From NCBI GenBank assembly GCA_028716385.1, contig JAQUPX010000001.1, positions 470,775-534,774 on the forward strand: a stretch of DNA of 64,000 nucleotides. The letters are read 5' to 3'. How positions within the stretch are numbered: position 1 is the first letter of the stretch; every line of letters begins with the position of its first letter. Positions 1-64,000 of the stretch are shown here, in pieces. The notes beneath the pieces were generated by a model that had not been told where the DNA came from, ran no database searches, and worked only from the letters and a program-made list of their open reading frames with translations. Origin of the DNA: a bacterium (GTDB lineage Bacteria; Hydrothermota; UBA3073; JACQXS01; JAQTXJ01). The position numbers and the translations under genes are program-made.

Positions 1-896
1 CGCAGGATAGCGGGTATATTATTACAGGATGCCTTAGATACTTTCAGATGTATCTTATAAAAACTACTTCATCAGGTAACATACTATGGACAAAAACTTT
101 TGGAGGGGATAGTAGTTATTCCTATCTTGGCAATTCAGTCCAACAAACAGAAGATGGAGGATTTATCATTGCAGGAATAAAACAGAGTAGTGAAAATTAC
201 TGTGATGGATATCTACTAAAAACCAATCCAACCGGTGATTCCTTGTGGACAAAAATCTTCGATAGAGACACTTCGGATCATATCAATTCAGTCCGGCAAA
301 CAAAGGACGGGGGATACATTATCTCAGGATATACGGCTTCCCCCGGGATAGGTAATTATGATGTGTATTTAATCAAGACTAACTCAAACGGTGATACTGT
401 TTGGACAAAAACTTTCGGCGGGCCTGCTGATGACAAAAGCTATTCAGTTGAGTTGACAAATGATAGTGGTTTTATAGTTGTAGGCTATACAAAGTCCTTC
501 GGCGCAGGCGGAACCGATGTATATCTCATTAAAACCAATGGAAATGGAGATGTCGCTATCGAAGAACCCTCCTCCAATTGGAGCGAAGCGACATCTTGCC
601 TTGGCGGACCAAACTTAACCGTCTCCCAAAACCCCTTCTCCAAATCTACAGTCATTAGTTACTCTCTACCCGCAAATGTAGGGTCCGTCTCAGGCGGATT
701 TAGTCTTGCGATTTACAACATCGCCGGCAAATTAGTAAAATCCTTTCCAATAACTCAATTACCTAATTCCCAAATGACCACTGTCGCCTGGGATGGCACC
801 GATAATAACGCAAACAACCTAAAAACAGGAATTTATTTTGTGAGACTTGTAACCGGCAACTTTAAAGAGACAAAAAAACTAATATTGATGAAATAA
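1..896 (+). CDS. T9SS-sorted repeat protein, 5' end outside window
   Basis: The frame is open from base 3, so the gene begins before the window and the ORF-track ATG at 48 is internal. The protein consists of repeats of about 50 residues with the pattern DGGYIISGYT...DVYLIKTNSNGDTVWTKTFGG, which resemble blades of a beta-propeller. It ends in a type IX secretion C-terminal domain (NPFSKSTVISYSL, IYNIAGKLV, then GIYFVRL and KKLILMK). It is probably exported and attached to or released from the surface; the ligand or enzymatic role is unknown. The linker before the sorting domain and one loop inside it contain GC-rich palindromic inserts (579-609 and 684-698). The T9SS assignment is confident, the propeller fold is likely. 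Confidence 0.85.
   Translation, partial: QDSGYIITGCLRYFQMYLIKTTSSGNILWTKTFGGDSSYSYLGNSVQQTEDGGFIIAGIKQSSENYCDGYLLKTNPTGDSLWTKIFDRDTSDHINSVRQTKDGGYIISGYTASPGIGNYDVYLIKTNSNGDTVWTKTFGGPADDKSYSVELTNDSGFIVVGYTKSFGAGGTDVYLIKTNGNGDVAIEEPSSNWSEATSCLGGPNLTVSQNPFSKSTVISYSLPANVGSVSGGFSLAIYNIAGKLVKSFPITQLPNSQMTTVAWDGTDNNANNLKTGIYFVRLVTGNFKETKKLILMK
579..609 (+). repeat. In-frame palindromic element (WSEATS type)
   Basis: The stretch encoding WSEATSCLGG is nearly identical to 36401-36430 in another T9SS gene. It contains gagcgaagcgacat followed by a degenerate CCGCC-TT-GGCGG hairpin. It lies in the linker between the repeat region and the sorting domain. Confidence 0.65.
684..698 (+). repeat. In-frame TCCGYCTCAGGCGGA palindrome
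   Basis: A copy of the 15-base palindrome found between genes elsewhere in the window, here translated as part of a loop (SVSGGF) in the T9SS domain, just before the SLAIYNIAGKLV strand. Confidence 0.65.
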
Positions 897-1307
897 AAAA
901 GAGAAGAGTAAGATGAAAAAACATATGGAACATTCTGCCTCGGCAATGTCGGAAATCCAATACTTTGTTTGTTCGTATGTTTTTCGTGACTATTCGTGTT
1001 AATTCGTGGATACTATCTTTTTGTAGTTTGAAGTCCGGTTTCTATTTTCTGTGTCCTAATAAATTTGTTCTCTGTATCTTTGCGGTAGAAAGCCTTTGCC
1101 TGCCCGCCGATTTTCTTGGAGGGGATCTTTATCCCTTAGTCCGCCTCAGGCGGACATTCAGCTCTGTCGGGTGAGAAATTATTTTTTTCTGTTAATTTAT
1201 TTGATATCCTTTTTTTATTATATTTTAGAATTTTATTGACAAGCTCTGTTATTGATAATATCTAAGATATAATAGATGTAGAATTGTTTAAAGAAATACT
1301 TGAAAAT
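897..1307. other. Intergenic region with dispersed repeats
   Basis: No convincing gene; the 69-aa ORF 965-1174 is repeat text. The region holds attcgtgttaattcgtgga, ctgtgtcct and tctttgcgg, members of the dispersed intergenic family described in the findings. The perfect palindrome gtccgcctcaggcggac lies at 1139-1155, followed by attcagctctgtcgggt, which recurs in diverged form at 53851-53886. A TTGACA at about 1237 may belong to the promoter of the next gene. Confidence 0.6.
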
Positions 1308-3173
1308 ATGAAAAAAATTATATCGGGAATTTTTCTTCTGCTTTTTTGCAGTTGTATGCAAAACCCTATCCCTCCTTCTTGGGATACGGAAATTAATTTG
1401 CCAATTGCTTCAAGAAATATTCTTATGCGTGATGTCTGCACGGATTCTATTGATTCCGTTTCTTTGTTTGAAAAAAGTTTCTCCATAGACCCTATATGGG
1501 TAAAAGATATTTTAGTTCTGGACTCTATCTGTCAGGATACATCCCTTGTATTTACCGATATTAAATTTAATCTCTCATCTAAAGATACCGTGTCTTTTAC
1601 GCTTGGCGATGTTATGCCGGAAATAAAACCCTTCCAGGGACAATGGCTGCCTACTGTTCCCGCGAAGGATTCAACCTTGAGCGATTCATTCCGTTTGCCA
1701 CTGGCTTTTGAATATATAGATATAGATTCCGGTTTTTTTGTTGTTGGCTTTAAAAATAATCTACCTATTGTAATAGATTCCGTATGCGTTAGTCTTATGA
1801 TTTCGGAAACTCTAAATCTTTATTATTATTTCATTAACCCGGGCGATTCGGCAATTAATAGTTGTAATCTGAGTGGAAAAACGGTTCAAAATCCAATTAA
1901 TTATGCAATGCATATCTGGACACGAGAAAAGACAGATTCTACAATGATTGATACTGCGGTTAATGTGGAAACATCCGTGGAATTATTTATTAGAACGCTC
2001 TCTGCAATGACCGGCAAATTCCCTCCCTGTACATCAAGCATGGTAACTTCTTTGGCTTTAACTCCTTATGCTATTAATTCTGCGAAAATTGATAGTGGAT
2101 ATTTTGAATTTCATTTTGAGAATCCTATACACGGAGAGTTTGGTTTCTTCGCTGAAGATACGGCAGAATGCAATTTCTTTAATATTCATAAAACTGTTGT
2201 AAATGGGAACAATGATACTACTATAGTAATAAGAAATGGCACTATTAACCCTGTAAACCGTGATTCTTTAAGACTAAATACTTGCTTTTACCCTACTGCC
2301 GGAAGTGTATGGGATACTCTTGATCAGAACGATACTTTTAGAGTTAGTATTAGACTTTATAGTATCTATGTTTCCCAAATTAGTGCACACTTTGATAGTA
2401 CTATAATTGCTTCTATCCCTACCTATAACAAAACTATAGATTATTATAATATTGACCCTACGGTAATAAAACTTGATAGTGTATGGTTCTTTATAAATAT
2501 GTATAATGGAATAGATGCAAACCCGGAAATAATTCTCAACGTAAGAGGAGCAAGAGCCGATTCTGTCAAAACTCTTACAATAGCGCGTACTATAACTCCG
2601 GATTCCAATTCTTTCAGAATAGGTGGGGACTCTGTTGTAAACTTTATTAACCTATTCCCCGAATCTATCAGTGTAAGCGGAGAAGTCAGATTAACCGGAG
2701 ACATAGGCGTAACTTCTACGGATTTTATATCGGGAGAAGCTGGTTTTGAAATGCCGGCAAGAATTATAATAAACGATACTCTTAAGATTGCTCCGGATAC
2801 TGTAATTGGAATTAGCATTCCACAACAAATAAAAGATGCTCCTATAGAAAGCACAAACTTGAAAATTCAGTATGCAAATCCTACTCCTTTGCAGGGAAAT
2901 ATAAACGTCTTTATGTCAACGGATTCAACCTCTTACGGTGAATGTATATATACGTTGCCGTTTGAACCTGCTACCGCTGCCAACCCCAGAGGAGAATATA
3001 CTACACGCTCTCCCGTAGTAATCAAAGAATATCTTAAATACGACAGACTCTGGCCCAGAATAGTTGTTAATATCTTTTCAAATGAAAAACCGGATACAAT
3101 AGCTGTCTTACCAAAAGATAGGTTTATGATAAAATCATTGCTGAAAATTAAAGTAAGGGTAGGGAAAAAATAA
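1308..3173 (+). CDS. Large exported lipoprotein, function unknown
   Basis: The start is set at the ATG at 1308 instead of the upstream TTG, because it begins a lipoprotein signal peptide (MKKIISGIFLLLFCSC, lipobox-like FCSC with Cys about residue 16). About 620 residues of beta-rich sequence follow, dominated by Asp/Ser/Thr and repeated D-S-V and T-I-V segments, without a catalytic motif I recognise. Probably a periplasmic or outer-membrane lipoprotein. It is followed at once by an outer-membrane barrel gene on the same strand, so a structural partnership at the outer membrane is a reasonable inference. No family name can be given from the sequence alone. Confidence 0.75.
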   Translation: MKKIISGIFLLLFCSCMQNPIPPSWDTEINLPIASRNILMRDVCTDSIDSVSLFEKSFSIDPIWVKDILVLDSICQDTSLVFTDIKFNLSSKDTVSFTLGDVMPEIKPFQGQWLPTVPAKDSTLSDSFRLPLAFEYIDIDSGFFVVGFKNNLPIVIDSVCVSLMISETLNLYYYFINPGDSAINSCNLSGKTVQNPINYAMHIWTREKTDSTMIDTAVNVETSVELFIRTLSAMTGKFPPCTSSMVTSLALTPYAINSAKIDSGYFEFHFENPIHGEFGFFAEDTAECNFFNIHKTVVNGNNDTTIVIRNGTINPVNRDSLRLNTCFYPTAGSVWDTLDQNDTFRVSIRLYSIYVSQISAHFDSTIIASIPTYNKTIDYYNIDPTVIKLDSVWFFINMYNGIDANPEIILNVRGARADSVKTLTIARTITPDSNSFRIGGDSVVNFINLFPESISVSGEVRLTGDIGVTSTDFISGEAGFEMPARIIINDTLKIAPDTVIGISIPQQIKDAPIESTNLKIQYANPTPLQGNINVFMSTDSTSYGECIYTLPFEPATAANPRGEYTTRSPVVIKEYLKYDRLWPRIVVNIFSNEKPDTIAVLPKDRFMIKSLLKIKVRVGKK

Positions 3174-3175
3174 CG

Positions 3176-3272
3176 GTTATAATGAAAGGATTTAAGTGGT
3201 TAGTTAGAGTTCGTGACGAAGGAACGTTACTCTAACTTATAAAGTTATAATGAAAGGATTTAAGTGGTTAGT
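3176..3272. repeat. Hairpin element flanked by a 29-bp direct duplication
   Basis: An exact 29-bp direct repeat (3176-3204 and 3244-3272) contains the first codons of the next gene. Between the copies sits a hairpin whose arms are GTTAGAG (3203-3209) and CTCTAAC (3230-3236), a member of the ATAAG hairpin family also found near 15.6, 28.3 and 59.3 kb. The first copy starts a 17-codon abortive ORF. The arrangement looks like an insertion that duplicated its target. Confidence 0.8.
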
Positions 3273-4473
3273 ATGTGGGGCTGTGCTCTTGAGCAACTCT
3301 GCGTATGCTATGTTGAACTTTAGCGGCAGGGGTGAAGGGTTGTCCCGCAATTATTCTGTTTTTTCAGCCGGGTTTGACGCAGTAGAATGGAATCCTGCAA
3401 ATCTTATACTGTCGCCTAAATTTTCGTTTAATATATTAAGCATAGGAATGGAATATTCTTCTAATTTAAGTGTAGGCGATTGGATGAAATTGGCTACTCA
3501 CGGATATTTTAATGATGAAGATAAAAAGATTTTCCAGAACGGCTTGTCTTTTGGTGCTTGTGGAGGAGCGCAGGCTATTTCTTTTTCCTGGAAAAATATT
3601 GCATTTACTAGTTGCCTTGCTACTAAAAATAAAGGCGAAATACCTTCGGATTTTACTCAAATGTTTTTTTGGGGAAATATTCCTGAAATAGATTCTGTAT
3701 ATAGTTTTAACGGGACGCAGGGTGTAAGCGAAATAGCCCTTAATGTTGGTATATCCGCAGCTCAATTACTGGCAAGCGATAACTTCTCTATAGGCGCAAC
3801 CATTAAATATCTGGAAGGTTTTTCTTATATGGATGCAAAATTGGATGGATACCTTAAAACTACTTTTGATACTACTGACTTTGCTGCGCCAACTATGATA
3901 TCCGGTAGCGGTAATGCCGTTCTGAGATATGCGGAAGGCGGCACCGGGTTTGGAATAGACATTGGTGCATTATATTTTAATAAAGATTATAATATGGGAA
4001 TATCTGTAATAAATATCCTGTCCGGAATGGAGTGGCTCGAAAACCCTGTAATAGATTCTTTGACAGGTACCGTAAAACCGACAGACCTTGAGCATTTTGA
4101 CCCTAATACAAGTGTTAAGTGGGATACAACAACTATTACGGGACACCCTTTTTCTACAAAAGAAGATATGAGCGTAAAGCTTGGATGCAGTATCAATAAA
4201 AAAGCTATGAATGTATCCGCAGAAATAGGTTACCCGCAGTGGATTGGAATGGGTGTGGAAGTCCCATATAAAGCAGTAGCTTTCAGAACCGGACTCGGAA
4301 TCGTAAAAGCTACTTCAAAATCTAACGTATGGATAGGTCTTGGAATAGGAACAAAATTCAAATTCTTACATACCGACCTTGGCGTGAGAGTAAGCCCTAT
4401 GAAAAGTATGTCGGCGGCTCTTAGCATGACAATATTGCCGGAAGAAAAAATAGAAAAAGCCTTCGGTCAATAA
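3250..4473 (+). CDS. Outer-membrane beta-barrel protein (PorV/DUF5723-like)
   Basis: 407 residues with a signal peptide (cleavage near AYA-M, about residue 20). The mature start, SGRGEGLSRNYSVFSAGFDAVEWNPANL, matches the N-terminal hairpin of PorV/OmpP1-type barrels common in FCB bacteria, in which the 'WNPA' motif is characteristic. Alternating hydrophobic strands continue to the C-terminus. In T9SS bacteria such proteins include the PorV shuttle, but many are paralogues, so no gene symbol is given. No Shine-Dalgarno sequence precedes the ATG; the original upstream region was displaced by the hairpin insertion at 3205-3243. Confidence 0.75.
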   Translation: MKGFKWLVCGAVLLSNSAYAMLNFSGRGEGLSRNYSVFSAGFDAVEWNPANLILSPKFSFNILSIGMEYSSNLSVGDWMKLATHGYFNDEDKKIFQNGLSFGACGGAQAISFSWKNIAFTSCLATKNKGEIPSDFTQMFFWGNIPEIDSVYSFNGTQGVSEIALNVGISAAQLLASDNFSIGATIKYLEGFSYMDAKLDGYLKTTFDTTDFAAPTMISGSGNAVLRYAEGGTGFGIDIGALYFNKDYNMGISVINILSGMEWLENPVIDSLTGTVKPTDLEHFDPNTSVKWDTTTITGHPFSTKEDMSVKLGCSINKKAMNVSAEIGYPQWIGMGVEVPYKAVAFRTGLGIVKATSKSNVWIGLGIGTKFKFLHTDLGVRVSPMKSMSAALSMTILPEEKIEKAFGQ

Positions 4474-4805
4474 GCTTCTCCTCGGTATCTATAATCCGTG
4501 TTTTCTCCCCTCTGTGTCCTCGGCATGAGTTTATCTTTTTTGGTTATCTGTTAATTCTAAACTCTTTGTTATTCTCCGTGTTTGGAGTTTACCCCGCACT
4601 TTGCGGGGTGGTTTTTCCCTTATTGTCTGTTTTCTGTAGTTTTTTAACTTTCAAACTTTATGTTTTTCTTCTGTTAATCTTTTTATTATCTGTGCCGATC
4701 TGCGTCCAATTTATTTCCGTACCCCAACACAGGTAACAAATTTTAGTCAAAAACTTGACAATACTAGAAGTCTTTATATATTTACACTTGCTGTTAAAGA
4801 CAAAT
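4474..4805. other. Intergenic region with repeats and a hairpin
   Basis: No gene. It contains dispersed-repeat text (tccgtg, ctgtgtcct, tatctgtgccgatctgcgtcc). A hairpin ACCCCGCA-CTT-TGCGGGGT at 4591-4609 is followed by ggttttt and may terminate the barrel gene. TTGACA at 4755-4760 with TATATT at 4777-4782 (16-base spacer) is a plausible promoter for the next lipoprotein. Confidence 0.5.
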
Positions 4806-5816
4806 ATGCAAAAGCTTAATTACCTTTTACTTTTATGTTTCTTTGTTTTTACCGGATGTATAACTCGATATACTCCCCCATCCGCCGCCGGCAAGGCTAC
4901 GGAAGTTATCGTGTTGTGTAATGATAAAAATTGGACGGAGATAAGCAACCTGATACCTAAAGTCTTAGAAAAAGAGATATACACGCCTACTACTGAAAAG
5001 GTTTTTAATGTTAAAAAAGTCCTTCCATCGGAAATCAATAAATACAAATATCGTAAAAACTGTTTGGTCTTGGGAATCGTAGGGGATGAAATCATTGATT
5101 CTTTGCTTGCAAAAAGCGCAATGAAAAAATTGTTAGCCGGCGAAGAATATATGTTCGGAGGACAGGATTTCTTTGTTAAAGGACAATTCTTTCTTATTAT
5201 AGCCGCGCCTACAGTTTATAAATTAAAAGAAATAATAGAAAATAATAGCGATGTAATTTTTAATTATTTTGTAGAAAATGTCGTAAAAACAATGAAGAAT
5301 GATTTGTATAAAGATGGTTATCAAAAAGCCGTATCCGATAGATTGCTTAAAAACTATGGCTTTTCAATTTCTGTCCCTCGTGGTTGGAATGTCGTGGAAG
5401 AAAAAAACGGATTTGTAGAACTTGTAAGACATTCACCGGATAGAATTATATCAATTTACTGGGAAACGACACCATTAAATGTAACTACCGAATTTGATAT
5501 TAATACTGCAATTGAATTTAGAAATAAAATAGGAGTTAAATATTATGATGGGGATTACATAGATACTACATTGGCAAAGTTTTATCAAGTGAATTTTCAT
5601 AATTCCTTAGCCGGTAAACTTGATGGAATATGGCAGAACGATGAGCAAATAATGGGCGGGCCCTTCAAAACATACTTTATGTCGGAAAACGGCAGGCTTT
5701 ATATGATTGATATGCACATATTTGCTCCCGGGTATAAAAAATGGAAATTCCTCCAACAACTTGAATTAATAATAGATACTTTTTCTTTTTTGTCCGAAAA
5801 TAAACAAGTTACGTAA
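4806..5816 (+). CDS. DUF4837-like lipoprotein
   Basis: The ATG at 4806 is preferred over the TTG at 4755 because it opens a lipoprotein signal peptide (MQKLNYLLLLCFFVFTGC, lipobox FTGC). The mature protein begins TPPSAAGKATEVIVLCNDKNW, resembling the start of the DUF4837 family (P-S-x-G-x-x-x-E-V-x-V-x-x-D-x-x-W). Those proteins are exported and uncharacterised, mostly in Bacteroidota. A second half (SISVPRGWNVVEEKNGFVELVR) looks like a separate sandwich domain. It is 11 bases upstream of a glycosyltransferase on the same strand. Family placement is moderate; function unknown. Confidence 0.65.
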   Translation: MQKLNYLLLLCFFVFTGCITRYTPPSAAGKATEVIVLCNDKNWTEISNLIPKVLEKEIYTPTTEKVFNVKKVLPSEINKYKYRKNCLVLGIVGDEIIDSLLAKSAMKKLLAGEEYMFGGQDFFVKGQFFLIIAAPTVYKLKEIIENNSDVIFNYFVENVVKTMKNDLYKDGYQKAVSDRLLKNYGFSISVPRGWNVVEEKNGFVELVRHSPDRIISIYWETTPLNVTTEFDINTAIEFRNKIGVKYYDGDYIDTTLAKFYQVNFHNSLAGKLDGIWQNDEQIMGGPFKTYFMSENGRLYMIDMHIFAPGYKKWKFLQQLELIIDTFSFLSENKQVT

Positions 5817-5827
5817 TATAAAAACTT

Positions 5828-6520
5828 ATGAAATTATCTATAATAATACCCGTATACAATGAGATAGAATTTTTGCCTAAAATAATTGAAGCAGTTAAAA
5901 AAGTAAACCTGCCGGATATAGTTAAAGAAATAGTAATCGTGGACGATGCTTCTAACGATGGGACAGGCGAATGGATTGAAAAATATGTATCCCAAAATCC
6001 GGATGTGAAATTCAAGAAACATAATATTAATATGGGTAAAGGCAGTGCGATTAAAACAGCCATAGCTATAGCGACCGGAGATATTATCGTGATACAGGAT
6101 GCAGATTTGGAATATAACCCGGAAGATTATAAAATCCTTTTAGTCCCTATTTTAGAAGGAAAAACAAATGTGGTTTACGGCAGCCGTAATTTACGAAAAA
6201 ACAAATCTTATTCTTATATATATTACTTTGGTAATGAAGTTCTTACGGAAATAACGAATATACTTTATGATACACATCTGACGGATATGGAAACCTGTTA
6301 TAAAATGTTTACTAAAGAAGTAGTTAAAGATATGGATTTGTGCGCAAAACGGTTTGATTTTGAACCTGAGTTTACTGCAAAAGTTATAAAAAATGGCTAT
6401 GAAATATGTGAAATACCAATAAGTTATAGCGCAAGAAGTAGGGAGGATGGGAAAAAACTAACATGGAAAGATGGCGTTAAAGCCCTCTGGACTTTAATAA
6501 AATATCGCTTTAAGGGATAA
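5828..6520 (+). CDS. Family 2 glycosyltransferase, DPM1-like
   Basis: 230 residues matching the dolichol/polyprenyl-phosphate hexose synthase branch of GT2. It starts LSIIIPVYNE, has the nucleotide-binding segment VDDASNDGT (about 39-46) and the metal-binding DAD (91-93). It is expected to transfer a sugar from GDP or UDP to a polyprenyl phosphate at the inner face of the membrane. The C-terminal transmembrane extension of some family members is missing, so it is a soluble or peripheral form. TCCGCCTGAGGCGGA follows three bases after the stop. Confidence 0.88.
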   Translation: MKLSIIIPVYNEIEFLPKIIEAVKKVNLPDIVKEIVIVDDASNDGTGEWIEKYVSQNPDVKFKKHNINMGKGSAIKTAIAIATGDIIVIQDADLEYNPEDYKILLVPILEGKTNVVYGSRNLRKNKSYSYIYYFGNEVLTEITNILYDTHLTDMETCYKMFTKEVVKDMDLCAKRFDFEPEFTAKVIKNGYEICEIPISYSARSREDGKKLTWKDGVKALWTLIKYRFKG

Positions 6521-6523
6521 CAA

Positions 6524-6538
6524 TCCGCCTGAGGCGGA
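6524..6538. repeat. TCCGCCTGAGGCGGA palindrome
   Basis: Perfect 15-base palindrome of the dispersed family, directly after a stop codon. Other intergenic copies or near copies lie at 1140-1154, 15607-15621, 21328-21342, 23234-23248, 28303-28317, 32632-32646, 53852-53866 and 57109-57123. Confidence 0.75.
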
Positions 6539-6579
6539 CTATAACAGACTAAGAGCTTGTAATAGAATAACTGATTGAA

Positions 6580-7296
6580 ATGAAAAAACCACAGAGTAAA
6601 ATAGAAGAGAACGACCTGTCAAAAACAGATTTTATTTATGTAGTATCTCACGAACTTCGCTCTCCCCTCGCAACCGTAAAAAATGCGATTGAAATACTTT
6701 TCGATGGTATGGCCGGAGAAATAACGGATACCCAAAAACATCTTCTCGAAATAGCAAACAAAAATATTAATAGATTAAATTTTATAATTGAAGATATTCT
6801 TGATATTTCCCGTATTGATTCAGGCCAGATAAGAATAGAATTTGCTCCTGTAGATATAAAAGAAGTGATCAATGATGTTGTAATTATGCTGGAACGGGAA
6901 GCAAATGAAAAAGGAATAAGTATCGAAAAAGTTTTGCCGGAAAAAATTATTAAGGTGAACGGAGATTTTCAAAGGATAATCCAGATACTTACAAACATAA
7001 TAGGAAATGCTATAAAGTTTACAAATAAAGGCAGTATTACTATTACGGCAACAGAAGAAAAAGAATATGTAAAAATATCGGTCAAAGATACGGGAGCCGG
7101 AATTCCTCCCGAAAATATAGATAAAATTTTTGATAAGTTCTTTCAAATCAGGGAATCTACCAGCCTAAGTTCAAAAGGTGTAGGTTTAGGCTTGACGATT
7201 ACTAAGAAATTAGTTACAATGCATAATGGAAAAATAGAAGTAGAAAGTGAACTTAATAAAGGTAGTACCTTTAGTGTCTTTTTACCGGTTGGATAA
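6580..7296 (+). CDS. Soluble sensor histidine kinase
   Basis: 238 residues with only the transmitter module. HisKA dimerisation domain with the phospho-accepting His24 in SHELRSPL, then a HATPase domain with the N box (NIIGNAIKFTNKG), G1 (DTGAGIPP), F box (FDKFFQ) and G2 (GVGLGLTI). There is no transmembrane or sensory domain, so input must come from a partner protein. It lies 15 bases upstream of a response regulator, its likely cognate partner. Confidence 0.92.
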   Translation: MKKPQSKIEENDLSKTDFIYVVSHELRSPLATVKNAIEILFDGMAGEITDTQKHLLEIANKNINRLNFIIEDILDISRIDSGQIRIEFAPVDIKEVINDVVIMLEREANEKGISIEKVLPEKIIKVNGDFQRIIQILTNIIGNAIKFTNKGSITITATEEKEYVKISVKDTGAGIPPENIDKIFDKFFQIRESTSLSSKGVGLGLTITKKLVTMHNGKIEVESELNKGSTFSVFLPVG

Positions 7297-7311
7297 ATAA
7301 GGAGGTGTATT

Positions 7312-7680
7312 GTGAAAAAAGTTTTAATTGTAGATGATGACAAGGATTTGATAGAAACGGTTACTTTTTATTTGACGTATGGCGAGTATTCTGTGAGGAT
7401 TGCCGAAAATTGTGCGCAAATGTTTAAAATATTAAAAGAAGAAAAACCGGATATTATACTTCTGGATATTATGCTGCCCGATATGGACGGAATTACAGCT
7501 TGCAAACACTTGAAAACAGACCCAGATTTGTTGTCCATTCCCGTTATGATGGTAACGGCAAAAGGTAAAAGAGAAGATATAGAAGCTGCTATAAAAGCAG
7601 GCGCAGATGGATATATCCCTAAACCGTTTAGTTTATCAAGATTGGTGGAAAGAATAGAAGAAATTTTAGCTCATCACTAA
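7312..7680 (+). CDS. Single-domain response regulator (CheY-like)
   Basis: 122-residue receiver domain starting at GTG, preceded by a strong Shine-Dalgarno (aaggaggtg). The acidic pocket DDD (8-10), phospho-acceptor Asp52 (LLDIMLPD), Thr in MVTAKG and Lys in PKPF are all present. There is no output domain, so it acts by protein contact, probably with the next gene products. The HK-RR-HDOD order suggests one signalling unit. Confidence 0.93.
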   Translation: MKKVLIVDDDKDLIETVTFYLTYGEYSVRIAENCAQMFKILKEEKPDIILLDIMLPDMDGITACKHLKTDPDLLSIPVMMVTAKGKREDIEAAIKAGADGYIPKPFSLSRLVERIEEILAHH

Positions 7681-7681
7681 T

Positions 7682-8065
7682 ATGGGACTTATTGAATTAG
7701 ATAAAATAGAACCCGGTATGGTGCTTGCCAAACCGGTATATAGTCACCTTGGAGCGCTCTTGTTGAAAGAAGGCAAAACGCTTACAGAAAAAGAATTGTT
7801 AATTCTTGAATCCTGGAAAATAAAAGAAATTGACATAGAAGGAGTAGAATCTTCCGAAAACAAAGACCAAATGTTTTCCGGGCAATTGGGAAAAGATGAA
7901 ATTGATAAAATAGAGGCGGAAATAGATGCGAAATTTTCCTCCGTTCCTCAAGATAATATGGAACATCCTGATATGGCAGTTAAGGTAATGATGGAAATAA
8001 AAAAGATAGTTAAAACAATAAAAGTAGAAAGTTTATTAGAGGAAAAGAAACATGGTATTAGATAA
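7682..8065 (+). CDS. Small protein resembling the N-terminal domain of HD-GYP proteins
   Basis: 127 residues. The first half (IELDKIEPGMVLAKPVYSHLGALLLKEG) follows the pattern seen before many HD-GYP phosphodiesterase domains (L-x-P-G-M-V-L-A-x-x-V-Y-x-x-x-G-x-L-L-L-x-x-G). The second half is charged and probably helical. It starts one base after the receiver stop and overlaps the following HDOD gene by 14 bases, so the genes are probably translationally coupled. It may be a detached regulatory domain of the HDOD protein. Confidence 0.65.
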   Translation: MGLIELDKIEPGMVLAKPVYSHLGALLLKEGKTLTEKELLILESWKIKEIDIEGVESSENKDQMFSGQLGKDEIDKIEAEIDAKFSSVPQDNMEHPDMAVKVMMEIKKIVKTIKVESLLEEKKHGIR

Positions 8066-8906
8066 AGACGCACTGTGGTATAGAATAAAAAAGATGAATA
8101 GTCTTTCTACTCTTCCCGAAATATATGATAGGGTTAGCGATATGATAAATGACCCTAAAACTTCGGCTGCAAATTTAGCAAGCGTTATCTCAAGAGATGA
8201 AACGCTTGTCGCTAAACTTTTAAGAATAGCAAACTCGCCTTTTTATAAAGCCACACCGGAAAAAATCACGTCTATAACTTTTGCGGTTGCTTTATTGGGT
8301 TTTAATGCAACTAAAAACCTTGTCCTTTCAGTGTCAATATTTGACCTGTTTCATACTTTTGAAGAATCCTTAAAAGTTACCGTAAGAGGTTTCTGGAAAC
8401 ATTCTATAACCTGCGCTGTCGCAAGTAAAATAATAGCACAAAACGCTAGACATAAAAATCCCGAAGAAATGTTTGTAAGTGGATTGTTACACGATATTGG
8501 GAAAATCGTAGAAATACAATATATGCCGGAAGATTTCAAAAAAATTATAAATATTATTAATACTAAAGAAGTATCTATGAAAGATGCAGAAGAAGAGGTT
8601 TTGAAATACTCACATACGGATGTCGGTAAAATGCTCGGAGTACATTGGAACTTATCCCCAAGAATTATTGATTGCGTGAGACTTCATCATATCCCGGATA
8701 AAGCAATCGAGAACTTAACCGAAGTTTCAATAGTCCATACTGCAAATGTTTTAAGTCATTCGCTGGAACTGGATTATAAAGTTCCTGTCTTAAATCAAAA
8801 AGCATGGGAAATACTAAACTTAAAAATAGATTCGCTCGAGCCTATTCTTAAACAACTTAAAAAAGAATCAATAGAAGCAATCGCTGTTCTTTTCCCAAAA
8901 AAATAA
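8052..8906 (+). CDS. HDOD domain protein
   Basis: 284 residues. An HDOD domain fills most of the chain (SLSTLPEIYDRV..., LRIANSPFY), with GLLHDIGK (His147-Asp148) that keeps the HD pair often lost in this family. HDOD proteins act in signal transduction downstream of two-component systems; their enzymatic activity is usually unproven. It overlaps the previous gene and is the last of the four-gene signalling operon. Confidence 0.88.
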   Translation: MVLDKDALWYRIKKMNSLSTLPEIYDRVSDMINDPKTSAANLASVISRDETLVAKLLRIANSPFYKATPEKITSITFAVALLGFNATKNLVLSVSIFDLFHTFEESLKVTVRGFWKHSITCAVASKIIAQNARHKNPEEMFVSGLLHDIGKIVEIQYMPEDFKKIINIINTKEVSMKDAEEEVLKYSHTDVGKMLGVHWNLSPRIIDCVRLHHIPDKAIENLTEVSIVHTANVLSHSLELDYKVPVLNQKAWEILNLKIDSLEPILKQLKKESIEAIAVLFPKK

Positions 8907-8940
8907 TTTGTCTTTGTCCTGCCTTGTTTTTCGGATCTCA

Positions 8941-9588
8941 TTACCCGTTCAATTTACTTGTTCCAAAGATAATAAAACTTATACCCATCACAGTCAAAAA
9001 TACGCCTAATATAAGGACAATAAATCTATAAACCGAAGGTTTTATTTTCCTTATCCCTTTTGCAGTCAATACGGCAATAATCCCATACCACAAAAAATCT
9101 GACGATATATGCCCGAAATAAAAAGCAAAAGGTCCATAAATACCGGTTTCTTTTGATAGAAGTATATAATTTAACCCTACTGTTGCCCACCAGATATACC
9201 AGTATGGGTTTGAAAGAGTTGCGAAAATCCCCTGGAAAATACCGGAGTTTTGTTTTGATAAATGTGAATTTGTCTCTGGGTTTATAAATTCAATGTCTAT
9301 TTTTTTAACGGATTTCAGCATATTAATTCCCATCCATATTAGGACGAATCCACCGGTTATTCCTATAATTCCCTGGACGTTTCCCTGTAAAAATAATTGC
9401 TTTAACCCTGAAAGCAGGGATATTACTATAACGGCTTCTATTATGCTGTGCCCTATGATTATTATTAATCCACCTTTAATGCCTTTTTGAATCGTATTGT
9501 ATATATTTAATGATAATAAAGGTCCCGGCATAACGGCACCCGATAAACCTATAAATAAAGAGGTGACGAAAATAGTAAAAACATTCAT
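8941..9588 (-). CDS. LysE-family amino acid exporter
   Basis: 215 residues, about six hydrophobic segments. The N-terminal GLSGAVMPGPLLSL matches the LysE/RhtB signature (G-x-x-x-P-G-P). Predicted inner-membrane exporter of amino acids or similar metabolites; the substrate cannot be told. Single gene on the minus strand, convergent with the HDOD operon (35-base gap). Confidence 0.85.
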   Translation of the reverse strand: MNVFTIFVTSLFIGLSGAVMPGPLLSLNIYNTIQKGIKGGLIIIIGHSIIEAVIVISLLSGLKQLFLQGNVQGIIGITGGFVLIWMGINMLKSVKKIDIEFINPETNSHLSKQNSGIFQGIFATLSNPYWYIWWATVGLNYILLSKETGIYGPFAFYFGHISSDFLWYGIIAVLTAKGIRKIKPSVYRFIVLILGVFLTVMGISFIIFGTSKLNG

Positions 9589-9670
9589 TGGTTATAATAT
9601 TTTAATAAATTTGCGAATTGTCAAACTTTAACAATACAAAGTTGCTTTCAAAATGAATATTATTATCATA

Positions 9671-9706
9671 AAAAAAGCCCTTCAGGAAAACCTGAAGGGC
9701 TTTTTT
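9671..9706 (-). terminator. Rho-independent terminator after the OmpA-like gene
   Basis: Perfect stem aaaaaagcccttcagg / cctgaaggg cttttttt with an AAAA loop, 13 bases downstream of the OmpA-like stop on the minus strand. A U-tract exists in both directions. Confidence 0.92.
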
Positions 9707-9718
9707 GTTACTTACTTC

Positions 9719-11899
9719 TTATTGCGATAGTATTCTAAATTCTATTCTTCTGTTCTGTTGTCTACCCGGTTCAGTTCCGTTGTCTGCAATTGGCTGAGTT
9801 ATTCCATATCCTCTTGCAGTAAGCTTATCTGCCGAAATTCCGGCGGTTACAAGATAGTTTCTTACGGACTCGGCTCTTAATTGAGATAATGTCAAGTTGC
9901 GCGACGCATTCCCTTCTGCGCTTGCATGCCCGGAAATTTCTACTCTTACATCCGGATGCTTTTTAAGCAATTCTGCCGCATCATTTAGCATTGGATATGA
10001 TTCGGGTTTAATCTCTGCGCTGTTAACCTTGAAATTAATTCCGTGAAGCACTATCTTTTCTTCTTTTTTGAATAATTCAAAATCTTTTAGCAACGTGGCG
10101 TTTGGTTCACATACGATTACGACACCCTCGGGAACGTATTTATCTGCTTCTATCTTTACGGTATAAGTTCCTGCAGGGATTTGTGCTTTGTAAGTCCCGG
10201 TTGTTGCATCCGTTATAACATCGGGCAATTGTGTTGTCGGGAAACTAATTTTAGCATTCCCTATGCCTGCACGGGAAGCGTAATCCAATACTTTACCGGC
10301 AATAGTTGCCATTTGTGCAGCCGGAGAAAGTTCTATGTTTAATATGGTAGTTTCGCCTGCTTTACAGGTTACCGGTTGTGTCCATGGTATATAACCGCTC
10401 TTTTCCGCTTTCAAAACATAAGTGCCTGCGGATATTTCTACTCTGTATATTCCTGAAGTATCGCTTACTAACGGTGACACCTGAGTTTCCGGGAAAGATA
10501 TGTTTGCAACACAAAGCATACGAGAAACCCTGTCCGTAATTTTACCCGTAATAATAGCAGGTTTTTCTACAGGTTTCCTTTCCAATCTAAAGTTCAAAAT
10601 CTGTTTTTCTCCTGCGGTTATTAAAACAGTCTGTTCTTCCGATGATTTATATTTTCCTTTTTCGATAGGAGACGCGCTTACGATAGTTTTTCCTGCAGTG
10701 AACGTAATTGCATAACTGCCATCTTCATTTGTAGTTATTGTAGTATCAAAAGTAGGGAAAGAAATAACGGCTTTAATTCCTTTTTCATCTTCTTTATCCA
10801 TTACTTTTCCGGCAAGCGTTCCTGTAGAAATAGGTGCAGGAGGTTTCATATAATTGAATCCATGAGAGAAAATCAAGTTGGCTCTCCATGGAGGAGTTGC
10901 TCCAAACCCGTTTAATTCATACCTGCTGGCATTGTCGGGCAGATTATTTGAAAAATTCCAACCGGATTCGTCATAACCTGAAACTTTAAAGTCTACAGCA
11001 ATAGTAATCCAGCTGTTTGCAAGCGTTTCAAATCTTAATCCCGGTGTAACATAAATTCCACCGTCATCTAACCTCTCTTTATCTGCTGCAGGCAACATCC
11101 TTTGTTCGCCATACAGTTCAATAAATGGAGAGAAGAATTGATACTGCCCTTCTACACCAACACCATAACTGAGTTTGCTGTCTCCATAAGGATAATGCAT
11201 ATACCCAAAATTAAGATGGGCGATAAGAGCTGGTTCGGCAACCAATACTCCGCTTATTAATAATTTTCCTCCATAAGATACACCGTCGTTAGTAAAAAAC
11301 CTATGAACACCTCCATCATTTTTTCTGCAGGGATACCCAAATACCGTATCCTGCCCGCACAATTCAGGAATAGCCGTCTTTTTTGCTCCCGTTGGGAATG
11401 AAAGTAACGGGTAAATTCCTACATTAAACTTTTTTGCAAGATCTGTGGGAAATAATTGTGGCAATTGAGTTGGAGTAAATTTTACGCCTAAGTCTACATC
11501 GCTAAATCCGTAACTTACACATCCTGAACCTAGGGCATTCGCAATACCTGTAACGGTATCTTCCATTGCATCAGCAAGAAAGGCCGAGCTAATATTCACT
11601 TCAAGACAATTAGTTATAGAAAATCCTAACGCAAAAGGTATGTCAACCATAACGCAATTCCCTTTCTGTGCACTGTATGAAGTATCAGCAACAGGAAATT
11701 TACATATGGATTTTAATGCTATGCTATCCGTACTCCTGTTTTGACTTGCTTTCCCACCCCATATAAAATAAAGCCGGCCCATATGCTCAGGTGAAGCAGA
11801 AAGTACTTTGTTTAGTCCGCTTACTCCTGTTGGAGCTGGTACGGCAGATAGGTACGAACATATAAAAATCGCACCTATTATGAATCCCAATTTTTTCAT
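9719..11899 (-). CDS. OmpA-family outer-membrane protein with carboxypeptidase-like repeats
   Basis: 726 residues. Signal peptide (MKKLGFIIGAIFICSYLSA); a barrel-like region up to about residue 350; three tandem CarboxypepD_reg-type beta-sandwich repeats, each with G-K-V/I-x-D...I-S-F-P...G-x-Y...I-x-A-G-x-Y (about 357-440, 445-525, 530-610); and an OmpA domain from about 615 with FKVNSAEIKPES, ISGHASAEG and NLTLSQLRAESV...RRIEFRI, which contacts peptidoglycan. It probably tethers the outer membrane to the wall. Strong RBS (aaggaggtaag). Terminated by the hairpin at 9671-9706. Confidence 0.9.
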   Translation of the reverse strand: MKKLGFIIGAIFICSYLSAVPAPTGVSGLNKVLSASPEHMGRLYFIWGGKASQNRSTDSIALKSICKFPVADTSYSAQKGNCVMVDIPFALGFSITNCLEVNISSAFLADAMEDTVTGIANALGSGCVSYGFSDVDLGVKFTPTQLPQLFPTDLAKKFNVGIYPLLSFPTGAKKTAIPELCGQDTVFGYPCRKNDGGVHRFFTNDGVSYGGKLLISGVLVAEPALIAHLNFGYMHYPYGDSKLSYGVGVEGQYQFFSPFIELYGEQRMLPAADKERLDDGGIYVTPGLRFETLANSWITIAVDFKVSGYDESGWNFSNNLPDNASRYELNGFGATPPWRANLIFSHGFNYMKPPAPISTGTLAGKVMDKEDEKGIKAVISFPTFDTTITTNEDGSYAITFTAGKTIVSASPIEKGKYKSSEEQTVLITAGEKQILNFRLERKPVEKPAIITGKITDRVSRMLCVANISFPETQVSPLVSDTSGIYRVEISAGTYVLKAEKSGYIPWTQPVTCKAGETTILNIELSPAAQMATIAGKVLDYASRAGIGNAKISFPTTQLPDVITDATTGTYKAQIPAGTYTVKIEADKYVPEGVVIVCEPNATLLKDFELFKKEEKIVLHGINFKVNSAEIKPESYPMLNDAAELLKKHPDVRVEISGHASAEGNASRNLTLSQLRAESVRNYLVTAGISADKLTARGYGITQPIADNGTEPGRQQNRRIEFRILSQ

Positions 11900-11926
11900 C
11901 TTACCTCCTTGGTAATAGATTGTGGT

Positions 11927-11943
11927 GCAAGCACCTTGCTTGC
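11927..11943. repeat. GCAAGCA-CCT-TGCTTGC hairpin
   Basis: Perfect 7-bp stem in the short gap upstream of the OmpA-like gene. A second copy with loop AGA lies at 56176-56192 in the gap before the BtuD-like gene. Confidence 0.6.
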
Positions 11944-11974
11944 TAATATTAAAAGTTTAAGTAATAGCAATAAT

Positions 11975-12904
11975 TTATTTTGTCTTAAATAAATCAAGAA
12001 ATCTATCTTCGTAAAGATTGAATAAGTTCCATCTATCGAGTTCTTCTTTTAATATATACGCTTTCTTTTTGTCATTCTTTGCCTCGTAGAACAATTGCTC
12101 AATCTTTTTACGAACAACAAAAGGAATAACTTCTTCTTCCTTATCGTTTGCCGTTTCTTCCTGACCTATATCATAAAATTGTTCCTTAATGTGTTTTCTG
12201 ATTTCCGATAAATCCTTTACAAGTTCCTGAATCTGTAAGTCTATTTCACTTAAGTTTACTTTTATTTTCAATATCTGCTCGAAAACCTTTACTATTGCTC
12301 TTGAAGCTTGAGGATTCGGGAACCCTATGGCATAAGCAGGTATGGTAGATAATAAACAGGCGGCAGGAATATCGTAATGTTCCGCTTGCCCTACCAATAA
12401 CCCATTTGCTCCTACTATTTCTCCCATATCTAAAGGCTTTAAATGGTACTCGTTTAACATAAGTTCTCTTAGCCGTTTCGTAGTCCCTGCGCTATAAACT
12501 TTTGGAGGTTCTTCAAGCCTCATAGGTACCGGGAATGCAGCTGCAGTAAAAATAGTTTTTACTCCTAAATCTTTTGCAAATTTAAGAATGGAATCTATTA
12601 ATAATAGAGTTGGCTTGGGCCTTAATTGAACTTCGCCTTCAAAAACAATAAGGTTGAAAGCAGCGCTTTTTTTGTAATAAAACATGTTTCGTGGCATAAG
12701 AGGCAACTGAACCTGCCCTTTATCTACTATGACGGCTTCAGGAATCGTAAATTCAGGAGCTTCTATTTCAGCTAAAGGTTCTAACTTTAATTTTCTTCTG
12801 AGATAATCTACCGCTCTAATTCCAACATTGCCAACCCCTGGCCAAGCAGCAAGCATAATTGGAGACTTTATACCCTCTATCTTTTGATAGGTCTTTAATT
12901 TCAT
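11975..12904 (-). CDS. PAC2-family protein
   Basis: 309 residues. The N-terminal AAWPGVGNVGIRAVDYLRRKL and central GANGLLVGQAEHYDIPAACLL are typical of the PAC2 (proteasome assembly chaperone 2-like) family, widespread in archaea and some bacteria with unknown bacterial role. The last 90 residues are charged and probably helical. It lies 9 bases downstream of the HEAT-repeat gene on the same strand, suggesting co-transcription. Confidence 0.85.
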   Translation of the reverse strand: MKLKTYQKIEGIKSPIMLAAWPGVGNVGIRAVDYLRRKLKLEPLAEIEAPEFTIPEAVIVDKGQVQLPLMPRNMFYYKKSAAFNLIVFEGEVQLRPKPTLLLIDSILKFAKDLGVKTIFTAAAFPVPMRLEEPPKVYSAGTTKRLRELMLNEYHLKPLDMGEIVGANGLLVGQAEHYDIPAACLLSTIPAYAIGFPNPQASRAIVKVFEQILKIKVNLSEIDLQIQELVKDLSEIRKHIKEQFYDIGQEETANDKEEEVIPFVVRKKIEQLFYEAKNDKKKAYILKEELDRWNLFNLYEDRFLDLFKTK

Positions 12905-12913
12905 AGACGAAGA

Positions 12914-14368
12914 CTAGTATGACCTATTGCCGGGCTTTTCCCTGATTTTACTCGCAGCAAGTCTTGCCGCTTCTCTTGTTTTCAGGTCTATGTCGTGCTG
13001 TGCCGTATAATCTAAAGATATTAGAGCTTCCCTTCTGCCGAGTTCACCGAAAGAAGTAGCAGCAAGATAACGAATATCATTATCCGCGTCGCGCAAAGCT
13101 TTTAATAACGGGTCAAAAACTGTCCTAAATGGTAATTGTCCTAACGAGACAGCTGCTAATGTTCGTAATCCCCAGTCTTTATTTTTATCCCTTGTTATGC
13201 GGAATAGAGTTGTATCGCATAGAGGGGCTCCAATATTACCAAGGGCTACTACCATAGCTTTTGATACCAATAAACTTGTGTCATCAACAAATTCTATAAG
13301 AGATGGAACGGCGGAAACGTCTTTTATCACTCCTAAAGCGACCGATGATCTTGCCCTGATGGTTGAATCCGGGTCTTCAAGAACTTCTACCAGACATCTT
13401 ACACCTCTCACATCTTTTGTTTTTTCTATTCTTTGTATTGCATACAAACGAGCAGGCTTTTTGGAATCTCCTATAGCTCCTACTACCTTTGCCAATAAAT
13501 CAATCTCGTCGTTCCTGTTAAGGAAAGAATCTAATGTCATAGTTGCATATTCACGTGTGTCATCAGGTTCTAATAGCTCAATAAGTATGGGTATTGTTCC
13601 TCTATCATTGCCTACAAGGGTGCCAAGTGCATCCGAAGCCCCTTTTCTGACTGAAGCATCGGGGTCTTTTAATGTTCTTACCAACGTTGGCATTGCTCCC
13701 GGCTTATCCGCTATTTCCATTAATGCTTGTGTTAGTGCTACACGACACTTCGGGTCATCTTCTATTTCCGGTTTTAATCTTTTTGTCATAGGCTCTACCG
13801 CTGCTTTTGCTTTCAGGCTACCTAATGCATAAATGGTTTCTTCCCTTAATTTTGGGGATGCCGGGTCATCAAGCACGGCTATAAGAGAAGGAATTGCCTG
13901 TTTCTCGTCTAATATTGCAAGCGCTTCTGCTATTCTTGCTCTTCTTTGAAAGGTAACCGTTGAATCTCTTATTGCCTGCACTATAATTGAAACGCCACTT
14001 CTGTCATGCAATCTTGCAAGCGCTTCACCTGCTGCATAACGAACGGAAGGATAAGGATCTTTTAATCTCTCTCTAAGCGGTGTTATCGCTTTTCTGTCTC
14101 CCAGTTTTCCAAGCGCTTCCGCAACGTTTTCACGAACCTTTTCTATTTCATCTTTCAATGCTGTTATCAAATGCGGAACCGCAAAACAATCTCCGGCATC
14201 GCCAAGTATTTCTGCTGCTTCCCAACGTTTTTTTGGAATGCCATATTTTAAATCCTGGACATACAGTGTGCGTTCGCCCTTATCTTGAATAACTTCTCTC
14301 ATTGCTCCTCTTGCAAATAATAACTCGGGCCCTATTAGGACACCTAGTAACAAAATTACTCTTACCAT
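12914..14368 (-). CDS. Exported HEAT-repeat protein
   Basis: 484 residues with a signal peptide (MVRVILLLGVLIGPELLFA) followed by about twelve HEAT/PBS-lyase-type helical repeats of about 31 residues (AVPHLITALKD..., SVRYAAGEALARL, ASVRKGASDAL). Such solenoids are protein-binding scaffolds; this one should be periplasmic. No lyase function should be assumed from the PBS-like repeats. Upstream partner of the PAC2 gene. Confidence 0.87.
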   Translation of the reverse strand: MVRVILLLGVLIGPELLFARGAMREVIQDKGERTLYVQDLKYGIPKKRWEAAEILGDAGDCFAVPHLITALKDEIEKVRENVAEALGKLGDRKAITPLRERLKDPYPSVRYAAGEALARLHDRSGVSIIVQAIRDSTVTFQRRARIAEALAILDEKQAIPSLIAVLDDPASPKLREETIYALGSLKAKAAVEPMTKRLKPEIEDDPKCRVALTQALMEIADKPGAMPTLVRTLKDPDASVRKGASDALGTLVGNDRGTIPILIELLEPDDTREYATMTLDSFLNRNDEIDLLAKVVGAIGDSKKPARLYAIQRIEKTKDVRGVRCLVEVLEDPDSTIRARSSVALGVIKDVSAVPSLIEFVDDTSLLVSKAMVVALGNIGAPLCDTTLFRITRDKNKDWGLRTLAAVSLGQLPFRTVFDPLLKALRDADNDIRYLAATSFGELGRREALISLDYTAQHDIDLKTREAARLAASKIREKPGNRSY

Positions 14369-14480
14369 TTTACCCCCTTAACAAAAATCTCTTAATAAAT
14401 TTAGTCTATATTATCCTAATTAATTACCTGTTGTCAATAAATTTTTACTACTTTTACTACTTTACTGCTTTATAAGTATA

Positions 14481-15575
14481 CTATTTATGACTTGCGTTCT
14501 TGTAAAATGGCGGTGTGACAACCTCTGCCGGCTCAAATTTCCCTCTGCAATCTACCTCTATTTTGGTTCCCGGATTAGTATAAGCTAATTTTATATACCC
14601 AAGCCCGATTCCTTTCTTTATTGAAGGTGAAAAATTGCCGCTGGTTACTTCACCTATTTCTTCGCCATTCGGCGTTCTTATTTTATAATGTTGTCTTGGA
14701 ATTGCAATCCCTGCCATTGTAAAAGCTATTAGTTTCGTTGCTAACCCTTTTGACTTTTTCTCAAGAAGCACTTCTTTGCCGACAAACTTAGGTTTGTCAA
14801 GCTTAGTTATCCAACCAAGCCCGGCTTCAAGAGGATTAGTATGTTGACTTATATCATTACCATAGAGAGTATATTTCATTTCCAGCCTTAATAAATCTCT
14901 GGCGCCTAAACCTATAGGTTCAATCTCAAATTTTTTCCCGGCTTTCATAAGCTCATCCCACATTTTTGTCCCGAAATTTGCAGGAAAATAAAGCTCAAAA
15001 CCGTCTTCCCCTGTATAACCTGTGCGAGCAATAAATGTTGGTATTCCGGCTATCGTTCCGTGAGCGCTTCTGTAATATCCGATTTTGCTTAAATCAATGT
15101 TCGAAAGAGGTTGAAGAACTTCTTCTGTCTTAGGTCCCTGGATTGCAAGTTGAGTTATCTCGTCGCTTAAATCTACAAATTTTACATCTGCAGGTTTATG
15201 TTCTAACATCCATTTTATGTCTTTGTCTTTGTTTGCCGCATTTATTACTATCCACCACTTCCCTTCTAATTTATAAACCAATATGTCATCTACTATCCCG
15301 CCGTCCGGATAACACATGGCAGAATATTGCGCCTGGAAAAGTTCAAGCTTGCTTGCATCGTTCGTTGAAATCTCGTTTATAAAATCTAACGCTTTTTCTC
15401 CGCTGACTTCAACTCTTCCCATATGCGCTACGTCAAATACGCCAACCGTCGTCCTAACTCGGTTAACTTCCTGAGTTATTCCTTTATACTGAATTGGCAT
15501 CTCAAAACCTGCAAATGGCACGATTTTGCCACCTGCTTCCACATGTTTATTGAAAAATGCAGTCTTCTTAAGCAT
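14481..15575 (-). CDS. gcvT: Aminomethyltransferase (glycine cleavage T protein)
   Basis: 364 residues, the usual length. N-terminal AGGKIVPFAGFEMPIQYKGI, the folate/catalytic region PDGGIVDDILVYK, IQGPK, ARTGYTGEDGFELYF and C-terminal EVTSGNFSPSIKKGIGLGYI all match GcvT. It transfers the methylene group from the aminomethyl-lipoyl H protein to tetrahydrofolate, releasing ammonia. RBS aaaaaaggag before ATG. gcvPA (38.6 kb) and glyA (51.3 kb) are elsewhere in the window; gcvH and gcvPB are not in it. Confidence 0.95.
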   Translation of the reverse strand: MLKKTAFFNKHVEAGGKIVPFAGFEMPIQYKGITQEVNRVRTTVGVFDVAHMGRVEVSGEKALDFINEISTNDASKLELFQAQYSAMCYPDGGIVDDILVYKLEGKWWIVINAANKDKDIKWMLEHKPADVKFVDLSDEITQLAIQGPKTEEVLQPLSNIDLSKIGYYRSAHGTIAGIPTFIARTGYTGEDGFELYFPANFGTKMWDELMKAGKKFEIEPIGLGARDLLRLEMKYTLYGNDISQHTNPLEAGLGWITKLDKPKFVGKEVLLEKKSKGLATKLIAFTMAGIAIPRQHYKIRTPNGEEIGEVTSGNFSPSIKKGIGLGYIKLAYTNPGTKIEVDCRGKFEPAEVVTPPFYKNASHK

Positions 15576-15592
15576 GTTAACTCCTTTTTTAA

Positions 15593-15652
15593 GTTGGAGT
15601 TTCCGATCCGCTTGAAGCGGAAGGATTGCTCCACCTTATCCAGCTATGCTGG
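15593..15652. repeat. Double-hairpin ATAAG element, diverged copy
   Basis: Read on the minus strand: CCAGC-ATA-GCTGG, then ATAAG, then an outer arm pair related to GTTAGAG/CTCTAAC (here GGTGGAG/CTCCAAC, one mismatch) enclosing the nested palindrome TCCGCTTGAAGCGGA at 15607-15621. Same architecture as 28289-28349 and 59291-59403. The first hairpin overlaps the 3' end of the nitroreductase gene and supplies its stop codon. Confidence 0.7.
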
Positions 15653-16171
15653 GTTATTTTTTTGAAAAGTTTCGTAACTTATTATCTCGGTTAATGGTTT
15701 ACGACTTTTAGGAACAGGTGAATCAGATGGATACCCCACAGGTAACAAACTTACGACCTTATATTCATCCGGAACGTTCAGTATTTTTTTTACTTCTTCC
15801 TGCGAAAATGCTCCTATCCAACAACTACCTAATCCTAGTGCGGTTGCCTGTAATGTAATGTGGTCAATCGCTATCGCAAGGTCTACCGCATAAGCCGGTA
15901 CTGCGCAACTCATAATACGCTCGGGATTAGTGCTGACGGCTGCGATAACAACCGGAGCATCCGCAATGAATTTTTGATTGGCTGCCGCATTGGAAAGAGC
16001 TTTTCTTGTTCCTTTGTCGCGGACAACTATAAACTTCCATTGCTGTCTGTTTGATGCGGAAGGAGCAAGTCGGGCAGATTCCAATAACTTGTTTAATGCC
16101 TCTTCGGGTATTTCTTTTGAATTATATGCCCTTACGCTTCGTCTTTCTTTTATTGCTTGTGAAACATCCAT
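15644..16171 (-). CDS. Nitroreductase-family flavoprotein
   Basis: 175 residues. RRSVRAYNSKEIPEE and ARLAPSASNRQQWKFIVV form the FMN phosphate-binding N-terminus; GLGSCWIGAF and LLPVGYPSD complete the fold. Predicted FMN- and NAD(P)H-dependent oxidoreductase of unknown substrate. The final residues (KNNPA and stop) come from the double-hairpin repeat, so the C-terminus has probably been trimmed or replaced by it. Confidence 0.88.
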   Translation of the reverse strand: MDVSQAIKERRSVRAYNSKEIPEEALNKLLESARLAPSASNRQQWKFIVVRDKGTRKALSNAAANQKFIADAPVVIAAVSTNPERIMSCAVPAYAVDLAIAIDHITLQATALGLGSCWIGAFSQEEVKKILNVPDEYKVVSLLPVGYPSDSPVPKSRKPLTEIISYETFQKNNPA

Positions 16172-16467
16172 AATTTAGTATTGCTTACTATGCCCAATCT
16201 AAATACATTTTATTAAAAATCAAGTTTTATTTTGTAAAAGTTTATTTAAGTTTAACGCATTGTCTGATTTTTTGTTTGCCCCTTTTAATAACTTCTCTGT
16301 TTCTCCTAAATAATGCTGGTTTATATTTTTCATTCTTCTGTCTCCATCTACTGGAAATTGCACATAGAAAATGCTTGGCAGGTTATTGTTAGAAAAAGAT
16401 TGACAAAAGGGCAATAGAAAATACTCTATTAGTGTAGATATAGAATGTACAAAAACAAGGAGGATAT

Positions 16468-17388
16468 ATGAGAAATTTTTTAAGCGTTTTTGGAGTTGTA
16501 ATTCTTACGACAGGAATTGCCTCTGCTCAGATATATTACCCAATGCATATTGGGGACAGGTGGGTCCAACAATCCGATACTATGTATGGGGCATATAATC
16601 CCGTAATATTCACAAAGACTATACTGACTACTGATTCTATAAATGGAAAAGAGTATTTTCAGACATATCAAAAAATATCCGGTGGGGCTACAGGGCACTG
16701 GAGTACCTGGATACGAAAAGATTCTACAGGCGTTATAATGGGAGGTTTTGGCGATTCTGCTACAGGACCTACTACCCCTATTAACCCGACTCTCTTGCTT
16801 TTCCCAAAAGAAGCAGTGGATTCAGGGTATGAATGGGATTTTTACTCTGCTGTAATGGGTGGCCATTACCATTATCTTTCAGAAGGCAATATCGGAACGG
16901 TCACTGTCCCTGCAGGGACGTTTAATAATTGCTACAGAGCTCGCTTAATAGTTGATACTACTTTAGGTAGCGTTACAGATACTACAAGAATAGGTTATTA
17001 TTATTATGCCCCGGATGTTGGCGAAATCAGAAACCAGACAGTTTACCCGGCAAATCAGGTTATGAATTTAAGACTTACTAGTTATAAAATCGGTATAGAA
17101 GAATCCCAAACTCCGAAATCCGCAATCCAAAATCCAAAATTGAAACTCTCCCAAAACCCATTCGCTCAATCAACAATTATTAGTTATTTTATGCCTTCGA
17201 ATTCTAATTCTCTATTAACGATTTACGATGTCACAGGCAAACTTGTCAAAACGCTTGTAAATGAAAAACAATCTTCCGGTACTCATAATATTACTTTAAA
17301 TGCTGGAACGCTTTCTTCCGGTATCTATTTCGTGATACTGACAACAGATAAACATAAACTAACAAAAAAACTAGTAGTAATGAAATAA
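16468..17388 (+). CDS. T9SS-sorted exported protein, function unknown
   Basis: 306 residues with a strong RBS (aaggaggatat). Signal peptide ending ASA, a body of about 190 residues beginning QIYYPMHIGDRWVQQ (a start common in FCB exported proteins of unknown function) and the linker PKSAIQNPKLKLSQ, then a T9SS domain (NPFAQSTIISYFM, IYDVTGKLVKTL, SSGIYFVIL, KKLVVMK). Flanked upstream by a 296-base gap in which the 64-aa minus-strand ORF is not convincing. Confidence 0.82.
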   Translation: MRNFLSVFGVVILTTGIASAQIYYPMHIGDRWVQQSDTMYGAYNPVIFTKTILTTDSINGKEYFQTYQKISGGATGHWSTWIRKDSTGVIMGGFGDSATGPTTPINPTLLLFPKEAVDSGYEWDFYSAVMGGHYHYLSEGNIGTVTVPAGTFNNCYRARLIVDTTLGSVTDTTRIGYYYYAPDVGEIRNQTVYPANQVMNLRLTSYKIGIEESQTPKSAIQNPKLKLSQNPFAQSTIISYFMPSNSNSLLTIYDVTGKLVKTLVNEKQSSGTHNITLNAGTLSSGIYFVILTTDKHKLTKKLVVMK

Positions 17389-17761
17389 CGTTGGGAATTC
17401 TATCTGGCTATGCGGGAGAAACATACTCAAAAAGCGATTATTCTGAAATAAGAAAAATATCTGTTATGATTTAGTTGTTACTACTATAATTTAGAGTCTT
17501 TGGCGGGAGTTATCTTGCATGCCTTAATCTTGCCCGCTTACCGTTTTTTGGGTAGGTCTAGATTTCCTGTTTTTTTTAACTCTATAACTTTTTATTTGCA
17601 TGTTTCCCGTGCAAATCCGTGTCTATTCTCCGTGGCCAAAAGTTTTTTGTTGTCTGTTTTAATCTTGTGAAAATCTGTGTAATCTTGTGGTTCCTATCTG
17701 TAAATTTTTTCTCAAACTTTATCTTGACATTACGAGTAATTTCAGGTGTATATTTGAGATT
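17389..17761. other. Intergenic region with dispersed repeats and selA promoter
   Basis: A 28-codon open stretch directly after the T9SS gene has no recognisable product. Repeat text follows at 17600-17696 (ccgtgcaaatccgtgtct, tctccgtggcc, gtgaaaatctgtgtaatc). TTGACA at 17724-17729 and TATATT at 17749-17754 could form the selA promoter, which would place transcription start at or next to the ATG at 17762. Confidence 0.5.
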
Positions 17762-19138
17762 ATGAAAAATTTACTTAGAGAAATTCCCGGTATTGATAAA
17801 ATGGTTAAAAATGCCTGTTTTAAAAAATACCCGGATAAATTGGTTATCCAGACTCTGCGTTCTACTACAAATAAAATACGGGAAAATATAATAAATCAAA
17901 CGATGAAAAACGATGTAGATATAGAGAAAGTTATAACCAAAGAAACTCTTGTCGAATTGGAAAAAGTTAAATCCAATAATTTGAGAAAAGTTATTAATGC
18001 TACAGGTGTTATCTTAAATACTAATCTCGGTAGATCTCCGGTTCAGGTTTCGGTTTTAAAAAATCTTATTGAAACAGCCGGAGGATATTCTAATCTGGAA
18101 TTTGATATTGAAACAGGAGAGAGGGGAGATAGACATTCTTCCATAGAAAAACTTTTAAAAGATATTACGGGCGCAGAAGATGCAATTGTAGTAAATAATA
18201 ATGCCGCCGCGGTCCTTCTAATCCTTGATACTTTTGCAAAACATAAAGAAGTTATCGTTTCAAGAGGAGAATTAATAGAAATAGGCGGCTCTTTCAGATT
18301 GCCCGATATATTGAAAAAAAGCGATTGCAAACTTGTAGAAGTTGGCACAACAAACCGAACTTACATTGAAGACTTTGAAAATAAAATCACAAAAAAAACC
18401 GCGCTGCTTTTTAAAGCACATACTTCTAATTACAAAATATTAGGCTTTGCCCATAATCCTTCATTGAAAGAACTCGTAACGCTTGGAAATAAAAATAATG
18501 TCATAGTTGTCGAAGATGTCGGAAGCGGGTTGTTTGTCGATTTTACTAAATTTGATTTACCATACGAACCAACCGTTCAGGAAATAATAAATACGGGCGT
18601 GGATATTGTTAGTTTTAGCGGAGATAAATTATTGGGTGGTTCGCAATGCGGGGTTATTGTCGGCAAAAAGATTTATGTAGAAAAACTCAAAAAGAATCCG
18701 CTGTTTAGGGCATTAAGAGTGGGGAAACTTACTCTCTCCTGTCTGGAATCTATTTTAAGAACTTATTTGTATGACGAAGACCCTGTTTCTAAAATTCCTA
18801 TTTTGTCTATGATTAAAGAACCGGTAAGTTCCTTAAAGTTACGCGCAAAAAAATTGTATAACGGATTATTAAAAACGCTGGATAAAAAATATCAACTTAA
18901 AATAGAAAATTCCGAATCCGAAATAGGCGGAGGCGCTTACCCCGGCGTGAAAATACCAAGCATTGCCATAACCATAACCTCAACAAAAGAATCCCCTAAC
19001 TCTATAAGTAAAAATTTAAGAAAATGCGAACCATCTATTATTTCACGAATAACGGATAATAAAGTCTGGCTGGACTTGAGAACAATCTTTGAAGAAGATA
19101 TTAATTTAATTCTCAGGGAAACAAAAACAAAACTTTAG
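17762..19138 (+). CDS. selA: L-seryl-tRNA(Sec) selenium transferase
   Basis: 458 residues from the ATG at 17762; the ORF-track start at 17687 adds an unsupported extension from repeat DNA. N-terminal LLREIPGIDKM, NATGVILNTNLGRSP, YSNLEFDIETGERG, and the PLP lysine region SFSGDKLLGGSQCGVIVGKK are all typical of SelA. The enzyme converts Ser-tRNA(Sec) to Sec-tRNA(Sec) using selenophosphate. No clear Shine-Dalgarno; a TTGACA-type promoter 33 bases upstream suggests a near-leaderless transcript. selB follows after a 321-base gap holding a gene relic, and tRNA-Sec is 4 kb downstream. Confidence 0.96.
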   Translation: MKNLLREIPGIDKMVKNACFKKYPDKLVIQTLRSTTNKIRENIINQTMKNDVDIEKVITKETLVELEKVKSNNLRKVINATGVILNTNLGRSPVQVSVLKNLIETAGGYSNLEFDIETGERGDRHSSIEKLLKDITGAEDAIVVNNNAAAVLLILDTFAKHKEVIVSRGELIEIGGSFRLPDILKKSDCKLVEVGTTNRTYIEDFENKITKKTALLFKAHTSNYKILGFAHNPSLKELVTLGNKNNVIVVEDVGSGLFVDFTKFDLPYEPTVQEIINTGVDIVSFSGDKLLGGSQCGVIVGKKIYVEKLKKNPLFRALRVGKLTLSCLESILRTYLYDEDPVSKIPILSMIKEPVSSLKLRAKKLYNGLLKTLDKKYQLKIENSESEIGGGAYPGVKIPSIAITITSTKESPNSISKNLRKCEPSIISRITDNKVWLDLRTIFEEDINLILRETKTKL

Positions 19139-19168
19139 AACGCAGATTACGCAGATGATTGCAGATAA
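19139..19168. repeat. CGCAGAT repeat, left flank of the relic
   Basis: aacgcagattacgcagatga and a further gcagata directly follow the selA stop. The right counterpart at 19350-19372 (aatctgcgtttatctgcgtcc) is its approximate reverse complement, so the two bracket the GxxExxY-like relic as inverted repeats. Confidence 0.6.
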
Positions 19169-19172
19169 ATAG

Positions 19173-19340
19173 GAAAAAGAATTTAAACATAAAGAATTAA
19201 CTGCGAAGATCATTGAAGTTTTTTATCGGGTTTATAACAAATTGGGGTATTGGTTTTTGAAATAGGGCTTTTATTTAATTTTGGTACTAAATCGGAAAGC
19301 AAAAGGAAAGCATTTGATAATCGCAGAAAAAAGATTTTAA
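19173..19340 (+). pseudogene. Relic of a GxxExxY-like gene
   Basis: One frame reads KELTAKIIEVFYRVYNKLG, close to the N-terminus of GxxExxY proteins (L-T-x-K-I-I-x-x-x-x-x-V-x-x-x-L-G), then hits a stop at 19263 where the G-x-x-E-x-x-Y motif should be. Downstream in the same frame GFYLILVLNRKAKGKHLII is degraded. No intact start exists. It lies between inverted CGCAGAT repeats, between selA and selB. Identification rests on one short motif. Confidence 0.5.
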
Positions 19341-19349
19341 AAATCTTAA

Positions 19350-19372
19350 TAATCTGCGTTTATCTGCGTCCA
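19350..19372. repeat. CGCAGAT repeat, right flank of the relic
   Basis: aatctgcgtttatctgcgtcc, inverted relative to 19139-19168. Matching fragments occur at 4690-4710 and 42951-42971 (aatctgcgaaaatctgcgtcc). Confidence 0.6.
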
Positions 19373-19459
19373 AAAGATAGTTTAAATGTGTCTTTTCTGA
19401 ATAAAAGTAGAAAATTAATGGGGTTATAGAGTCTAAATAGAAGATAAAACAACAAAAAA

Positions 19460-21265
19460 ATGGCTTTAGTTATCGGAACTGCAGGACACGTTGACCACGG
19501 TAAAACAGAACTTATAAAAGCTCTTACCGGTATTGATACTGATAGACTCCCCGAAGAAAAAGACAGGGGTATGACTATCGTTCTGGGCTTCGCCTTTCTG
19601 GACTTACCAATCTCCGGCAGGGTTGGAATCGTTGACGTCCCGGGACACGAAAAATTCCTGAAAAATATGATTACCGGCGTCTATGGAATAGATGTCGCTT
19701 TGCTTGTCGTGTCCGCGGATGAAGGAGTTATGCCACAAACCGAAGAACATTTCCAAATCCTGAGTATTGCAGAAATTAAAAAAATAATAGTAGTTTTAAC
19801 TAAAGTTGACATAACAAGCGAAAATAGAATAGAAGATACTATCTTTGAAGTTCAAACTTTATTTGAAAATACCATTTACGAAAATAGCGAAATAATTAAA
19901 GTCTCTTCTAAAACAGGACAGGGTCTAGATGAGCTAAAACAATTACTGGATAAAACTATCTCTGCTATGCCCCCAAAAGACGTTACCGGAATTCCTGTTT
20001 TGCCCGTTGACAGAATATTTACGCTTAAAGGCGTAGGTGCGGTTGCTACCGGAACTTTGATTAACGGAACATTAAGACTTGGGGATAAGATTTCTATCTA
20101 TCCGCGAAACTTAGTGTCAAAAGTAAAACAAATACAGGTTCACAATGATTTAAAAAATGAAGTTGATACAGGACATAGAGTAGGTTTAAATCCTGCTAAC
20201 ATAAAAACGGAAGACATTAACATAGGAGATATAATATCGTACGAGAATGCTTTCCTGCCTACAAAAATAATTGACGTAAAAATACAACCAAAGTCAAAAA
20301 TAGTTCTAAAAGAATGGATGCGGGTAAAAGTTCATATTCTTACGGATGAAATTCTGGGTAGAGTGGCTTTGCTCGGGGACGGTAAATATTGCCAGATACT
20401 ACTGGAAAGAGAAACCGTAACATGGTTTAAAAATAAAGTTATAATAAGAAATTATTCTCCCGAGTACTTGATAGGCGGGGGAATGGTTCTAAATCCTGTT
20501 CCGGTCAGACACAAAAGAAAAGACAGTGATGTCGTAAAACTGCTTGAAATCAGGGAAAACCATAATATGAAAGAAATCATACTGGAAGAAATAAAAAACA
20601 AAAACTGGAAATTGGAAGACCTGAAAAAAACTTTGTTTTCCCCGAATAACGAATTTGATAAAACATTACAGGCAATGTTAAACTCAGGGGAAGTTAAACT
20701 AATTTCAAAATATTTAACGGACGAATCAACTTTTGCGAAAATTAAAAATGAAATCATACAGGAATTAGAAAGTTTTTACAAGTCGAGTGCCGCTATAAAA
20801 CTCGGTATCTTAAAAGACGAATTAAGAAAAAAACTACGTCTGGAAGCGGAATTTTTTGATGCGCTTATTTATGAATTGCCTGAAATTGAAATCGTAAAAG
20901 ATAAGCTCAGACTTAAAACATGGAAGATGGCATTGAACGAAACACAGTTAAAAGAATTGGAAAGAGTGGAACAACTATCACGCTCGGGACCTTGTTCTTT
21001 GGCAGAATTTGACAGGGAAACAATAAATATATTATTGCAGGAAAAGAAGATAGTAAACGTAAAAAATGATTTTTTTATTCACATGGATATTTTTGAAGGA
21101 TGGAAACAAATTCTAAAAAATCATATAGAAACAAATAAGTCAATGGTTATCGCGGATATAAAAAAACTTTTTGGACTTTCGCGAAAACATACAGTTGCCA
21201 TAGCAGAATATTTGGACGAAATCAAATTTACAAAACGAACCGGTGACGTAAGAGTATTGTATTGA
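19460..21265 (+). CDS. selB: Selenocysteine-specific elongation factor
   Basis: 601 residues. The GTPase domain has [29 protein letters not shown] and SSKTG; EF-Tu-like domains follow ([19 protein letters not shown]), then a C-terminal tail of winged-helix modules (about 370-601) that binds the SECIS hairpin in the mRNA. It delivers Sec-tRNA(Sec) at UGA codons that carry such a hairpin. The start has no clear Shine-Dalgarno. The presence of the SECIS-binding tail supports the SECIS candidate at 24005-24026. Confidence 0.96.
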
Positions 21266-21276
21266 TAGTAACGTAG

Positions 21277-21359
21277 GGGACAGGCATGCCTGTCCCGGAT
21301 GGTAGGTCAGACATTTGGGACATCCCGTCCGCCTCAGGCGGAGCGGCGACTTGTCTGAC
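21277..21359. repeat. Composite palindromic repeat
   Basis: The perfect 20-base palindrome GGGACAGGCATGCCTGTCCC at 21277-21296 is followed by an outer inverted repeat GTCAGACA (21306-21313) / TGTCTGAC (21352-21359) enclosing TCCGCCTCAGGCGGA at 21328-21342. The ORF-track extension of the next gene through this DNA (MPVPDGRSDIWD...) is therefore unlikely to be translated. Confidence 0.75.
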
Positions 21360-21366
21360 AAAAGAT

Positions 21367-21921
21367 ATGAACCATATCAAAAAACATTCTTTGGTTATTG
21401 TTTTAATGATAATTATTTTAATACTTGACCAGATTACCAAATCACTTGCTCAAACTAATTTAACCCCTAACAAGATTGTTTGGTTATTAAAAGGTATAAT
21501 AGGCTTGAATTATCGCACAAACTATGGGTTGAATTTTGGATTGGGCAGCAATTGGAGATTTATTTATCCCATTAAGATATCTGGACTGACCATTCTTTTG
21601 TTCATTCCCTTTGCTTATTATATCAAACTTTTCCCGTATCTAACTAATCTCCTGAAGGCGTTTTTTGCTTTCTTTATGGCATCACATCTTGGGGACTTAT
21701 TAGAATTGTTTCTCACAGGAGGTTATAGAAGAGATTGGTTGCAATTATTCCAGCCTATAACAACTAACTTAACCGATATTTATCTTTTCGTTTCTTTTGC
21801 CCTTCTTTTAGTCGGATTAATAAAACACCCAAACATAGGATGGGAAAAAACGAAGAAACATTTATCGCGCCTTTCAATGAAAGATGCTTTCTCTCCATTC
21901 AGGAATGATAAAAAGACGTAA
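21367..21921 (+). CDS. Divergent signal peptidase II (LspA)-like membrane protein
   Basis: 184 residues from the ATG at 21367, chosen because the ORF upstream of it is repeat DNA. Four hydrophobic segments and the LspA landmarks LDQITKSLA, RTNYGLNFGLG, HLGDLLELFLTGG and NLTDIYLF are in the right order. In LspA the third landmark is G-N-x-x-D-R with a catalytic Asp; here it reads GDLLEL, so the first catalytic Asp is replaced or displaced, while the second (NLTD) is kept. It may be a remote paralogue with another role. Located between selB and DUF6483. Confidence 0.6.
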   Translation: MNHIKKHSLVIVLMIIILILDQITKSLAQTNLTPNKIVWLLKGIIGLNYRTNYGLNFGLGSNWRFIYPIKISGLTILLFIPFAYYIKLFPYLTNLLKAFFAFFMASHLGDLLELFLTGGYRRDWLQLFQPITTNLTDIYLFVSFALLLVGLIKHPNIGWEKTKKHLSRLSMKDAFSPFRNDKKT

Positions 21922-21946
21922 CAAAAGTTACCAATATAATTAAATT

Positions 21947-22459
21947 ATGATTAAAGAAGATTACATATTGAGAATGATAGAGCGTTTATCAGTCGCAATC
22001 GCCAGAGTTCTAAAATTAAAAGAAGTACATCAGTATCAAGAGGCTTTAGTCATAATTGACGAGACATTTCAACAATTATTCGGGTTGCATTCCAAAACAA
22101 TTAATTCTTTGCCTGCCGAATCCATAATAGAATTGTTGCAATTGAATACTCCGGAAGAAGCGCAAAAATGTTTTTGGATTGCATCCCTTATTAAGGAAGA
22201 GGCTGATATTTATGAATCTCAAAAAGATTTTCAAATTAGCGAGTCTAAATATTTGGATTCTTTGGAGCTGTACTTAAAAGGCATTGCTTGTGGAAATGAT
22301 GCAATTATTTCTGATTACGTGCCTAAAATTAAAGAAGTTGCCGATAAGGTTAAGAAATATACGCTTTCGGATAAAGACAGGGACAGGCTTTTAGGGTATT
22401 ATTCGGAAATTGAAAATTACCCTGAAGTTAAAGATTTGCTTTTGAGTTTGCTGAATTAG
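21947..22459 (+). CDS. DUF6483-like helical protein
   Basis: 170 residues, all alpha by composition. The start, MIKEDYILRMIERLSVAIARVLKLK, resembles DUF6483, small bacterial proteins of unknown function. The middle (ADIYESQKDFQISESKYLDSLELYLKGI) looks like a tetratricopeptide helix pair. It follows the LspA-like gene by 25 bases on the same strand and may be co-transcribed. No Shine-Dalgarno visible. Confidence 0.65.
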   Translation: MIKEDYILRMIERLSVAIARVLKLKEVHQYQEALVIIDETFQQLFGLHSKTINSLPAESIIELLQLNTPEEAQKCFWIASLIKEEADIYESQKDFQISESKYLDSLELYLKGIACGNDAIISDYVPKIKEVADKVKKYTLSDKDRDRLLGYYSEIENYPEVKDLLLSLLN

Positions 22460-22538
22460 TCTTGAGAAAGGAATTGCTTATAACACTAACTTGCACTCCA
22501 AAATATCCATTTATGCCTTTTGTTGGTAGAATATTTTT

Positions 22539-23006
22539 TTATTTCTTTTTTTCTTTTTCTAAGTCGTCTAATATTTTTAAAATGAGTTCGTTTTGGTTTT
22601 CCAAATGCATAAGAATGGTTTCTATTTCTCTTTCTGCTTTAGTATTTACTTCGAAGTCTGCTTCTGCTCTTTTGTTGGCATGACGGCCTTGAAGATTTTG
22701 TCCTACCATAATTAAAGGCATTAGACAAATCTGAATCATATTGGAAATAAAAAGCCATAAGACAAAAGCCGGGAATGGGTCAAATCTTAAGCTTTTAGGT
22801 CCGATAGTATTCCAGCTTAACCAAATCAATGTCCAGCAGAAAATAATAAGGAAAAATCCCATTGTTCCAACACGGTTGGTAATCCAGATGGCAAATTTTT
22901 CAAGACGACTAAGTTTTTCCTTGTGTTCAATATTGACATTCCGTACCGGCGGTCTAAGGTTTTTTAACTCTTGTAGAGTTAACGGACGATGTAAATTTTC
23001 GTTCAT
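22539..23006 (-). CDS. DUF1003 membrane protein
   Basis: 155 residues. A charged N-terminus, two close transmembrane helices (GTMGFFLIIFCWTLIWLSW and AFVLWLFISNMIQICLMPLIMV), the family hallmark FDPFPAFVLWL and MVGQNLQGRHANKRAEADFEVN, then a coiled-coil tail. DUF1003 proteins are inner-membrane proteins of unknown function. Convergent with the DUF6483 gene. Confidence 0.88.
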   Translation of the reverse strand: MNENLHRPLTLQELKNLRPPVRNVNIEHKEKLSRLEKFAIWITNRVGTMGFFLIIFCWTLIWLSWNTIGPKSLRFDPFPAFVLWLFISNMIQICLMPLIMVGQNLQGRHANKRAEADFEVNTKAEREIETILMHLENQNELILKILDDLEKEKKK

Positions 23007-23118
23007 ATATTTATTTGTATTGTAAAATAGTGATAAGAAAAGTCAATATTTTTCATGAAATTAGGAGAATAAGAAAAATAACTTTACAAAACCAACAGAC
23101 GATGTAAAAGTATTGCGT

Positions 23119-23213
23119 GGAGGTGGATAGGGGCTGGTGTCTCTACTGGACTTCAAATCCAGCTTTCCTGACTGCGTCAGGTAGGTAGGTTCGATTCCTA
23201 CACACCTCCGCCA
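23119..23213 (+). tRNA. selC: tRNA-Sec (UCA anticodon)
   Basis: Acceptor GGAGGTG (23119-23125) pairs with CACCTCC (23203-23209), followed by the G discriminator and encoded CCA. The D arm has a long six-pair stem (AGGGGC / GTCTCT) with a TGGT loop. The anticodon stem CTGGA / TCCAG carries loop CTTCAAA with anticodon TCA. A long variable arm has stem CCTGAC / GTCAGG. The T arm is GTAGG-TTCGATT-CCTAC. These are diagnostic of bacterial tRNA-Sec. The eighth acceptor pair is a G-A mismatch. The 66-aa ORF 23061-23261 on the other strand is spurious. Confidence 0.97.
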
Positions 23214-23272
23214 AAAAATAGCCCAACCCAGTGTCCGTCTCAGTCGGATTGCAAAGCCCAACTAATAAAAAA

Positions 23273-23293
23273 GGGCGAGTTATAAACTCGCCC
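23273..23293 (-). terminator. Terminator of the selenoprotein gene
   Basis: Nine-pair stem GGGCGAGTT / AACTCGCCC with a three-base loop. On the minus strand it is followed by TTTTTT, 26 bases after the stop of the selenoprotein gene. Confidence 0.88.
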
Positions 23294-23318
23294 CTACAAA
23301 GTATTTTTCTTCAATCTT

Positions 23319-24176
23319 TTACAAAACAATCATCGTTTTTGTAATAGTTTTGCTTCCGGCTGTTAACCTGTAAAAATAGATTCCTGAACTTACAGACATA
23401 TTATTCATATCCTTTTTATCCCATATAATTTCCTTAGCACCCGTAGATTGTATCTCGTTCAAAAGTGTTTTAACGAGCCTGCCGGAAGTATTATATACTT
23501 GCAATTTTACTTTTGTCTCTGCGGGTAATGTATAAGAAATATTCGTATTTTTAATTACAGGATTCGGATAATTCTGGTTTAATGCCAATGTCGGATTTGA
23601 AGATGTTTCTTCAACTCCCGTATAATCAACTATCGCTCTTATCATAAAATCGCCTGCCTGTGTTGGCGGAGCTTGCCAACCACTGCCCGATTCTACGCCC
23701 AATGCTTTTACCTTCCCGGGATAGTCTAAACTATTATCCGTTACCAGTGCTACACTATCCGTAGGTGTTATTACCTCAGGCAAATAAATAGCTAACCAAA
23801 AATCGGAGGTGTAATCTACGGGAGTACTAAAGTCAACTCTGTCCCAGGCTCTTACTGATGGAGTATAAGTCGTGCTTGTTCTTGTTGCTCCGGGGCAATC
23901 GGAAGAGTCGTCTTTTACATAGGCAGAACATTTTTGGTTATGAGCATTTACAAAAACACGGGAAAAAACTTTTAATCCTTTTACTCTGCAAACACCTTTT
24001 TGTGTGGGAGTGAACCTCACTGCCCAGAATCCGGGCTTATGTCAGGTAGGACAATATACAACGGCGTACGTTGGAGTGTTATTATCATAAACAATTTCTT
24101 CCTCAGCGAAAACAGAAGAAATTCCTAAAACAGAAGAAACTGCTAAAAAAAGAAACGGCAAAATAAGTTTTTTCAT
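23319..24176 (-). CDS. Candidate exported selenoprotein with CxxU and T9SS domain
   Basis: The ORF track gives only 23319-24020, starting at GTG. In the same frame, DNA is open to an ATG at 24176 except for one UGA (24044-24042). With Sec at UGA the protein has 285 residues: a signal peptide (MKKLILPFLFLAVSS...VFA, cleavage about residue 24), then IVYDNNTP, Cys42-Pro-Thr-Sec45, GFWAVRFTP and a beta-sandwich-like body with further cysteines, ending in a T9SS domain (NYPNPVIKNTNISYTL, GIYFYRL). A strong RBS (gggggaag) precedes the ATG; the GTG has none. A SECIS-like hairpin starts 16 bases after the UGA. It may be a redox protein at the cell surface; that role is inference. The alternative is a nonsense mutation or sequencing error. 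Confidence 0.8.
24005..24026 (-). promoter_or_regulatory. Putative bacterial SECIS element
   Basis: Read on the minus strand after the UGA: UGGG, one bulged C, AGUGA, loop GGU, UCACU, CCCA. This gives nine pairs with a single bulge. The apical loop begins with G and starts 26 bases after the UGA, within the range known for bacterial SECIS elements (about 16-37 bases, G in the first two loop positions). An alternative hairpin GCCCGG-AUU-CUGGGC (24024-24036 region) overlaps its 5' arm and excludes it. Confidence 0.72.
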
Positions 24177-24238
24177 ACTTCCCCCTTTATTTTATTATAT
24201 AAGATATGAATTAATTATCATTACTTGTCAATAATTTT

Positions 24239-24928
24239 TTAACCTGGCTGTTTGTTTCCTTCTATAACCACCACAAATTCCCCTTTTGGAGTTTTAGAAG
24301 AGTAGTAATCTATTACCTCGGAAGCATTCCCCCTGATAACGGACTCGAATTTTTTGGTCAACTCGTGCGCGACTGCTATTTTTCTTTCTCCAAATATTTC
24401 TTTACAGTCCTTTAACATTTCTAGCAATCTATGTGGCGACTCAAAAAATATAATCGTCCGTTGTTCATTGATTAGAGTTTGTAATTTGTGTTGGCGCTTC
24501 AACTTTGTATTCGGCAAAAATCCTTCAAAAACAAAATTATGTGTAGGCATACCCGATATAATAAGAGCGGAAATCGCTGCGCTCGGTCCCGGGATGGAAG
24601 ATACCTTGAATCCTGCTTCTATTGCTGCCCTTACAAGATAAAACCCGGGGTCGGAAATACTGGGCGTTCCTGAATCAGATACCATTGCAAATTTCTTGCC
24701 TAGTTTCATTTCGGAAATAATTTGAGCGGTGCGCATCTCTCTATTGTGGTCATGGAAAATTATAAGTTGTTTCTTTATTCCGTAATGGTGTAATAATAAT
24801 CCCGTGCGACGACTGTCTTCGGCAATGACGAAATCTACTTCCTTAAATATGTTTATGGCGCGAAAAGTAATGTCCTCAAGATTACCTATCGGTGTAGCTA
24901 CAAGATATAAATTCGCTTCAAGTTCCAT
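24239..24928 (-). CDS. rsmI: 16S rRNA (cytidine-1402 2'-O)-methyltransferase
   Basis: 229 residues of the tetrapyrrole-methylase fold. LYLVATPIGNLEDITFRAI, EDSRRTGLLLHHYGI, SDSGTPSISDPG and IPGPSAAISALIISGMP are the hallmark motifs of RsmI, which methylates C1402 in the ribosomal decoding centre. It is slightly shorter than some members, lacking the extended C-terminal domain. Upstream of the selenoprotein gene on the same strand, but that gene has its own leader. Confidence 0.95.
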   Translation of the reverse strand: MELEANLYLVATPIGNLEDITFRAINIFKEVDFVIAEDSRRTGLLLHHYGIKKQLIIFHDHNREMRTAQIISEMKLGKKFAMVSDSGTPSISDPGFYLVRAAIEAGFKVSSIPGPSAAISALIISGMPTHNFVFEGFLPNTKLKRQHKLQTLINEQRTIIFFESPHRLLEMLKDCKEIFGERKIAVAHELTKKFESVIRGNASEVIDYYSSKTPKGEFVVVIEGNKQPG

Positions 24929-24964
24929 AATACTATTCTCCCTTACTCTTATATAATAAAAAGT

Positions 24965-26284
24965 TTATTTTGTTTTTATAATGGGCTCGCCTCCGTGTCC
25001 AGGATAGTCTGGATCTGCATACTTTATAGAAGGGAATTGAATAAAATACTCTATAACGTCTGCAATCTTTTCACTGTCCTGTACACTAGCAAAAAAGAAG
25101 ACTAATTTCTCTTCTTTCCCAAGCGATAATGTATCATAAAATATATATCTTGACCTTGCCAAAATCTCATTTCTATTTTGCTCGGTGGTTTCTTCTTTAA
25201 AACATATCATAAACCTATTAATTACTCCTGCCCTTTTTATATTAGACAATGTAGTACTTTCTAAATAAGAGGGATTAAGTCGACTTAACTTAATATCCGG
25301 AATTTTTCTTGAAATAAATCCTTTTTTTCTCAATATTATATCAAAAGTCCCTTCAGGAAGTTTTTCTATTTTGAACTTTTTTCCGGCTGTTGAATCTGTT
25401 GAGAGAAGAACAATGGGTTGACTATAATTATTACCTGAATATAAATATACCTGAAGACTATCTATTGCTTCCGAGGTTTTCTTATCCGTAATTCCCGAGA
25501 TTTCCATTTCTATAGTACAATCTCCTCCCGTGCCTTTTCCTATATTTCCATACTGCCAAGTATTAGGTGGAGGGGGGGGATTTGGCATAAGATTAAAATG
25601 TGCAAGAAGGACGGGATCTGTGAAACAAACAGAAGATATTTGATTAAAGTAATCTATCATCTGAGGAACAGATGAATTGTCAGGTATAATGATTCTATAT
25701 TGGCACCCTACCCCTTCCCTATACTCATCCCCTTTTACAATACATCCTGCTTTTGATATGATTTCTCTTCCTTTTATTCCTGAAATACCCTTTTTAAAAA
25801 CCACTGTAATTTCATTTGGTAAATATCTTTCTTTTAGACTTGACAAGTTAGGGATAACCCTTAAAACAGTTGAATTAGAAGAATCCTGTTTAATTTTAAT
25901 GTTGCTTATTTTGTGAGAGAAGAAACCTTCTTTTTTTATTATTATGTCAAAAGTCCCCTTGGGAAGTTTGGTTATCTTGAAATTCTTTTCGCTGGGGCTA
26001 GATAATAATGAAATAATGGGTTTGCTGTACTTAGGAGTAGCAGAGTCGGAAGAATATAAGCATACCTTAATACTATCATTTGTCGTAGAATCTGGAGATT
26101 TTTCTATTTTAATGTCTATACTGTAGTTTCCTCCCGTACCTTTTCCTATATTTCCATACTGCCAAGTATTAGAGGGTTTTTCTTCACCATTTGTTGTAAA
26201 GACCAATCCCAAAAGTAAAAAACATATTGCCATACAATTACAAATTTTTATTTTCCTTTCTATCAGTCTTAAATACTTTGTCAT
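24965..26284 (-). CDS. Exported tandem-duplication protein with protease-prodomain-like modules
   Basis: 439 residues with an N-terminal signal peptide. Two copies of one unit follow, each starting NTWQYGNIGKGTGG. Each unit has a PEGA/carboxypeptidase-like sandwich (KFKIEKLPEGTFDIILRKKGF) and then about 85 residues (EITVVFKKGISG...; FMICFKEETTEQNR...IKYADPDYPG) that resemble the I9/fervidolysin-type prodomain of subtilases, which ends V-x-Y-A-E-P-x. No protease domain is present. It could be a free inhibitor, a chaperone or a decayed protease. The linker has a proline run (NPPPPPN). Confidence 0.65.
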   Translation of the reverse strand: MTKYLRLIERKIKICNCMAICFLLLGLVFTTNGEEKPSNTWQYGNIGKGTGGNYSIDIKIEKSPDSTTNDSIKVCLYSSDSATPKYSKPIISLLSSPSEKNFKITKLPKGTFDIIIKKEGFFSHKISNIKIKQDSSNSTVLRVIPNLSSLKERYLPNEITVVFKKGISGIKGREIISKAGCIVKGDEYREGVGCQYRIIIPDNSSVPQMIDYFNQISSVCFTDPVLLAHFNLMPNPPPPPNTWQYGNIGKGTGGDCTIEMEISGITDKKTSEAIDSLQVYLYSGNNYSQPIVLLSTDSTAGKKFKIEKLPEGTFDIILRKKGFISRKIPDIKLSRLNPSYLESTTLSNIKRAGVINRFMICFKEETTEQNRNEILARSRYIFYDTLSLGKEEKLVFFFASVQDSEKIADVIEYFIQFPSIKYADPDYPGHGGEPIIKTK

Positions 26285-26316
26285 TTTTTTAGCCAGAAAT
26301 CCAACAATTATCGGGT

Positions 26317-28146
26317 TTACCTTAATACCTTACTTTTTAGTCCCGTATTGTCAAATGAATCTTTTGCCCGGATAACTACTTTACGGGCAGTTCCGATATC
26401 AACACTGAAAGCCTCTTCTTTTGAATCAAATATTTTATCTGTCGGAAATAAAATAGTCCAGTCTCCTCCGTCAACGGTATATTCACAAGATTTTATATAA
26501 TTAAGTTCGTCTATCGTAGAAAATAAAAGATTATTCCCCTCTACTCTTATATTCTTAATTTCAGGGGCAGTGTTATCTATAAGCTCAGGAAGCGAAATCT
26601 TTTCGTTCTTTAATTCTTTTGTTTTGGGATTGGAAAGAATATCCGAACATATAATTTTGAACTCATATTTGCCATCCGGGAAAACCAGAGGGTCTATGGA
26701 ATAAAACGTATCCCTGAGTTCTGCTTTTAACAAAGACCATTTTTGCTCTCCTGTTAACTTAAAATATAATTCAAACATCAAACTATCATTATTTGCGTCT
26801 CTGGTTGACCATATTATTTTTCGTATATTATCTCTCCCGATTTTCGGAGTAACTTTCAGTGATAGAATTTCCGGTTTTCTGTTTTGCGGCAAATAAGCTA
26901 TCTTTACGCCTGTAAGTTTCGTGTTGTCGTTCCGGAGTTTTGCTTTCCACTGTATAAATCTTGCGTTCGGACTATTAATTGCCCCCTTTTCTCCCACAGC
27001 TTCCCATTCGCTCCAAGTTTTTTCAGGGGTGTTCAAATTCCCTGAACGGGTAAGAAATTTTATTGGTTTTCCGGCAGAAAAATCAAGTTTCCCCCATTCG
27101 GATATTCCATCAGTATCATAAGTGTCGGATTCAATAGTCCCTTCTTCTGCAAAATCATTCGACACAGAATAAAGTTTTCCCATCTCGGATGTGCATACAA
27201 AATTATCTTTAATACAGGATATATTTGCAGGAAACTCATTTGAAACAATTGCTGTCCCGGTTAGTGTTACTTTGTATAATCTTTTCCCTGCAGCAACAAG
27301 CATACTTTTATCTTTTGCAATCCATTCTAATCCACGAATAGGAGCGCTAATCGACCATAATCTTTCAACTTTATTGTCCTTGTATATGCAATAAACAGAG
27401 CTTGCGCTGTCTTCGGTTGCAGCTACCAACAACAAAGTATCTAACGAAACAACTGCTTTGATTTCTTTTTCATTCGCATCCAGTATACATACTCCTTTGC
27501 CTTGTTTATTTATCTTAAACAAATATCCGTTTTCTCCCGTGCCTGCATAGAAATAGTTGTTTACATAATTAAGAAAAGTAACGTTCTTTTCCGGGGTAAT
27601 ATAAAAAGTGTCTACCTTGCCTGACTTTGATATTTTTAATATGTTCCCTGTTACTCCTGTTGCGGCATAAAGATTCCCTTCATTATCAAATACCATTTTC
27701 CATATATATTTTTCTTTTGTTTGGGCAAATATCCGGGATTTACCCGTTTTGTCTATTTGATAAATTATTCCATCCGGCGAAGTGCCCGCATAAATTATTC
27801 CATTTTTTTCAACAAGCGAAAATACCCCTGCCTGAGTCGTGTCTAATAAGGCTAATTCAGTGCCACTGTTGTTCGAGGTATTTATTTTATATACTTTGCC
27901 TTTTCCACCCGTGCCAACGTATATGGTATTTCCCGATTTAATTATTGACCATATGTAGAGCTCGGGGTTTTTCCATAATTCCTTGATTGCAGGAGCGATT
28001 GAGGCGCTTCCGTTCCCATCAAGCATTATGTTATTTAGCTTGCATTTTGTGAATTCTTTTACTTCCCATAACTCTGTATTTACCCCGAATGCTTTTACGG
28101 TAAATAACAAACACAATGTAATTCCAAATATTTTCAATCCTTTCAT
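26317..28146 (-). CDS. Exported beta-propeller protein
   Basis: 609 residues, RBS ctggaggac. Signal peptide, then about seven blades in residues 40-330 with the pattern GNTIYVGTGGKGKVYKI, GIIYAGTSPDGIIYQIDKTG, GNLYAATGVTGNILKI. A linker with WGKLDFSAG and fibronectin-like sandwiches follows (LKVTPKIGRDNIRKIIWSTRDANNDSL; TAPEIKNIRVEGNN). There is no T9SS sorting domain, so it is probably periplasmic. Function unknown; such propellers bind proteins or ligands. Confidence 0.8.
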   Translation of the reverse strand: MKGLKIFGITLCLLFTVKAFGVNTELWEVKEFTKCKLNNIMLDGNGSASIAPAIKELWKNPELYIWSIIKSGNTIYVGTGGKGKVYKINTSNNSGTELALLDTTQAGVFSLVEKNGIIYAGTSPDGIIYQIDKTGKSRIFAQTKEKYIWKMVFDNEGNLYAATGVTGNILKISKSGKVDTFYITPEKNVTFLNYVNNYFYAGTGENGYLFKINKQGKGVCILDANEKEIKAVVSLDTLLLVAATEDSASSVYCIYKDNKVERLWSISAPIRGLEWIAKDKSMLVAAGKRLYKVTLTGTAIVSNEFPANISCIKDNFVCTSEMGKLYSVSNDFAEEGTIESDTYDTDGISEWGKLDFSAGKPIKFLTRSGNLNTPEKTWSEWEAVGEKGAINSPNARFIQWKAKLRNDNTKLTGVKIAYLPQNRKPEILSLKVTPKIGRDNIRKIIWSTRDANNDSLMFELYFKLTGEQKWSLLKAELRDTFYSIDPLVFPDGKYEFKIICSDILSNPKTKELKNEKISLPELIDNTAPEIKNIRVEGNNLLFSTIDELNYIKSCEYTVDGGDWTILFPTDKIFDSKEEAFSVDIGTARKVVIRAKDSFDNTGLKSKVLR

Positions 28147-28451
28147 TTGTCCTCCAGTTAGTCAAATCAAAAATCAAACATTAAATATCAAATATAACAA
28201 ATAGCCACTAAAACACTAAAACACGAAAGACTAACCACAAAAAAGTAACCCCAGAGAACTGGTTTTTTCTCTGTGCTCTCTCTGTTTAGTTAGAGTTCGT
28301 GATCCGCCTGAGGCGGAAACGTTACTCTAACTTATCCAACCCCGTTGGGCTTCTATCTCCATATTTGTTGTATGTTATTTTTTCCTCTTAATTATATTTT
28401 TCCTCTGTGAACTCTGTGGTTTCTTTTCATCTTATTTTTTGTTATCGTCAT
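28147..28451. other. Intergenic region with repeats
   Basis: No gene. Contains gccactaaaacactaaaac at 28203 and ctgtgaactctgtggtttc near 28405, both from the dispersed intergenic family, surrounding the double-hairpin element at 28289-28349. Confidence 0.55.
28289..28349. repeat. Double-hairpin ATAAG element with nested palindrome
   Basis: Minus strand: CCAAC-GGG-GTTGG, ATAAG, then arms GTTAGAG / CTCTAAC (28325-28331 and 28289-28295) enclosing the 15-base palindrome TCCGCCTCAGGCGGA at 28303-28317. In the related copy at 3203-3236 the same position holds only ttccttcg, so one palindrome appears inserted into another. Confidence 0.78.
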
Positions 28452-30140
28452 TTAAACTCGTACTAATTCTTTGTAATCTTTGACGTTCATTGCTAAAAAT
28501 GCTTCCGCAAAACCTTTCTTCCCAAGCAAAGTATAACTGCGATAAAAATTTGACAACTTGCAGAAATGCACATAATCAAACACTTTCATTCCTGTGCGGT
28601 ATTTCATTAATAAGTTTTCTTTTTCTTTAAATTGTTTATCTATGACACAAAATACATTAGGCGGTAAAAGACTATAAACTTCATAACTTACTATCGTAAT
28701 ATTATCCGAATCTATTTCCTCTAAAGCAGGCGCAAGTATTTTATTTGCAATTATATGATGAGGGTCTTGCTCATTAATAAACGGAACAAATATAATTTTA
28801 GGATTAACCTTTTTTAAAATACAACTTAATTCCGTTACGTTTTTTTGATTAAACTTAAAACAACACGCATCTTCTTCCCATAAAATTAATTCTTTTATTC
28901 CCAGTTTTTCTGCAACTATTTTTGCTTCTTTCGGACGAATAGCCTTGTCCATATTTTCGCTTAAAGCAAGCGTGTCGCTGCCGTCTGTTATCTGAAGAAC
29001 CGTAACTTTTGCTCCTGATTTTAACATTTGTAATAGTGTCCCCCCGCAACCAATAATTTCATCATCAGGATGAGGCGAAAGAACTAACGTGTTTTCGCGA
29101 AAATCTACTATTTCTTCCAATGGACGGAAATTTGTTTGTAAATATTTAGGATGTTTTCTAATCCATAAATTGTATTTTAAGAATAGTTTTTTCTCCCGCG
29201 ACTTAAACGTATCAATATCTTTCACTTCAGGAGTTTTTCTTGATTTGCTACAAAGAACGATATAATCACTGCCGGATTCCGACAGCCATCGTACGGTTTT
29301 TCTTTTGCTCCATTTTTGTAAAACATCATTCAACTTTAAAGATAAACCTTTGAATTTGTCTAAGATAAAAAATGGCCCGAACCCGTGAGACACTGTATTT
29401 ACTATATCAAATTCCAGGTCTTTGAGCATATTTTTTAACCCGGCAGGAGTGTATTTTCTTGCAAACAATTTGGGAGTTTTTGAATACAACCAATGACGGG
29501 TGCGCATAGAAACTCTTGAACCAAGAACAAGCGGTAAAATTTTTCTTGCCGTTTTTTTTAGCAGTGAAAATAAAAATTTTGGATTAGTAACATAAGAGAG
29601 TCTCAACATATTTGGGACTGTAACTATAAGGTGTCCACCCGGTTTCAGGATTCTATACATTTCTTGTAACGCCCAACGGTCCCACTTCAAGTATTCTATC
29701 AATCCCATTGCAACAACCACATCAAACGTGTTATCTTCAAAATCAAGCCCCTCTACGCTGCCCTGTCGGAAGACATTTTTGCATTTCAATCCTGCTTTGA
29801 TGCAGTTCTTTTCCGCCAGCCCAAGCATTTTTTCTGAAATGTCAATACCACATACATCAAAACCTTTGAGCAACAGGCTGACAGAAGTTAATCCTGCTCC
29901 GCAGCCCAGGTCAAGTATTTTAGCGCCTTTTTTTAAATGGAGATTATCTATGTAGTTCAACACATAATGTGATCGTTCCTGGATAATAAGGGAATGAAGA
30001 TCTTTTTCCGAATAAATGTTTTGCCAATTCAAGGCATGCTCTTCAAAATAATTCTTGATGAATGCTTTTTGTAGGCTTCCCGTGAGTTGATTTATGCCGG
30101 TAGGGGTTTCGTTCATTCTTTTTTCCGGAGTGTCTTCCAT
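28452..30140 (-). CDS. Methyltransferase-PIG-L deacetylase fusion
   Basis: 562 residues with two enzymes in one chain. Residues about 60-180 are a class I SAM methyltransferase (GAKILDLGCGAGLTSVSLL, VVVAMGLIEYLKWDRWALQEMYRILKPGG). Residues about 345-530 are a PIG-L/LmbE deacetylase with the zinc motif LSPHPDDEIIGCGG and a distal DPHH. PIG-L enzymes remove N-acetyl groups from sugars, so the fusion may deacetylate and methylate one glycan or glycolipid. No glycan gene is adjacent, so the substrate is unknown. The next minus-strand gene upstream ends 16 bases away. Confidence 0.88.
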   Translation of the reverse strand: MEDTPEKRMNETPTGINQLTGSLQKAFIKNYFEEHALNWQNIYSEKDLHSLIIQERSHYVLNYIDNLHLKKGAKILDLGCGAGLTSVSLLLKGFDVCGIDISEKMLGLAEKNCIKAGLKCKNVFRQGSVEGLDFEDNTFDVVVAMGLIEYLKWDRWALQEMYRILKPGGHLIVTVPNMLRLSYVTNPKFLFSLLKKTARKILPLVLGSRVSMRTRHWLYSKTPKLFARKYTPAGLKNMLKDLEFDIVNTVSHGFGPFFILDKFKGLSLKLNDVLQKWSKRKTVRWLSESGSDYIVLCSKSRKTPEVKDIDTFKSREKKLFLKYNLWIRKHPKYLQTNFRPLEEIVDFRENTLVLSPHPDDEIIGCGGTLLQMLKSGAKVTVLQITDGSDTLALSENMDKAIRPKEAKIVAEKLGIKELILWEEDACCFKFNQKNVTELSCILKKVNPKIIFVPFINEQDPHHIIANKILAPALEEIDSDNITIVSYEVYSLLPPNVFCVIDKQFKEKENLLMKYRTGMKVFDYVHFCKLSNFYRSYTLLGKKGFAEAFLAMNVKDYKELVRV

Positions 30141-30155
30141 TACTTTTGAGTATAC

Positions 30156-31778
30156 TTATTTAACATTTAATTTTATCGTTTTTTCGCCTGCTAATACCCA
30201 TTCTGTTTTTATTCTTTTTTCGAAAACTTTTGATTTTCCTTCAACGGGTTCAGTGAAAAAAGAACCTATGGATGGCGGAAGAGATTGAAGTTCTTTACCC
30301 AATACCTGTCCGTTTTTGTCTTTCTGAACTAAACTTACCACGAGTTCATTATTTGCAGGCGTATCCGTTAGCCATTTTTTAAGTTCATCCAATGAAGATA
30401 TTTTACTTATATTTTTAGTGCTTGCAGTTCTTCCGCTTTCTACGCTTAACCATAAATCATCGTTGCTAACATAAGAAGGAATTTGAATGAGTATGGATTG
30501 TTTTACGATTCCCCCTTTATATGTAGATAGGGAGACAATCAAATTCAAACTGTCATTTATTTCTACGGTTGATTTATCCGCCCACAACCCTTCTATTTTA
30601 GCAAATTTAACTGTGTCCGAGATAGAAAAATTTACCGCAATCTCATTTATTTCTAATTTTTGAAAAGGATTATCCTGGATAACCCCAAACAACCCAGTGA
30701 TTTCTCTTGATAGGGTATTGATGTCGCCTACGTATATATTTTTATTTGTGAATTTTTCATTTGGAGAAGCAATGTGCATATCAATTGTTGCAGTTACTTC
30801 CCCAACGGATTGATATCCTGCAGACACGGAATTTGCAGTTATCAGTCCGAAAAGGAAAGGCAGTAAGCGTTTTTCTTTTGCAATTTTATAATGAAATTTA
30901 TTGGAATTTACGGTTATGTTCGTCTCTATTAATTTTGGCATTTTGCCTATTTCGCCTCTAATCCCTGTAATGTCATCGTTTGTTATTGTGCCGATTATTT
31001 TCGTGGAAACGCCCAATTTGTAAGAATCGTAATTTGAGGGTATAGTGGAATAGATATATCCTGCGGACATTGGCAATTCGGTTTTGCCAAAGTCAAAAGA
31101 TGAATGTCCGAATCCCCATACCTTGTTGCCTTTTTTATAAGTACAGGTGCCGATAACGCTATAAGTAGCGTCTCCCGTTACAAGCGGGATTCCCAATGCA
31201 GAACCGGGGAAAGGAATAATGCTGTCCTGGCGTTCGGAATTAGAGCCGTCTATTTTTACTATATTCAAAGAAGAAAAATTATCCGCTAATTTTTTTAAAA
31301 CGCTGTCACAGTTAGCAGATGTTGTAAAAGATAATTTTATCGGTGATAAACTGCTTTTCTTGTCTCCTTTGTTGTTGACTGTGGAAGGAGGGTTTAACAT
31401 ATTCTCAATAGGGGTAATTCCTACAAAATATCCGTCTTCTCTTGGAAATATTACAAAACTATAAGATACTGCGCCTATTAGTTCGGCTTCATTCCCCGCC
31501 GTGGCGGGATGTCCCATATTAGTGTTTTTAAAATATACGGGACTGCCGCTTACTCCACTTGGAATGCCCATCCCTGCAATTTTAGGCCCGTAAATTTTTC
31601 CAAGAAATAAATCACATTTTGGAAGATAATTTTTCATTATATCTACGATTTCTACGTCAAACGTATCTATTTTCGTGCCCTTTAAAACTGTTATCGCAAA
31701 AGCTTTCATACCGGGCTTTACTTCGCTTACAGGCATAATTCCGGTAGTAGTTAATAAGAGCAATAATATTTTATACAT
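30156..31778 (-). CDS. Exported SpoIVB/S55-type peptidase-like protein
   Basis: 540 residues, weak signal peptide. The N-terminal segment SEVKPGMKAFAITVLKGTKI, then MGIPSGVSGSPVYF (serine motif G-x-S-G-S-P of family S55, about 75-80) and VWGFGHSSFDFG match the S55 domain, seen in SpoIVB and in many exported proteins of FCB bacteria. The remaining 280 residues are beta-rich. A 12-16-residue stretch (NMGHPATAGNEAE) after VYF is encoded by an inserted GC-rich palindrome (31494-31509). Overlaps the DUF4416 gene by 8 bases. Confidence 0.78.
   Translation of the reverse strand: MYKILLLLLTTTGIMPVSEVKPGMKAFAITVLKGTKIDTFDVEIVDIMKNYLPKCDLFLGKIYGPKIAGMGIPSGVSGSPVYFKNTNMGHPATAGNEAELIGAVSYSFVIFPREDGYFVGITPIENMLNPPSTVNNKGDKKSSLSPIKLSFTTSANCDSVLKKLADNFSSLNIVKIDGSNSERQDSIIPFPGSALGIPLVTGDATYSVIGTCTYKKGNKVWGFGHSSFDFGKTELPMSAGYIYSTIPSNYDSYKLGVSTKIIGTITNDDITGIRGEIGKMPKLIETNITVNSNKFHYKIAKEKRLLPFLFGLITANSVSAGYQSVGEVTATIDMHIASPNEKFTNKNIYVGDINTLSREITGLFGVIQDNPFQKLEINEIAVNFSISDTVKFAKIEGLWADKSTVEINDSLNLIVSLSTYKGGIVKQSILIQIPSYVSNDDLWLSVESGRTASTKNISKISSLDELKKWLTDTPANNELVVSLVQKDKNGQVLGKELQSLPPSIGSFFTEPVEGKSKVFEKRIKTEWVLAGEKTIKLNVK
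31494..31509. repeat. Palindrome inside the S55-type gene
   Basis: CCCGCC-GT-GGCGGG is translated in frame within the serine-motif region. Its type matches the CCCGCC-AA-GGCGGG element at 32332-32345 in the intergenic region 800 bases away. Confidence 0.7.
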
Positions 31779-32310
31779 TTTTTACTTCCTTGTCCGCCTT
31801 AGGCGGAGGGCAAATCTGAGATTTGAATTTTATCCGTATTGAGTCAAAAAAAGCGATATTATCGCGATAATCAAAATAAGTCCAGTTCAAAGAACGAAAC
31901 TTCTTTTTTTTGCATACAAAAGTTAATTCCGCGTATATTCCGTTTCCAAGATAGATACGGTGTGAGTAACCTTTAGTGCTTGCGAGAACAAAATTGTGCA
32001 TAGTTGCGTAGCCGGGGTCAAGATTTACCGTTCTTGTCCCGTCTGCTCTTTTAAAAGAATGTTCCATTTTTACGGTTTCATTTTTTATTGTGCTTAATGA
32101 GTCCTGCGAAATAAGAGATTCGAAACTTACCCATTGTCTTTTTAATTTTTTCCCCATCTCAACGACGTAATAATCCGTAACGTCAAATACCATAGGGTCG
32201 CTTTTAATGTCTATAGCGCCAAATCTTTCCGTTATCGTTTTAAACACGTCTGTTTCATTGCAATCATCCGCCGTAATAATTCCCATTACAAGTTTAGCCG
32301 GGTAGTCCAT
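31771..32310 (-). CDS. DUF4416 family protein
   Basis: 179 residues. YPAKLVMGIITADD, VFDVTDYYVVEMGKKLKRQWVSFE, VNLDPGYATMHNFVLASTKGYSHRIYLGNGIYAELTF and LNWTYFDYR match the conserved blocks of DUF4416, a small cytoplasmic family of unknown function. The C-terminal tail (CPPPKADKEVKNV) is coded by a TCCGCCTTAGGCGGA palindrome and lies outside the conserved domain. The stop overlaps the start of the S55-type gene, so the two are co-translated. Confidence 0.9.
   Translation of the reverse strand: MDYPAKLVMGIITADDCNETDVFKTITERFGAIDIKSDPMVFDVTDYYVVEMGKKLKRQWVSFESLISQDSLSTIKNETVKMEHSFKRADGTRTVNLDPGYATMHNFVLASTKGYSHRIYLGNGIYAELTFVCKKKKFRSLNWTYFDYRDNIAFFDSIRIKFKSQICPPPKADKEVKNV
31793..31807. repeat. 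TCCGCCTTAGGCGGA palindrome at gene 3' end
   Basis: Coding palindrome in the last codons of the DUF4416 gene, 15 bases before the next ATG. It appears to have extended the reading frame to overlap the downstream gene. Confidence 0.7.
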
Positions 32311-32749
32311 TTTCTAATAAGAAGCTCTTTTCCCGCCAAGGCGGGGATTAGAGATTCTTATCCAATTCCGATAAATATACATTAAACTGTTTCGGATAAT
32401 ATCTGTTATTCTAATGTTATTTTGTTACAAGGCAAGAAAAATATTTATTAATACCCAACCGTTTTCAGAATAATTAAAATATTCCCTTTTTTTGTAGGAG
32501 AAGAACGGAGTTTATTCCGCTCTAGCGGGATGCCTGCCCATCATTTGTCATTCCTGCGAAAGTCGAAGATCCCGCCCTGGCGGTGGCAGGAATCTATCGT
32601 ATCCAATCTGTTATTTTTTTTGTCATTCTGATCCGCCTCAGGCGGAGAAGAATCTCAGTTTTATTCTTTTGTTATCTACACTATCCCTTAGCTATTGGTT
32701 TAACAAAAAGTGGTAAGGTGAGCGAATTTATTAGAGGGACAGAAAGTGA
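32311..32749. other. Intergenic region with several hairpin repeats
   Basis: No gene on the evidence available. Nested element at 32318-32360: outer arms TAAGAAGCTCT / AGAGATTCTTA, inner CCCGCC-AA-GGCGGG (32332-32345). A second cluster near 32505-32600 has tccgctctagcggg, tcattcctgcgaaagtcgaa and gatcccgccctggcgg. TCCGCCTCAGGCGGA is at 32632-32646. About 110 bases (32370-32480) are featureless AT-rich DNA. Confidence 0.6.
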
Positions 32750-33676
32750 TTATAATCCTAATATTGCAAGAACAAAGGCAAGAAGCGCTATTATAAATAC
32801 TTTACCCCAGAAAAACTTTACTATCTGGTCAATACGAAGACGGGGATTCGTATTTTTTATAAGAATGAAGGCTACAAGAACTAAAACATATTTTAATATT
32901 GCCCATAAAATATTTAATCCTTTAAATTGTAATCCTCCGAGAAATAAGGTGCTTAAAAATATCGGAGCCGTAAACAACAGGACTTGTTTTGATAAAATAG
33001 TAAACGCTAAAGGTGGCCCGCCGTATTCTATGATTGCTCCGCCGGCAAGTTCGGTTTCTGCTTCTGCTACGTCGAAAGGCGCATATCCAAGTTTTGCCGT
33101 CATACATAGAAGAGCAACAAAAAATGCTAAAAATCCGGAAATTGAATGGGTGAATATTGTTCCATTCTGTACCTGATAATTTATAATCGAACCTAATTGT
33201 ATGGAATCTACTTTAACTACGGGTATTAACGCGGCAATTATAAAAGGCAACTCATAAGCTATGAGTAATTTTATTTCCCTCGAAACTCCAATTGCAGCAA
33301 GTGGATTCGCAGAGGCAGAACCTCCAAGGATTATTGCCAGAGGAGGCAAAACCAATAAGTATAAAATTACTATTAAGTCGCCTACAAAAGTAACGCCGGG
33401 ATTAAAATTGGTCTCCATCAATATGAAACTTACAAGCGCGGCGCCTACAACTCCTATAATGGGGGAAACAAGGAAAACCATTTTATTCCCTTCCGCAGGA
33501 ATAAGAGTTTCTTTGCCGAGTAATTTTAAGAAGTCGGCAAAACCCTGGTACCATGGGGGACCTACTCTATAGTGAATTCTTGCCGTTACTTTGCGGTCAA
33601 TCCAGGAAACTATTAAAGATAATATAAATATGAACGCAAATCCCGGGAATATAAGCCACTCGAATAAAAGTTTCAT
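32750..33676 (-). CDS. Orphan NuoH-like membrane subunit (complex I / group 4 hydrogenase)
   Basis: 308 residues, about eight membrane helices. ARIHYRVGPPWYQGFADFLKLLGKETLIP and PFDVAEAETELAGGAIIEYGGPPLAF are the conserved quinone-side loops of the NuoH/HycD/EchB family, the proton-pumping membrane subunit that docks the peripheral arm. Wording around PFDVAEAETEL fits membrane-bound hydrogenases or Mbh-like complexes as well as NuoH. No other subunit gene is adjacent on either side, so it is either part of a scattered complex or a remnant. Confidence 0.85.
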   Translation of the reverse strand: MKLLFEWLIFPGFAFIFILSLIVSWIDRKVTARIHYRVGPPWYQGFADFLKLLGKETLIPAEGNKMVFLVSPIIGVVGAALVSFILMETNFNPGVTFVGDLIVILYLLVLPPLAIILGGSASANPLAAIGVSREIKLLIAYELPFIIAALIPVVKVDSIQLGSIINYQVQNGTIFTHSISGFLAFFVALLCMTAKLGYAPFDVAEAETELAGGAIIEYGGPPLAFTILSKQVLLFTAPIFLSTLFLGGLQFKGLNILWAILKYVLVLVAFILIKNTNPRLRIDQIVKFFWGKVFIIALLAFVLAILGL

Positions 33677-33864
33677 TTATGTAATTAACTAACTCAAAGA
33701 TATTTGATAAAATATATAATATTGCTCTATTGTCAAGATTTTTTAATACTAAGCTTATTAGTGCAAAGCCTCCTGCCTGCTTACCGTAAGTAAAAATCCG
33801 AAGAAACCCTACCCTGACCGAAAAGACTTGACATAAACATATTTTTCTATGAGATATATATATT

Positions 33865-34665
33865 ATGAGATTGAACAAGTTTATAGCAAAAGCCGGAATT
33901 TCTTCCAGGAGAAAGGCAGATATACTTATAGAAAAAGGTAAAGTTAAAATAAATGGGAAAGTAATAACGACATTAGGCATAGACGTTGACGTGGAGAAAG
34001 ACATTGTAGAGATAGAAGGGAAAGTTTTAAAAATTGAATATCCCCTTTTGGTTGCGCTTAATAAACCACCCGGGTATGTTACCACGCTTGAGGATAGACA
34101 CGCCGATCTTATTATTACTGATTTGATACAGGATATTAAATTACGCCTTTTCCCCGTGGGCAGACTGGATAAAGATGCCGAAGGATTGATTTTGCTTACA
34201 AATAATGGCGACATTGCATACAGGCTTACTCATCCGAAGTTTGAAATGGAAAAAGAATATCTTGTCTGGACGGATGGAAATCTTGACTGGACCGGGATAA
34301 AAACACTTGAAAAAGGAATAGAATGGGAAGGTGAAATTCTGACAGCTAAAAAAGTAGAACTCATTGAGAGCAGGAAAATTAGAATTATCCTCACCGAAGG
34401 GAAGAAAAGAGAAATAAAAAATATGGTAAGGGCGTTAGGTTGTACCGTAATAAGACTGCAAAGAATAAGAATAGGGAAAATGGTGTTGGGTGATTTGGAA
34501 ATGGGAAAATACCGAGTCTATAAGATGAAGGATATGGATTTACAAAAACAATCACCGCCGGCCTGCCTGTCGTCAGGCATGGGGCAGGTCAAATCCGTAT
34601 CGGACTCCGCAGAAGGTGGAGATGTTGCAACTCCTTATGATTATTTTTTAAGTCTGATTATTTGA
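33865..34665 (+). CDS. RsuA/RluB-family pseudouridine synthase
   Basis: 266 residues. S4 RNA-binding domain (MRLNKFIAKAGISSRRKADILIEKGKVKING), catalytic domain with LNKPPGYVTT, the catalytic Asp in FPVGRLDKDAEGLILLTNNG, and EGKKREIKNMVRALG. It should isomerise uridine in 23S or 16S rRNA. The last 35 residues (from about SPPACLSS) are coded by GC-rich palindromic repeat DNA and do not belong to the family. TTGACA at 33828-33833 lies 31 bases before the ATG and there is no Shine-Dalgarno, suggesting a leaderless transcript. Confidence 0.9.
   Translation: MRLNKFIAKAGISSRRKADILIEKGKVKINGKVITTLGIDVDVEKDIVEIEGKVLKIEYPLLVALNKPPGYVTTLEDRHADLIITDLIQDIKLRLFPVGRLDKDAEGLILLTNNGDIAYRLTHPKFEMEKEYLVWTDGNLDWTGIKTLEKGIEWEGEILTAKKVELIESRKIRIILTEGKKREIKNMVRALGCTVIRLQRIRIGKMVLGDLEMGKYRVYKMKDMDLQKQSPPACLSSGMGQVKSVSDSAEGGDVATPYDYFLSLII
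34557..34600. repeat. GC-rich palindromic insert at the 3' end of the pseudouridine synthase
   Basis: Contains GCCTG-TCGT-CAGGC (34565-34578) and flanking cctgcc/ggcagg. It forms the start of the non-conserved tail of the protein. Confidence 0.6.
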
Positions 34666-35104
34666 GGAAGGCATCTGCCACAAAAGCACTAAAACACAAA
34701 AAACGGACAACAAAAAAGAATTATAGCTACGGATAACAGACACGGATTTTCACGGAAAGAAGAAAATAAAAAGTTATAGAGTTAAAGAAACAGATTTATA
34801 GCAACAAATTAACGCGAAAGACAAAGAAAGTGAATACAAAAGGCACGAAAAACAGAAAAATAAAAAAAGGATAAAACAGAAACGATGACCACCCTGCTGA
34901 AGTAGAGTCGGACAATAAAGACTTGATAAAAATTATAAAAACAAGAAAGTAACAATGGAAGGCAACAAATAAACACAGATTTATATGGATATGGAATAAA
35001 AAACTCCGGGGATATTTGTTATAAATAAAAAACTGTAAAAACATGTTGCAGAAGTAAAGTTTAGACAGTATCTATAAATAGTAATAAATGAAAAGGAGGA
35101 AATA
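34666..35104. other. Intergenic region with dispersed repeats
   Basis: No gene; the minus-strand ORFs 34796-35044 and 34981-35229 are low-complexity shadows. Repeat text: ccacaaaagcactaaaacac at 34678, acggataacagacacggatt at 34734, aacgcgaaagacaaagaaag at 34811. The RBS aaaaggaggaaata is at the right end. Confidence 0.55.
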
Positions 35105-36691
35105 ATGAAAAACTTTTTAATTATGATTAACGTTTTTGCAATTGCTTCTTTGTTGTCAGGCGCGCAGCAGAATGAAGTTAAACTTCTTCGCTGGGAAGGT
35201 CCACCGGGATCGAAACCCGGAACATTCAAGGAATGGAATGTTTCTCATCCTTATAAAACATTTTCTACCACATTAACAAAAAAACTTTCTACCCAAAATA
35301 AAGCAGGCAAAGTAGCAATATTAATTGATTCTACAATTGCATCTTCAATTACAAATGAGGTAAATCAATTGATGACTAACTTGCAGCAAGAAGGGTATAC
35401 CGTAAGCAGTTACAATATAGCAGGCGGGACTCCTGAAGACTTGCGTTCGTTTCTCAAAGGTCTTTATGATAACGATAACATTGAAGGCGCTTTATTTGTT
35501 GGAAATTTACCTGTGGCGTGGTTTCAGGTAGGAAATGATTATGGCCCGCCTTATAATTATGGTTATGCGGAATGGCCGATTGACCTTTTTTATATGGATT
35601 TGAACGGGGATTGGGTTGATAGTATGAAATATGGTGGTATTGGCGATAGTTTAGTGTCGGGAAAAGATAGTATTTATGATGTCCATTCGGGAAATATAGA
35701 CCCTGAAATATATATTGGCAGGCTTACACCGACGGGGATTGGAAACGATACTCTTTTGATTAAAAATTATTTTGCCAAAGATAATGCGTACCGGCATCAT
35801 TCTGTCGAATTGCAGCACAGGGCATTGGTTTACGTAGAAGATGATTGGTATGAATATGCGTCAGAATGGGCAGGAGATGTATCATTGCTTTATGATGATA
35901 CCCTTGTAGTTTCTGATTCTAATGCGACTACAGTAACGGATTATAGAATAAAGTTAGATACCCTTAGAGCATGGGTTTCCGTTTTTGCTCATTCCTGGCC
36001 CGGAGGGCATGTATTTTATTACAACAATCATAACTCATATAATTATTACAATGCTACGGAATATACAAATCAAGACCCGCCGGCGAATTTTTATAATCTA
36101 TTTGCCTGTTCATTTGCCAGGTATACGGAAAGTGGATATGGCGGCGGCAGAACTATTTTTAACCAGAGTTATGGAGTCGGCGCGGTTGGTTCAACCAAAA
36201 CAGGCAGTATGCTTGATTTTTATTATTTCTATTTACCCCTTTCGCAAGGCAAAGCTATGGGCGAAGCATTCAAAGATTGGTTCTCTTCTATAACGGCAGG
36301 AGGAGTTAGTTTTGATGATATTTGCTGGCATTACGGGATGACACTTCTTGGCGACCCGTTTCTTAAACCAAAAGGACATAATATTGGCGTAGAAGAAAAA
36401 TGGAGCGAAGCGACATCCCGCCTTGGCGGTGATCAAATATCAAAATTAACTGCTTTCCCAAATCCGTTCGTTCAATCAACAGTAGTTAGTTATACTGTTG
36501 ATAAGAATGTAGGGCAAGGCGGAATTTATCCCGCTGTGGCGGTGAGCCTTGCGATTTATGATATAAGTGGGAAATTAGTTGAAGAAACAAAAGATAACGT
36601 AATAGGGAAAAACTTAAAAACGGGAATTTATTTTGTAAAAGTAAATGATAGTAAACCAATTAAAGTAGTAAAGATGGGAATAGTGAAGTAG
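35105..36691 (+). CDS. C25-like (clan CD) cysteine peptidase with T9SS domain
   Basis: 528 residues. Signal peptide, then a caspase/gingipain-like fold: KVAILIDSTIASSITNEVNQL, GALFVGNLPVAWF, DPEIYIGRLTP, the likely catalytic histidine in VFAHSWPGGH and cysteine in NLFACSFARY, and GDPFLKP at the domain end, which is typical of C25-like proteins. A T9SS domain follows (AFPNPFVQSTVVSYTV, IYDISGKLVEE, TGIYFVKV). Two palindromic elements are translated in the linker and in a sorting-domain loop. The N-terminal propeptide of gingipains is absent. Confidence 0.8.
   Translation: MKNFLIMINVFAIASLLSGAQQNEVKLLRWEGPPGSKPGTFKEWNVSHPYKTFSTTLTKKLSTQNKAGKVAILIDSTIASSITNEVNQLMTNLQQEGYTVSSYNIAGGTPEDLRSFLKGLYDNDNIEGALFVGNLPVAWFQVGNDYGPPYNYGYAEWPIDLFYMDLNGDWVDSMKYGGIGDSLVSGKDSIYDVHSGNIDPEIYIGRLTPTGIGNDTLLIKNYFAKDNAYRHHSVELQHRALVYVEDDWYEYASEWAGDVSLLYDDTLVVSDSNATTVTDYRIKLDTLRAWVSVFAHSWPGGHVFYYNNHNSYNYYNATEYTNQDPPANFYNLFACSFARYTESGYGGGRTIFNQSYGVGAVGSTKTGSMLDFYYFYLPLSQGKAMGEAFKDWFSSITAGGVSFDDICWHYGMTLLGDPFLKPKGHNIGVEEKWSEATSRLGGDQISKLTAFPNPFVQSTVVSYTVDKNVGQGGIYPAVAVSLAIYDISGKLVEETKDNVIGKNLKTGIYFVKVNDSKPIKVVKMGIVK
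36401..36430 (+). repeat. In-frame palindromic element (WSEATS type)
   Basis: Encodes WSEATSRLGG; nearly identical DNA to 579-609. Contains the hairpin CCCGCC-TT-GGCGG. Confidence 0.7.
36513..36548 (+). repeat. In-frame palindromic insert in the T9SS loop
   Basis: gggcaaggcggaatttatcccgctgtggcgg region, translated as GQGGIYPAVAV between NV and SLAIYDISGKLV. The same loop carries a different palindrome in the first gene of the window (684-698). Confidence 0.65.
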
Positions 36692-36811
36692 ATAGTTTGA
36701 GCGGTTTAGATAGTAACAGAAGAAACAGAGAACGGAAAAAGTTTTATCCGCGAATAAACGCGAAGAGACACGAATAACGAAAAATAAAATACAAAATAAA
36801 GTAGAGAAGAT

Positions 36812-38479
36812 ATGAGAAAACTATTTATTCTATTAATAGGATTTATCTTACCGATACAGATTTTTGCACAGGCGGAAATGTGGGTAGCAAGATATGATGA
36901 ATATGGTCAAGGTAGTGGTGCATTTGCAATGGCGGTGGATGACAGTGGATATATATATGTAACGGGAAGTAGTTTTGATACAATCAGTTTACCTGACTAC
37001 GCAACGATAAAATACAACAGTTCAGGAGACACGATTTGGAGCAGAAGATATAATGGTCCGGATAAATACAGTGCAGATGATGCGTATGCAATTGCAGTTG
37101 ATAAAAGTGGAAATGTATATGTAACAGGGAGAAGCAGTGGAATCGGGACTTATTATGACTATGCAACAGTAAAATATAATAGTTCGGGGGATGAAATGTG
37201 GGTTAGGCGGTATACTTATGGTGGTAGTAATTCTGATGTGCCTATTGCACTCACAGTGGATAACAACGGGAATGTATACGTAACAGGGGAGAGCTGCTCA
37301 GGTGCTGATTTTGACTATGCAACGATAAAATATGATAGTTTAGGCAATACCCTGTGGACAAGGAGATACAACGGACCAAGCAATTATGATGATGATGCTT
37401 CTGCAATTGTAGTAGACGGAGACGGGAATGTTTATGTAACGGGAAGAAGTGCGAGTTCAATAAGTTATGACTACTTGACAATAAAATACAACAGTGCAGG
37501 GGATACAGTATGGGTTAGGAGATATGGGAAACCGGGATATGTGGATAATGAAGCAAATGCAATTGCAGTGGATGATAGTGGAAATGTGTATGTAGGAGGA
37601 ATGATTAATGATACAATTAGTTCTAATTTCGGACTCATAAAATATAATAGTTCGGGAGATACAATGTGGTCTCGGATATATAGCAGGACGACAAAAGGTT
37701 ATGGCAATGCGTATAAAAGAATATCGGCAATTACAGAAGGCAAAGGCAATAAAATGCTATGGTCGTATGATGGAATAACAGCTCTTACATTAGACAAGAG
37801 TGGAAATGTTTATGTAACGGGAATGAGTTATACTTCAGCAACTTATTATGACTGTGCAACGATAAAATACAATAGTTCGGGGGATACAATGTGGGTCAGG
37901 AGATATGATGGACCATCCCATAGAGGAGATGGTGCAAGAGCGCTCACACTGGATAATAGCGGAAATGTGTATGTAACTGGATGGAGTCATGATACAGTTA
38001 CAAATGCGGACTATCTGACAATAAAATACAGCAGTTCAGGGAATGAAGAGTGGATTCAGAAATATGACGGGCCTATAAATGATCAAGATAATTCGTATGC
38101 AATAGCACTGGATAATAAAGGGTATGTATATGTAACGGGAAGTAGTTTAGGATTCACCGGTTTTGATTATGCGACAATAAAGTATTCTTGTGTAGGAGTA
38201 GAGGAAGAAAAATCAAATATTAAAAATCAAAAATTAAATATTCAAATATTTCCGAATCCGTTTGTTAGTAAAACAGTGGTTAGTGGTTCCTCCTCAGGCG
38301 GATTTCGCTCCGCTCAACAAGGAGAAGAGACAAAAATACAGATATATGATATTGCTGGGAAATTAGTAGAAACAACTAAAGATAACATTGTTGGGAAAAA
38401 CTTAAAAAGTGGGATTTATTTTGCAAGGGTGAATGATAGTAAGCCGGTGAAGATAGTAAAAATGTCATACATAAGGTAA
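36812..38479 (+). CDS. SBBP-repeat beta-propeller protein with T9SS domain
   Basis: 555 residues. Signal peptide followed by about eight near-identical blades of about 50 residues with D-x-S-G-N-V-Y-V-T-G, Y-D-Y-A-T-I-K-Y-N-S-S-G-D-T-x-W-x-R-R-Y, the SBBP (seven-bladed beta-propeller) repeat. The T9SS domain (IFPNPFVSKTVVSG, IYDIAGKLVE, SGIYFARV) ends MSYIR. Probably surface-exposed and adhesive or structural. A palindromic insert (38288 onward) disrupts the sorting-domain loop. Repeats at DNA level could recombine. Confidence 0.88.
   Translation: MRKLFILLIGFILPIQIFAQAEMWVARYDEYGQGSGAFAMAVDDSGYIYVTGSSFDTISLPDYATIKYNSSGDTIWSRRYNGPDKYSADDAYAIAVDKSGNVYVTGRSSGIGTYYDYATVKYNSSGDEMWVRRYTYGGSNSDVPIALTVDNNGNVYVTGESCSGADFDYATIKYDSLGNTLWTRRYNGPSNYDDDASAIVVDGDGNVYVTGRSASSISYDYLTIKYNSAGDTVWVRRYGKPGYVDNEANAIAVDDSGNVYVGGMINDTISSNFGLIKYNSSGDTMWSRIYSRTTKGYGNAYKRISAITEGKGNKMLWSYDGITALTLDKSGNVYVTGMSYTSATYYDCATIKYNSSGDTMWVRRYDGPSHRGDGARALTLDNSGNVYVTGWSHDTVTNADYLTIKYSSSGNEEWIQKYDGPINDQDNSYAIALDNKGYVYVTGSSLGFTGFDYATIKYSCVGVEEEKSNIKNQKLNIQIFPNPFVSKTVVSGSSSGGFRSAQQGEETKIQIYDIAGKLVETTKDNIVGKNLKSGIYFARVNDSKPVKIVKMSYIR
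38288..38325 (+). repeat. In-frame palindromic insert in the T9SS loop
   Basis: tcctcctcaggcgga followed by tttcgctccgctc, translated as SSSGGFRSAQQG at the position where palindromes also sit in the genes at 1-896 and 35105-36691. Confidence 0.65.
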
Positions 38480-38602
38480 TAAAACAGTGGATTCCCGCTT
38501 CCGCCATACCTACGGCAGGCAGGCGGGAATGACAAATACTGCGACTCTGCGGTGATAATAAAGGATGAATTGTTTCAAGTAGGAAAGTCGAAAAAAATAT
38601 AA

Positions 38603-39934
38603 CTATTTGACGTTTCTGAGGGCTTCAATAAAATATTCTATTTCTTCTTTTGTTCTTTTTTCCGTTACCGCGATGAGGAGTTCATTCTTATGACCGGAAT
38701 AGAACTCTGAAACAGGTATTCCTGCAAATATTTTCTTTTTGGCAAGCTTATTCACTATTTTTTCTGCGGAAATTGGAGTGCTGACTACGAATTCATTAAA
38801 AAACGGCTTCTCGTAAACCAATTTAAATCCTTCTATTTCACATATTCTTTTTGCAAGATAATGAGCTTTGTTATAACATAGTTCGCCAACTTCTTTTAAT
38901 CCCTGCGGTCCCATTACGGTAAGATATACGCAGGCAGCAATAGCACATAAACCTTCGTTTGTGCATATATTGGATGTTGCCCGTTCACGTTTTATATGCT
39001 GTTCCCTTGTTTGCAAGGTCATAACAAAACCTCTTCTCCCTTGACTATCCTGTGTTTGACCGATTATTCTACCTGGCATACTTCTTACGAAATCTTTTTT
39101 GCACGATAAAATACCGAGTCCCGGTCCGCCAAAAGCCTGGGAAATCCCGAATGCCTGTCCCTCGGCGACGGCGATGTCCGCTCCCCATTCTCCGGGAGGT
39201 GTTAACATACCCAAAGAAATAGGTAAAGGCACTCCTATAAATATTGAATTAACAGAATGGACTGCAGAAGATATTTCTTTAACCGGTTCAAGTATGCCTA
39301 AGAAATTTGGACTTTGTATTACCGTGCAGGCGATATCTTTATTTTTGGCATATATCTCTTTAATTGCTTCTATGTCGGTCTGACCGTTTTTAAGAGGAAT
39401 AATTTTTACTTTCTTCTTGCCGAAATAGGTTTCAACACAATTTCTGTAATTTGGATTAACGCCTTCGGATATTAAAAATGTAGTTTTAGAATTTGCGTTG
39501 GATGCAACTTTGCAGGCTTCTGCGACTGCCGAACCGCCGTCATACATAGAAGCGTTTGCGATATCCATATTGAATAATTCGCATATCATTGACTGGTATT
39601 CATAAATAGTTTGCAATGTGCCTTGTGAAGCTTCGGGCTGGTAAGGTGTATAAGCAGTATAAAATTCAGGTCTTGAAATCACATAGTCTACCAGAGAAGG
39701 TATATAATGGTCATAACTTCCTGCGCCCATAAACGAAATTCCCGTTACATTGTTACTGGCGAGTTGGTGTAATAACTTTTTTACTTCCATTTCGGATAAA
39801 GGTTGTGGAATATTAAGAGGTTCTTTTAGCCTAAGGTGTTCAGGAATAGGAGCAAGTAAAGCTTCAAAATTCTTGACGCCGATCTTTGCAAACATTTCGG
39901 CTCTATCTTTATCTGTATTAGGAATAAATGGCAT
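38603..39934 (-). CDS. gcvPA: Glycine dehydrogenase (decarboxylating) subunit 1
   Basis: 443 residues, normal for the split P protein. MPFIPNTDKDRAEM, ISFMGAGSYDHYIPSLVDYVISRPEFYTAYTPYQPEASQGTLQ, YDGGSAVAEACKVA and IIGQTQDSQGRRGFVMTLQTREQHIKRERATSNICTNEGLCA are diagnostic. It pairs with GcvPB, which holds the PLP lysine, to decarboxylate glycine on the H protein. GcvPB is outside the window. TATAAT at 39946-39951 (minus) ends 11 bases before the ATG. Confidence 0.95.
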   Translation of the reverse strand: MPFIPNTDKDRAEMFAKIGVKNFEALLAPIPEHLRLKEPLNIPQPLSEMEVKKLLHQLASNNVTGISFMGAGSYDHYIPSLVDYVISRPEFYTAYTPYQPEASQGTLQTIYEYQSMICELFNMDIANASMYDGGSAVAEACKVASNANSKTTFLISEGVNPNYRNCVETYFGKKKVKIIPLKNGQTDIEAIKEIYAKNKDIACTVIQSPNFLGILEPVKEISSAVHSVNSIFIGVPLPISLGMLTPPGEWGADIAVAEGQAFGISQAFGGPGLGILSCKKDFVRSMPGRIIGQTQDSQGRRGFVMTLQTREQHIKRERATSNICTNEGLCAIAACVYLTVMGPQGLKEVGELCYNKAHYLAKRICEIEGFKLVYEKPFFNEFVVSTPISAEKIVNKLAKKKIFAGIPVSEFYSGHKNELLIAVTEKRTKEEIEYFIEALRNVK

Positions 39935-40073
39935 ATTTTTAATTTATTATAGTCCAATTTATTTAATTCTTTTAATTTGTCAATAACAAAAATAATAAAT
40001 CATTATAAAAAACTTATTGACAAGGAAGAAAATATGATATAGGAGATAAGTCTTTGATGATAATTGGAGGAAA

Positions 40074-40367
40074 ATGAGAGATCCGAGGAAAGTAATTATT
40101 CTGCCGTTAGTGACGGAAAAAGCTTTGAAACTTAAAGAGAAATCTAATGTATATACGTTTCAAGTTGATAAGTCTGCTAACAAAATAGAGATAAAACATG
40201 CCGTTGAAGCACTGTTCAAAGTAAAAGTTCTTGATGTGAACACCCAGTGCTGCAAAGGAAAAGAAAAAAGAGTCGGCAGATATATCGGATATAAACCGGC
40301 ATGGAAAAAAGCAATTTGTAAACTTAAAGAGGGCGATAAAATAGAAATATTTGAAGGCGTAGGATAA
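40074..40367 (+). CDS. rplW: Ribosomal protein L23
   Basis: 97 residues. [53 protein letters not shown] is the standard L23 core, and the exposed loop is short. RBS ttggaggaaa. First gene of a cluster rplW-rplB-rpsS-rplV. In most bacteria rplC and rplD precede it; here the divergent gcvPA gene is upstream. TTGACA at 40017-40022 may belong to its promoter. Confidence 0.96.
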
Positions 40368-40369
40368 AA

Positions 40370-41194
40370 ATGGGTATAAATAAAAGAAGACCGCTGACAC
40401 CAACTCAAAGATATCAAGAGTATGATGATTATGCGGATGTTACCAGAACTAAACCTACAAAGTCTTTAATGGTAGCAATCAGGAAAAAAGGCGGTCGTAA
40501 TTCTAATGGTAGGATTACCTGTCGACATAGAGGTGGCGGACATCCGGACCTTTATCGTATTATTGATTTCAAAAGAGATAAGTTTGGTATTCCTGCCCAT
40601 GTTGAAAGTATAGAGTATGACCCAAACAGGTCAACCAGAATAGCTCTGGTTCGCTATAAAGACGGTGAGAAAAGATATATTCTTGCTCCTTTAGGTTTGA
40701 CTGTCGGAATGCAGATAATTTCAGGTCCCGGTTCTCCACTTCGTGTTGGGAATGCGCTTCCGTTATCTGAAATTCCCGAAGGTATGGAACTTCATAATCT
40801 TGAACTCAGACCCGGATGTGGTGGGCAGCTTATTCGCAGTGCGGGAATGACCGGACAAATTCTAACTAAAGAAGGCGTTTATGCTCACATAAGAATGCCA
40901 TCAACTGAAGTAAGACTTGTATCATTAAAATGTTTTGCTACAATAGGACAATTATCTAATTTAGAACATAGTTCAATTTCTATAGGTAAAGCCGGACGAA
41001 ATCGTTGGCTCGGAATACGCCCACGCGTAAGAGCCATTCATATGAACCCTGTTGACCATCCTATGGGTGGCGGAGAAGCTAAATCTAAAGGACATATTCC
41101 ACAATCTCCTACGGGTGTTCCGGCAAAAGGTTATAAAACAAGAAAGAAAAAGCTTTCGGATAAATACATTGTGAAGGGTAGAAAGAGGGGGTAA
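40370..41194 (+). CDS. rplB: Ribosomal protein L2
   Basis: 274 residues, the usual length. KGGRNSNGRITCRHRGGGHPDLYRIIDFKRDK, LGLTVGMQIISGPGSPLRVGNALPL and the conserved C-terminus RGVAMNPVDHP-like segment (here RAIHMNPVDHPMGGGEAKSKG) are present; the usual peptidyl-transferase-associated His is in that segment. The start lies two bases after the rplW stop. Confidence 0.97.
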   Translation: MGINKRRPLTPTQRYQEYDDYADVTRTKPTKSLMVAIRKKGGRNSNGRITCRHRGGGHPDLYRIIDFKRDKFGIPAHVESIEYDPNRSTRIALVRYKDGEKRYILAPLGLTVGMQIISGPGSPLRVGNALPLSEIPEGMELHNLELRPGCGGQLIRSAGMTGQILTKEGVYAHIRMPSTEVRLVSLKCFATIGQLSNLEHSSISIGKAGRNRWLGIRPRVRAIHMNPVDHPMGGGEAKSKGHIPQSPTGVPAKGYKTRKKKLSDKYIVKGRKRG

Positions 41195-41198
41195 TTAA

Positions 41199-41516
41199 AT
41201 GGGACGGTCCCTAAAAAAAGGATATTGGACAGATGCGAAATTAGTCGAGAAGTTAAAAAAACTTGATAAATTATCAGATAAGAAGATAATAAAAACGTGG
41301 TCCCGTGATTCTACTATTACTCCTGATTTTGTAGGACATACAATAGCAGTACATGATGGACATAAACATATACCGGTATATGTCAGTGAAAGTATGGTCG
41401 GTCATTTCCTTGGTGAGTTTGCGCCAACCCGTATTTTCAGAGGACATAGCGGTAAAAAAGCGCGTGCAGAAGAATCCGGCGCTCCGGCATCTGCACCACA
41501 ACCAAAGAAATCTTAA
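41199..41516 (+). CDS. rpsS: Ribosomal protein S19
   Basis: 105 residues. [72 protein letters not shown] is classic S19, followed by a short extra Ala/Pro-rich tail of about 15 residues ([14 protein letters not shown]). S19 forms a complex with S13 at the head of the small subunit. Confidence 0.96.
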
Positions 41517-41526
41517 AAAATAAATT

Positions 41527-42093
41527 ATGGAAGGCACAGCACATCAGAAATATGTAAGAGCTTCTCCTAAAAAATTAAGGAGATTTGTTGCCGATATAAG
41601 AGGGAAAAACGTTCTTATGGCGGAAAGCATTCTAAGGCTTTCTTCTTCCCCGACAGTTGACCATGTTGCTAAGGCAATCCATTCGGCAGCTTCAAATTTA
41701 AGAAATAAAATGGGTGTTGATGCGCCTGAATTCGAAAATATCATAATATCCGAAATTAGAATTGATAGTGCTCCTATGTGGAAGAGACTTAAATTCCGCG
41801 CAAGAGGCAAGGCGGATTTAATGATGAAAAGAAATGCGCATATTACCATAAAAGTCGTAGAAAGTCCTTATTCCATAAAGATGAGAGAAAAACAAACCGG
41901 AGTTAAGGATAAAGTAGCGCCGGTGGTTGCGAAACCTAAAAAAGCATTGCCGGGAAAAGAAAAAGCTGCACCTAAAACTGCTAAATCAGAAGTGATTGTC
42001 CCTAAAAAAGAACATACAGTCAAAAAAACTGATGCTCCTTCTGCTGCTGCTCCTCAAAAAAGAAAAGTTTTCCGTACCCCAAAGGGAAAATAA
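41527..42093 (+). CDS. rplV: Ribosomal protein L22 with a long C-terminal tail
   Basis: 188 residues against the usual 110 or so. The first 112 (KYVRASPKKLRRFVADIRGKNVLMAESILRLSS... HITIKVVESP) are typical L22. The final 75 are a Lys/Ala/Pro/Thr-rich low-complexity extension (KPKKALPGKEKAAPKTAKS...). The core extends into the exit tunnel; the tail should lie on the ribosome surface. Last gene of the fragment; rpsC does not follow. Confidence 0.95.
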   Translation: MEGTAHQKYVRASPKKLRRFVADIRGKNVLMAESILRLSSSPTVDHVAKAIHSAASNLRNKMGVDAPEFENIIISEIRIDSAPMWKRLKFRARGKADLMMKRNAHITIKVVESPYSIKMREKQTGVKDKVAPVVAKPKKALPGKEKAAPKTAKSEVIVPKKEHTVKKTDAPSAAAPQKRKVFRTPKGK

Positions 42094-42183
42094 TATTTCT
42101 TGCGGCAGTTAAGTTAGTACTCTCTAAAAACATCTCAAAAAATAAAAAGCAAATATTCTTATTATTTGAATTCTTAAAATAAT

Positions 42184-42732
42184 ATGCAAGAAAATACAAA
42201 ACCTTTGGTTTTCGGATATCCATTGTGGAATAAAATTGTATTCTTGCTTCTTGCAACAACTTTCTTGGGAATTAATATTCGGATAAATATAATTGCTGCG
42301 ATAGGTTATTTCAAGTGTAATAATTTACATGAATTTTTTATAAATATAGAGTGGGCTATTGTTCTTTTTTTGGTGTTTGATTTTTGTGTTTGCAAATTGC
42401 TTGCTAAAATAACAATAACTCCATCGGAATTAATTTACAACCCAGGTGGTTTTGTATGGAAATGGTTTTTCAGAAGAAGATTACTATGGAAAGATTATAA
42501 GTTTTATCTACATTATTGGATAGATGTTCTCCCTTCAAGTAAGCATCTATATTCATATACAACTATTTGTGCTGTTGAAAAGAAAAGCAATAAAGTGCGA
42601 TTTAAGTTGTACTCAAGATATTCTGAATATATGAAGGGAATAGTAGAAGCAATTGAACATTCCTGTTCTGATTCCGAAAGAGTGAGAGACTATAAATTTT
42701 GGGATTGGTTAGATGATAAGTTTGATAGATAG
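42184..42732 (+). CDS. Membrane protein with a PH-like C-terminal domain
   Basis: 182 residues. Two hydrophobic segments (IVFLLLATTFLGINIRINIIAAIGYF and WAIVLFLVFDFCVCKLL) are followed by a short beta-rich region (ITITPSELIYNPGGFVWKWFFRRRLLWKDYKFYLHY) that resembles the membrane-bound bacterial PH-domain arrangement. Family not recognised beyond that. It occupies the place usually taken by rpsC and could be translationally independent; 90 bases separate it from rplV. Confidence 0.55.
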   Translation: MQENTKPLVFGYPLWNKIVFLLLATTFLGINIRINIIAAIGYFKCNNLHEFFINIEWAIVLFLVFDFCVCKLLAKITITPSELIYNPGGFVWKWFFRRRLLWKDYKFYLHYWIDVLPSSKHLYSYTTICAVEKKSNKVRFKLYSRYSEYMKGIVEAIEHSCSDSERVRDYKFWDWLDDKFDR

Positions 42733-42993
42733 ATTGTATTTATTGGGTAGGTTGAAGCCTCTGCTTCAACCGATGAAGACATCTACCCGGAAACAGTATC
42801 CATCTATTTTGTGAGTTTACCCCGCTGTGGCGGAACGTGAGGATATCTTTTTTCTGCGATAATCTTTATATGTGTCTTAATCTTTTTTATTTGTTTGTTT
42901 ATTTTTCTATATCTTAGTATTTTTTTCTGTTCTATTTTTTATCTTGTCAATCTGCGAAAATCTGCGTCCTGAAATTTTAGTTTTCTAAAAAAA
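42733..42993. other. Intergenic region with repeats
   Basis: The hairpin GGTTGAAGC-CTCT-GCTTCAACC at 42750-42771 follows the previous stop; no U-tract, so it is probably a repeat and not a terminator. taccccgctgtggcgg at 42820 is a palindrome variant. aatctgcgaaaatctgcgtcc at 42951 belongs to the CGCAGAT family. Confidence 0.55.
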
Positions 42994-43023
42994 TAAGCCT
43001 GTAAGTAAAAACCTACAGGCTTA
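42994..43023 (-). terminator. Terminator of the cold-shock gene
   Basis: Ten-pair stem TAAGCCTGTA / TACAGGCTTA with a ten-base loop, followed on the minus strand by a T-run (ttattttttt), 23 bases past the cold-shock stop. Confidence 0.9.
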
Positions 43024-43046
43024 ATTGTTTTCTATGGAAATGAACG

Positions 43047-43247
43047 CTATTTAATTTTTATGTTGACTGCCTTTGGGCCCTTATCAGTTTCAACAACTTC
43101 AAATTCTACTTCCTGTCCTTCTTCAAGTGCGCGAAATCCTTTTCCATCTATATCCGAGTAGTGAACAAATACGTCTCCACCACTTGCGCGCTCGATAAAA
43201 CCGAAGCCTTTACGCTCATTAAACCACTTAACTTTTCCTGATTCCAT
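43047..43247 (-). CDS. Cold-shock (CspA-family) RNA-binding protein
   Basis: 66 residues. RNP1 (KGFGFI) and RNP2 (DVFVHYSDI), [15 protein letters not shown] and the C-terminal GPKAVNIKI are complete. It is a single OB-fold protein that binds single-stranded RNA/DNA and melts secondary structure. RBS aggaggt, good promoter and terminator. Monocistronic. Confidence 0.96.
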
Positions 43248-43272
43248 ATTACTGTACCTCCTATTATTACTG

Positions 43273-43301
43273 TTAATAACCTTAAATTGTTATGATGTCA
43301 A
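43273..43301 (-). promoter_or_regulatory. Promoter of the cold-shock gene
   Basis: TTGACA (43301-43296) and TATTAA (43278-43273) on the minus strand with a 17-base spacer, 26 bases upstream of the ATG. Confidence 0.65.
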
Positions 43302-43462
43302 GTATTTTTTAAGATTATTTTGGATTATAATGAAATTCAACAAGCATTTTTTATGTTAAAAGAAAAACATCTCCGGGGGGGATTTCATAAATATTGATTG
43401 ACATCACAAGTCGTAACATATAAGATTTGCCATCTGTTTTAGAAGGTTACAAAAATATAAGA

Positions 43463-44572
43463 ATGTTAAAAAAAGTATTATTTTTTGACCACTCTGCCCA
43501 ATTTGGTGGCGCCGAAAGAAGCCTGCTGGATATAATTGCAGGACTTAAAAAAACGGATAATACATTTGTAACTTCAAACGAGACAATACTGGCAAGATTT
43601 AAAAAAAAGGGAATACGATGCATTCTATTCCCTATGCCCCCAAAAATAGTTAATAAAAAACGAAATGCCGGAATTAATTTGGACGAGATTTGTATTATCA
43701 TAAAACTAATATTAAGATTTATCAACTTATTGCGGAAAGAAAAACCCGATTTAGTATATACTAATTCTCAAAAAGCGCATTTAATTGGAGGGGTTTCGGC
43801 AAGAATATTGCAAATCCCAGTATATGTGCATTTTCGAGATATTTTCAACAAAAAGTTGTTTTCAAAAATCTGGACGTTTGGTATTTACTTAATAGCGAAT
43901 AAACTAATTTCCATTTCTAATGCCGTGGCAAAACAGTTTCCCGCGTCCGGCAAAGTCAAAATTATTTATAATGGAATAGATATAAAATTAGATTCGCATA
44001 AGAATACAAAAAAGCAAAATTCTTGTTTTGTAGTTGGTTATGCAGGACAAATTGCGCGATGGAAAGGGATAGAATATTTTATTCAATCTGCAAGTATGAT
44101 TATGCAGAGGAAGAATATAGATATCAAATTTATTATAGTTGGGGGACCAATTTTTGGAGATGAAGAGTACTTAAAAGAACTAAAAGATTTAACTAAAAAA
44201 TTAAAAGTAGAAGAAAATATTCAATTTAAGGGAGTTGTGGAGAATGCCATAAATGAAATTTTAGAATTTGATATATTGGTTCATCCATCGGTGTTACCCG
44301 AGCCTTTTGGGCGTGTGCTAATAGAAGCCGGGATTCTGGAAAAGCCTGTTGTTGCAACAAATATAGGAGCTATTCCCGAAATTGTTGTAAATGGAGAAAC
44401 CGGTATTATTGTTCCCGTTAAAAATGCATCTGCAATCGCAGACGGAATAATTAAATTGTTTGATAATCCGAAATTTGCTTGTTTGCTCGGACAAAATGCG
44501 AATAAACGGGTTAAAGAATATTTTAACTTGACGAATACGATAATTTCTGTTCAAAATATAGTAAATGGATAG
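43463..44572 (+). CDS. GT4 glycosyltransferase
   Basis: 369 residues from the ATG at 43463 (the track's TTG start adds a poor extension). GT-B fold: N-terminal FFDHSAQFGGAERSLLDIIAGLKK, C-terminal nucleotide-sugar domain (VVGYAGQIARWKGIEYFIQSASM, and the E-x7-E motif in EPFGRVLIEAGILEKPVVATNIGAIPEIV). It probably adds a sugar in surface polysaccharide or glycolipid synthesis. The next gene is a second GT4. Confidence 0.87.
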   Translation: MLKKVLFFDHSAQFGGAERSLLDIIAGLKKTDNTFVTSNETILARFKKKGIRCILFPMPPKIVNKKRNAGINLDEICIIIKLILRFINLLRKEKPDLVYTNSQKAHLIGGVSARILQIPVYVHFRDIFNKKLFSKIWTFGIYLIANKLISISNAVAKQFPASGKVKIIYNGIDIKLDSHKNTKKQNSCFVVGYAGQIARWKGIEYFIQSASMIMQRKNIDIKFIIVGGPIFGDEEYLKELKDLTKKLKVEENIQFKGVVENAINEILEFDILVHPSVLPEPFGRVLIEAGILEKPVVATNIGAIPEIVVNGETGIIVPVKNASAIADGIIKLFDNPKFACLLGQNANKRVKEYFNLTNTIISVQNIVNG

Positions 44573-44599
44573 GAGTATAATAAAGAGGTATAAGTTAAT

Positions 44600-45691
44600 A
44601 TGAAAATAGCTGTAGTTCACGATTATTTGAACCAGTATGGTGGCGCAGAAAGAGTGTTAGAGGCGGTTCATGAAATATGGCCGGATGCTCCCGTGTTTAC
44701 GCTTTTTTATGATTTAAAAAAGATGCCTCCTCACTTTAAGAATTGGAAAATCACTCCTACGTTTGCTCAACGATTGCCATTGTTATCGACAAATTATGAA
44801 AAATATTTTGCGCTATACCCAACTGCAATAGAACAGATAGACCTCAGGGAGTTCGATGTAGTGCTCTCAATATCGTCAGCATGGGCAAAAGGAGTGCTGA
44901 CAACCCCGGACACTGTGCATATTTCTTACCTTTTAAATCCTATGAGGTTTGCATGGGATGAATATTTTTTGCAGGTAAAAAGAACAAACGTTGTACTTAG
45001 AATGTGGTTAAGACTATTGATGAATAGGATACGGATTTGGGATGTCATTTCGGCTAACAGGATAGATTCCCTTATAACTATATCCGAAACTGTCAGAAAA
45101 CGAGCATTAAAATATTATAAACAAAATTCCGTTATAATATATCCCCCCTGCGATACTAAGTTTTTTGTTCCGGACCCGACGCTTAAAGTTCAGGATTATT
45201 TTCTTGTAGTAGCAAGACTTAAAACATATAAAAGAATAGATATAGCAGTAGAAGCTTTTAGCAAGTTAGGACTTCCTTTGCTTATAATTGGAGATGGGGA
45301 AGCAAGGGGCGCGTTGGAAAAAATTGCCCGTCCGAACGTTCAATTTTTGGGAAGATTAGACGATAAAAAATTACGAAGTTATTATCAAAGAGCTCAGGCC
45401 GTTATCTTTCCTACATTGGAAGATTTTGGTATTATTCCACTTGAGGCTCAATCCTGCGGAACTCCCGTTATTGCTTTTAAAGGAGGAGGCGCATTGGAGA
45501 CGGTAAAAGAGGGAGAAACAGGAGAGTTCTTTTATCCACAAACAACTTCTGCTTTGATAGAAGTCATTAAAAAATTCGACCGCTCAAAATACAAACTTGA
45601 TGTTTTGCAAAAACATTCCGGGTCCTTTGATAAAGAAATATTTAAACAAAAACTAAAAGAGTTTATTGAAAAGAAAATAAGTCAGTCGTAA
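44600..45691 (+). CDS. GT4 glycosyltransferase, WbaZ/mannosyltransferase-like
   Basis: 363 residues. The N-terminal VVHDYLNQYGGAERVLEAVHEIWPDAPVFTLFYD is found in the branch that includes WbaZ-like mannosyltransferases. Further motifs: LLNPMRFAWDEYF, VVARLKTYKRIDIAVEAF, and PTLEDFGIIPLEAQSCGTPVIAFKGGGALETV. Acts with the previous gene (28-base gap) in glycan assembly. The acceptor is unknown. Confidence 0.88.
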   Translation: MKIAVVHDYLNQYGGAERVLEAVHEIWPDAPVFTLFYDLKKMPPHFKNWKITPTFAQRLPLLSTNYEKYFALYPTAIEQIDLREFDVVLSISSAWAKGVLTTPDTVHISYLLNPMRFAWDEYFLQVKRTNVVLRMWLRLLMNRIRIWDVISANRIDSLITISETVRKRALKYYKQNSVIIYPPCDTKFFVPDPTLKVQDYFLVVARLKTYKRIDIAVEAFSKLGLPLLIIGDGEARGALEKIARPNVQFLGRLDDKKLRSYYQRAQAVIFPTLEDFGIIPLEAQSCGTPVIAFKGGGALETVKEGETGEFFYPQTTSALIEVIKKFDRSKYKLDVLQKHSGSFDKEIFKQKLKEFIEKKISQS

Positions 45692-45735
45692 ATAAAGTCC
45701 CACAAAAGATTACTCGAGAATTGTAGCGTTTTAAA

Positions 45736-48057
45736 ATGCGGAGACCTGCATTTATAACTTTTCTTGCATTTAGTTTTGGAATTATAAGTGCTTATTTCAG
45801 TAATTTCCCGTTATCCTACATTGCTTCTTTTTTACTTGTAATTTGCAGTATTTATCTTATCTCTAACATTTTTAAGTTTCCCCAAGGTGTATTAAATTTA
45901 AGTTGTATTTTTATTGTCGTTGCTTCAGGAATGTTGTTATATGAAGTATCTACGACTTTATTCCCAACAAACCATATAATAAATTATGCAGATAACGCAT
46001 CCTATAATAGAAAGGATTTTTATGTTATTGCAAAAATTATAAAAGACCCTGAAGTAAAAATTACCCAAACTATAATTGAATGCGAAGCGGAAAGCGTAGT
46101 GATAGATAGTCATAGCGTGCAGGCAGCAGGAAAAATAAATCTTACATTAGGTTATCCCGATGAAAAATTTGAATACGGGGACAGGTTAAAACTTAACAAC
46201 CCTAAATTATTAACGCCCGAATTCCCTAAGAACCCGGAAGATTTTAATTATAAAGAATTTCTTGCAAGAAATAAAATTTACGTAACTGCGCGCACATCCA
46301 ACATTGAATTTATTAATAATGCCGTGAAAGAGTTTTCTATATTGAAAATCGCCCTGAGGATAAAAAGGTTTATCAACAATACAATATCTGCCAATCTTAC
46401 TCTTAACCAGGCGAGTTTGTTAAAAGGATTAGTAACCGGTGAACGCGGATTACTCCCGCCCGAAGTATATGAGCAGTTTCAAAATACCGGCACAATACAT
46501 ATACTCGCTATTTCCGGGTTCAACGTGGGGCTTATTGCGCTTATTGTATTTTTAGGACTTACGCTGTTCAGGGTCCCTCTGGCAATAAAGAGAATCCTTA
46601 CCGCGGCATTTATTATAATTTATGCGTTTGTAGTTGGTTTAGAGCCACCCATAGTTCGTTCAACTATAATGACGATACTGGGAATGATTGCTTTGACTGC
46701 CGAAAGAGACAGCGATATGTTAAACGTAATAGCTTTTTCAGGATTGATTATATTGTTTTTTAACCCGCAGTCTCTATTTGATATAAGTTTTCAATTGTCT
46801 TTTATCGCCATAATATCTTTAATTTATTTGTCTTCTGAGGTATACACATTGCTTTTTTATAGATTGGAATTCAATGCGGGCAAATATTTGGGTTTGTTGC
46901 TTAGCACTTCATTATCTGCACAAATAGGGATTATTCCTATCGTTACTTATTATTTTTATAGAATTTCAATAATATCAATTATTGCTAATTTGTTCATAAT
47001 TCCGTTAAGTAGTTTATGCATTATATTGACTTTTTTAATAAGTTTTTTTTCTTTAATACATTTTCATTTAATGACCGGTATCTTTTCTTCGATTGCATGG
47101 ATAACGGCTACTGTTACACTTAAGTCTGCCGAATTGTTTGGCGCTGTCCCTTATGCAAATGCGTGGGTGCATAAACCGAACATAGTTTTTGTAATCTGGG
47201 AATATTTTGTAATTATAGGTATAGTAGAGTTTTTTAAATTCAATAAAGATAGAAAATTGATTATATATAATTTGTATGCATATTTATGGACATATAAACC
47301 GGAAATAAATTGTGTAGTTTGGAAACATCCTAAAATTTTAAGTATGATGTTATTTAAATTTAATAAAGGGAAAAATCTTTTTATATATGCTATATTAATA
47401 GGAATAATTATTTTTATATGGTCAAAAATTTATGTTCATAACAACTCTGAATTGAAATTGGTATGCCTGTCAAAAACAAGTGCTACAATTATTAAAACTC
47501 AGGATAAGCAGGTAATATTAATTGATGGGGGCGGCGATGTCACCGGTATGGATAAGATTTCTCCTTACCTGCGGTCGAACGGCATATCAAAAATCAATTG
47601 CGTTGTAATAACAAATCCGGATGAAGATAAAACGGATGGATTGAAATATGTTTTTAATAATTTCAAGATAAATAAAGTTATTGTTCCCGATGAATGTTTT
47701 ATGTCGTTGCAGGGGAAAAAAATATTTGAGTGTATTCGGGATAAAAATATACCATATAGTTTTATGTCAAAAGAGTATGGTTGGTTTAAGTATAATTATG
47801 GAGATGTAGATTTTTTATTTTCTATGGGAGATAAAATGTGTATGTTTGTAAAAAGCAAGAATGACAGCATTGTAGTGGCATCAAAGGAATCGGATATTGA
47901 TAAAGAAGTTCAGACTCAAAAGGTATTAGTAACGGATAGTGACGGTGCGGTATTTATAAATACGGATGGCAAAAAAATCAAATATGAAACAATGAAAGGG
48001 TTAATTACCGGAGAATCATTAAAACATAAATCCTTTAGATATTTAGGAGTTGGATAA
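45736..48057 (+). CDS. comEC: ComEC/Rec2-type DNA uptake channel
   Basis: 773 residues. N-terminal DUF4131-type region with DRLKLNNPKL, a competence domain (about 220-475) with LLKGLVTGERGLLPPEVYEQFQNTGTIHILAISGFNVGLIAL, and a C-terminal metallo-lactamase-like domain (about 575-770: VCLSKTSATIIKTQDKQVILIDGGG). In active members the latter has H-x-H-x-D-H; here the corresponding segment is ITNPDEDKTDGL, with the histidines lost, so the nuclease function is probably absent. Transports single-stranded DNA across the inner membrane. Convergent with the dCMP deaminase gene, one base apart. Confidence 0.9.
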   Translation: MRRPAFITFLAFSFGIISAYFSNFPLSYIASFLLVICSIYLISNIFKFPQGVLNLSCIFIVVASGMLLYEVSTTLFPTNHIINYADNASYNRKDFYVIAKIIKDPEVKITQTIIECEAESVVIDSHSVQAAGKINLTLGYPDEKFEYGDRLKLNNPKLLTPEFPKNPEDFNYKEFLARNKIYVTARTSNIEFINNAVKEFSILKIALRIKRFINNTISANLTLNQASLLKGLVTGERGLLPPEVYEQFQNTGTIHILAISGFNVGLIALIVFLGLTLFRVPLAIKRILTAAFIIIYAFVVGLEPPIVRSTIMTILGMIALTAERDSDMLNVIAFSGLIILFFNPQSLFDISFQLSFIAIISLIYLSSEVYTLLFYRLEFNAGKYLGLLLSTSLSAQIGIIPIVTYYFYRISIISIIANLFIIPLSSLCIILTFLISFFSLIHFHLMTGIFSSIAWITATVTLKSAELFGAVPYANAWVHKPNIVFVIWEYFVIIGIVEFFKFNKDRKLIIYNLYAYLWTYKPEINCVVWKHPKILSMMLFKFNKGKNLFIYAILIGIIIFIWSKIYVHNNSELKLVCLSKTSATIIKTQDKQVILIDGGGDVTGMDKISPYLRSNGISKINCVVITNPDEDKTDGLKYVFNNFKINKVIVPDECFMSLQGKKIFECIRDKNIPYSFMSKEYGWFKYNYGDVDFLFSMGDKMCMFVKSKNDSIVVASKESDIDKEVQTQKVLVTDSDGAVFINTDGKKIKYETMKGLITGESLKHKSFRYLGVG

Positions 48058-48058
48058 A

Positions 48059-48532
48059 CTAAATTTCAGCAGGACTATTTTGATTTTTAGGAATAAACTT
48101 TCTGATTTTTATTTTTGCTTCTTTGAGGATGCTTTGAGAGAGTTTATCGTTGTAAGGGTTAGCATAAATAACTTCTTTAATGCCCGCATTGATAATCTGC
48201 TTACTGCATATAAAACAGGGAAAATTTGTAATATACATAGAAGATTTATTTATAACAACGCCCATTTTGGCGGCTTGAATTATTGCATTTTGTTCACCGT
48301 GAAGCCCTTTACAAAGTTCGTGCCTTTCGCCTGTCGGGATTTTTAACTTTTCTCTTATGCATTCTGTTTTGGCGCAGTGCTGTATCCCGGAAGGAGCGCC
48401 GTTGTAACCTGTGGATAAAATCCTTTTGTCTTTAACGATTACTGCGCCTACTTTCCTTCTCAAGCAGGTTGACCTCTCTGCAATGAGGAAAGCGATACGC
48501 ATAAAATACTCATCCCAGCTTGGTCTTTCCAT
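48059..48532 (-). CDS. dCMP deaminase (ComEB-type)
   Basis: 157 residues. [48 protein letters not shown], zinc motifs HGEQNAI and PCFICSK. Normally HAEQNA; here Gly replaces Ala. Converts dCMP to dUMP for thymidylate synthesis. In Firmicutes the gene (comEB) neighbours comEC; here they are convergent. The start overlaps the upstream lipoprotein stop by one base. Confidence 0.92.
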
Positions 48533-50589
48533 TATTCGCGTTCAAAATAATCTATTGCAATTCCGGCAGGTTGTCCCCATTGAGATAAAGAGCGGGTAAA
48601 TAAAGTATCTCCCGAGGAATTGAATTTGATTACCTTGCAGCTATCCGAATCTGTTACCCAACAACTTCCATCTGGCGAATAGACTTTTACTCCCGCGGGC
48701 TTACCTAAATTATATTGGTTTATAACCTGCATCGTTCTTCCTGGATCAAAATTAATAATTACTACACGGTGATTGTCTTTATCGGCAATCCAGACTTTTT
48801 TCCCATTGTCTACACATAATGAAGGCGGGTTATTGAATCCTCCGAATTTTTCTATGATATCGCCACTGGCAGATACCCTTACTATATTGTTGCAAAACGT
48901 ATTAGCTACCCAACACTCTCCTGTTGTTGAATCAATATCTAAATAAAGACCACAAAAATCGTAAGTGGACGCTTTAATTAAAGTTCCTCCAGTATCATAC
49001 AAAAACAATCTTCCCATTTGAGCTACTCCGTTCCCGGTTATTGCCATTTCCACTGTCCATATTCTACCACGAGCCTCATCATAAGCAATGGATGATATTA
49101 CATCATAAAAGGCCGTATCGGGGTTTCCGACAGGGACAGGTATAGTTTTTAATATGTTTCCGACAGGAGAAAGTTTTGCTATTGTTTTCCAACATGCAAA
49201 TGCAATCCAGCAATTACCATCTTTATCTACGCAAGGAGTAGATGGGTTGGAGGGATTAGTCCAGCTTCCATATATTATTCCATCAAATATAGCGTTTAAA
49301 TGGTTCCCAAATCTAAACATTCGTTGGTCATAAGTAGACGCTACCCAGAGATCTCCACCGGGGGAACTTCCGGAATGCTGGTCAACACAAAGAGTTGCAG
49401 GGTTTAAAGCAGGAAATTGCTGATGACCAATTGAATCAAGAGCGGTTCCTTTAGCGCTGATATGGACAACGGGGCCATCATTTGGGAAACCTACGAATAT
49501 TGCGCCTTCTTTTATTTTAACTTTAACTTGAACAGAATCAGACCATGCAGATTGCCTTCCGCCGATATCTTTTGCCATGACTTTAACGTAAAAATTCCCA
49601 TAACAATGGAAAGGAACATTATAAATATGCGTATCTACAACTGCCTGTCCGCTTGCAACAGGTGCTGTCCAGTGAGTTGGACTGCCGTCTCCATAATCAA
49701 ACATATATAAAATAGGATTATTTTCAGGGTCAGTAGTCGTTGCAGTTGCTATGACGGGTTCATCTACATAGCAAGGAGATGCGCTTATAATGCTTGGAGC
49801 GCCCGGTGTAAAGGGAGGGGTTCCTGTGGTATCTTCAGTCGTAAAAAACCATATATCTCCTACGGATGTCGCGTTGAAAATATCTCTTGCAGATACTCTC
49901 CAATAATAAGTGGTAGCAGTTTTAAGATTAAAAGGTAATTTGTAAGAAACCGTTGCGGAATCAAAACAACTGGAGTCTTTAATTATAGTATCAGGCGAAG
50001 CAAATGAACTGTTTGTATCAAAATATACGGTGTAAAAAACAATATCCCCATCCGGTTCTCCGCTATCCCACGTTAAAGTAAGACTATCGGTTGAAAATCC
50101 TGTTGCTGCACTGTCGGGGAATGGATTGTATGGTTTAATGGGTGGCCTATTCCCATCAAGGGAAATTAAAAAACATCTGACCTCTGACCAGTCACTCCAT
50201 CTATGATAAGTTTTTGTCTGAACTTTAACACGCCAATAATATTTTGTTGTGAGTGTATCTGAAAACAGATGAGGACAGTTATAAGAATTTCCCAGCCCGG
50301 GCGCTGTAGTATCAATTAATAACGAACTGAAAGTGCTGGATTGGCTTATCTGCACACAATAGAATTCTTGTTTATTAATGGGTTTCCAGGAGAATTGTCT
50401 CTTGCCTCCCGGATGGAATTTTTCTCCGTTTATAGGTTTATCTAATATTGGTCCTTTTGCTAAAGGAGGAGTAAAAGGATTATTCAGTTTGCAACCCGAG
50501 AATATTATTATAAGTGATAAAAATAATATTAACTTACTGCTGCCGTTTTGTGACATTTTATTTTTCATAGTCTTACCAGTCATATCCAA
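48532..50589 (-). CDS. NHL-type propeller lipoprotein with fibronectin/PKD-like domains
   Basis: 685 residues as annotated; ATG at 50568 (eighth codon) is also possible. Lipobox IFSGC. Then two fibronectin-like modules with [19 protein letters not shown] and [12 protein letters not shown], a PKD-like sandwich ([18 protein letters not shown]), then a six-blade NHL-like propeller from about residue 360 ([43 protein letters not shown]). Probably anchored to the outer membrane, binding function unknown. Overlaps the upstream barrel-like gene by 17 bases. Confidence 0.78.
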
Positions 50590-51283
50590 CTCCTATTAAA
50601 TATACGACAAGGTTAACAGGTAAAGGAGGAGACCCCTCATCTATTGTTACGCTAATTCGTGCGAAAGAAAAATTTGTTGTAAAATATATATGCTCAAGCT
50701 GGGAAGAAAGAAAACCCTGTCTATTTTCTGCAGAGTTTTCATCCGTATTTTTAATAAAAGGTTTGAACATTAGGGAAGCGCTTATTTCCCCGAAAGTTCC
50801 TTCTTTTAGGGAAGCACTGCTTAATAATAATTTTACTCCTATTTTGGGAGTTGGTATGAAAGTTGTTTTAATCCCGCCATAAATACCGGTTCTGGTTTCA
50901 TCTATTTGATCCGAAGAAGAGAATGAACTCAATTGTCCATAAGCCAGCCCGGCTGCATCTATTCTTATCATACCAACGCAAGGGGCAATTTGGAATTTAT
51001 TAATGTCAAAACGATAATAGAGTGTTGCAATAGCACAATTTAAACCAATATGTACGTCTATGGAATCCTCTTGTGGATTGTCTTCTTTTTTTACGTTACA
51101 GTCTGCGGAAACATAAAGATTGTCAATCGAGAGTCCAATTTTCTTATAGTCATATTCTATGATAGGATTTAAAACCATTGCCGTGATGGGAACACCTACT
51201 AAATCCTGGACATTTGTTATATAAGAGGTGTTGAATCCTATATTCAACCTGTTTAACAACAACAGTAAAATCAAATTGCTCAT
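50573..51283 (-). CDS. Outer-membrane barrel-like protein, function unknown
   Basis: 236 residues with an N-terminal hydrophobic segment (SNLILLLLLNRLN) and a sequence of alternating polar and hydrophobic strands, GLSIDNLYVSADC, ATLYYRFDINKFQIAPCVGM, and a final aromatic strand ending VGYDW. Terminal aromatic residues are typical of outer-membrane barrels. No family recognised. Downstream of glyA on the minus strand by 7 bases and overlapping the next lipoprotein: probably one operon. Confidence 0.6.
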   Translation of the reverse strand: MSNLILLLLLNRLNIGFNTSYITNVQDLVGVPITAMVLNPIIEYDYKKIGLSIDNLYVSADCNVKKEDNPQEDSIDVHIGLNCAIATLYYRFDINKFQIAPCVGMIRIDAAGLAYGQLSSFSSSDQIDETRTGIYGGIKTTFIPTPKIGVKLLLSSASLKEGTFGEISASLMFKPFIKNTDENSAENRQGFLSSQLEHIYFTTNFSFARISVTIDEGSPPLPVNLVVYLIGVGYDW

Positions 51284-51290
51284 AAATTAA

Positions 51291-52526
51291 TTATTTATTA
51301 TAAACCGGAAAACTCTTGCATAGCTCTTTAACTTCTGCGCCTATCTTTTGAATGTTGCTTTCATCCCCGGGATTAGTTAATATCTTGTCTATCCAGCCGC
51401 ATATTTTTTTTATTTCAGGTTCTTTCATTCCTCTTGTAGTAGTCGCAGGAGTCCCTATCCTTATTCCTGATGTAATAAGTGGTTTTTCCGGGTCATAAGG
51501 TATGGTATTGCGATTGACGATTATGCTTGCTTTAGTGAGCACATCTTCCGCATCCCTGCCCGTTATTTTTTTACTTCTCAAATCCACAAGTAAAAGATGC
51601 GTATCGGTTCCATCGGCTACAAGCCTATATCCTAATTTTTTGAATTCGTTTTCAAAAGTCTTTGCATTAAGCAATACTTGATTAATATAATCTTTAAATT
51701 CGGGTTGCAACGCTTCCTTGAAACAAACGGCTTTAGCGGCAATTGTATGCATATGCGGTCCGCCATGTATTCCCGGGAATACCCACTTGTCAATATTGTC
51801 TGCCCATTTGGATTTACATAATATCATCGCAGAGCGAGGACCTCTTAAGGATTTATGAGTTGTAGTAGTAACTACGTCTGCATAGGGAATAGGTGATTGA
51901 TGTAAGCCTGCGGCAACAATGCCTGCAATGTGTGCCATATCGGTTACAAGATATGCGCCTACTTTGTCTGCTATTTCACGGAATTTATCAAATTGTATTT
52001 TTCTTGAATAAGCAGAAGCGCCGCAAATTATGATTTTAGGCTTTTCGGCTTCTGCAAGTTTAGCTATATTAGAGTAATCTAAAACTTCCGTATCTCTTTC
52101 TACCTGATAATTAACGCTTTTGAACCACTTTCCGGAAAAACTAACCGGGTATCCGTGTGAAAGATGCCCGCCGTGTGGTAGGGCAAGCCCCATTATTTTA
52201 TCCCCGAAATTGGCAAGAGAAAAGAAAGTTGCCATATTTGCGGGAACACCTGATAAAGGTTGAACGTTTACGTGGTCTGCGCCAAATAATCTTTTTGCTC
52301 TCTCTACTGCAATTTCTTCTACTTTGTCAACAAATTCACATCCGCCGTAATATCTTCTGTGCGGGTATCCTTCTGCATATTTGTTCTGAAGCAAAGAGCC
52401 TTGTGCGGCTAAAACTGATTTGGATGGATAATTTTCAGAAGCAATTAAATTAAGAGTGCTTTCTTCGCGACCGGCTTCTCCCTGGATTGCATCTGTAATC
52501 TCAGGGTCAAAATTCTTTAATTCCAT
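51291..52526 (-). CDS. glyA: Serine hydroxymethyltransferase
   Basis: 411 residues from the ATG at 52526; the longer track start begins inside the RBS (gggaggat). NLIASENYPSKSVLAAQGS, KYAEGYPHRRYYGGCEFVD, VTTTTHKSLRGPRSAMI (PLP lysine), IRIGTPATTTRGMKE. It interconverts serine and glycine with tetrahydrofolate, matching gcvT and gcvPA in this window in one-carbon metabolism. Promoter at 52548-52575. Confidence 0.97.
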   Translation of the reverse strand: MELKNFDPEITDAIQGEAGREESTLNLIASENYPSKSVLAAQGSLLQNKYAEGYPHRRYYGGCEFVDKVEEIAVERAKRLFGADHVNVQPLSGVPANMATFFSLANFGDKIMGLALPHGGHLSHGYPVSFSGKWFKSVNYQVERDTEVLDYSNIAKLAEAEKPKIIICGASAYSRKIQFDKFREIADKVGAYLVTDMAHIAGIVAAGLHQSPIPYADVVTTTTHKSLRGPRSAMILCKSKWADNIDKWVFPGIHGGPHMHTIAAKAVCFKEALQPEFKDYINQVLLNAKTFENEFKKLGYRLVADGTDTHLLLVDLRSKKITGRDAEDVLTKASIIVNRNTIPYDPEKPLITSGIRIGTPATTTRGMKEPEIKKICGWIDKILTNPGDESNIQKIGAEVKELCKSFPVYNK

Positions 52527-52547
52527 ATATCCTCCCATTATCTCTTT

Positions 52548-52575
52548 AGACTAAAATAGAGAGCGAAATTGTCAA
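52548..52575 (-). promoter_or_regulatory. Promoter of glyA
   Basis: TTGACA (52575-52570) and TAGTCT (52553-52548) on the minus strand, 16-base spacer, 22 bases before the ATG. Confidence 0.55.
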
Positions 52576-52750
52576 GAAATAAAAAAGAAGTTTTTTCTAT
52601 TGACAAAAACACCAAATGTTATCATAACATAACTGTAGGTGGAAAGATATTGAGATGGGTTGTCAACTCTTTACGGAATTCGGTGTTTTTGTTCTTTTGA
52701 CGAAATATAGAAGTTGATAAAAACAAAGCGAGATAATTAGAGGGGGGAAA

Positions 52751-53785
52751 ATGAAAAAAGTTATAGTAATTGCAGGTTTAGTATTAAGCATAAGTTCAGC
52801 AGTATTTGCTCAGATAGTAGTAGATTCTTCAGAATTTTTACAGGCAATAGGGACTACTACGATAATAAACGGTGTTGATTCTGCTGTGCTTAATTTGGGA
52901 ACAACCGGTGGGCCACAGGTATGGGATTTTACGACACAACCAATGGGCAATAGAAATGCACAGAGTATTATAGTAAAGGGTAATTCCACGCCGTTCAGTG
53001 ATTCGTTTCCTACGGCTAATATAACATATCAAAAAATTAAATATGCAGACTCTTCTGCCGATACTTCTTATCAATATGAAAGACTAACAAAGGATTCTAT
53101 AATTACTCTTGGCGGGGGCGTTTCCCTAGATAGCGGTTCGTATTTTATTGTTCTTCATCCTGTTGGTTATAAACCACTGCCGATGGCTTATAATAATAGC
53201 TGGGTAGACCACTATACATATAAGTATGTCGATTATAACTTAAGTTATGATTATTATGGGTACAGTACGATAGATGCTTACGGGAAAGTAAAAATCCCTT
53301 ACGGTGAATTTAACTGCCTGCGAATAAATACACTTGATACTGTATTTTTATATCTGGAGTCCCTATTATATTATGATACATTGGTAACAAATACCTATTC
53401 CTTTGTTACAGAGAATTATGGGAGTGTTGCAGACGTGGTTTTACGTGTTGATTCTACGGATACTGTTTATAGTTTATCCCGTTTGACTTCTTTTACCGGA
53501 GTAGAAGAAAGAAATTTTAAACTTCAGAATGTGGCATTATCTATCTACCCAAATCCTTTCCCCCTGTCAACAGTTATAAAATATCAGATACCGACAGACA
53601 GCAAGGTTTCATTAAATGTTTATGACATTTCAGGCAAAATAGTTAAAGCTCTTGTCAACGAAGAAAAACAACACGGAAGCTACAGCATAAATTTTAATTC
53701 AAAAAACTATCCCACAGGTATATACTTTGCGAAGTTCCAAGCAGGGAATTACAAAGAGACAAAGAAGTTGATTTTAATAAAATAA
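52751..53785 (+). CDS. T9SS-sorted exported protein, function unknown
   Basis: 344 residues, RBS aggggggaaa. Signal peptide (SISSAVFA), a body rich in Tyr and Ser starting QIVVDSSEFLQAIGTTTI, and a T9SS domain (IYPNPFPLSTVIKYQI, VYDISGKIVKAL, PTGIYFAKF, KKLILIK). Body family not recognised. A TTGACA lies at 52600-52605 but the leader would be over 100 bases long. Confidence 0.82.
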   Translation: MKKVIVIAGLVLSISSAVFAQIVVDSSEFLQAIGTTTIINGVDSAVLNLGTTGGPQVWDFTTQPMGNRNAQSIIVKGNSTPFSDSFPTANITYQKIKYADSSADTSYQYERLTKDSIITLGGGVSLDSGSYFIVLHPVGYKPLPMAYNNSWVDHYTYKYVDYNLSYDYYGYSTIDAYGKVKIPYGEFNCLRINTLDTVFLYLESLLYYDTLVTNTYSFVTENYGSVADVVLRVDSTDTVYSLSRLTSFTGVEERNFKLQNVALSIYPNPFPLSTVIKYQIPTDSKVSLNVYDISGKIVKALVNEEKQHGSYSINFNSKNYPTGIYFAKFQAGNYKETKKLILIK

Positions 53786-54000
53786 AGTCGGAAAATACAA
53801 AAGGTTATTATTTTAGTCTCGAGTTTTTTGCGGGAAAGTTTTAGTTCTTAGTCCGTTTCAGGCGGATATTCAGCCCTTCCGGGTTTCTCTTTTATGCTTC
53901 TACTTTTCGCGTGTTAGTGTTTTTGTGGCGAATGATTTTCTGTTTCTTGATTACAAAAACTTGACACTTATTATTTTGTTTGACATAATCCATCTTACTA
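53786..54000. other. Intergenic region with repeats and btuF-like promoter
   Basis: ttagtccgtttcaggcggatattcag at 53848 matches 1137-1160, including the following attcagc. ttttcgcgtgttagtgttttt at 53908 belongs to the dispersed family. Confidence 0.55.
53961..53989 (+). promoter_or_regulatory. Promoter of the btuF-like gene
   Basis: TTGACA (53961-53966) and CATAAT (53984-53989), 17-base spacer. Predicted start of transcription is 3-5 bases before the ATG at 54001, so the mRNA would be nearly leaderless. Confidence 0.6.
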
Positions 54001-55098
54001 ATGAATTTAATATTTGTTGTTCTTTTATTTGTTGCAAACACTTATCCACAAAGGATAATATCTTTGGGACCGGTTGTTACGGAAGAGCTTTACCTTCTTG
54101 AAGTAAACGACAAGCTTGTTGCGAATACCATATATTGCCAAATTCCACAGGATGCACAAAAAAAAGAGAAAATAGGAACGTTAATGGAAATAAATATAGA
54201 AAAAATCGTATCGCTTAAACCGGATTTAGTTCTCGCTACCCCATTAAATAATCCTAAACAACTGGAGAAACTTAAAAATATGGGAATAAATGTGATTAAC
54301 TTTTCTTCTCCGGAAAACTTTCAACAAATATGTGAACAGTTTTTGAAATTAGGAAATATTGTAGGCAAAGAATTTGAATCAATAGAAATTATCAATCAGA
54401 CAGCAGAGAAAATAGATTCTATTTGTAAGAAAGTTGAAAACTTGCCAAAACCTAAAGTTTTTATTGAAGTAGGTGCGAATCCCCTATTTACGGCGCCTAA
54501 ACATTCTTTTATACATAATCTTATAGAACTTGGCGGCGGCATTAACGTTGGCGTGGACACAAAAAATGGACTTTATAGCAGGGAAAAAGTTTTAAAGCAA
54601 AATCCCGATATAATAATTATTATAACTATGGGAGTCGTTGGAGAACAGGAAAAAGAAATATGGCAAAAATATAAAACTATAAATGCGGTAAAAAACAATA
54701 AAATTTATGTCCTTGATTCTTATAGGTATTGCAGCCCGACACCCGTAGTTTTTGTTGAAGCGCTGGAAGAATTAGTTGGACTTTTCCATCCCGGAGTTTG
54801 CTCACAACAAACGGAACCCCTGAATGAAAAAACTGCCTGTCAATTAGCAACGGATTTGGCAAATCAAGAATGTGAAAGAATTTATGGAACTCGTCCATTT
54901 TTGTCGGAACATTATAAAGCAACGTTTTTCGGTGAAAGATGGCAATGGGGACAGATGGATGCAGCAGGAATTAAAGGATATTCTGCGGAAGTATCTTTTA
55001 AAAAAGACGGAACCGATAAAAAAGTTCAGGTCTTTTTTAGCACGGATAGACTTAATCGTACCAAAAACACGATTATAAAGAAAAGAGCGGTTCGGTAG
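54001..55098 (+). CDS. BtuF/FepB-like substrate-binding protein with extra C-terminal domain
   Basis: 365 residues. Short signal peptide, then a class III periplasmic binding fold for cobalamin or siderophores: PQRIISLGPVVTEELYLLEVNDKLV, EKIVSLKPDLVLATP, ELGGGINVG. After about residue 260 comes an additional segment of about 100 residues (LNEKTACQLATDLANQECERIYGTRPF... RWQWGQMDAAGIKGYSAEVSF) that does not belong to the family. Together with the next two genes it forms an importer. It has no lipobox. Confidence 0.82.
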   Translation: MNLIFVVLLFVANTYPQRIISLGPVVTEELYLLEVNDKLVANTIYCQIPQDAQKKEKIGTLMEINIEKIVSLKPDLVLATPLNNPKQLEKLKNMGINVINFSSPENFQQICEQFLKLGNIVGKEFESIEIINQTAEKIDSICKKVENLPKPKVFIEVGANPLFTAPKHSFIHNLIELGGGINVGVDTKNGLYSREKVLKQNPDIIIIITMGVVGEQEKEIWQKYKTINAVKNNKIYVLDSYRYCSPTPVVFVEALEELVGLFHPGVCSQQTEPLNEKTACQLATDLANQECERIYGTRPFLSEHYKATFFGERWQWGQMDAAGIKGYSAEVSFKKDGTDKKVQVFFSTDRLNRTKNTIIKKRAVR

Positions 55099-55153
55099 CC
55101 GCAGGCGAATTAATCTTTCTTGAGTCTCTATAGATTGTTTGTTTAGAAATAAA

Positions 55154-56173
55154 ATGAAGAACAAACTATTTCGCTGGAGCATACTTATAATCGTTTTATT
55201 GATAATCCTTTTAGCAGTTAGTATTTTATCCCTCTGTATTGGTTCAACCGGTATATCATTCGACAAAATTGTGCCGTTGGTTTTAGGAGATAGAAGTTCC
55301 ATAGAACACAGCATTGTTTTTGATATACGACTGCCGCGAATTATTTTAGGATTTGCGGTCGGAAGCGCATTAAGCGTTGCAGGCGTTATATTGCAGGGAC
55401 TGTTTCGCAATCCACTCGTTGAGCCTTATACGCTTGGTATTTCAGGAGGAGCTGCACTGGGAATATGTTTGAATATTGTTCTGGGAATATATAAAATAAT
55501 GGGAGTTTTGTCTTTGCCGTTTGTGGGATTTACAGGAGCGCTTATCGTTATTTTATTTGTATATTTTCTCAGCATAAAGAAAGGAATAATGAAAATTCAG
55601 GAACTTCTTTTAACCGGGGTAATGATAAGTTTTATTACGTCCTCTCTGATTATGCTTATTATGGCTGTCTCCCGCGTAGAAAATCTCCAGGAAATTATTT
55701 TCTGGATAATGGGCTCTCTGGAAGAACCCAACTGGGTACTTATAAAAGCAGTGTTGTTAATATCCATTATAGGAGTGATAATCGCCTGCTTCTTTGCGAT
55801 AGACCTTAATGCGCTTGCTTTGGGAGAAGAATCGGCAGCGCATCTTGGCGTAAACGTGGAAAAAACCAAAAAGATACTTTTTGTTTTAGCTTCGTTGCTT
55901 ACGGGATTTAGCGTATCGGTAACCGGAATAATTGGATTCGTCGGGTTGGTTATTCCACATTTTGTCCGTATGTTTGTCGGCGGTGACCATCGGATATTAA
56001 TTATTGCATCTGCAATTGTTGGGGGAACGTTCCTTATATTGTGCGATACTCTTGCAAGAACGATTATCTCTCCGTTAGAATTGCCCGTGGGAGTTATTAC
56101 GGGAATTATAGGCGGTATAATATTTATATATTTTCTTAGTAAAAAACGTATGTTATTAGGAAATAAAAATTAA
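55154..56173 (+). CDS. FecCD/BtuC-family permease
   Basis: 339 residues from the ATG at 55154 (TTG at 55139 is the alternative). About ten transmembrane helices. LPRIILGFAVGSALSVAGVILQGLFRNPLVEPYTLGISGGAALG and SVTGIIGFVGLVIPHFVRMFVGGDHR are family signatures. Inner-membrane channel for cobalamin or iron-siderophore uptake; the precise substrate is not determined. Confidence 0.92.
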   Translation: MKNKLFRWSILIIVLLIILLAVSILSLCIGSTGISFDKIVPLVLGDRSSIEHSIVFDIRLPRIILGFAVGSALSVAGVILQGLFRNPLVEPYTLGISGGAALGICLNIVLGIYKIMGVLSLPFVGFTGALIVILFVYFLSIKKGIMKIQELLLTGVMISFITSSLIMLIMAVSRVENLQEIIFWIMGSLEEPNWVLIKAVLLISIIGVIIACFFAIDLNALALGEESAAHLGVNVEKTKKILFVLASLLTGFSVSVTGIIGFVGLVIPHFVRMFVGGDHRILIIASAIVGGTFLILCDTLARTIISPLELPVGVITGIIGGIIFIYFLSKKRMLLGNKN

Positions 56174-56175
56174 TC

Positions 56176-56192
56176 GCAAGCAAGATGCTTGC
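56176..56192. repeat. GCAAGCA-AGA-TGCTTGC hairpin
   Basis: Perfect 7-bp stem in the 35-base gap between permease and ATPase genes; the second copy of the element at 11927-11943. Confidence 0.6.
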
Positions 56193-56208
56193 TTTACAAT
56201 GAAATAAT

Positions 56209-56988
56209 ATGCTGGAAATAAAAAATCTTGTCTCGGGTTATGATTCCATTCCTGTAATAAAAGATATTAATTTAAAAATAACCGAAGGAGAAATTTGTAG
56301 CATAATCGGACCTAACGGCTCGGGAAAAACAACTTTAATTAAAGTCATAACTAAAATACTTCCTATCTGGAAAGGTGAAACGTTTTTCGAAAATAAGAAT
56401 ATGAGTAGTATAAAAATTAATGAATTGGCAAAAAAAATAGCGGTAGTTTCCCACGGGCAGGAATATGCGTTTAATATGACCGTAGAAGATTTTGTATTAT
56501 TAGGCAGGATACCTTATCGCCAAAAATTTCAATTCTGGGAAACAAAAAAAGATGAACAAATAATCACGGAATCAATGGAATTAACGGAAACTACTGTTTT
56601 TAGAAATAAGTTTATGAATGAATTGAGCGAGGGAGAAAAACAGCTTATATGTATTGCGCAGGCTTTAACGCAGGAACCTAAATTGCTTATATTGGATGAG
56701 CCGACTGCTCATCTGGATATAAACCATCAAGTAAAAATTTTGAATTTAATAAAAAAGTTAAATCAAAAAAATGGTCTTACTGTGATAATGGTTTTACATG
56801 ACCTTAATCTGGCAAGCGAATACTGCAATAAATTAATTCTTTTCAGTAAGGGGGGGCTTTATAAAACAGGCACACCTGAAGAAGTATTGACCGGACAGAT
56901 TATCGAAGAGGTCTATAATACAAAAGTATTGGTTAAAGAAAGCCCTCTTTCTTCCAAACCTTATGTTTTTGTAATTCCAACTTCCTAA
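56209..56988 (+). CDS. ABC transporter ATPase (BtuD/FecE-like)
   Basis: 259 residues. Walker A GPNGSGKTT, signature ELSEGEKQLICIAQAL, Walker B LLILDEPTAHLD and H-loop MVLHDLNLASEYCN. Energises the importer made with the two upstream genes. Confidence 0.93.
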   Translation: MLEIKNLVSGYDSIPVIKDINLKITEGEICSIIGPNGSGKTTLIKVITKILPIWKGETFFENKNMSSIKINELAKKIAVVSHGQEYAFNMTVEDFVLLGRIPYRQKFQFWETKKDEQIITESMELTETTVFRNKFMNELSEGEKQLICIAQALTQEPKLLILDEPTAHLDINHQVKILNLIKKLNQKNGLTVIMVLHDLNLASEYCNKLILFSKGGLYKTGTPEEVLTGQIIEEVYNTKVLVKESPLSSKPYVFVIPTS

Positions 56989-57108
56989 GTGTGCCCTCTT
57001 TCTGTTTTTTGTGCTTCTTCTTTTGTGCTTTAGTGTTTTTGTGGCAGGCTTTTTTTGTTGACATTTGTAACTTTTGATTTCTTAATTAAGCTCTTGGGTT
57101 ACCATTAG

Positions 57109-57151
57109 TCCGCCTGAGGCGGATTATTATCCCGCTATTGCGGGAATTTTT
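57109..57151. repeat. Tandem palindromes before the glycoside hydrolase gene
   Basis: TCCGCCTGAGGCGGA (57109-57123) is followed by CCCGC-TATT-GCGGG (57131-57144) and a T-run (aattttttc), so the second hairpin has terminator form only 20 bases before the RBS. It could terminate or attenuate transcription. Confidence 0.6.
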
Positions 57152-57172
57152 TCTTTATAATAGGAGGCAAAT

Positions 57173-59026
57173 ATGTATCTAGTATTATCTTTGTTTCTAA
57201 CGTTTACGGGTTTAGATAAACCGTATAATATAAACATAGAAAAATCTGCGATGGTTTCAGATACTATAGGAATAGACTTGAATTCCCCATGGTCTGCGTT
57301 TTCAGGCATCGGTTGGAATATTAACGCAGGCACTTTTCAATGGGGAAACTGGGACAGCATCAAGGCACTTTTGGATGAATCCAATATGCAATTTGCTCGG
57401 ATAATAGGACATATGGAATTCTGGTATCCCGATTCTAATGCCTTTACTCCAACAAGCGATGTAATGAATTCCATATATAAATTTCTTGATTATTGCGAAC
57501 AAAATAACGTAACGGTTATGTTTCATAACTGGTGGACCGGGGGGAAATACGATAACTATACTCCCTGGCCGAATCATTATTTCTGGCTTGCGAGATGTTG
57601 TTACCTTGACCCTACAAACTCTTTAAATAAGTGGAATTATAATAACGGGTGGACAAGTTCAGGTCCCGAAACCGACCAGCCTTATGATGCAGACAAGTTT
57701 GCATATTCAATATATAAAGTAGTAGATTATATGTGGAATACAAAAAATTACAGGTGTATAAAATTCTTAGGACTCTGGAACGAACCAAACGGCTTATGGG
57801 CTTATGCCCCGAGAGATATGGATGGTAGCGGTTCTCCCGATTACAGTTACCCGACGGGGTTTTATACGCTGTATAATAAAATGAACTGGTATCTTGATTA
57901 TATGGGAATAAAGGATAGCTTGTTGCTGGTAGGAAATGATGTTTCTTACGCTCTTACAGACCCGATGGATGATATAGGGACAACACTCTCGGCGTGGGAA
58001 GGCGGGCACAGATGCGATGATTATATACAGGCGGTTAGCTTCCATTCTTATGGGACAGTTTATGGCCCCGGTGGTCCCTGCAGTAAAGTAAAAACTCAAA
58101 TATATAACAACAATTATGACAGCAAAATTGAACCCATAATAATGGGTGAAATCGGGGATGACGCTGCTGACCATACTACAACGCAAGGCAAGATAAATAA
58201 TTCATTTGACTGCGCAAAAAAAATAATAGCAGAGGCAAAACAAGGAGCATACGCTATTGCCAAGTGGTGGTATAACGGTGGCGATGCGGACGGTTTTTCT
58301 GCTACTCTTGGACAAGGCGAGAGACCGATGGTTCAGAACTTTTACCCTACCGAACTTATGAGCGCATCTATTCCCAGGATAAAAGGCGACCATTATATAA
58401 TGGGAACGTATGTCTCGTCATCAGGGGGATACCTGGATGCCGTTGATATAAGATTCTGGTATGACGGTTTAGGAAGAAATGCGGATGCTATATGGGTAGT
58501 AAATGAAAACTCAGGTCCCAGAATAGTAAGTTTTAATATTTCGAATGTGCCTGTATCAGAGAATAAAATATTCTATAAAAAATATGTGAATATGCAGGAT
58601 ACGTTGTGCCCTATAATTTCAGGAAAAACTATATATGTGAGCACATCTAATCATTCGTTCGTAGATACGTTACCTGCAAAAAGTATAGTAGTGTATAGCG
58701 AATATCCTAAGTCAATTGGAATAACGGAAGATAGAAATACTAAAAGAATTGGACAGATAAATATTTCAAGTAAACCTAATCCATTTATGGAAACAACGGA
58801 AATAGAATATTTACTTCCCGTGAACAGTAATGTGGATATTACAATTTATAATATCGGTGGAGAAAAGGTAAAGACTCTGGTAAGTGGAAATAAAGTAGCC
58901 GGTAGTTACAACATAAGATGGAATGGCAAATCTGAATTCGGCAAACAAGTCCCGTCAGGTATTTATTTTTGCAGATTAAAAACGGATGGCAATACGACAA
59001 TTAAAAAACTCCATCTCGTGAAGTAA
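57173..59026 (+). CDS. Secreted glycoside hydrolase (clan A-like) with T9SS domain
   Basis: 617 residues. RBS taggaggcaa. TIM-barrel cues: GIGWNINAGTF, ARIIGHMEFW, FLGLWNEPNG with the likely acid/base Glu204 and IIMGEIGDD with the likely nucleophile Glu326, and IAKWWYNGGD. This order fits GH clan A (GH5/GH30/GH39-type); family and substrate are open. A beta-sandwich follows, then a T9SS domain (KPNPFMETTEIEYLL, IYNIGGEKVKTL, PSGIYFCRL). Probably acts on plant or microbial polysaccharide outside the cell. Confidence 0.8.
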   Translation: MYLVLSLFLTFTGLDKPYNINIEKSAMVSDTIGIDLNSPWSAFSGIGWNINAGTFQWGNWDSIKALLDESNMQFARIIGHMEFWYPDSNAFTPTSDVMNSIYKFLDYCEQNNVTVMFHNWWTGGKYDNYTPWPNHYFWLARCCYLDPTNSLNKWNYNNGWTSSGPETDQPYDADKFAYSIYKVVDYMWNTKNYRCIKFLGLWNEPNGLWAYAPRDMDGSGSPDYSYPTGFYTLYNKMNWYLDYMGIKDSLLLVGNDVSYALTDPMDDIGTTLSAWEGGHRCDDYIQAVSFHSYGTVYGPGGPCSKVKTQIYNNNYDSKIEPIIMGEIGDDAADHTTTQGKINNSFDCAKKIIAEAKQGAYAIAKWWYNGGDADGFSATLGQGERPMVQNFYPTELMSASIPRIKGDHYIMGTYVSSSGGYLDAVDIRFWYDGLGRNADAIWVVNENSGPRIVSFNISNVPVSENKIFYKKYVNMQDTLCPIISGKTIYVSTSNHSFVDTLPAKSIVVYSEYPKSIGITEDRNTKRIGQINISSKPNPFMETTEIEYLLPVNSNVDITIYNIGGEKVKTLVSGNKVAGSYNIRWNGKSEFGKQVPSGIYFCRLKTDGNTTIKKLHLVK

Positions 59027-59290
59027 AGAACTTATGGCAATAATATTTTTGTTCTCTTCTTTATCATTCAACGTCAATCCTGCATATTCTTTTGCTAATA
59101 GGACTTGGTTCAACAGTCGTATTGCTCAACGCCAAAACTGCAGGTATGTCTCTTTTGGCATTTCCCATTAGCTTAGTAATAGAATATAATTATAAATATA
59201 TATTTCATAAATAATTTCTTAATTATTTCTCAATATAAAACTATAAAAACAATAGACAAGAAAATAAAAGTAGTTTAGTGTAATAAAAAA
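59027..59290. other. Intergenic region with a possible small hydrophobic ORF
   Basis: An open frame of 40 codons (59092-59214, TTG start, LLIGLGSTVVLLNAKTAG...) has hydrophobic, non-random composition but no RBS and no recognised family. It may be a gene remnant. The rest is AT-rich without signals. Confidence 0.3.
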
Positions 59291-59403
59291 CCAGCCTGGC
59301 AGAGCTGGATAAGTTAGAGCAATGCTTCTACGTTGCAAACTCTAACTAACCTCGCTTTGCCGGATAAGTTAGAGTAATGCTTCTACGTTGCAAACTCTAA
59401 CTA
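59291..59403. repeat. Tandem pair of double-hairpin ATAAG elements
   Basis: First unit: CCAGC...GCTGG (59291-59308), ATAAG, then GTTAGAG (59313-59319) and CTCTAAC (59340-59346). Second unit (59349-59403) starts with a different hairpin-like stretch and repeats 42 bases with one change. The second copy ends 2 bases before the RBS aaggagga of the next gene. Confidence 0.8.
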
Positions 59404-59413
59404 AGGAGGAGAT

Positions 59414-61132
59414 ATGTTGAAAATGAAATATTTTGTATGGGCGATAGTTATTGCAGTTAGCGTTAATGCGCAGCCTCGCTCGGAGAATGATGTGGTGCTT
59501 CGTGCAATGGGAGAAGAGCTAACCCGCTCGATGAAAGGATTTAAAAATGTAAAGGATGTCCCGCTTTATTTCTTACAATATACAATAATAGATGAGAATA
59601 GTGTATCAATGAACGGTTCGTATGGTGCGATTAAATATAATCAAACAACACATAACAGGTATTTAACTACAGACGTAAGAGTCGGGAGCAGTAAGCTTGA
59701 TAACACGCATGAACTCCGTGGAGACCAATTTGGTTTTGATTATTCGGATTATATACCTAATATAGCAGAAGTTCCTATAGAGGACAATTTGAATGCGATA
59801 AAAACGGTGATATGGAAAGAAACAGACCGTATATATAAGAAAGCGCAGGAAAAGTTTATAAAAGTGCAGACAAACCAGGATGTAAAAGTGGTCAAGAAAG
59901 ATACTTCGGATGATTTTTCTGCCGTGACTTCCTGCAAATATATTGGCGAGAAGAAAGAATTGCAGATTGATACAACAAGCTGGAAACCGATATTAAAAAG
60001 GCTTTCTGCAAAGGCTAAACAATATCCGTGGATATATAGTTGTAATGTGAATTTGCAGGGGGATGTATCAAATAAATACATTGTAAGCAACGAGGGAACC
60101 ATTATACGTGAAGGACTTTCCAGTTACTTCTTTTTTGTAACGGTGGGAACAACGGCAGATGACGGGATGGATCTTTACCTGCACTGGTCTTTTTATACTT
60201 CTAATGCAAATGAACTGCCGACAGAAAATGCTATTGCGAGCGCGATAGATTCTTTAATAAAGGAACTCCAACTTCTTAAGAATGCTCCTTTAGTTGACCC
60301 GTACACGGGACCGGCAATTTTTGTAAACAGGGCGAGCGGAGTTTTCTTTCATGAAATTTTTGGTCATAGGATTGAAGGACATCGTCAGAAGAATGAAGAC
60401 GAGGGACAAACATATACGAGTAAAATTGGACAGGCCGTGTTACCGGAGTTTTTATCCGTCTATGATGACCCTACGCAGAAGGAATTTAACGGGGCAGAGT
60501 TAGACGGGCATTATTTATATGATGATGAAGGGGTGAAATCAGAAAGAGTAAATATAGTGGAGAACGGAGTGTTAAAGAACTTTTTAATGTCACGTTCACC
60601 CGTTAAAGGATTTAAGCATTCTAACGGGCATGGACGAAGACAAGCCGGGTATAGAATTGTTGCAAGGCAGGGAAATTTATTTGTGGAATCAAAGAAACAA
60701 ATTCCGTTTAATGAGCTTCGCAATACGTTAATAGAAGAGTGCAAGAAACAGGGCAAACCTTACGGACTGGTATTTTACGATATTTCCGGTGGTTTTACAA
60801 TGACGCAGAGATATATGCCGCAAGCATTTAAGGTTATTCCGCTTCTGGTAAAAAGGGTATATACGGATGGAAGAGCGGATGAAGTAGTAAGAGGTGTGGA
60901 CATCGTTGGAACTCCGTTAGCATCGTTTAATAAGATAATTGCTGCCGGGAATGACCCTGACATATTTAATGGATATTGTGGAGCGGAATCGGGTGGAGTT
61001 CCGGTTGCGTTGACTTCTCCTTCTATATTGGTATCGGAAATAGAAGTGGAGAAAAAAGAGAAATCCCAGGATAAACCGCCGCTGTTAAAAGCGCCGTTGG
61101 ATAACAACAAAGAAGTAGGTAGTAGAAAGTAG
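59414..61132 (+). CDS. Exported TldD-like metallopeptidase
   Basis: 572 residues, RBS aaggaggagat. Signal peptide (MLKMKYFVWAIVIAVSVNAQ). The TldD family zinc motif HEIFGH (313-318) is intact, with RIEGHRQ and SNGHGRR, GVLKNFLMSR and the C-terminal CGAESGGVPVALTSPSILVSEIEV. Cytoplasmic TldD works with inactive TldE/PmbA on peptides; this version is predicted to be outside the cytoplasm and is followed by a paralogue that lost the motif. Substrate unknown. Confidence 0.87.
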   Translation: MLKMKYFVWAIVIAVSVNAQPRSENDVVLRAMGEELTRSMKGFKNVKDVPLYFLQYTIIDENSVSMNGSYGAIKYNQTTHNRYLTTDVRVGSSKLDNTHELRGDQFGFDYSDYIPNIAEVPIEDNLNAIKTVIWKETDRIYKKAQEKFIKVQTNQDVKVVKKDTSDDFSAVTSCKYIGEKKELQIDTTSWKPILKRLSAKAKQYPWIYSCNVNLQGDVSNKYIVSNEGTIIREGLSSYFFFVTVGTTADDGMDLYLHWSFYTSNANELPTENAIASAIDSLIKELQLLKNAPLVDPYTGPAIFVNRASGVFFHEIFGHRIEGHRQKNEDEGQTYTSKIGQAVLPEFLSVYDDPTQKEFNGAELDGHYLYDDEGVKSERVNIVENGVLKNFLMSRSPVKGFKHSNGHGRRQAGYRIVARQGNLFVESKKQIPFNELRNTLIEECKKQGKPYGLVFYDISGGFTMTQRYMPQAFKVIPLLVKRVYTDGRADEVVRGVDIVGTPLASFNKIIAAGNDPDIFNGYCGAESGGVPVALTSPSILVSEIEVEKKEKSQDKPPLLKAPLDNNKEVGSRK

Positions 61133-61197
61133 GCAGGGAAACAAAAAACTTATTTTAATTTTTAAGTTAATAAAATTAATAAAAATTGGAGGGAGAG

Positions 61198-62946
61198 ATG
61201 AAAAAACTTGCTTTTGTTGTAATAAGTTTTTTATTTTCGGTTGCAACGGTTTTTGCGGAAGAAGCAACAGCTAAAACCTCAGAATCAGTCATTTTCAGTG
61301 CTATGAGCGATGAGCTTAATCGCTCTATGACACAACTGAAGATGAAGAATATGGCTGCTCCTTATTACATTATATATCTAATAAGGGAGACGCAGACGGT
61401 TTCTATCGAAGCGAATTCAGGGGCAATTATTTCCAGCGATGAATCACGGTACAGACATTTATTCGTAAACTTAAGAGTTGGCAGCTATGACCTTGATAAC
61501 AGTAATTTTATGAGTGAAAACGATTTTGGATTTATGAAAAGGGGTGAGTGGGCAACAATACCAATAGAAGATGATTACAATGCTATCAGGTACGAGATAT
61601 GGTTACTTACGGATAATGCTTATAAAATAGCGCTTGAGAAACTGGCAAAGAAAAAAGCAACACTTGAAAATCAACAGTCAACGGAAAAATTAGCTGATTT
61701 TACGAAATGTAAAGCTACAAGTCGCATAAGCGAGGAAGCAAAACTAAACGTAAACAGAAAACAGTTAGAAGCCTGTGCAAAGAATTTATCTGCTATATTT
61801 CACGAGTTTCCGAAAATCCAATCTGCCAAAGTGATAATATCATCCGTGGTTAATACAAACTATTTTGTTGACAGCGAGGGAAGTAAACACAGGGATAATG
61901 GGTTTATAACTTCTGTTGAAGTATCTGCGGAAACTCAAACCGCCGAAGGTGTACCAGTAAAAGATAAAATAGGCTTTTATGGGAAAGTAGTTAGTGATTT
62001 GCCGGATGAAAACGCGATGAAGGCGAAAGTGCGGAATTTTGCTGCCGAGTTGTCTCAAAAAGTGGGATTAAAAAAGGATGAGGAGTATTCAGGACCTGTA
62101 TTATTTGACGGGGAAGCATCTGCAATATTGTTTTATCAAATAGTCGGAAAGGGAGTATCCAATGCCCGAACTTTGCTTTTTGAAAATGATGCAATAAGTA
62201 AAGCATTTCCGCGCGAAGGTGGATTTTTGAGCGGCAAACTGAACCAGATAATACTGCCGGTATCCTTTAATATATATGATGACCCTACGATGAAAGAATA
62301 TAAAGGGAAAGCGCTTATCGGGGGGTATGTAGTTGACGATGAAGGAGTCCCGGGAGAAAAAATAAAACTTGTAGAGAACGGGAAACTTGTGACTTTGCCA
62401 ATAGGCAGGGCTCCCACAAAAGACTTAAAGGTTTCCAACGGGCATGGAAGGGCATATGGATGGAAAGCGCCTGTCGGGAGAGTTAGTAATATGGTAGTGG
62501 AGAGCAAAGACGGGCAAGATAATATAAAAGAAAAATATATCCAATTGCTGAAAGAGCGGAATCTTAAATATGGAATAGTAATTACAAGACTGAAAGGAGA
62601 TGGTAAGGATTCGGATAGTGATGGGTCAACATTTTACTTCGGCGGAGAGAAAAAACAGGAAAGTTTGCTCCCCAATCCCGTATCAGCTTACAAATTATAC
62701 GTAGATGGACATAGTGAACCTGTCAAGGGAATGGAGTTTGAAAACCTGACCTATAAATTACTGAAAGATATTATAATTGTGGGGAATGAGAATATGGTTT
62801 GCAATTTTGTTGCCAAAGATCAATCCGGGCAAAGTGCCTGTGAGTCTGTGGTATCCCCTTCGATAGTGGTTGATGATTTGGAACTTAACCCGTCGGAAGG
62901 AAAGTCGGTGAAGTTTCCGGTTATTCCGCAACCTGTGTGGAAATAA
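61198..62946 (+). CDS. Exported TldE-like paralogue without the zinc motif
   Basis: 582 residues from the ATG at 61198 (RBS aattggagggaga). Signal peptide ending VFAEE. It is collinear with the previous protein (NRSMTQLKMKNMAAPYYIIYLI; DDPTMKEYKGKALIGGYVVDDEGVPGEKI; SNGHGRAYGWK), but where HEIFGH should be it reads FYQIVGKGVS. This mirrors the TldD/TldE pairing, so the two probably form a heterodimer in the periplasm. Confidence 0.87.
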   Translation: MKKLAFVVISFLFSVATVFAEEATAKTSESVIFSAMSDELNRSMTQLKMKNMAAPYYIIYLIRETQTVSIEANSGAIISSDESRYRHLFVNLRVGSYDLDNSNFMSENDFGFMKRGEWATIPIEDDYNAIRYEIWLLTDNAYKIALEKLAKKKATLENQQSTEKLADFTKCKATSRISEEAKLNVNRKQLEACAKNLSAIFHEFPKIQSAKVIISSVVNTNYFVDSEGSKHRDNGFITSVEVSAETQTAEGVPVKDKIGFYGKVVSDLPDENAMKAKVRNFAAELSQKVGLKKDEEYSGPVLFDGEASAILFYQIVGKGVSNARTLLFENDAISKAFPREGGFLSGKLNQIILPVSFNIYDDPTMKEYKGKALIGGYVVDDEGVPGEKIKLVENGKLVTLPIGRAPTKDLKVSNGHGRAYGWKAPVGRVSNMVVESKDGQDNIKEKYIQLLKERNLKYGIVITRLKGDGKDSDSDGSTFYFGGEKKQESLLPNPVSAYKLYVDGHSEPVKGMEFENLTYKLLKDIIIVGNENMVCNFVAKDQSGQSACESVVSPSIVVDDLELNPSEGKSVKFPVIPQPVWK

Positions 62947-62970
62947 ATAGCTTTTGAACTTAATAATAGA

Positions 62971-63002
62971 AGAAGCCCTTCGGAGAATTCCGAAGGGCTT
63001 CT
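62971..63002 (+). terminator. Terminator between convergent genes
   Basis: Fourteen-pair stem AGAAGCCCTTCGGA / TCCGAAGGGCTTCT with a GAAT loop, followed by TTTTT on the plus strand. It serves the TldE-like gene and may stop the convergent minus-strand gene less efficiently. Confidence 0.92.
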
Positions 63003-63019
63003 TTTTTAACAAATAAATC

Positions 63020-64000
63020 TTACTTCATAACAACACACTTTGTGGTTACAGTCCCACTATTGCATACAAGTTTTACAAGGTAAATTCCCGTCGGGAAATT
63101 AAATTCAAGCGTATGATTGCCTGCCTTTTTGTTTTCCGCATTTATTACACTTACAACTCTTCCGGTTATATCATATATTCTAAAGGAAACATTACTTTCT
63201 TTTGTAAGTGTATAGGCTATCTCTTTTCTGGCTATATTATAAGAACAGGATAGCGCTTTTTTCTGTTCGGCTTCCTTTATTCCGGCAGGGTGTTCTTCGT
63301 ATTCAACCCATATTGTATCTACAATTGCTACCCCTCCGGCATTGCCAAGAGAATCATCAACTTCTATACGATATTGAAAGTATCGTGTCTGCGGGAGGCT
63401 TATAAGGCTATCTCCCGAATATTTCATCGGCGCACTCCAACCGGACGCTTCAATATCCGGTATAGTTAATCCGCATCTAACCCTGTACATCATAGTATAA
63501 CCTTCAGGCACGCAATCATGCCACCCGAATCTAAGCCACAGGACGGCTTTGGAAACATCAAGTATTGATGATTCAATCCATGCGTGGTCTTCGTAGCCCT
63601 TTGCCATCAGATTTTTCCAGAATGCAAATTTGCCCTTGTCCGTATAAAGAATATCCATAGCAATGTCAGATACTTCACCACAAGGGCCATTTCCCAAATT
63701 GCAACCGTATACCCAGTGACAGTCCTCTGCATTTCCTAAAAAGTGCTCCATAAAACCTCCGCCGCTTACTTGCTCGAACCAGCCAATCGCGTGGTAGCCT
63801 CCAATTATATCTACCTTGTCACTCATATCTATGTCGACTGCCATCCCACCATCCCCATATTTACTTATTCCACTGGTAACGGGATGATATGTAAAATTGT
63901 TTCCCGTTCCGTCATTCTCCAACCAGAAAAAATCACCACTCTGGGCGCTGACTCCTATATCCATAAATCCATCTGCATTTATATCGCTTGGCCAACTGCC
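63020..64000 (-). CDS. T9SS-sorted exported protein, N-terminus outside window
   Basis: Open to the window edge: before the track ATG at 63964 the frame reads SDINADGF, matching FG-GAP/VCBS-type repeats (D-x-N-x-D-G-x-x-D-I). The N-terminal part shown (GDFFWLENDGTGNN, VDIDMSDKVDIIGGYHAIGWFEQ) continues such repeats. Next a sandwich domain (WLRFGWHDCVPEGYTMMYRVRCG...), then a T9SS domain (SFRIYDITGRVVSVI, PTGIYLVKL, KCVVMK). Probably surface-exposed. Confidence 0.82.
   Translation of the reverse strand, partial: GSWPSDINADGFMDIGVSAQSGDFFWLENDGTGNNFTYHPVTSGISKYGDGGMAVDIDMSDKVDIIGGYHAIGWFEQVSGGGFMEHFLGNAEDCHWVYGCNLGNGPCGEVSDIAMDILYTDKGKFAFWKNLMAKGYEDHAWIESSILDVSKAVLWLRFGWHDCVPEGYTMMYRVRCGLTIPDIEASGWSAPMKYSGDSLISLPQTRYFQYRIEVDDSLGNAGGVAIVDTIWVEYEEHPAGIKEAEQKKALSCSYNIARKEIAYTLTKESNVSFRIYDITGRVVSVINAENKKAGNHTLEFNFPTGIYLVKLVCNSGTVTTKCVVMK

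Follow-up and report, generated by a model that had tools for sequence, protein, structure and literature searches.

The closest described systems to the locus reported here are the REP sequences and BIMEs with their REP-associated tyrosine transposases (outlined in PMC2817692), the MITEs and other small mobile sequences of bacteria (outlined in PMC2229807), and the duplications produced by replication slippage or template switching at palindromes (summarised in PMC7999016). The hairpin family described below resembles REP sequences and BIMEs, as far as the outline in PMC2817692 goes, in that its members are small structured palindromes present at about 100 copies per genome, both singly and in tandem. 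It differs in that we found no partner transposase and that some copies have long flanking duplications. By the outline in PMC2229807 the family shares with MITEs that it is non-autonomous, short, dispersed and able to fold into a hairpin, but its ends are not mutual terminal inverted repeats over the full element and there is no constant short target duplication. Like the slippage duplications at palindromes, the repeat studied here is a short local duplication that adjoins a hairpin and has microhomology at the junction; unlike them, at a second locus, nrdR, the duplication comes with a new insertion and not with a pre-existing hairpin.

Our leading reading, which we hold with about even confidence, is that a genus-specific hairpin repeat inserted within the first codons of a DUF5723 gene, and that the adjoining gene start would have been copied in the event (24 bp, with TTAGT as overlap), so that an intact gene was left downstream.

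A hairpin lies between two copies of a gene start

The window is the whole stretch of 64,000 nucleotides that was analysed (G000:C1:470775-534774), and its features are collected in Table 1. The preliminary description had placed exact 29-bp copies of a gene start on both sides of a 39-base spacer. This repeat is present as described, with a start-to-start spacing of 68 bases. In the whole window just one further exact direct repeat of 18 bp or longer has its copies within 300 bp, and this is the pair of tandem hairpins near 59.3 kb. The hairpin between the copies (3202-3237, AGTTAGAGT..ACTCTAACT) has perfect 9-bp arms and folds at -13.2 kcal/mol (z -3.0); this element is without the second small hairpin of the family consensus. 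TTAGT is found both in the gene (GGTTAGTATG) and at the start of the element. Since these final five bases of the first copy also belong to the end that is conserved across the hairpin family (TTAGTTAG), the duplicated gene-start DNA amounts to 24 bp with a 5-bp overlap, or 24-29 bp. The stop of the predicted 17-codon frame lies 14 nt before the true ATG of the 407-aa ORF.

Table 1. Features of the window, with positions counted from its first base.
Feature	Position	Strand	Remark
Upstream 629-aa ORF	1284..3173	+	stop 8 nt 5' of the ATG in the 5' copy
Extra 5' copy of gene start	3176..3204	+	absent from the relative; last 5 bases, TTAGT, overlap the element end
Predicted 17-codon open frame (MKGFKWLVRVRDEGTLL, then stop)	3182..3235	+	made by the 5' copy reading through the hairpin; translation predicted
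Hairpin element	3200..3242	+	scores 63.5 bits with model R1; arms 3202-3210 / 3229-3237 perfect
Native 3' copy of gene start	3244..3272	+	aligns with the relative's gene start
407-aa ORF ('barrel gene'), DUF5723 (PF18990), intact	3250..4473	+	second copy is its start
Family member	28286..28337	+	no flanking duplication of at least 8 bp within 120 bp
Two tandem family members, 55-bp period	59307..59404	-	just upstream of the next gene's Shine-Dalgarno

The hairpin belongs to an interspersed repeat family

The spacer had also been described as a member of a dispersed hairpin family, and both a pattern search and a covariance model applied across genomes bear this out. By pattern search we identified 12 copies whose arms are perfect. 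When 17 copies are aligned they share a constant frame, TTA-arm-variable loop-arm-TTATCC, and most family copies carry a second small hairpin, CCAGCnnnGCTGG. In this alignment both sides are altered in a compensatory manner in 8 of 15 pairs, and 87.8% of cells are paired, as compared to 81.1% in shuffles and at most 45% in slid versions; the 15 pairs were picked by the analyst from the same 17 sequences, so the slid control favours them.

We scored 150 candidates with the covariance model, which gave, as lower bounds, at least 94 copies in the window's genome (G000) and at least 86 in its sole sequenced congener (G001). With a stricter cut-off the same model gave no copy in 14 other genomes of the class. 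Rfam gave 0 matches at E up to 1 for five loci that hold family copies. The hairpin is an interspersed repeat of about 43-75 bp that is specific to the genus. Its copies are mostly intergenic. The ends of the element, TTAG.. and ..GCTGGG, are not mirror images, and one is constant while the other is variable. Certain bases are preferred 5' of the element: A stands at -3 in 1 of 125 copies and G at -2 in 60 of 125.

The core GTGACGAAGGAACG used alone as a search pattern proved unspecific, with reverse-order control counts close to the real ones. An integron attC origin was also rejected, as the arms, judged by eye, do not match RYYYAAC/GTTRRRY.

The relative carries the hairpin without the 5' copy

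The window site was compared with the corresponding locus of G001 (record JAQTXJ010000028.1, isolate STC_131, a metagenome assembly). G000 and G001 are both incomplete drafts (91.5% and 92%) and are the only two genomes in their taxonomic family, which leaves the window gene without an outgroup. We found that G001 has a degenerate hairpin (model E 1.2e-4) at the same place and with the same right junction, CTTATMAAGTTATRATG, and that it is without the 5' copy of the gene start. The preliminary description had taken the repeat as a mark of insertion; in the one relative available the hairpin is there without the 5' copy.

The state of this site in G001 speaks against the insertion reading. The window duplication may be younger than the hairpin, and the perfect identity of the two window copies, in a gene that has diverged 13% between the genomes, favours a duplication later than the hairpin in the window lineage. 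In this rival reading the hairpin would already have stood upstream of the gene in the window lineage. The polymerase, stalled there, would have passed over the hairpin, copied 24 bp of the gene start and returned to the start of the hairpin by way of the TTAGT microhomology; another path would be a tandem duplication of 68 bp from which one hairpin was later lost. The duplication would be secondary in either case. The TTAGT common to the gene and the element start fits such an event, the identity of the copies would make it recent, and the family often forms tandem arrays in which a hairpin is repeated together with its flank (the 59.3-kb pair; 5 x 91 bp at G001:C146). Alternatively, a TAA..TAA deletion (TAAGTGGTTAG vs TAAATGATTAG) could have taken the 5' copy out of G001, and the main argument for secondary slippage would then fall away. 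This deletion together with two G-to-A changes would yield the G001 sequence, although the remnant is merely four bases and proves little. We regard secondary slippage at a pre-existing hairpin as plausible at the window site, though we would not call it probable. From the relative's locus, pure slippage had at an early stage been our sole explanation; we dropped it as such because of the filled and empty sites at nrdR.

Filled and empty sites at other loci

At another locus of G000 (L115, G000:C4) the element (701-744) lies between two copies, 663-700 and 773-810, of a 38-bp sequence with 1 mismatch. Both copies begin with the start codon region of a gene that we take to be nrdR, which was recognised from its translated sequence and not by profile search. 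In G001, where the element is absent, nrdR has a single uninterrupted start into which the end of the same upstream gene runs. The upstream gene enters the first copy exactly as it enters the relative's single copy, which is the pattern of an insertion and argues against slippage. Judged from sequence, the nrdR locus looks as expected when an insertion brings with it a target-type duplication of 38 bp. If G001 had instead undergone a precise loss by recombination between the repeats, an identical pattern would result. The first nrdR copy also begins a predicted 37-codon frame, whose TGA would overlap the second ATG.

A third gene (MILTRPTPWGIITG..., MILTRPTPWG...) has its start region repeated in both genomes. 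In G001 (L145, C30) the repeats at 361-401, 514-553 and 775-815 comprise the Shine-Dalgarno and first codons, and they are separated by hairpin-containing DNA with two hairpins. In G000 (L167, C5) the start occurs three times as well (345-388, 547-588 and 748-789), and here the inserts of 155-160 bp are not of the hairpin family; together with the starts that follow them, the two inserts make up an exact tandem repeat of 201 bp. Since the start of this gene is duplicated around different inserts, its duplication does not depend on the enzyme of one element.

At G001:C22 the element follows CCCCC immediately 5' of a gene's Shine-Dalgarno, the G000 site reads CCCCC|TATTTTTAATCG, and there is no duplication. 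No clean empty site was found for the typA-side copies (L119), where the intergenic DNA is too diverged.

Long flanking duplications are enriched but infrequent

We scored repeats anchored at the element boundaries, requiring that the left copy end at the element start and the right copy begin no more than 75 bases past TTATCC. In this analysis, which was run after the window case was seen and counts the window copy (L024), a score of at least 12 was reached by 12 of 126 copies and a score of at least 20 by 7 of the 126, where mismatched flanks would give about 1.5 and 0.5, respectively. When the tandem-array loci L133 and L144 were set aside, 4 of 121 copies scored at least 20 as compared to 2 of 669 displaced positions (Fisher p 0.006). 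The displaced control positions also contain some long repeats, which weighs against the insertion reading. Long duplications are thus enriched at element ends, yet no more than a few percent of copies have one. L086 and L111 are weaker candidates. The duplication lengths seen were 0, 24, 38 and 45 bp, with no constant short length.

These results support the claim that the duplication is far longer than that of an ordinary MITE, and the window repeat is not a one-off, as nrdR (38 bp) and the third gene have long duplications too, but such a duplication is not constant in the family. The search for other copies and their flanks, proposed in the same description, returned few with long duplications (among them nrdR and the third gene) and most with none. 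A long flanking duplication as a property of the whole family is contradicted by these copies and by the filled and empty sites at C22.

A general target duplication of 7-9 bp, of which an excess was present in few copies only, is suggestive at most, because the flanks share low-complexity motifs. The flanks of L019, L070, L084, L103, L127, L131 and others are intergenic DNA rich in degenerate repeats of the TCTGTG/ATCTGCG type, which confuse tests for short target duplications.

Possible routes of insertion

On a REP/RAYT-type reading, a Y1 (HUH) transposase would move the family, and the duplications at its flanks would be unrelated later events. The family is small, structured, mostly intergenic and numerous (about 100 copies; at least 94 and at least 86 dispersed palindromes in the two genomes), its 5' end has a preferred base context, the C22 insertion is without target duplication as expected for this class, and G000 has two Y1_Tnp genes, one of them about 0.4 kb from a family copy. 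However, that gene (626-1132, minus strand, L029:560-1330, G000:C2) has palindromes of its own on either side (GTAGCGCGAAGCTTTAGCTTCGC), which differ from the hairpins and form a separate REP-like family. No hairpin-family match was found around the second Y1 gene (L159), and G001, with at least 86 copies, has no Y1_Tnp match. Thus at neither Y1 gene, nor in G001, is a partner gene flanked by the hairpins of this family. A transposase of this kind also leaves the duplication at nrdR unexplained: whereas the C22 pair has none, the nrdR pair has 38 bp, and single-strand HUH transposition is not known to make long flanking duplications. The G000 Y1 transposases are poor candidates for moving the hairpin family, and we consider a REP/RAYT origin improbable. 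A constant short target duplication, as a DDE-type MITE would leave, was not found.

The preliminary description had suggested replication slippage, repair copying or retro-type mobilisation. In the last case the hairpin RNA would be reverse transcribed at a nicked target and leave target duplications of variable length, as SINE/LINE elements do. The variable length in the minority of copies with a duplication, the conserved RNA-like structure with compensatory changes, and the one constant and one variable end are consistent with such a route. However, a search for the reverse transcriptase domain RVT_1 gave no match in either genome (both about 92% complete), while the control search was positive in three known genomes; retro-type mobilisation would thus proceed without a visible enzyme of the kind that a SINE/TPRT-like system has. 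It is further opposed by the clean C22 insertion and by the third gene, which has similar duplications around another insert. We give it very little credence, and repair copying is the best of the three.

In the preferred reading, insertion with a variable duplication, the element would be captured at single-strand breaks that are offset, or at a broken fork, with fill-in or template switching to follow. Because the duplication length varies, from 0 to about 45 bp, it fits break and fill-in better than a transposase whose stagger is fixed. On this reading the window copy would have arisen in the same way as the nrdR copy. We propose that copies at gene starts show long duplications because only such insertions leave a working gene, which would act as a survival filter. 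The bases favoured at the 5' end suggest that a specific nuclease may be at work, and so speak against insertion at random breaks. For this reason we keep a further reading, in which nicks set far apart, at variable distances, would let the non-autonomous hairpin into favoured sites (pyrimidine at -3, G at -2, before TTA), with neither a reverse transcriptase nor a resident Y1 protein; the 24-45 bp target duplications would spare essential gene starts and create short frames upstream. We think novel machinery of this kind unlikely, although some specific cutting may be involved.

A long and uneven duplication (24-45 bases) at a few gene starts is unusual for a mobile element. If long, variable duplications do accompany insertion, genes such as nrdR can receive a small repeat in their first codons and stay intact, and the initially identical pairs of copies would be dated footprints for the study of how foreign DNA is joined into breaks. 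If the duplications are instead secondary slippage, they would be an ordinary but clear case of local duplication driven by a hairpin. The comparison of two genomes would render the choice between insertion and slippage testable once a few more strains are added.

Other features of the family

A weak match to the hairpin model was observed in the window at 15590-15641 on the plus strand (25.4 bits, E 0.0005). Tandem arrays of hairpin plus flank were seen in G001 at L133 (C146), where there are five copies with a 91-bp period and the loop sequence differs between copies, and at L144 (C5), with two copies and a 101-bp period. At several loci, for example L026, L030, L096, L116, L117 and L126, copies lie directly 3' of CCTCC or CCCCC. 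These copies apparently stand just 5' of a Shine-Dalgarno on the opposite strand, such that CTAACTAA abuts GGAGG.
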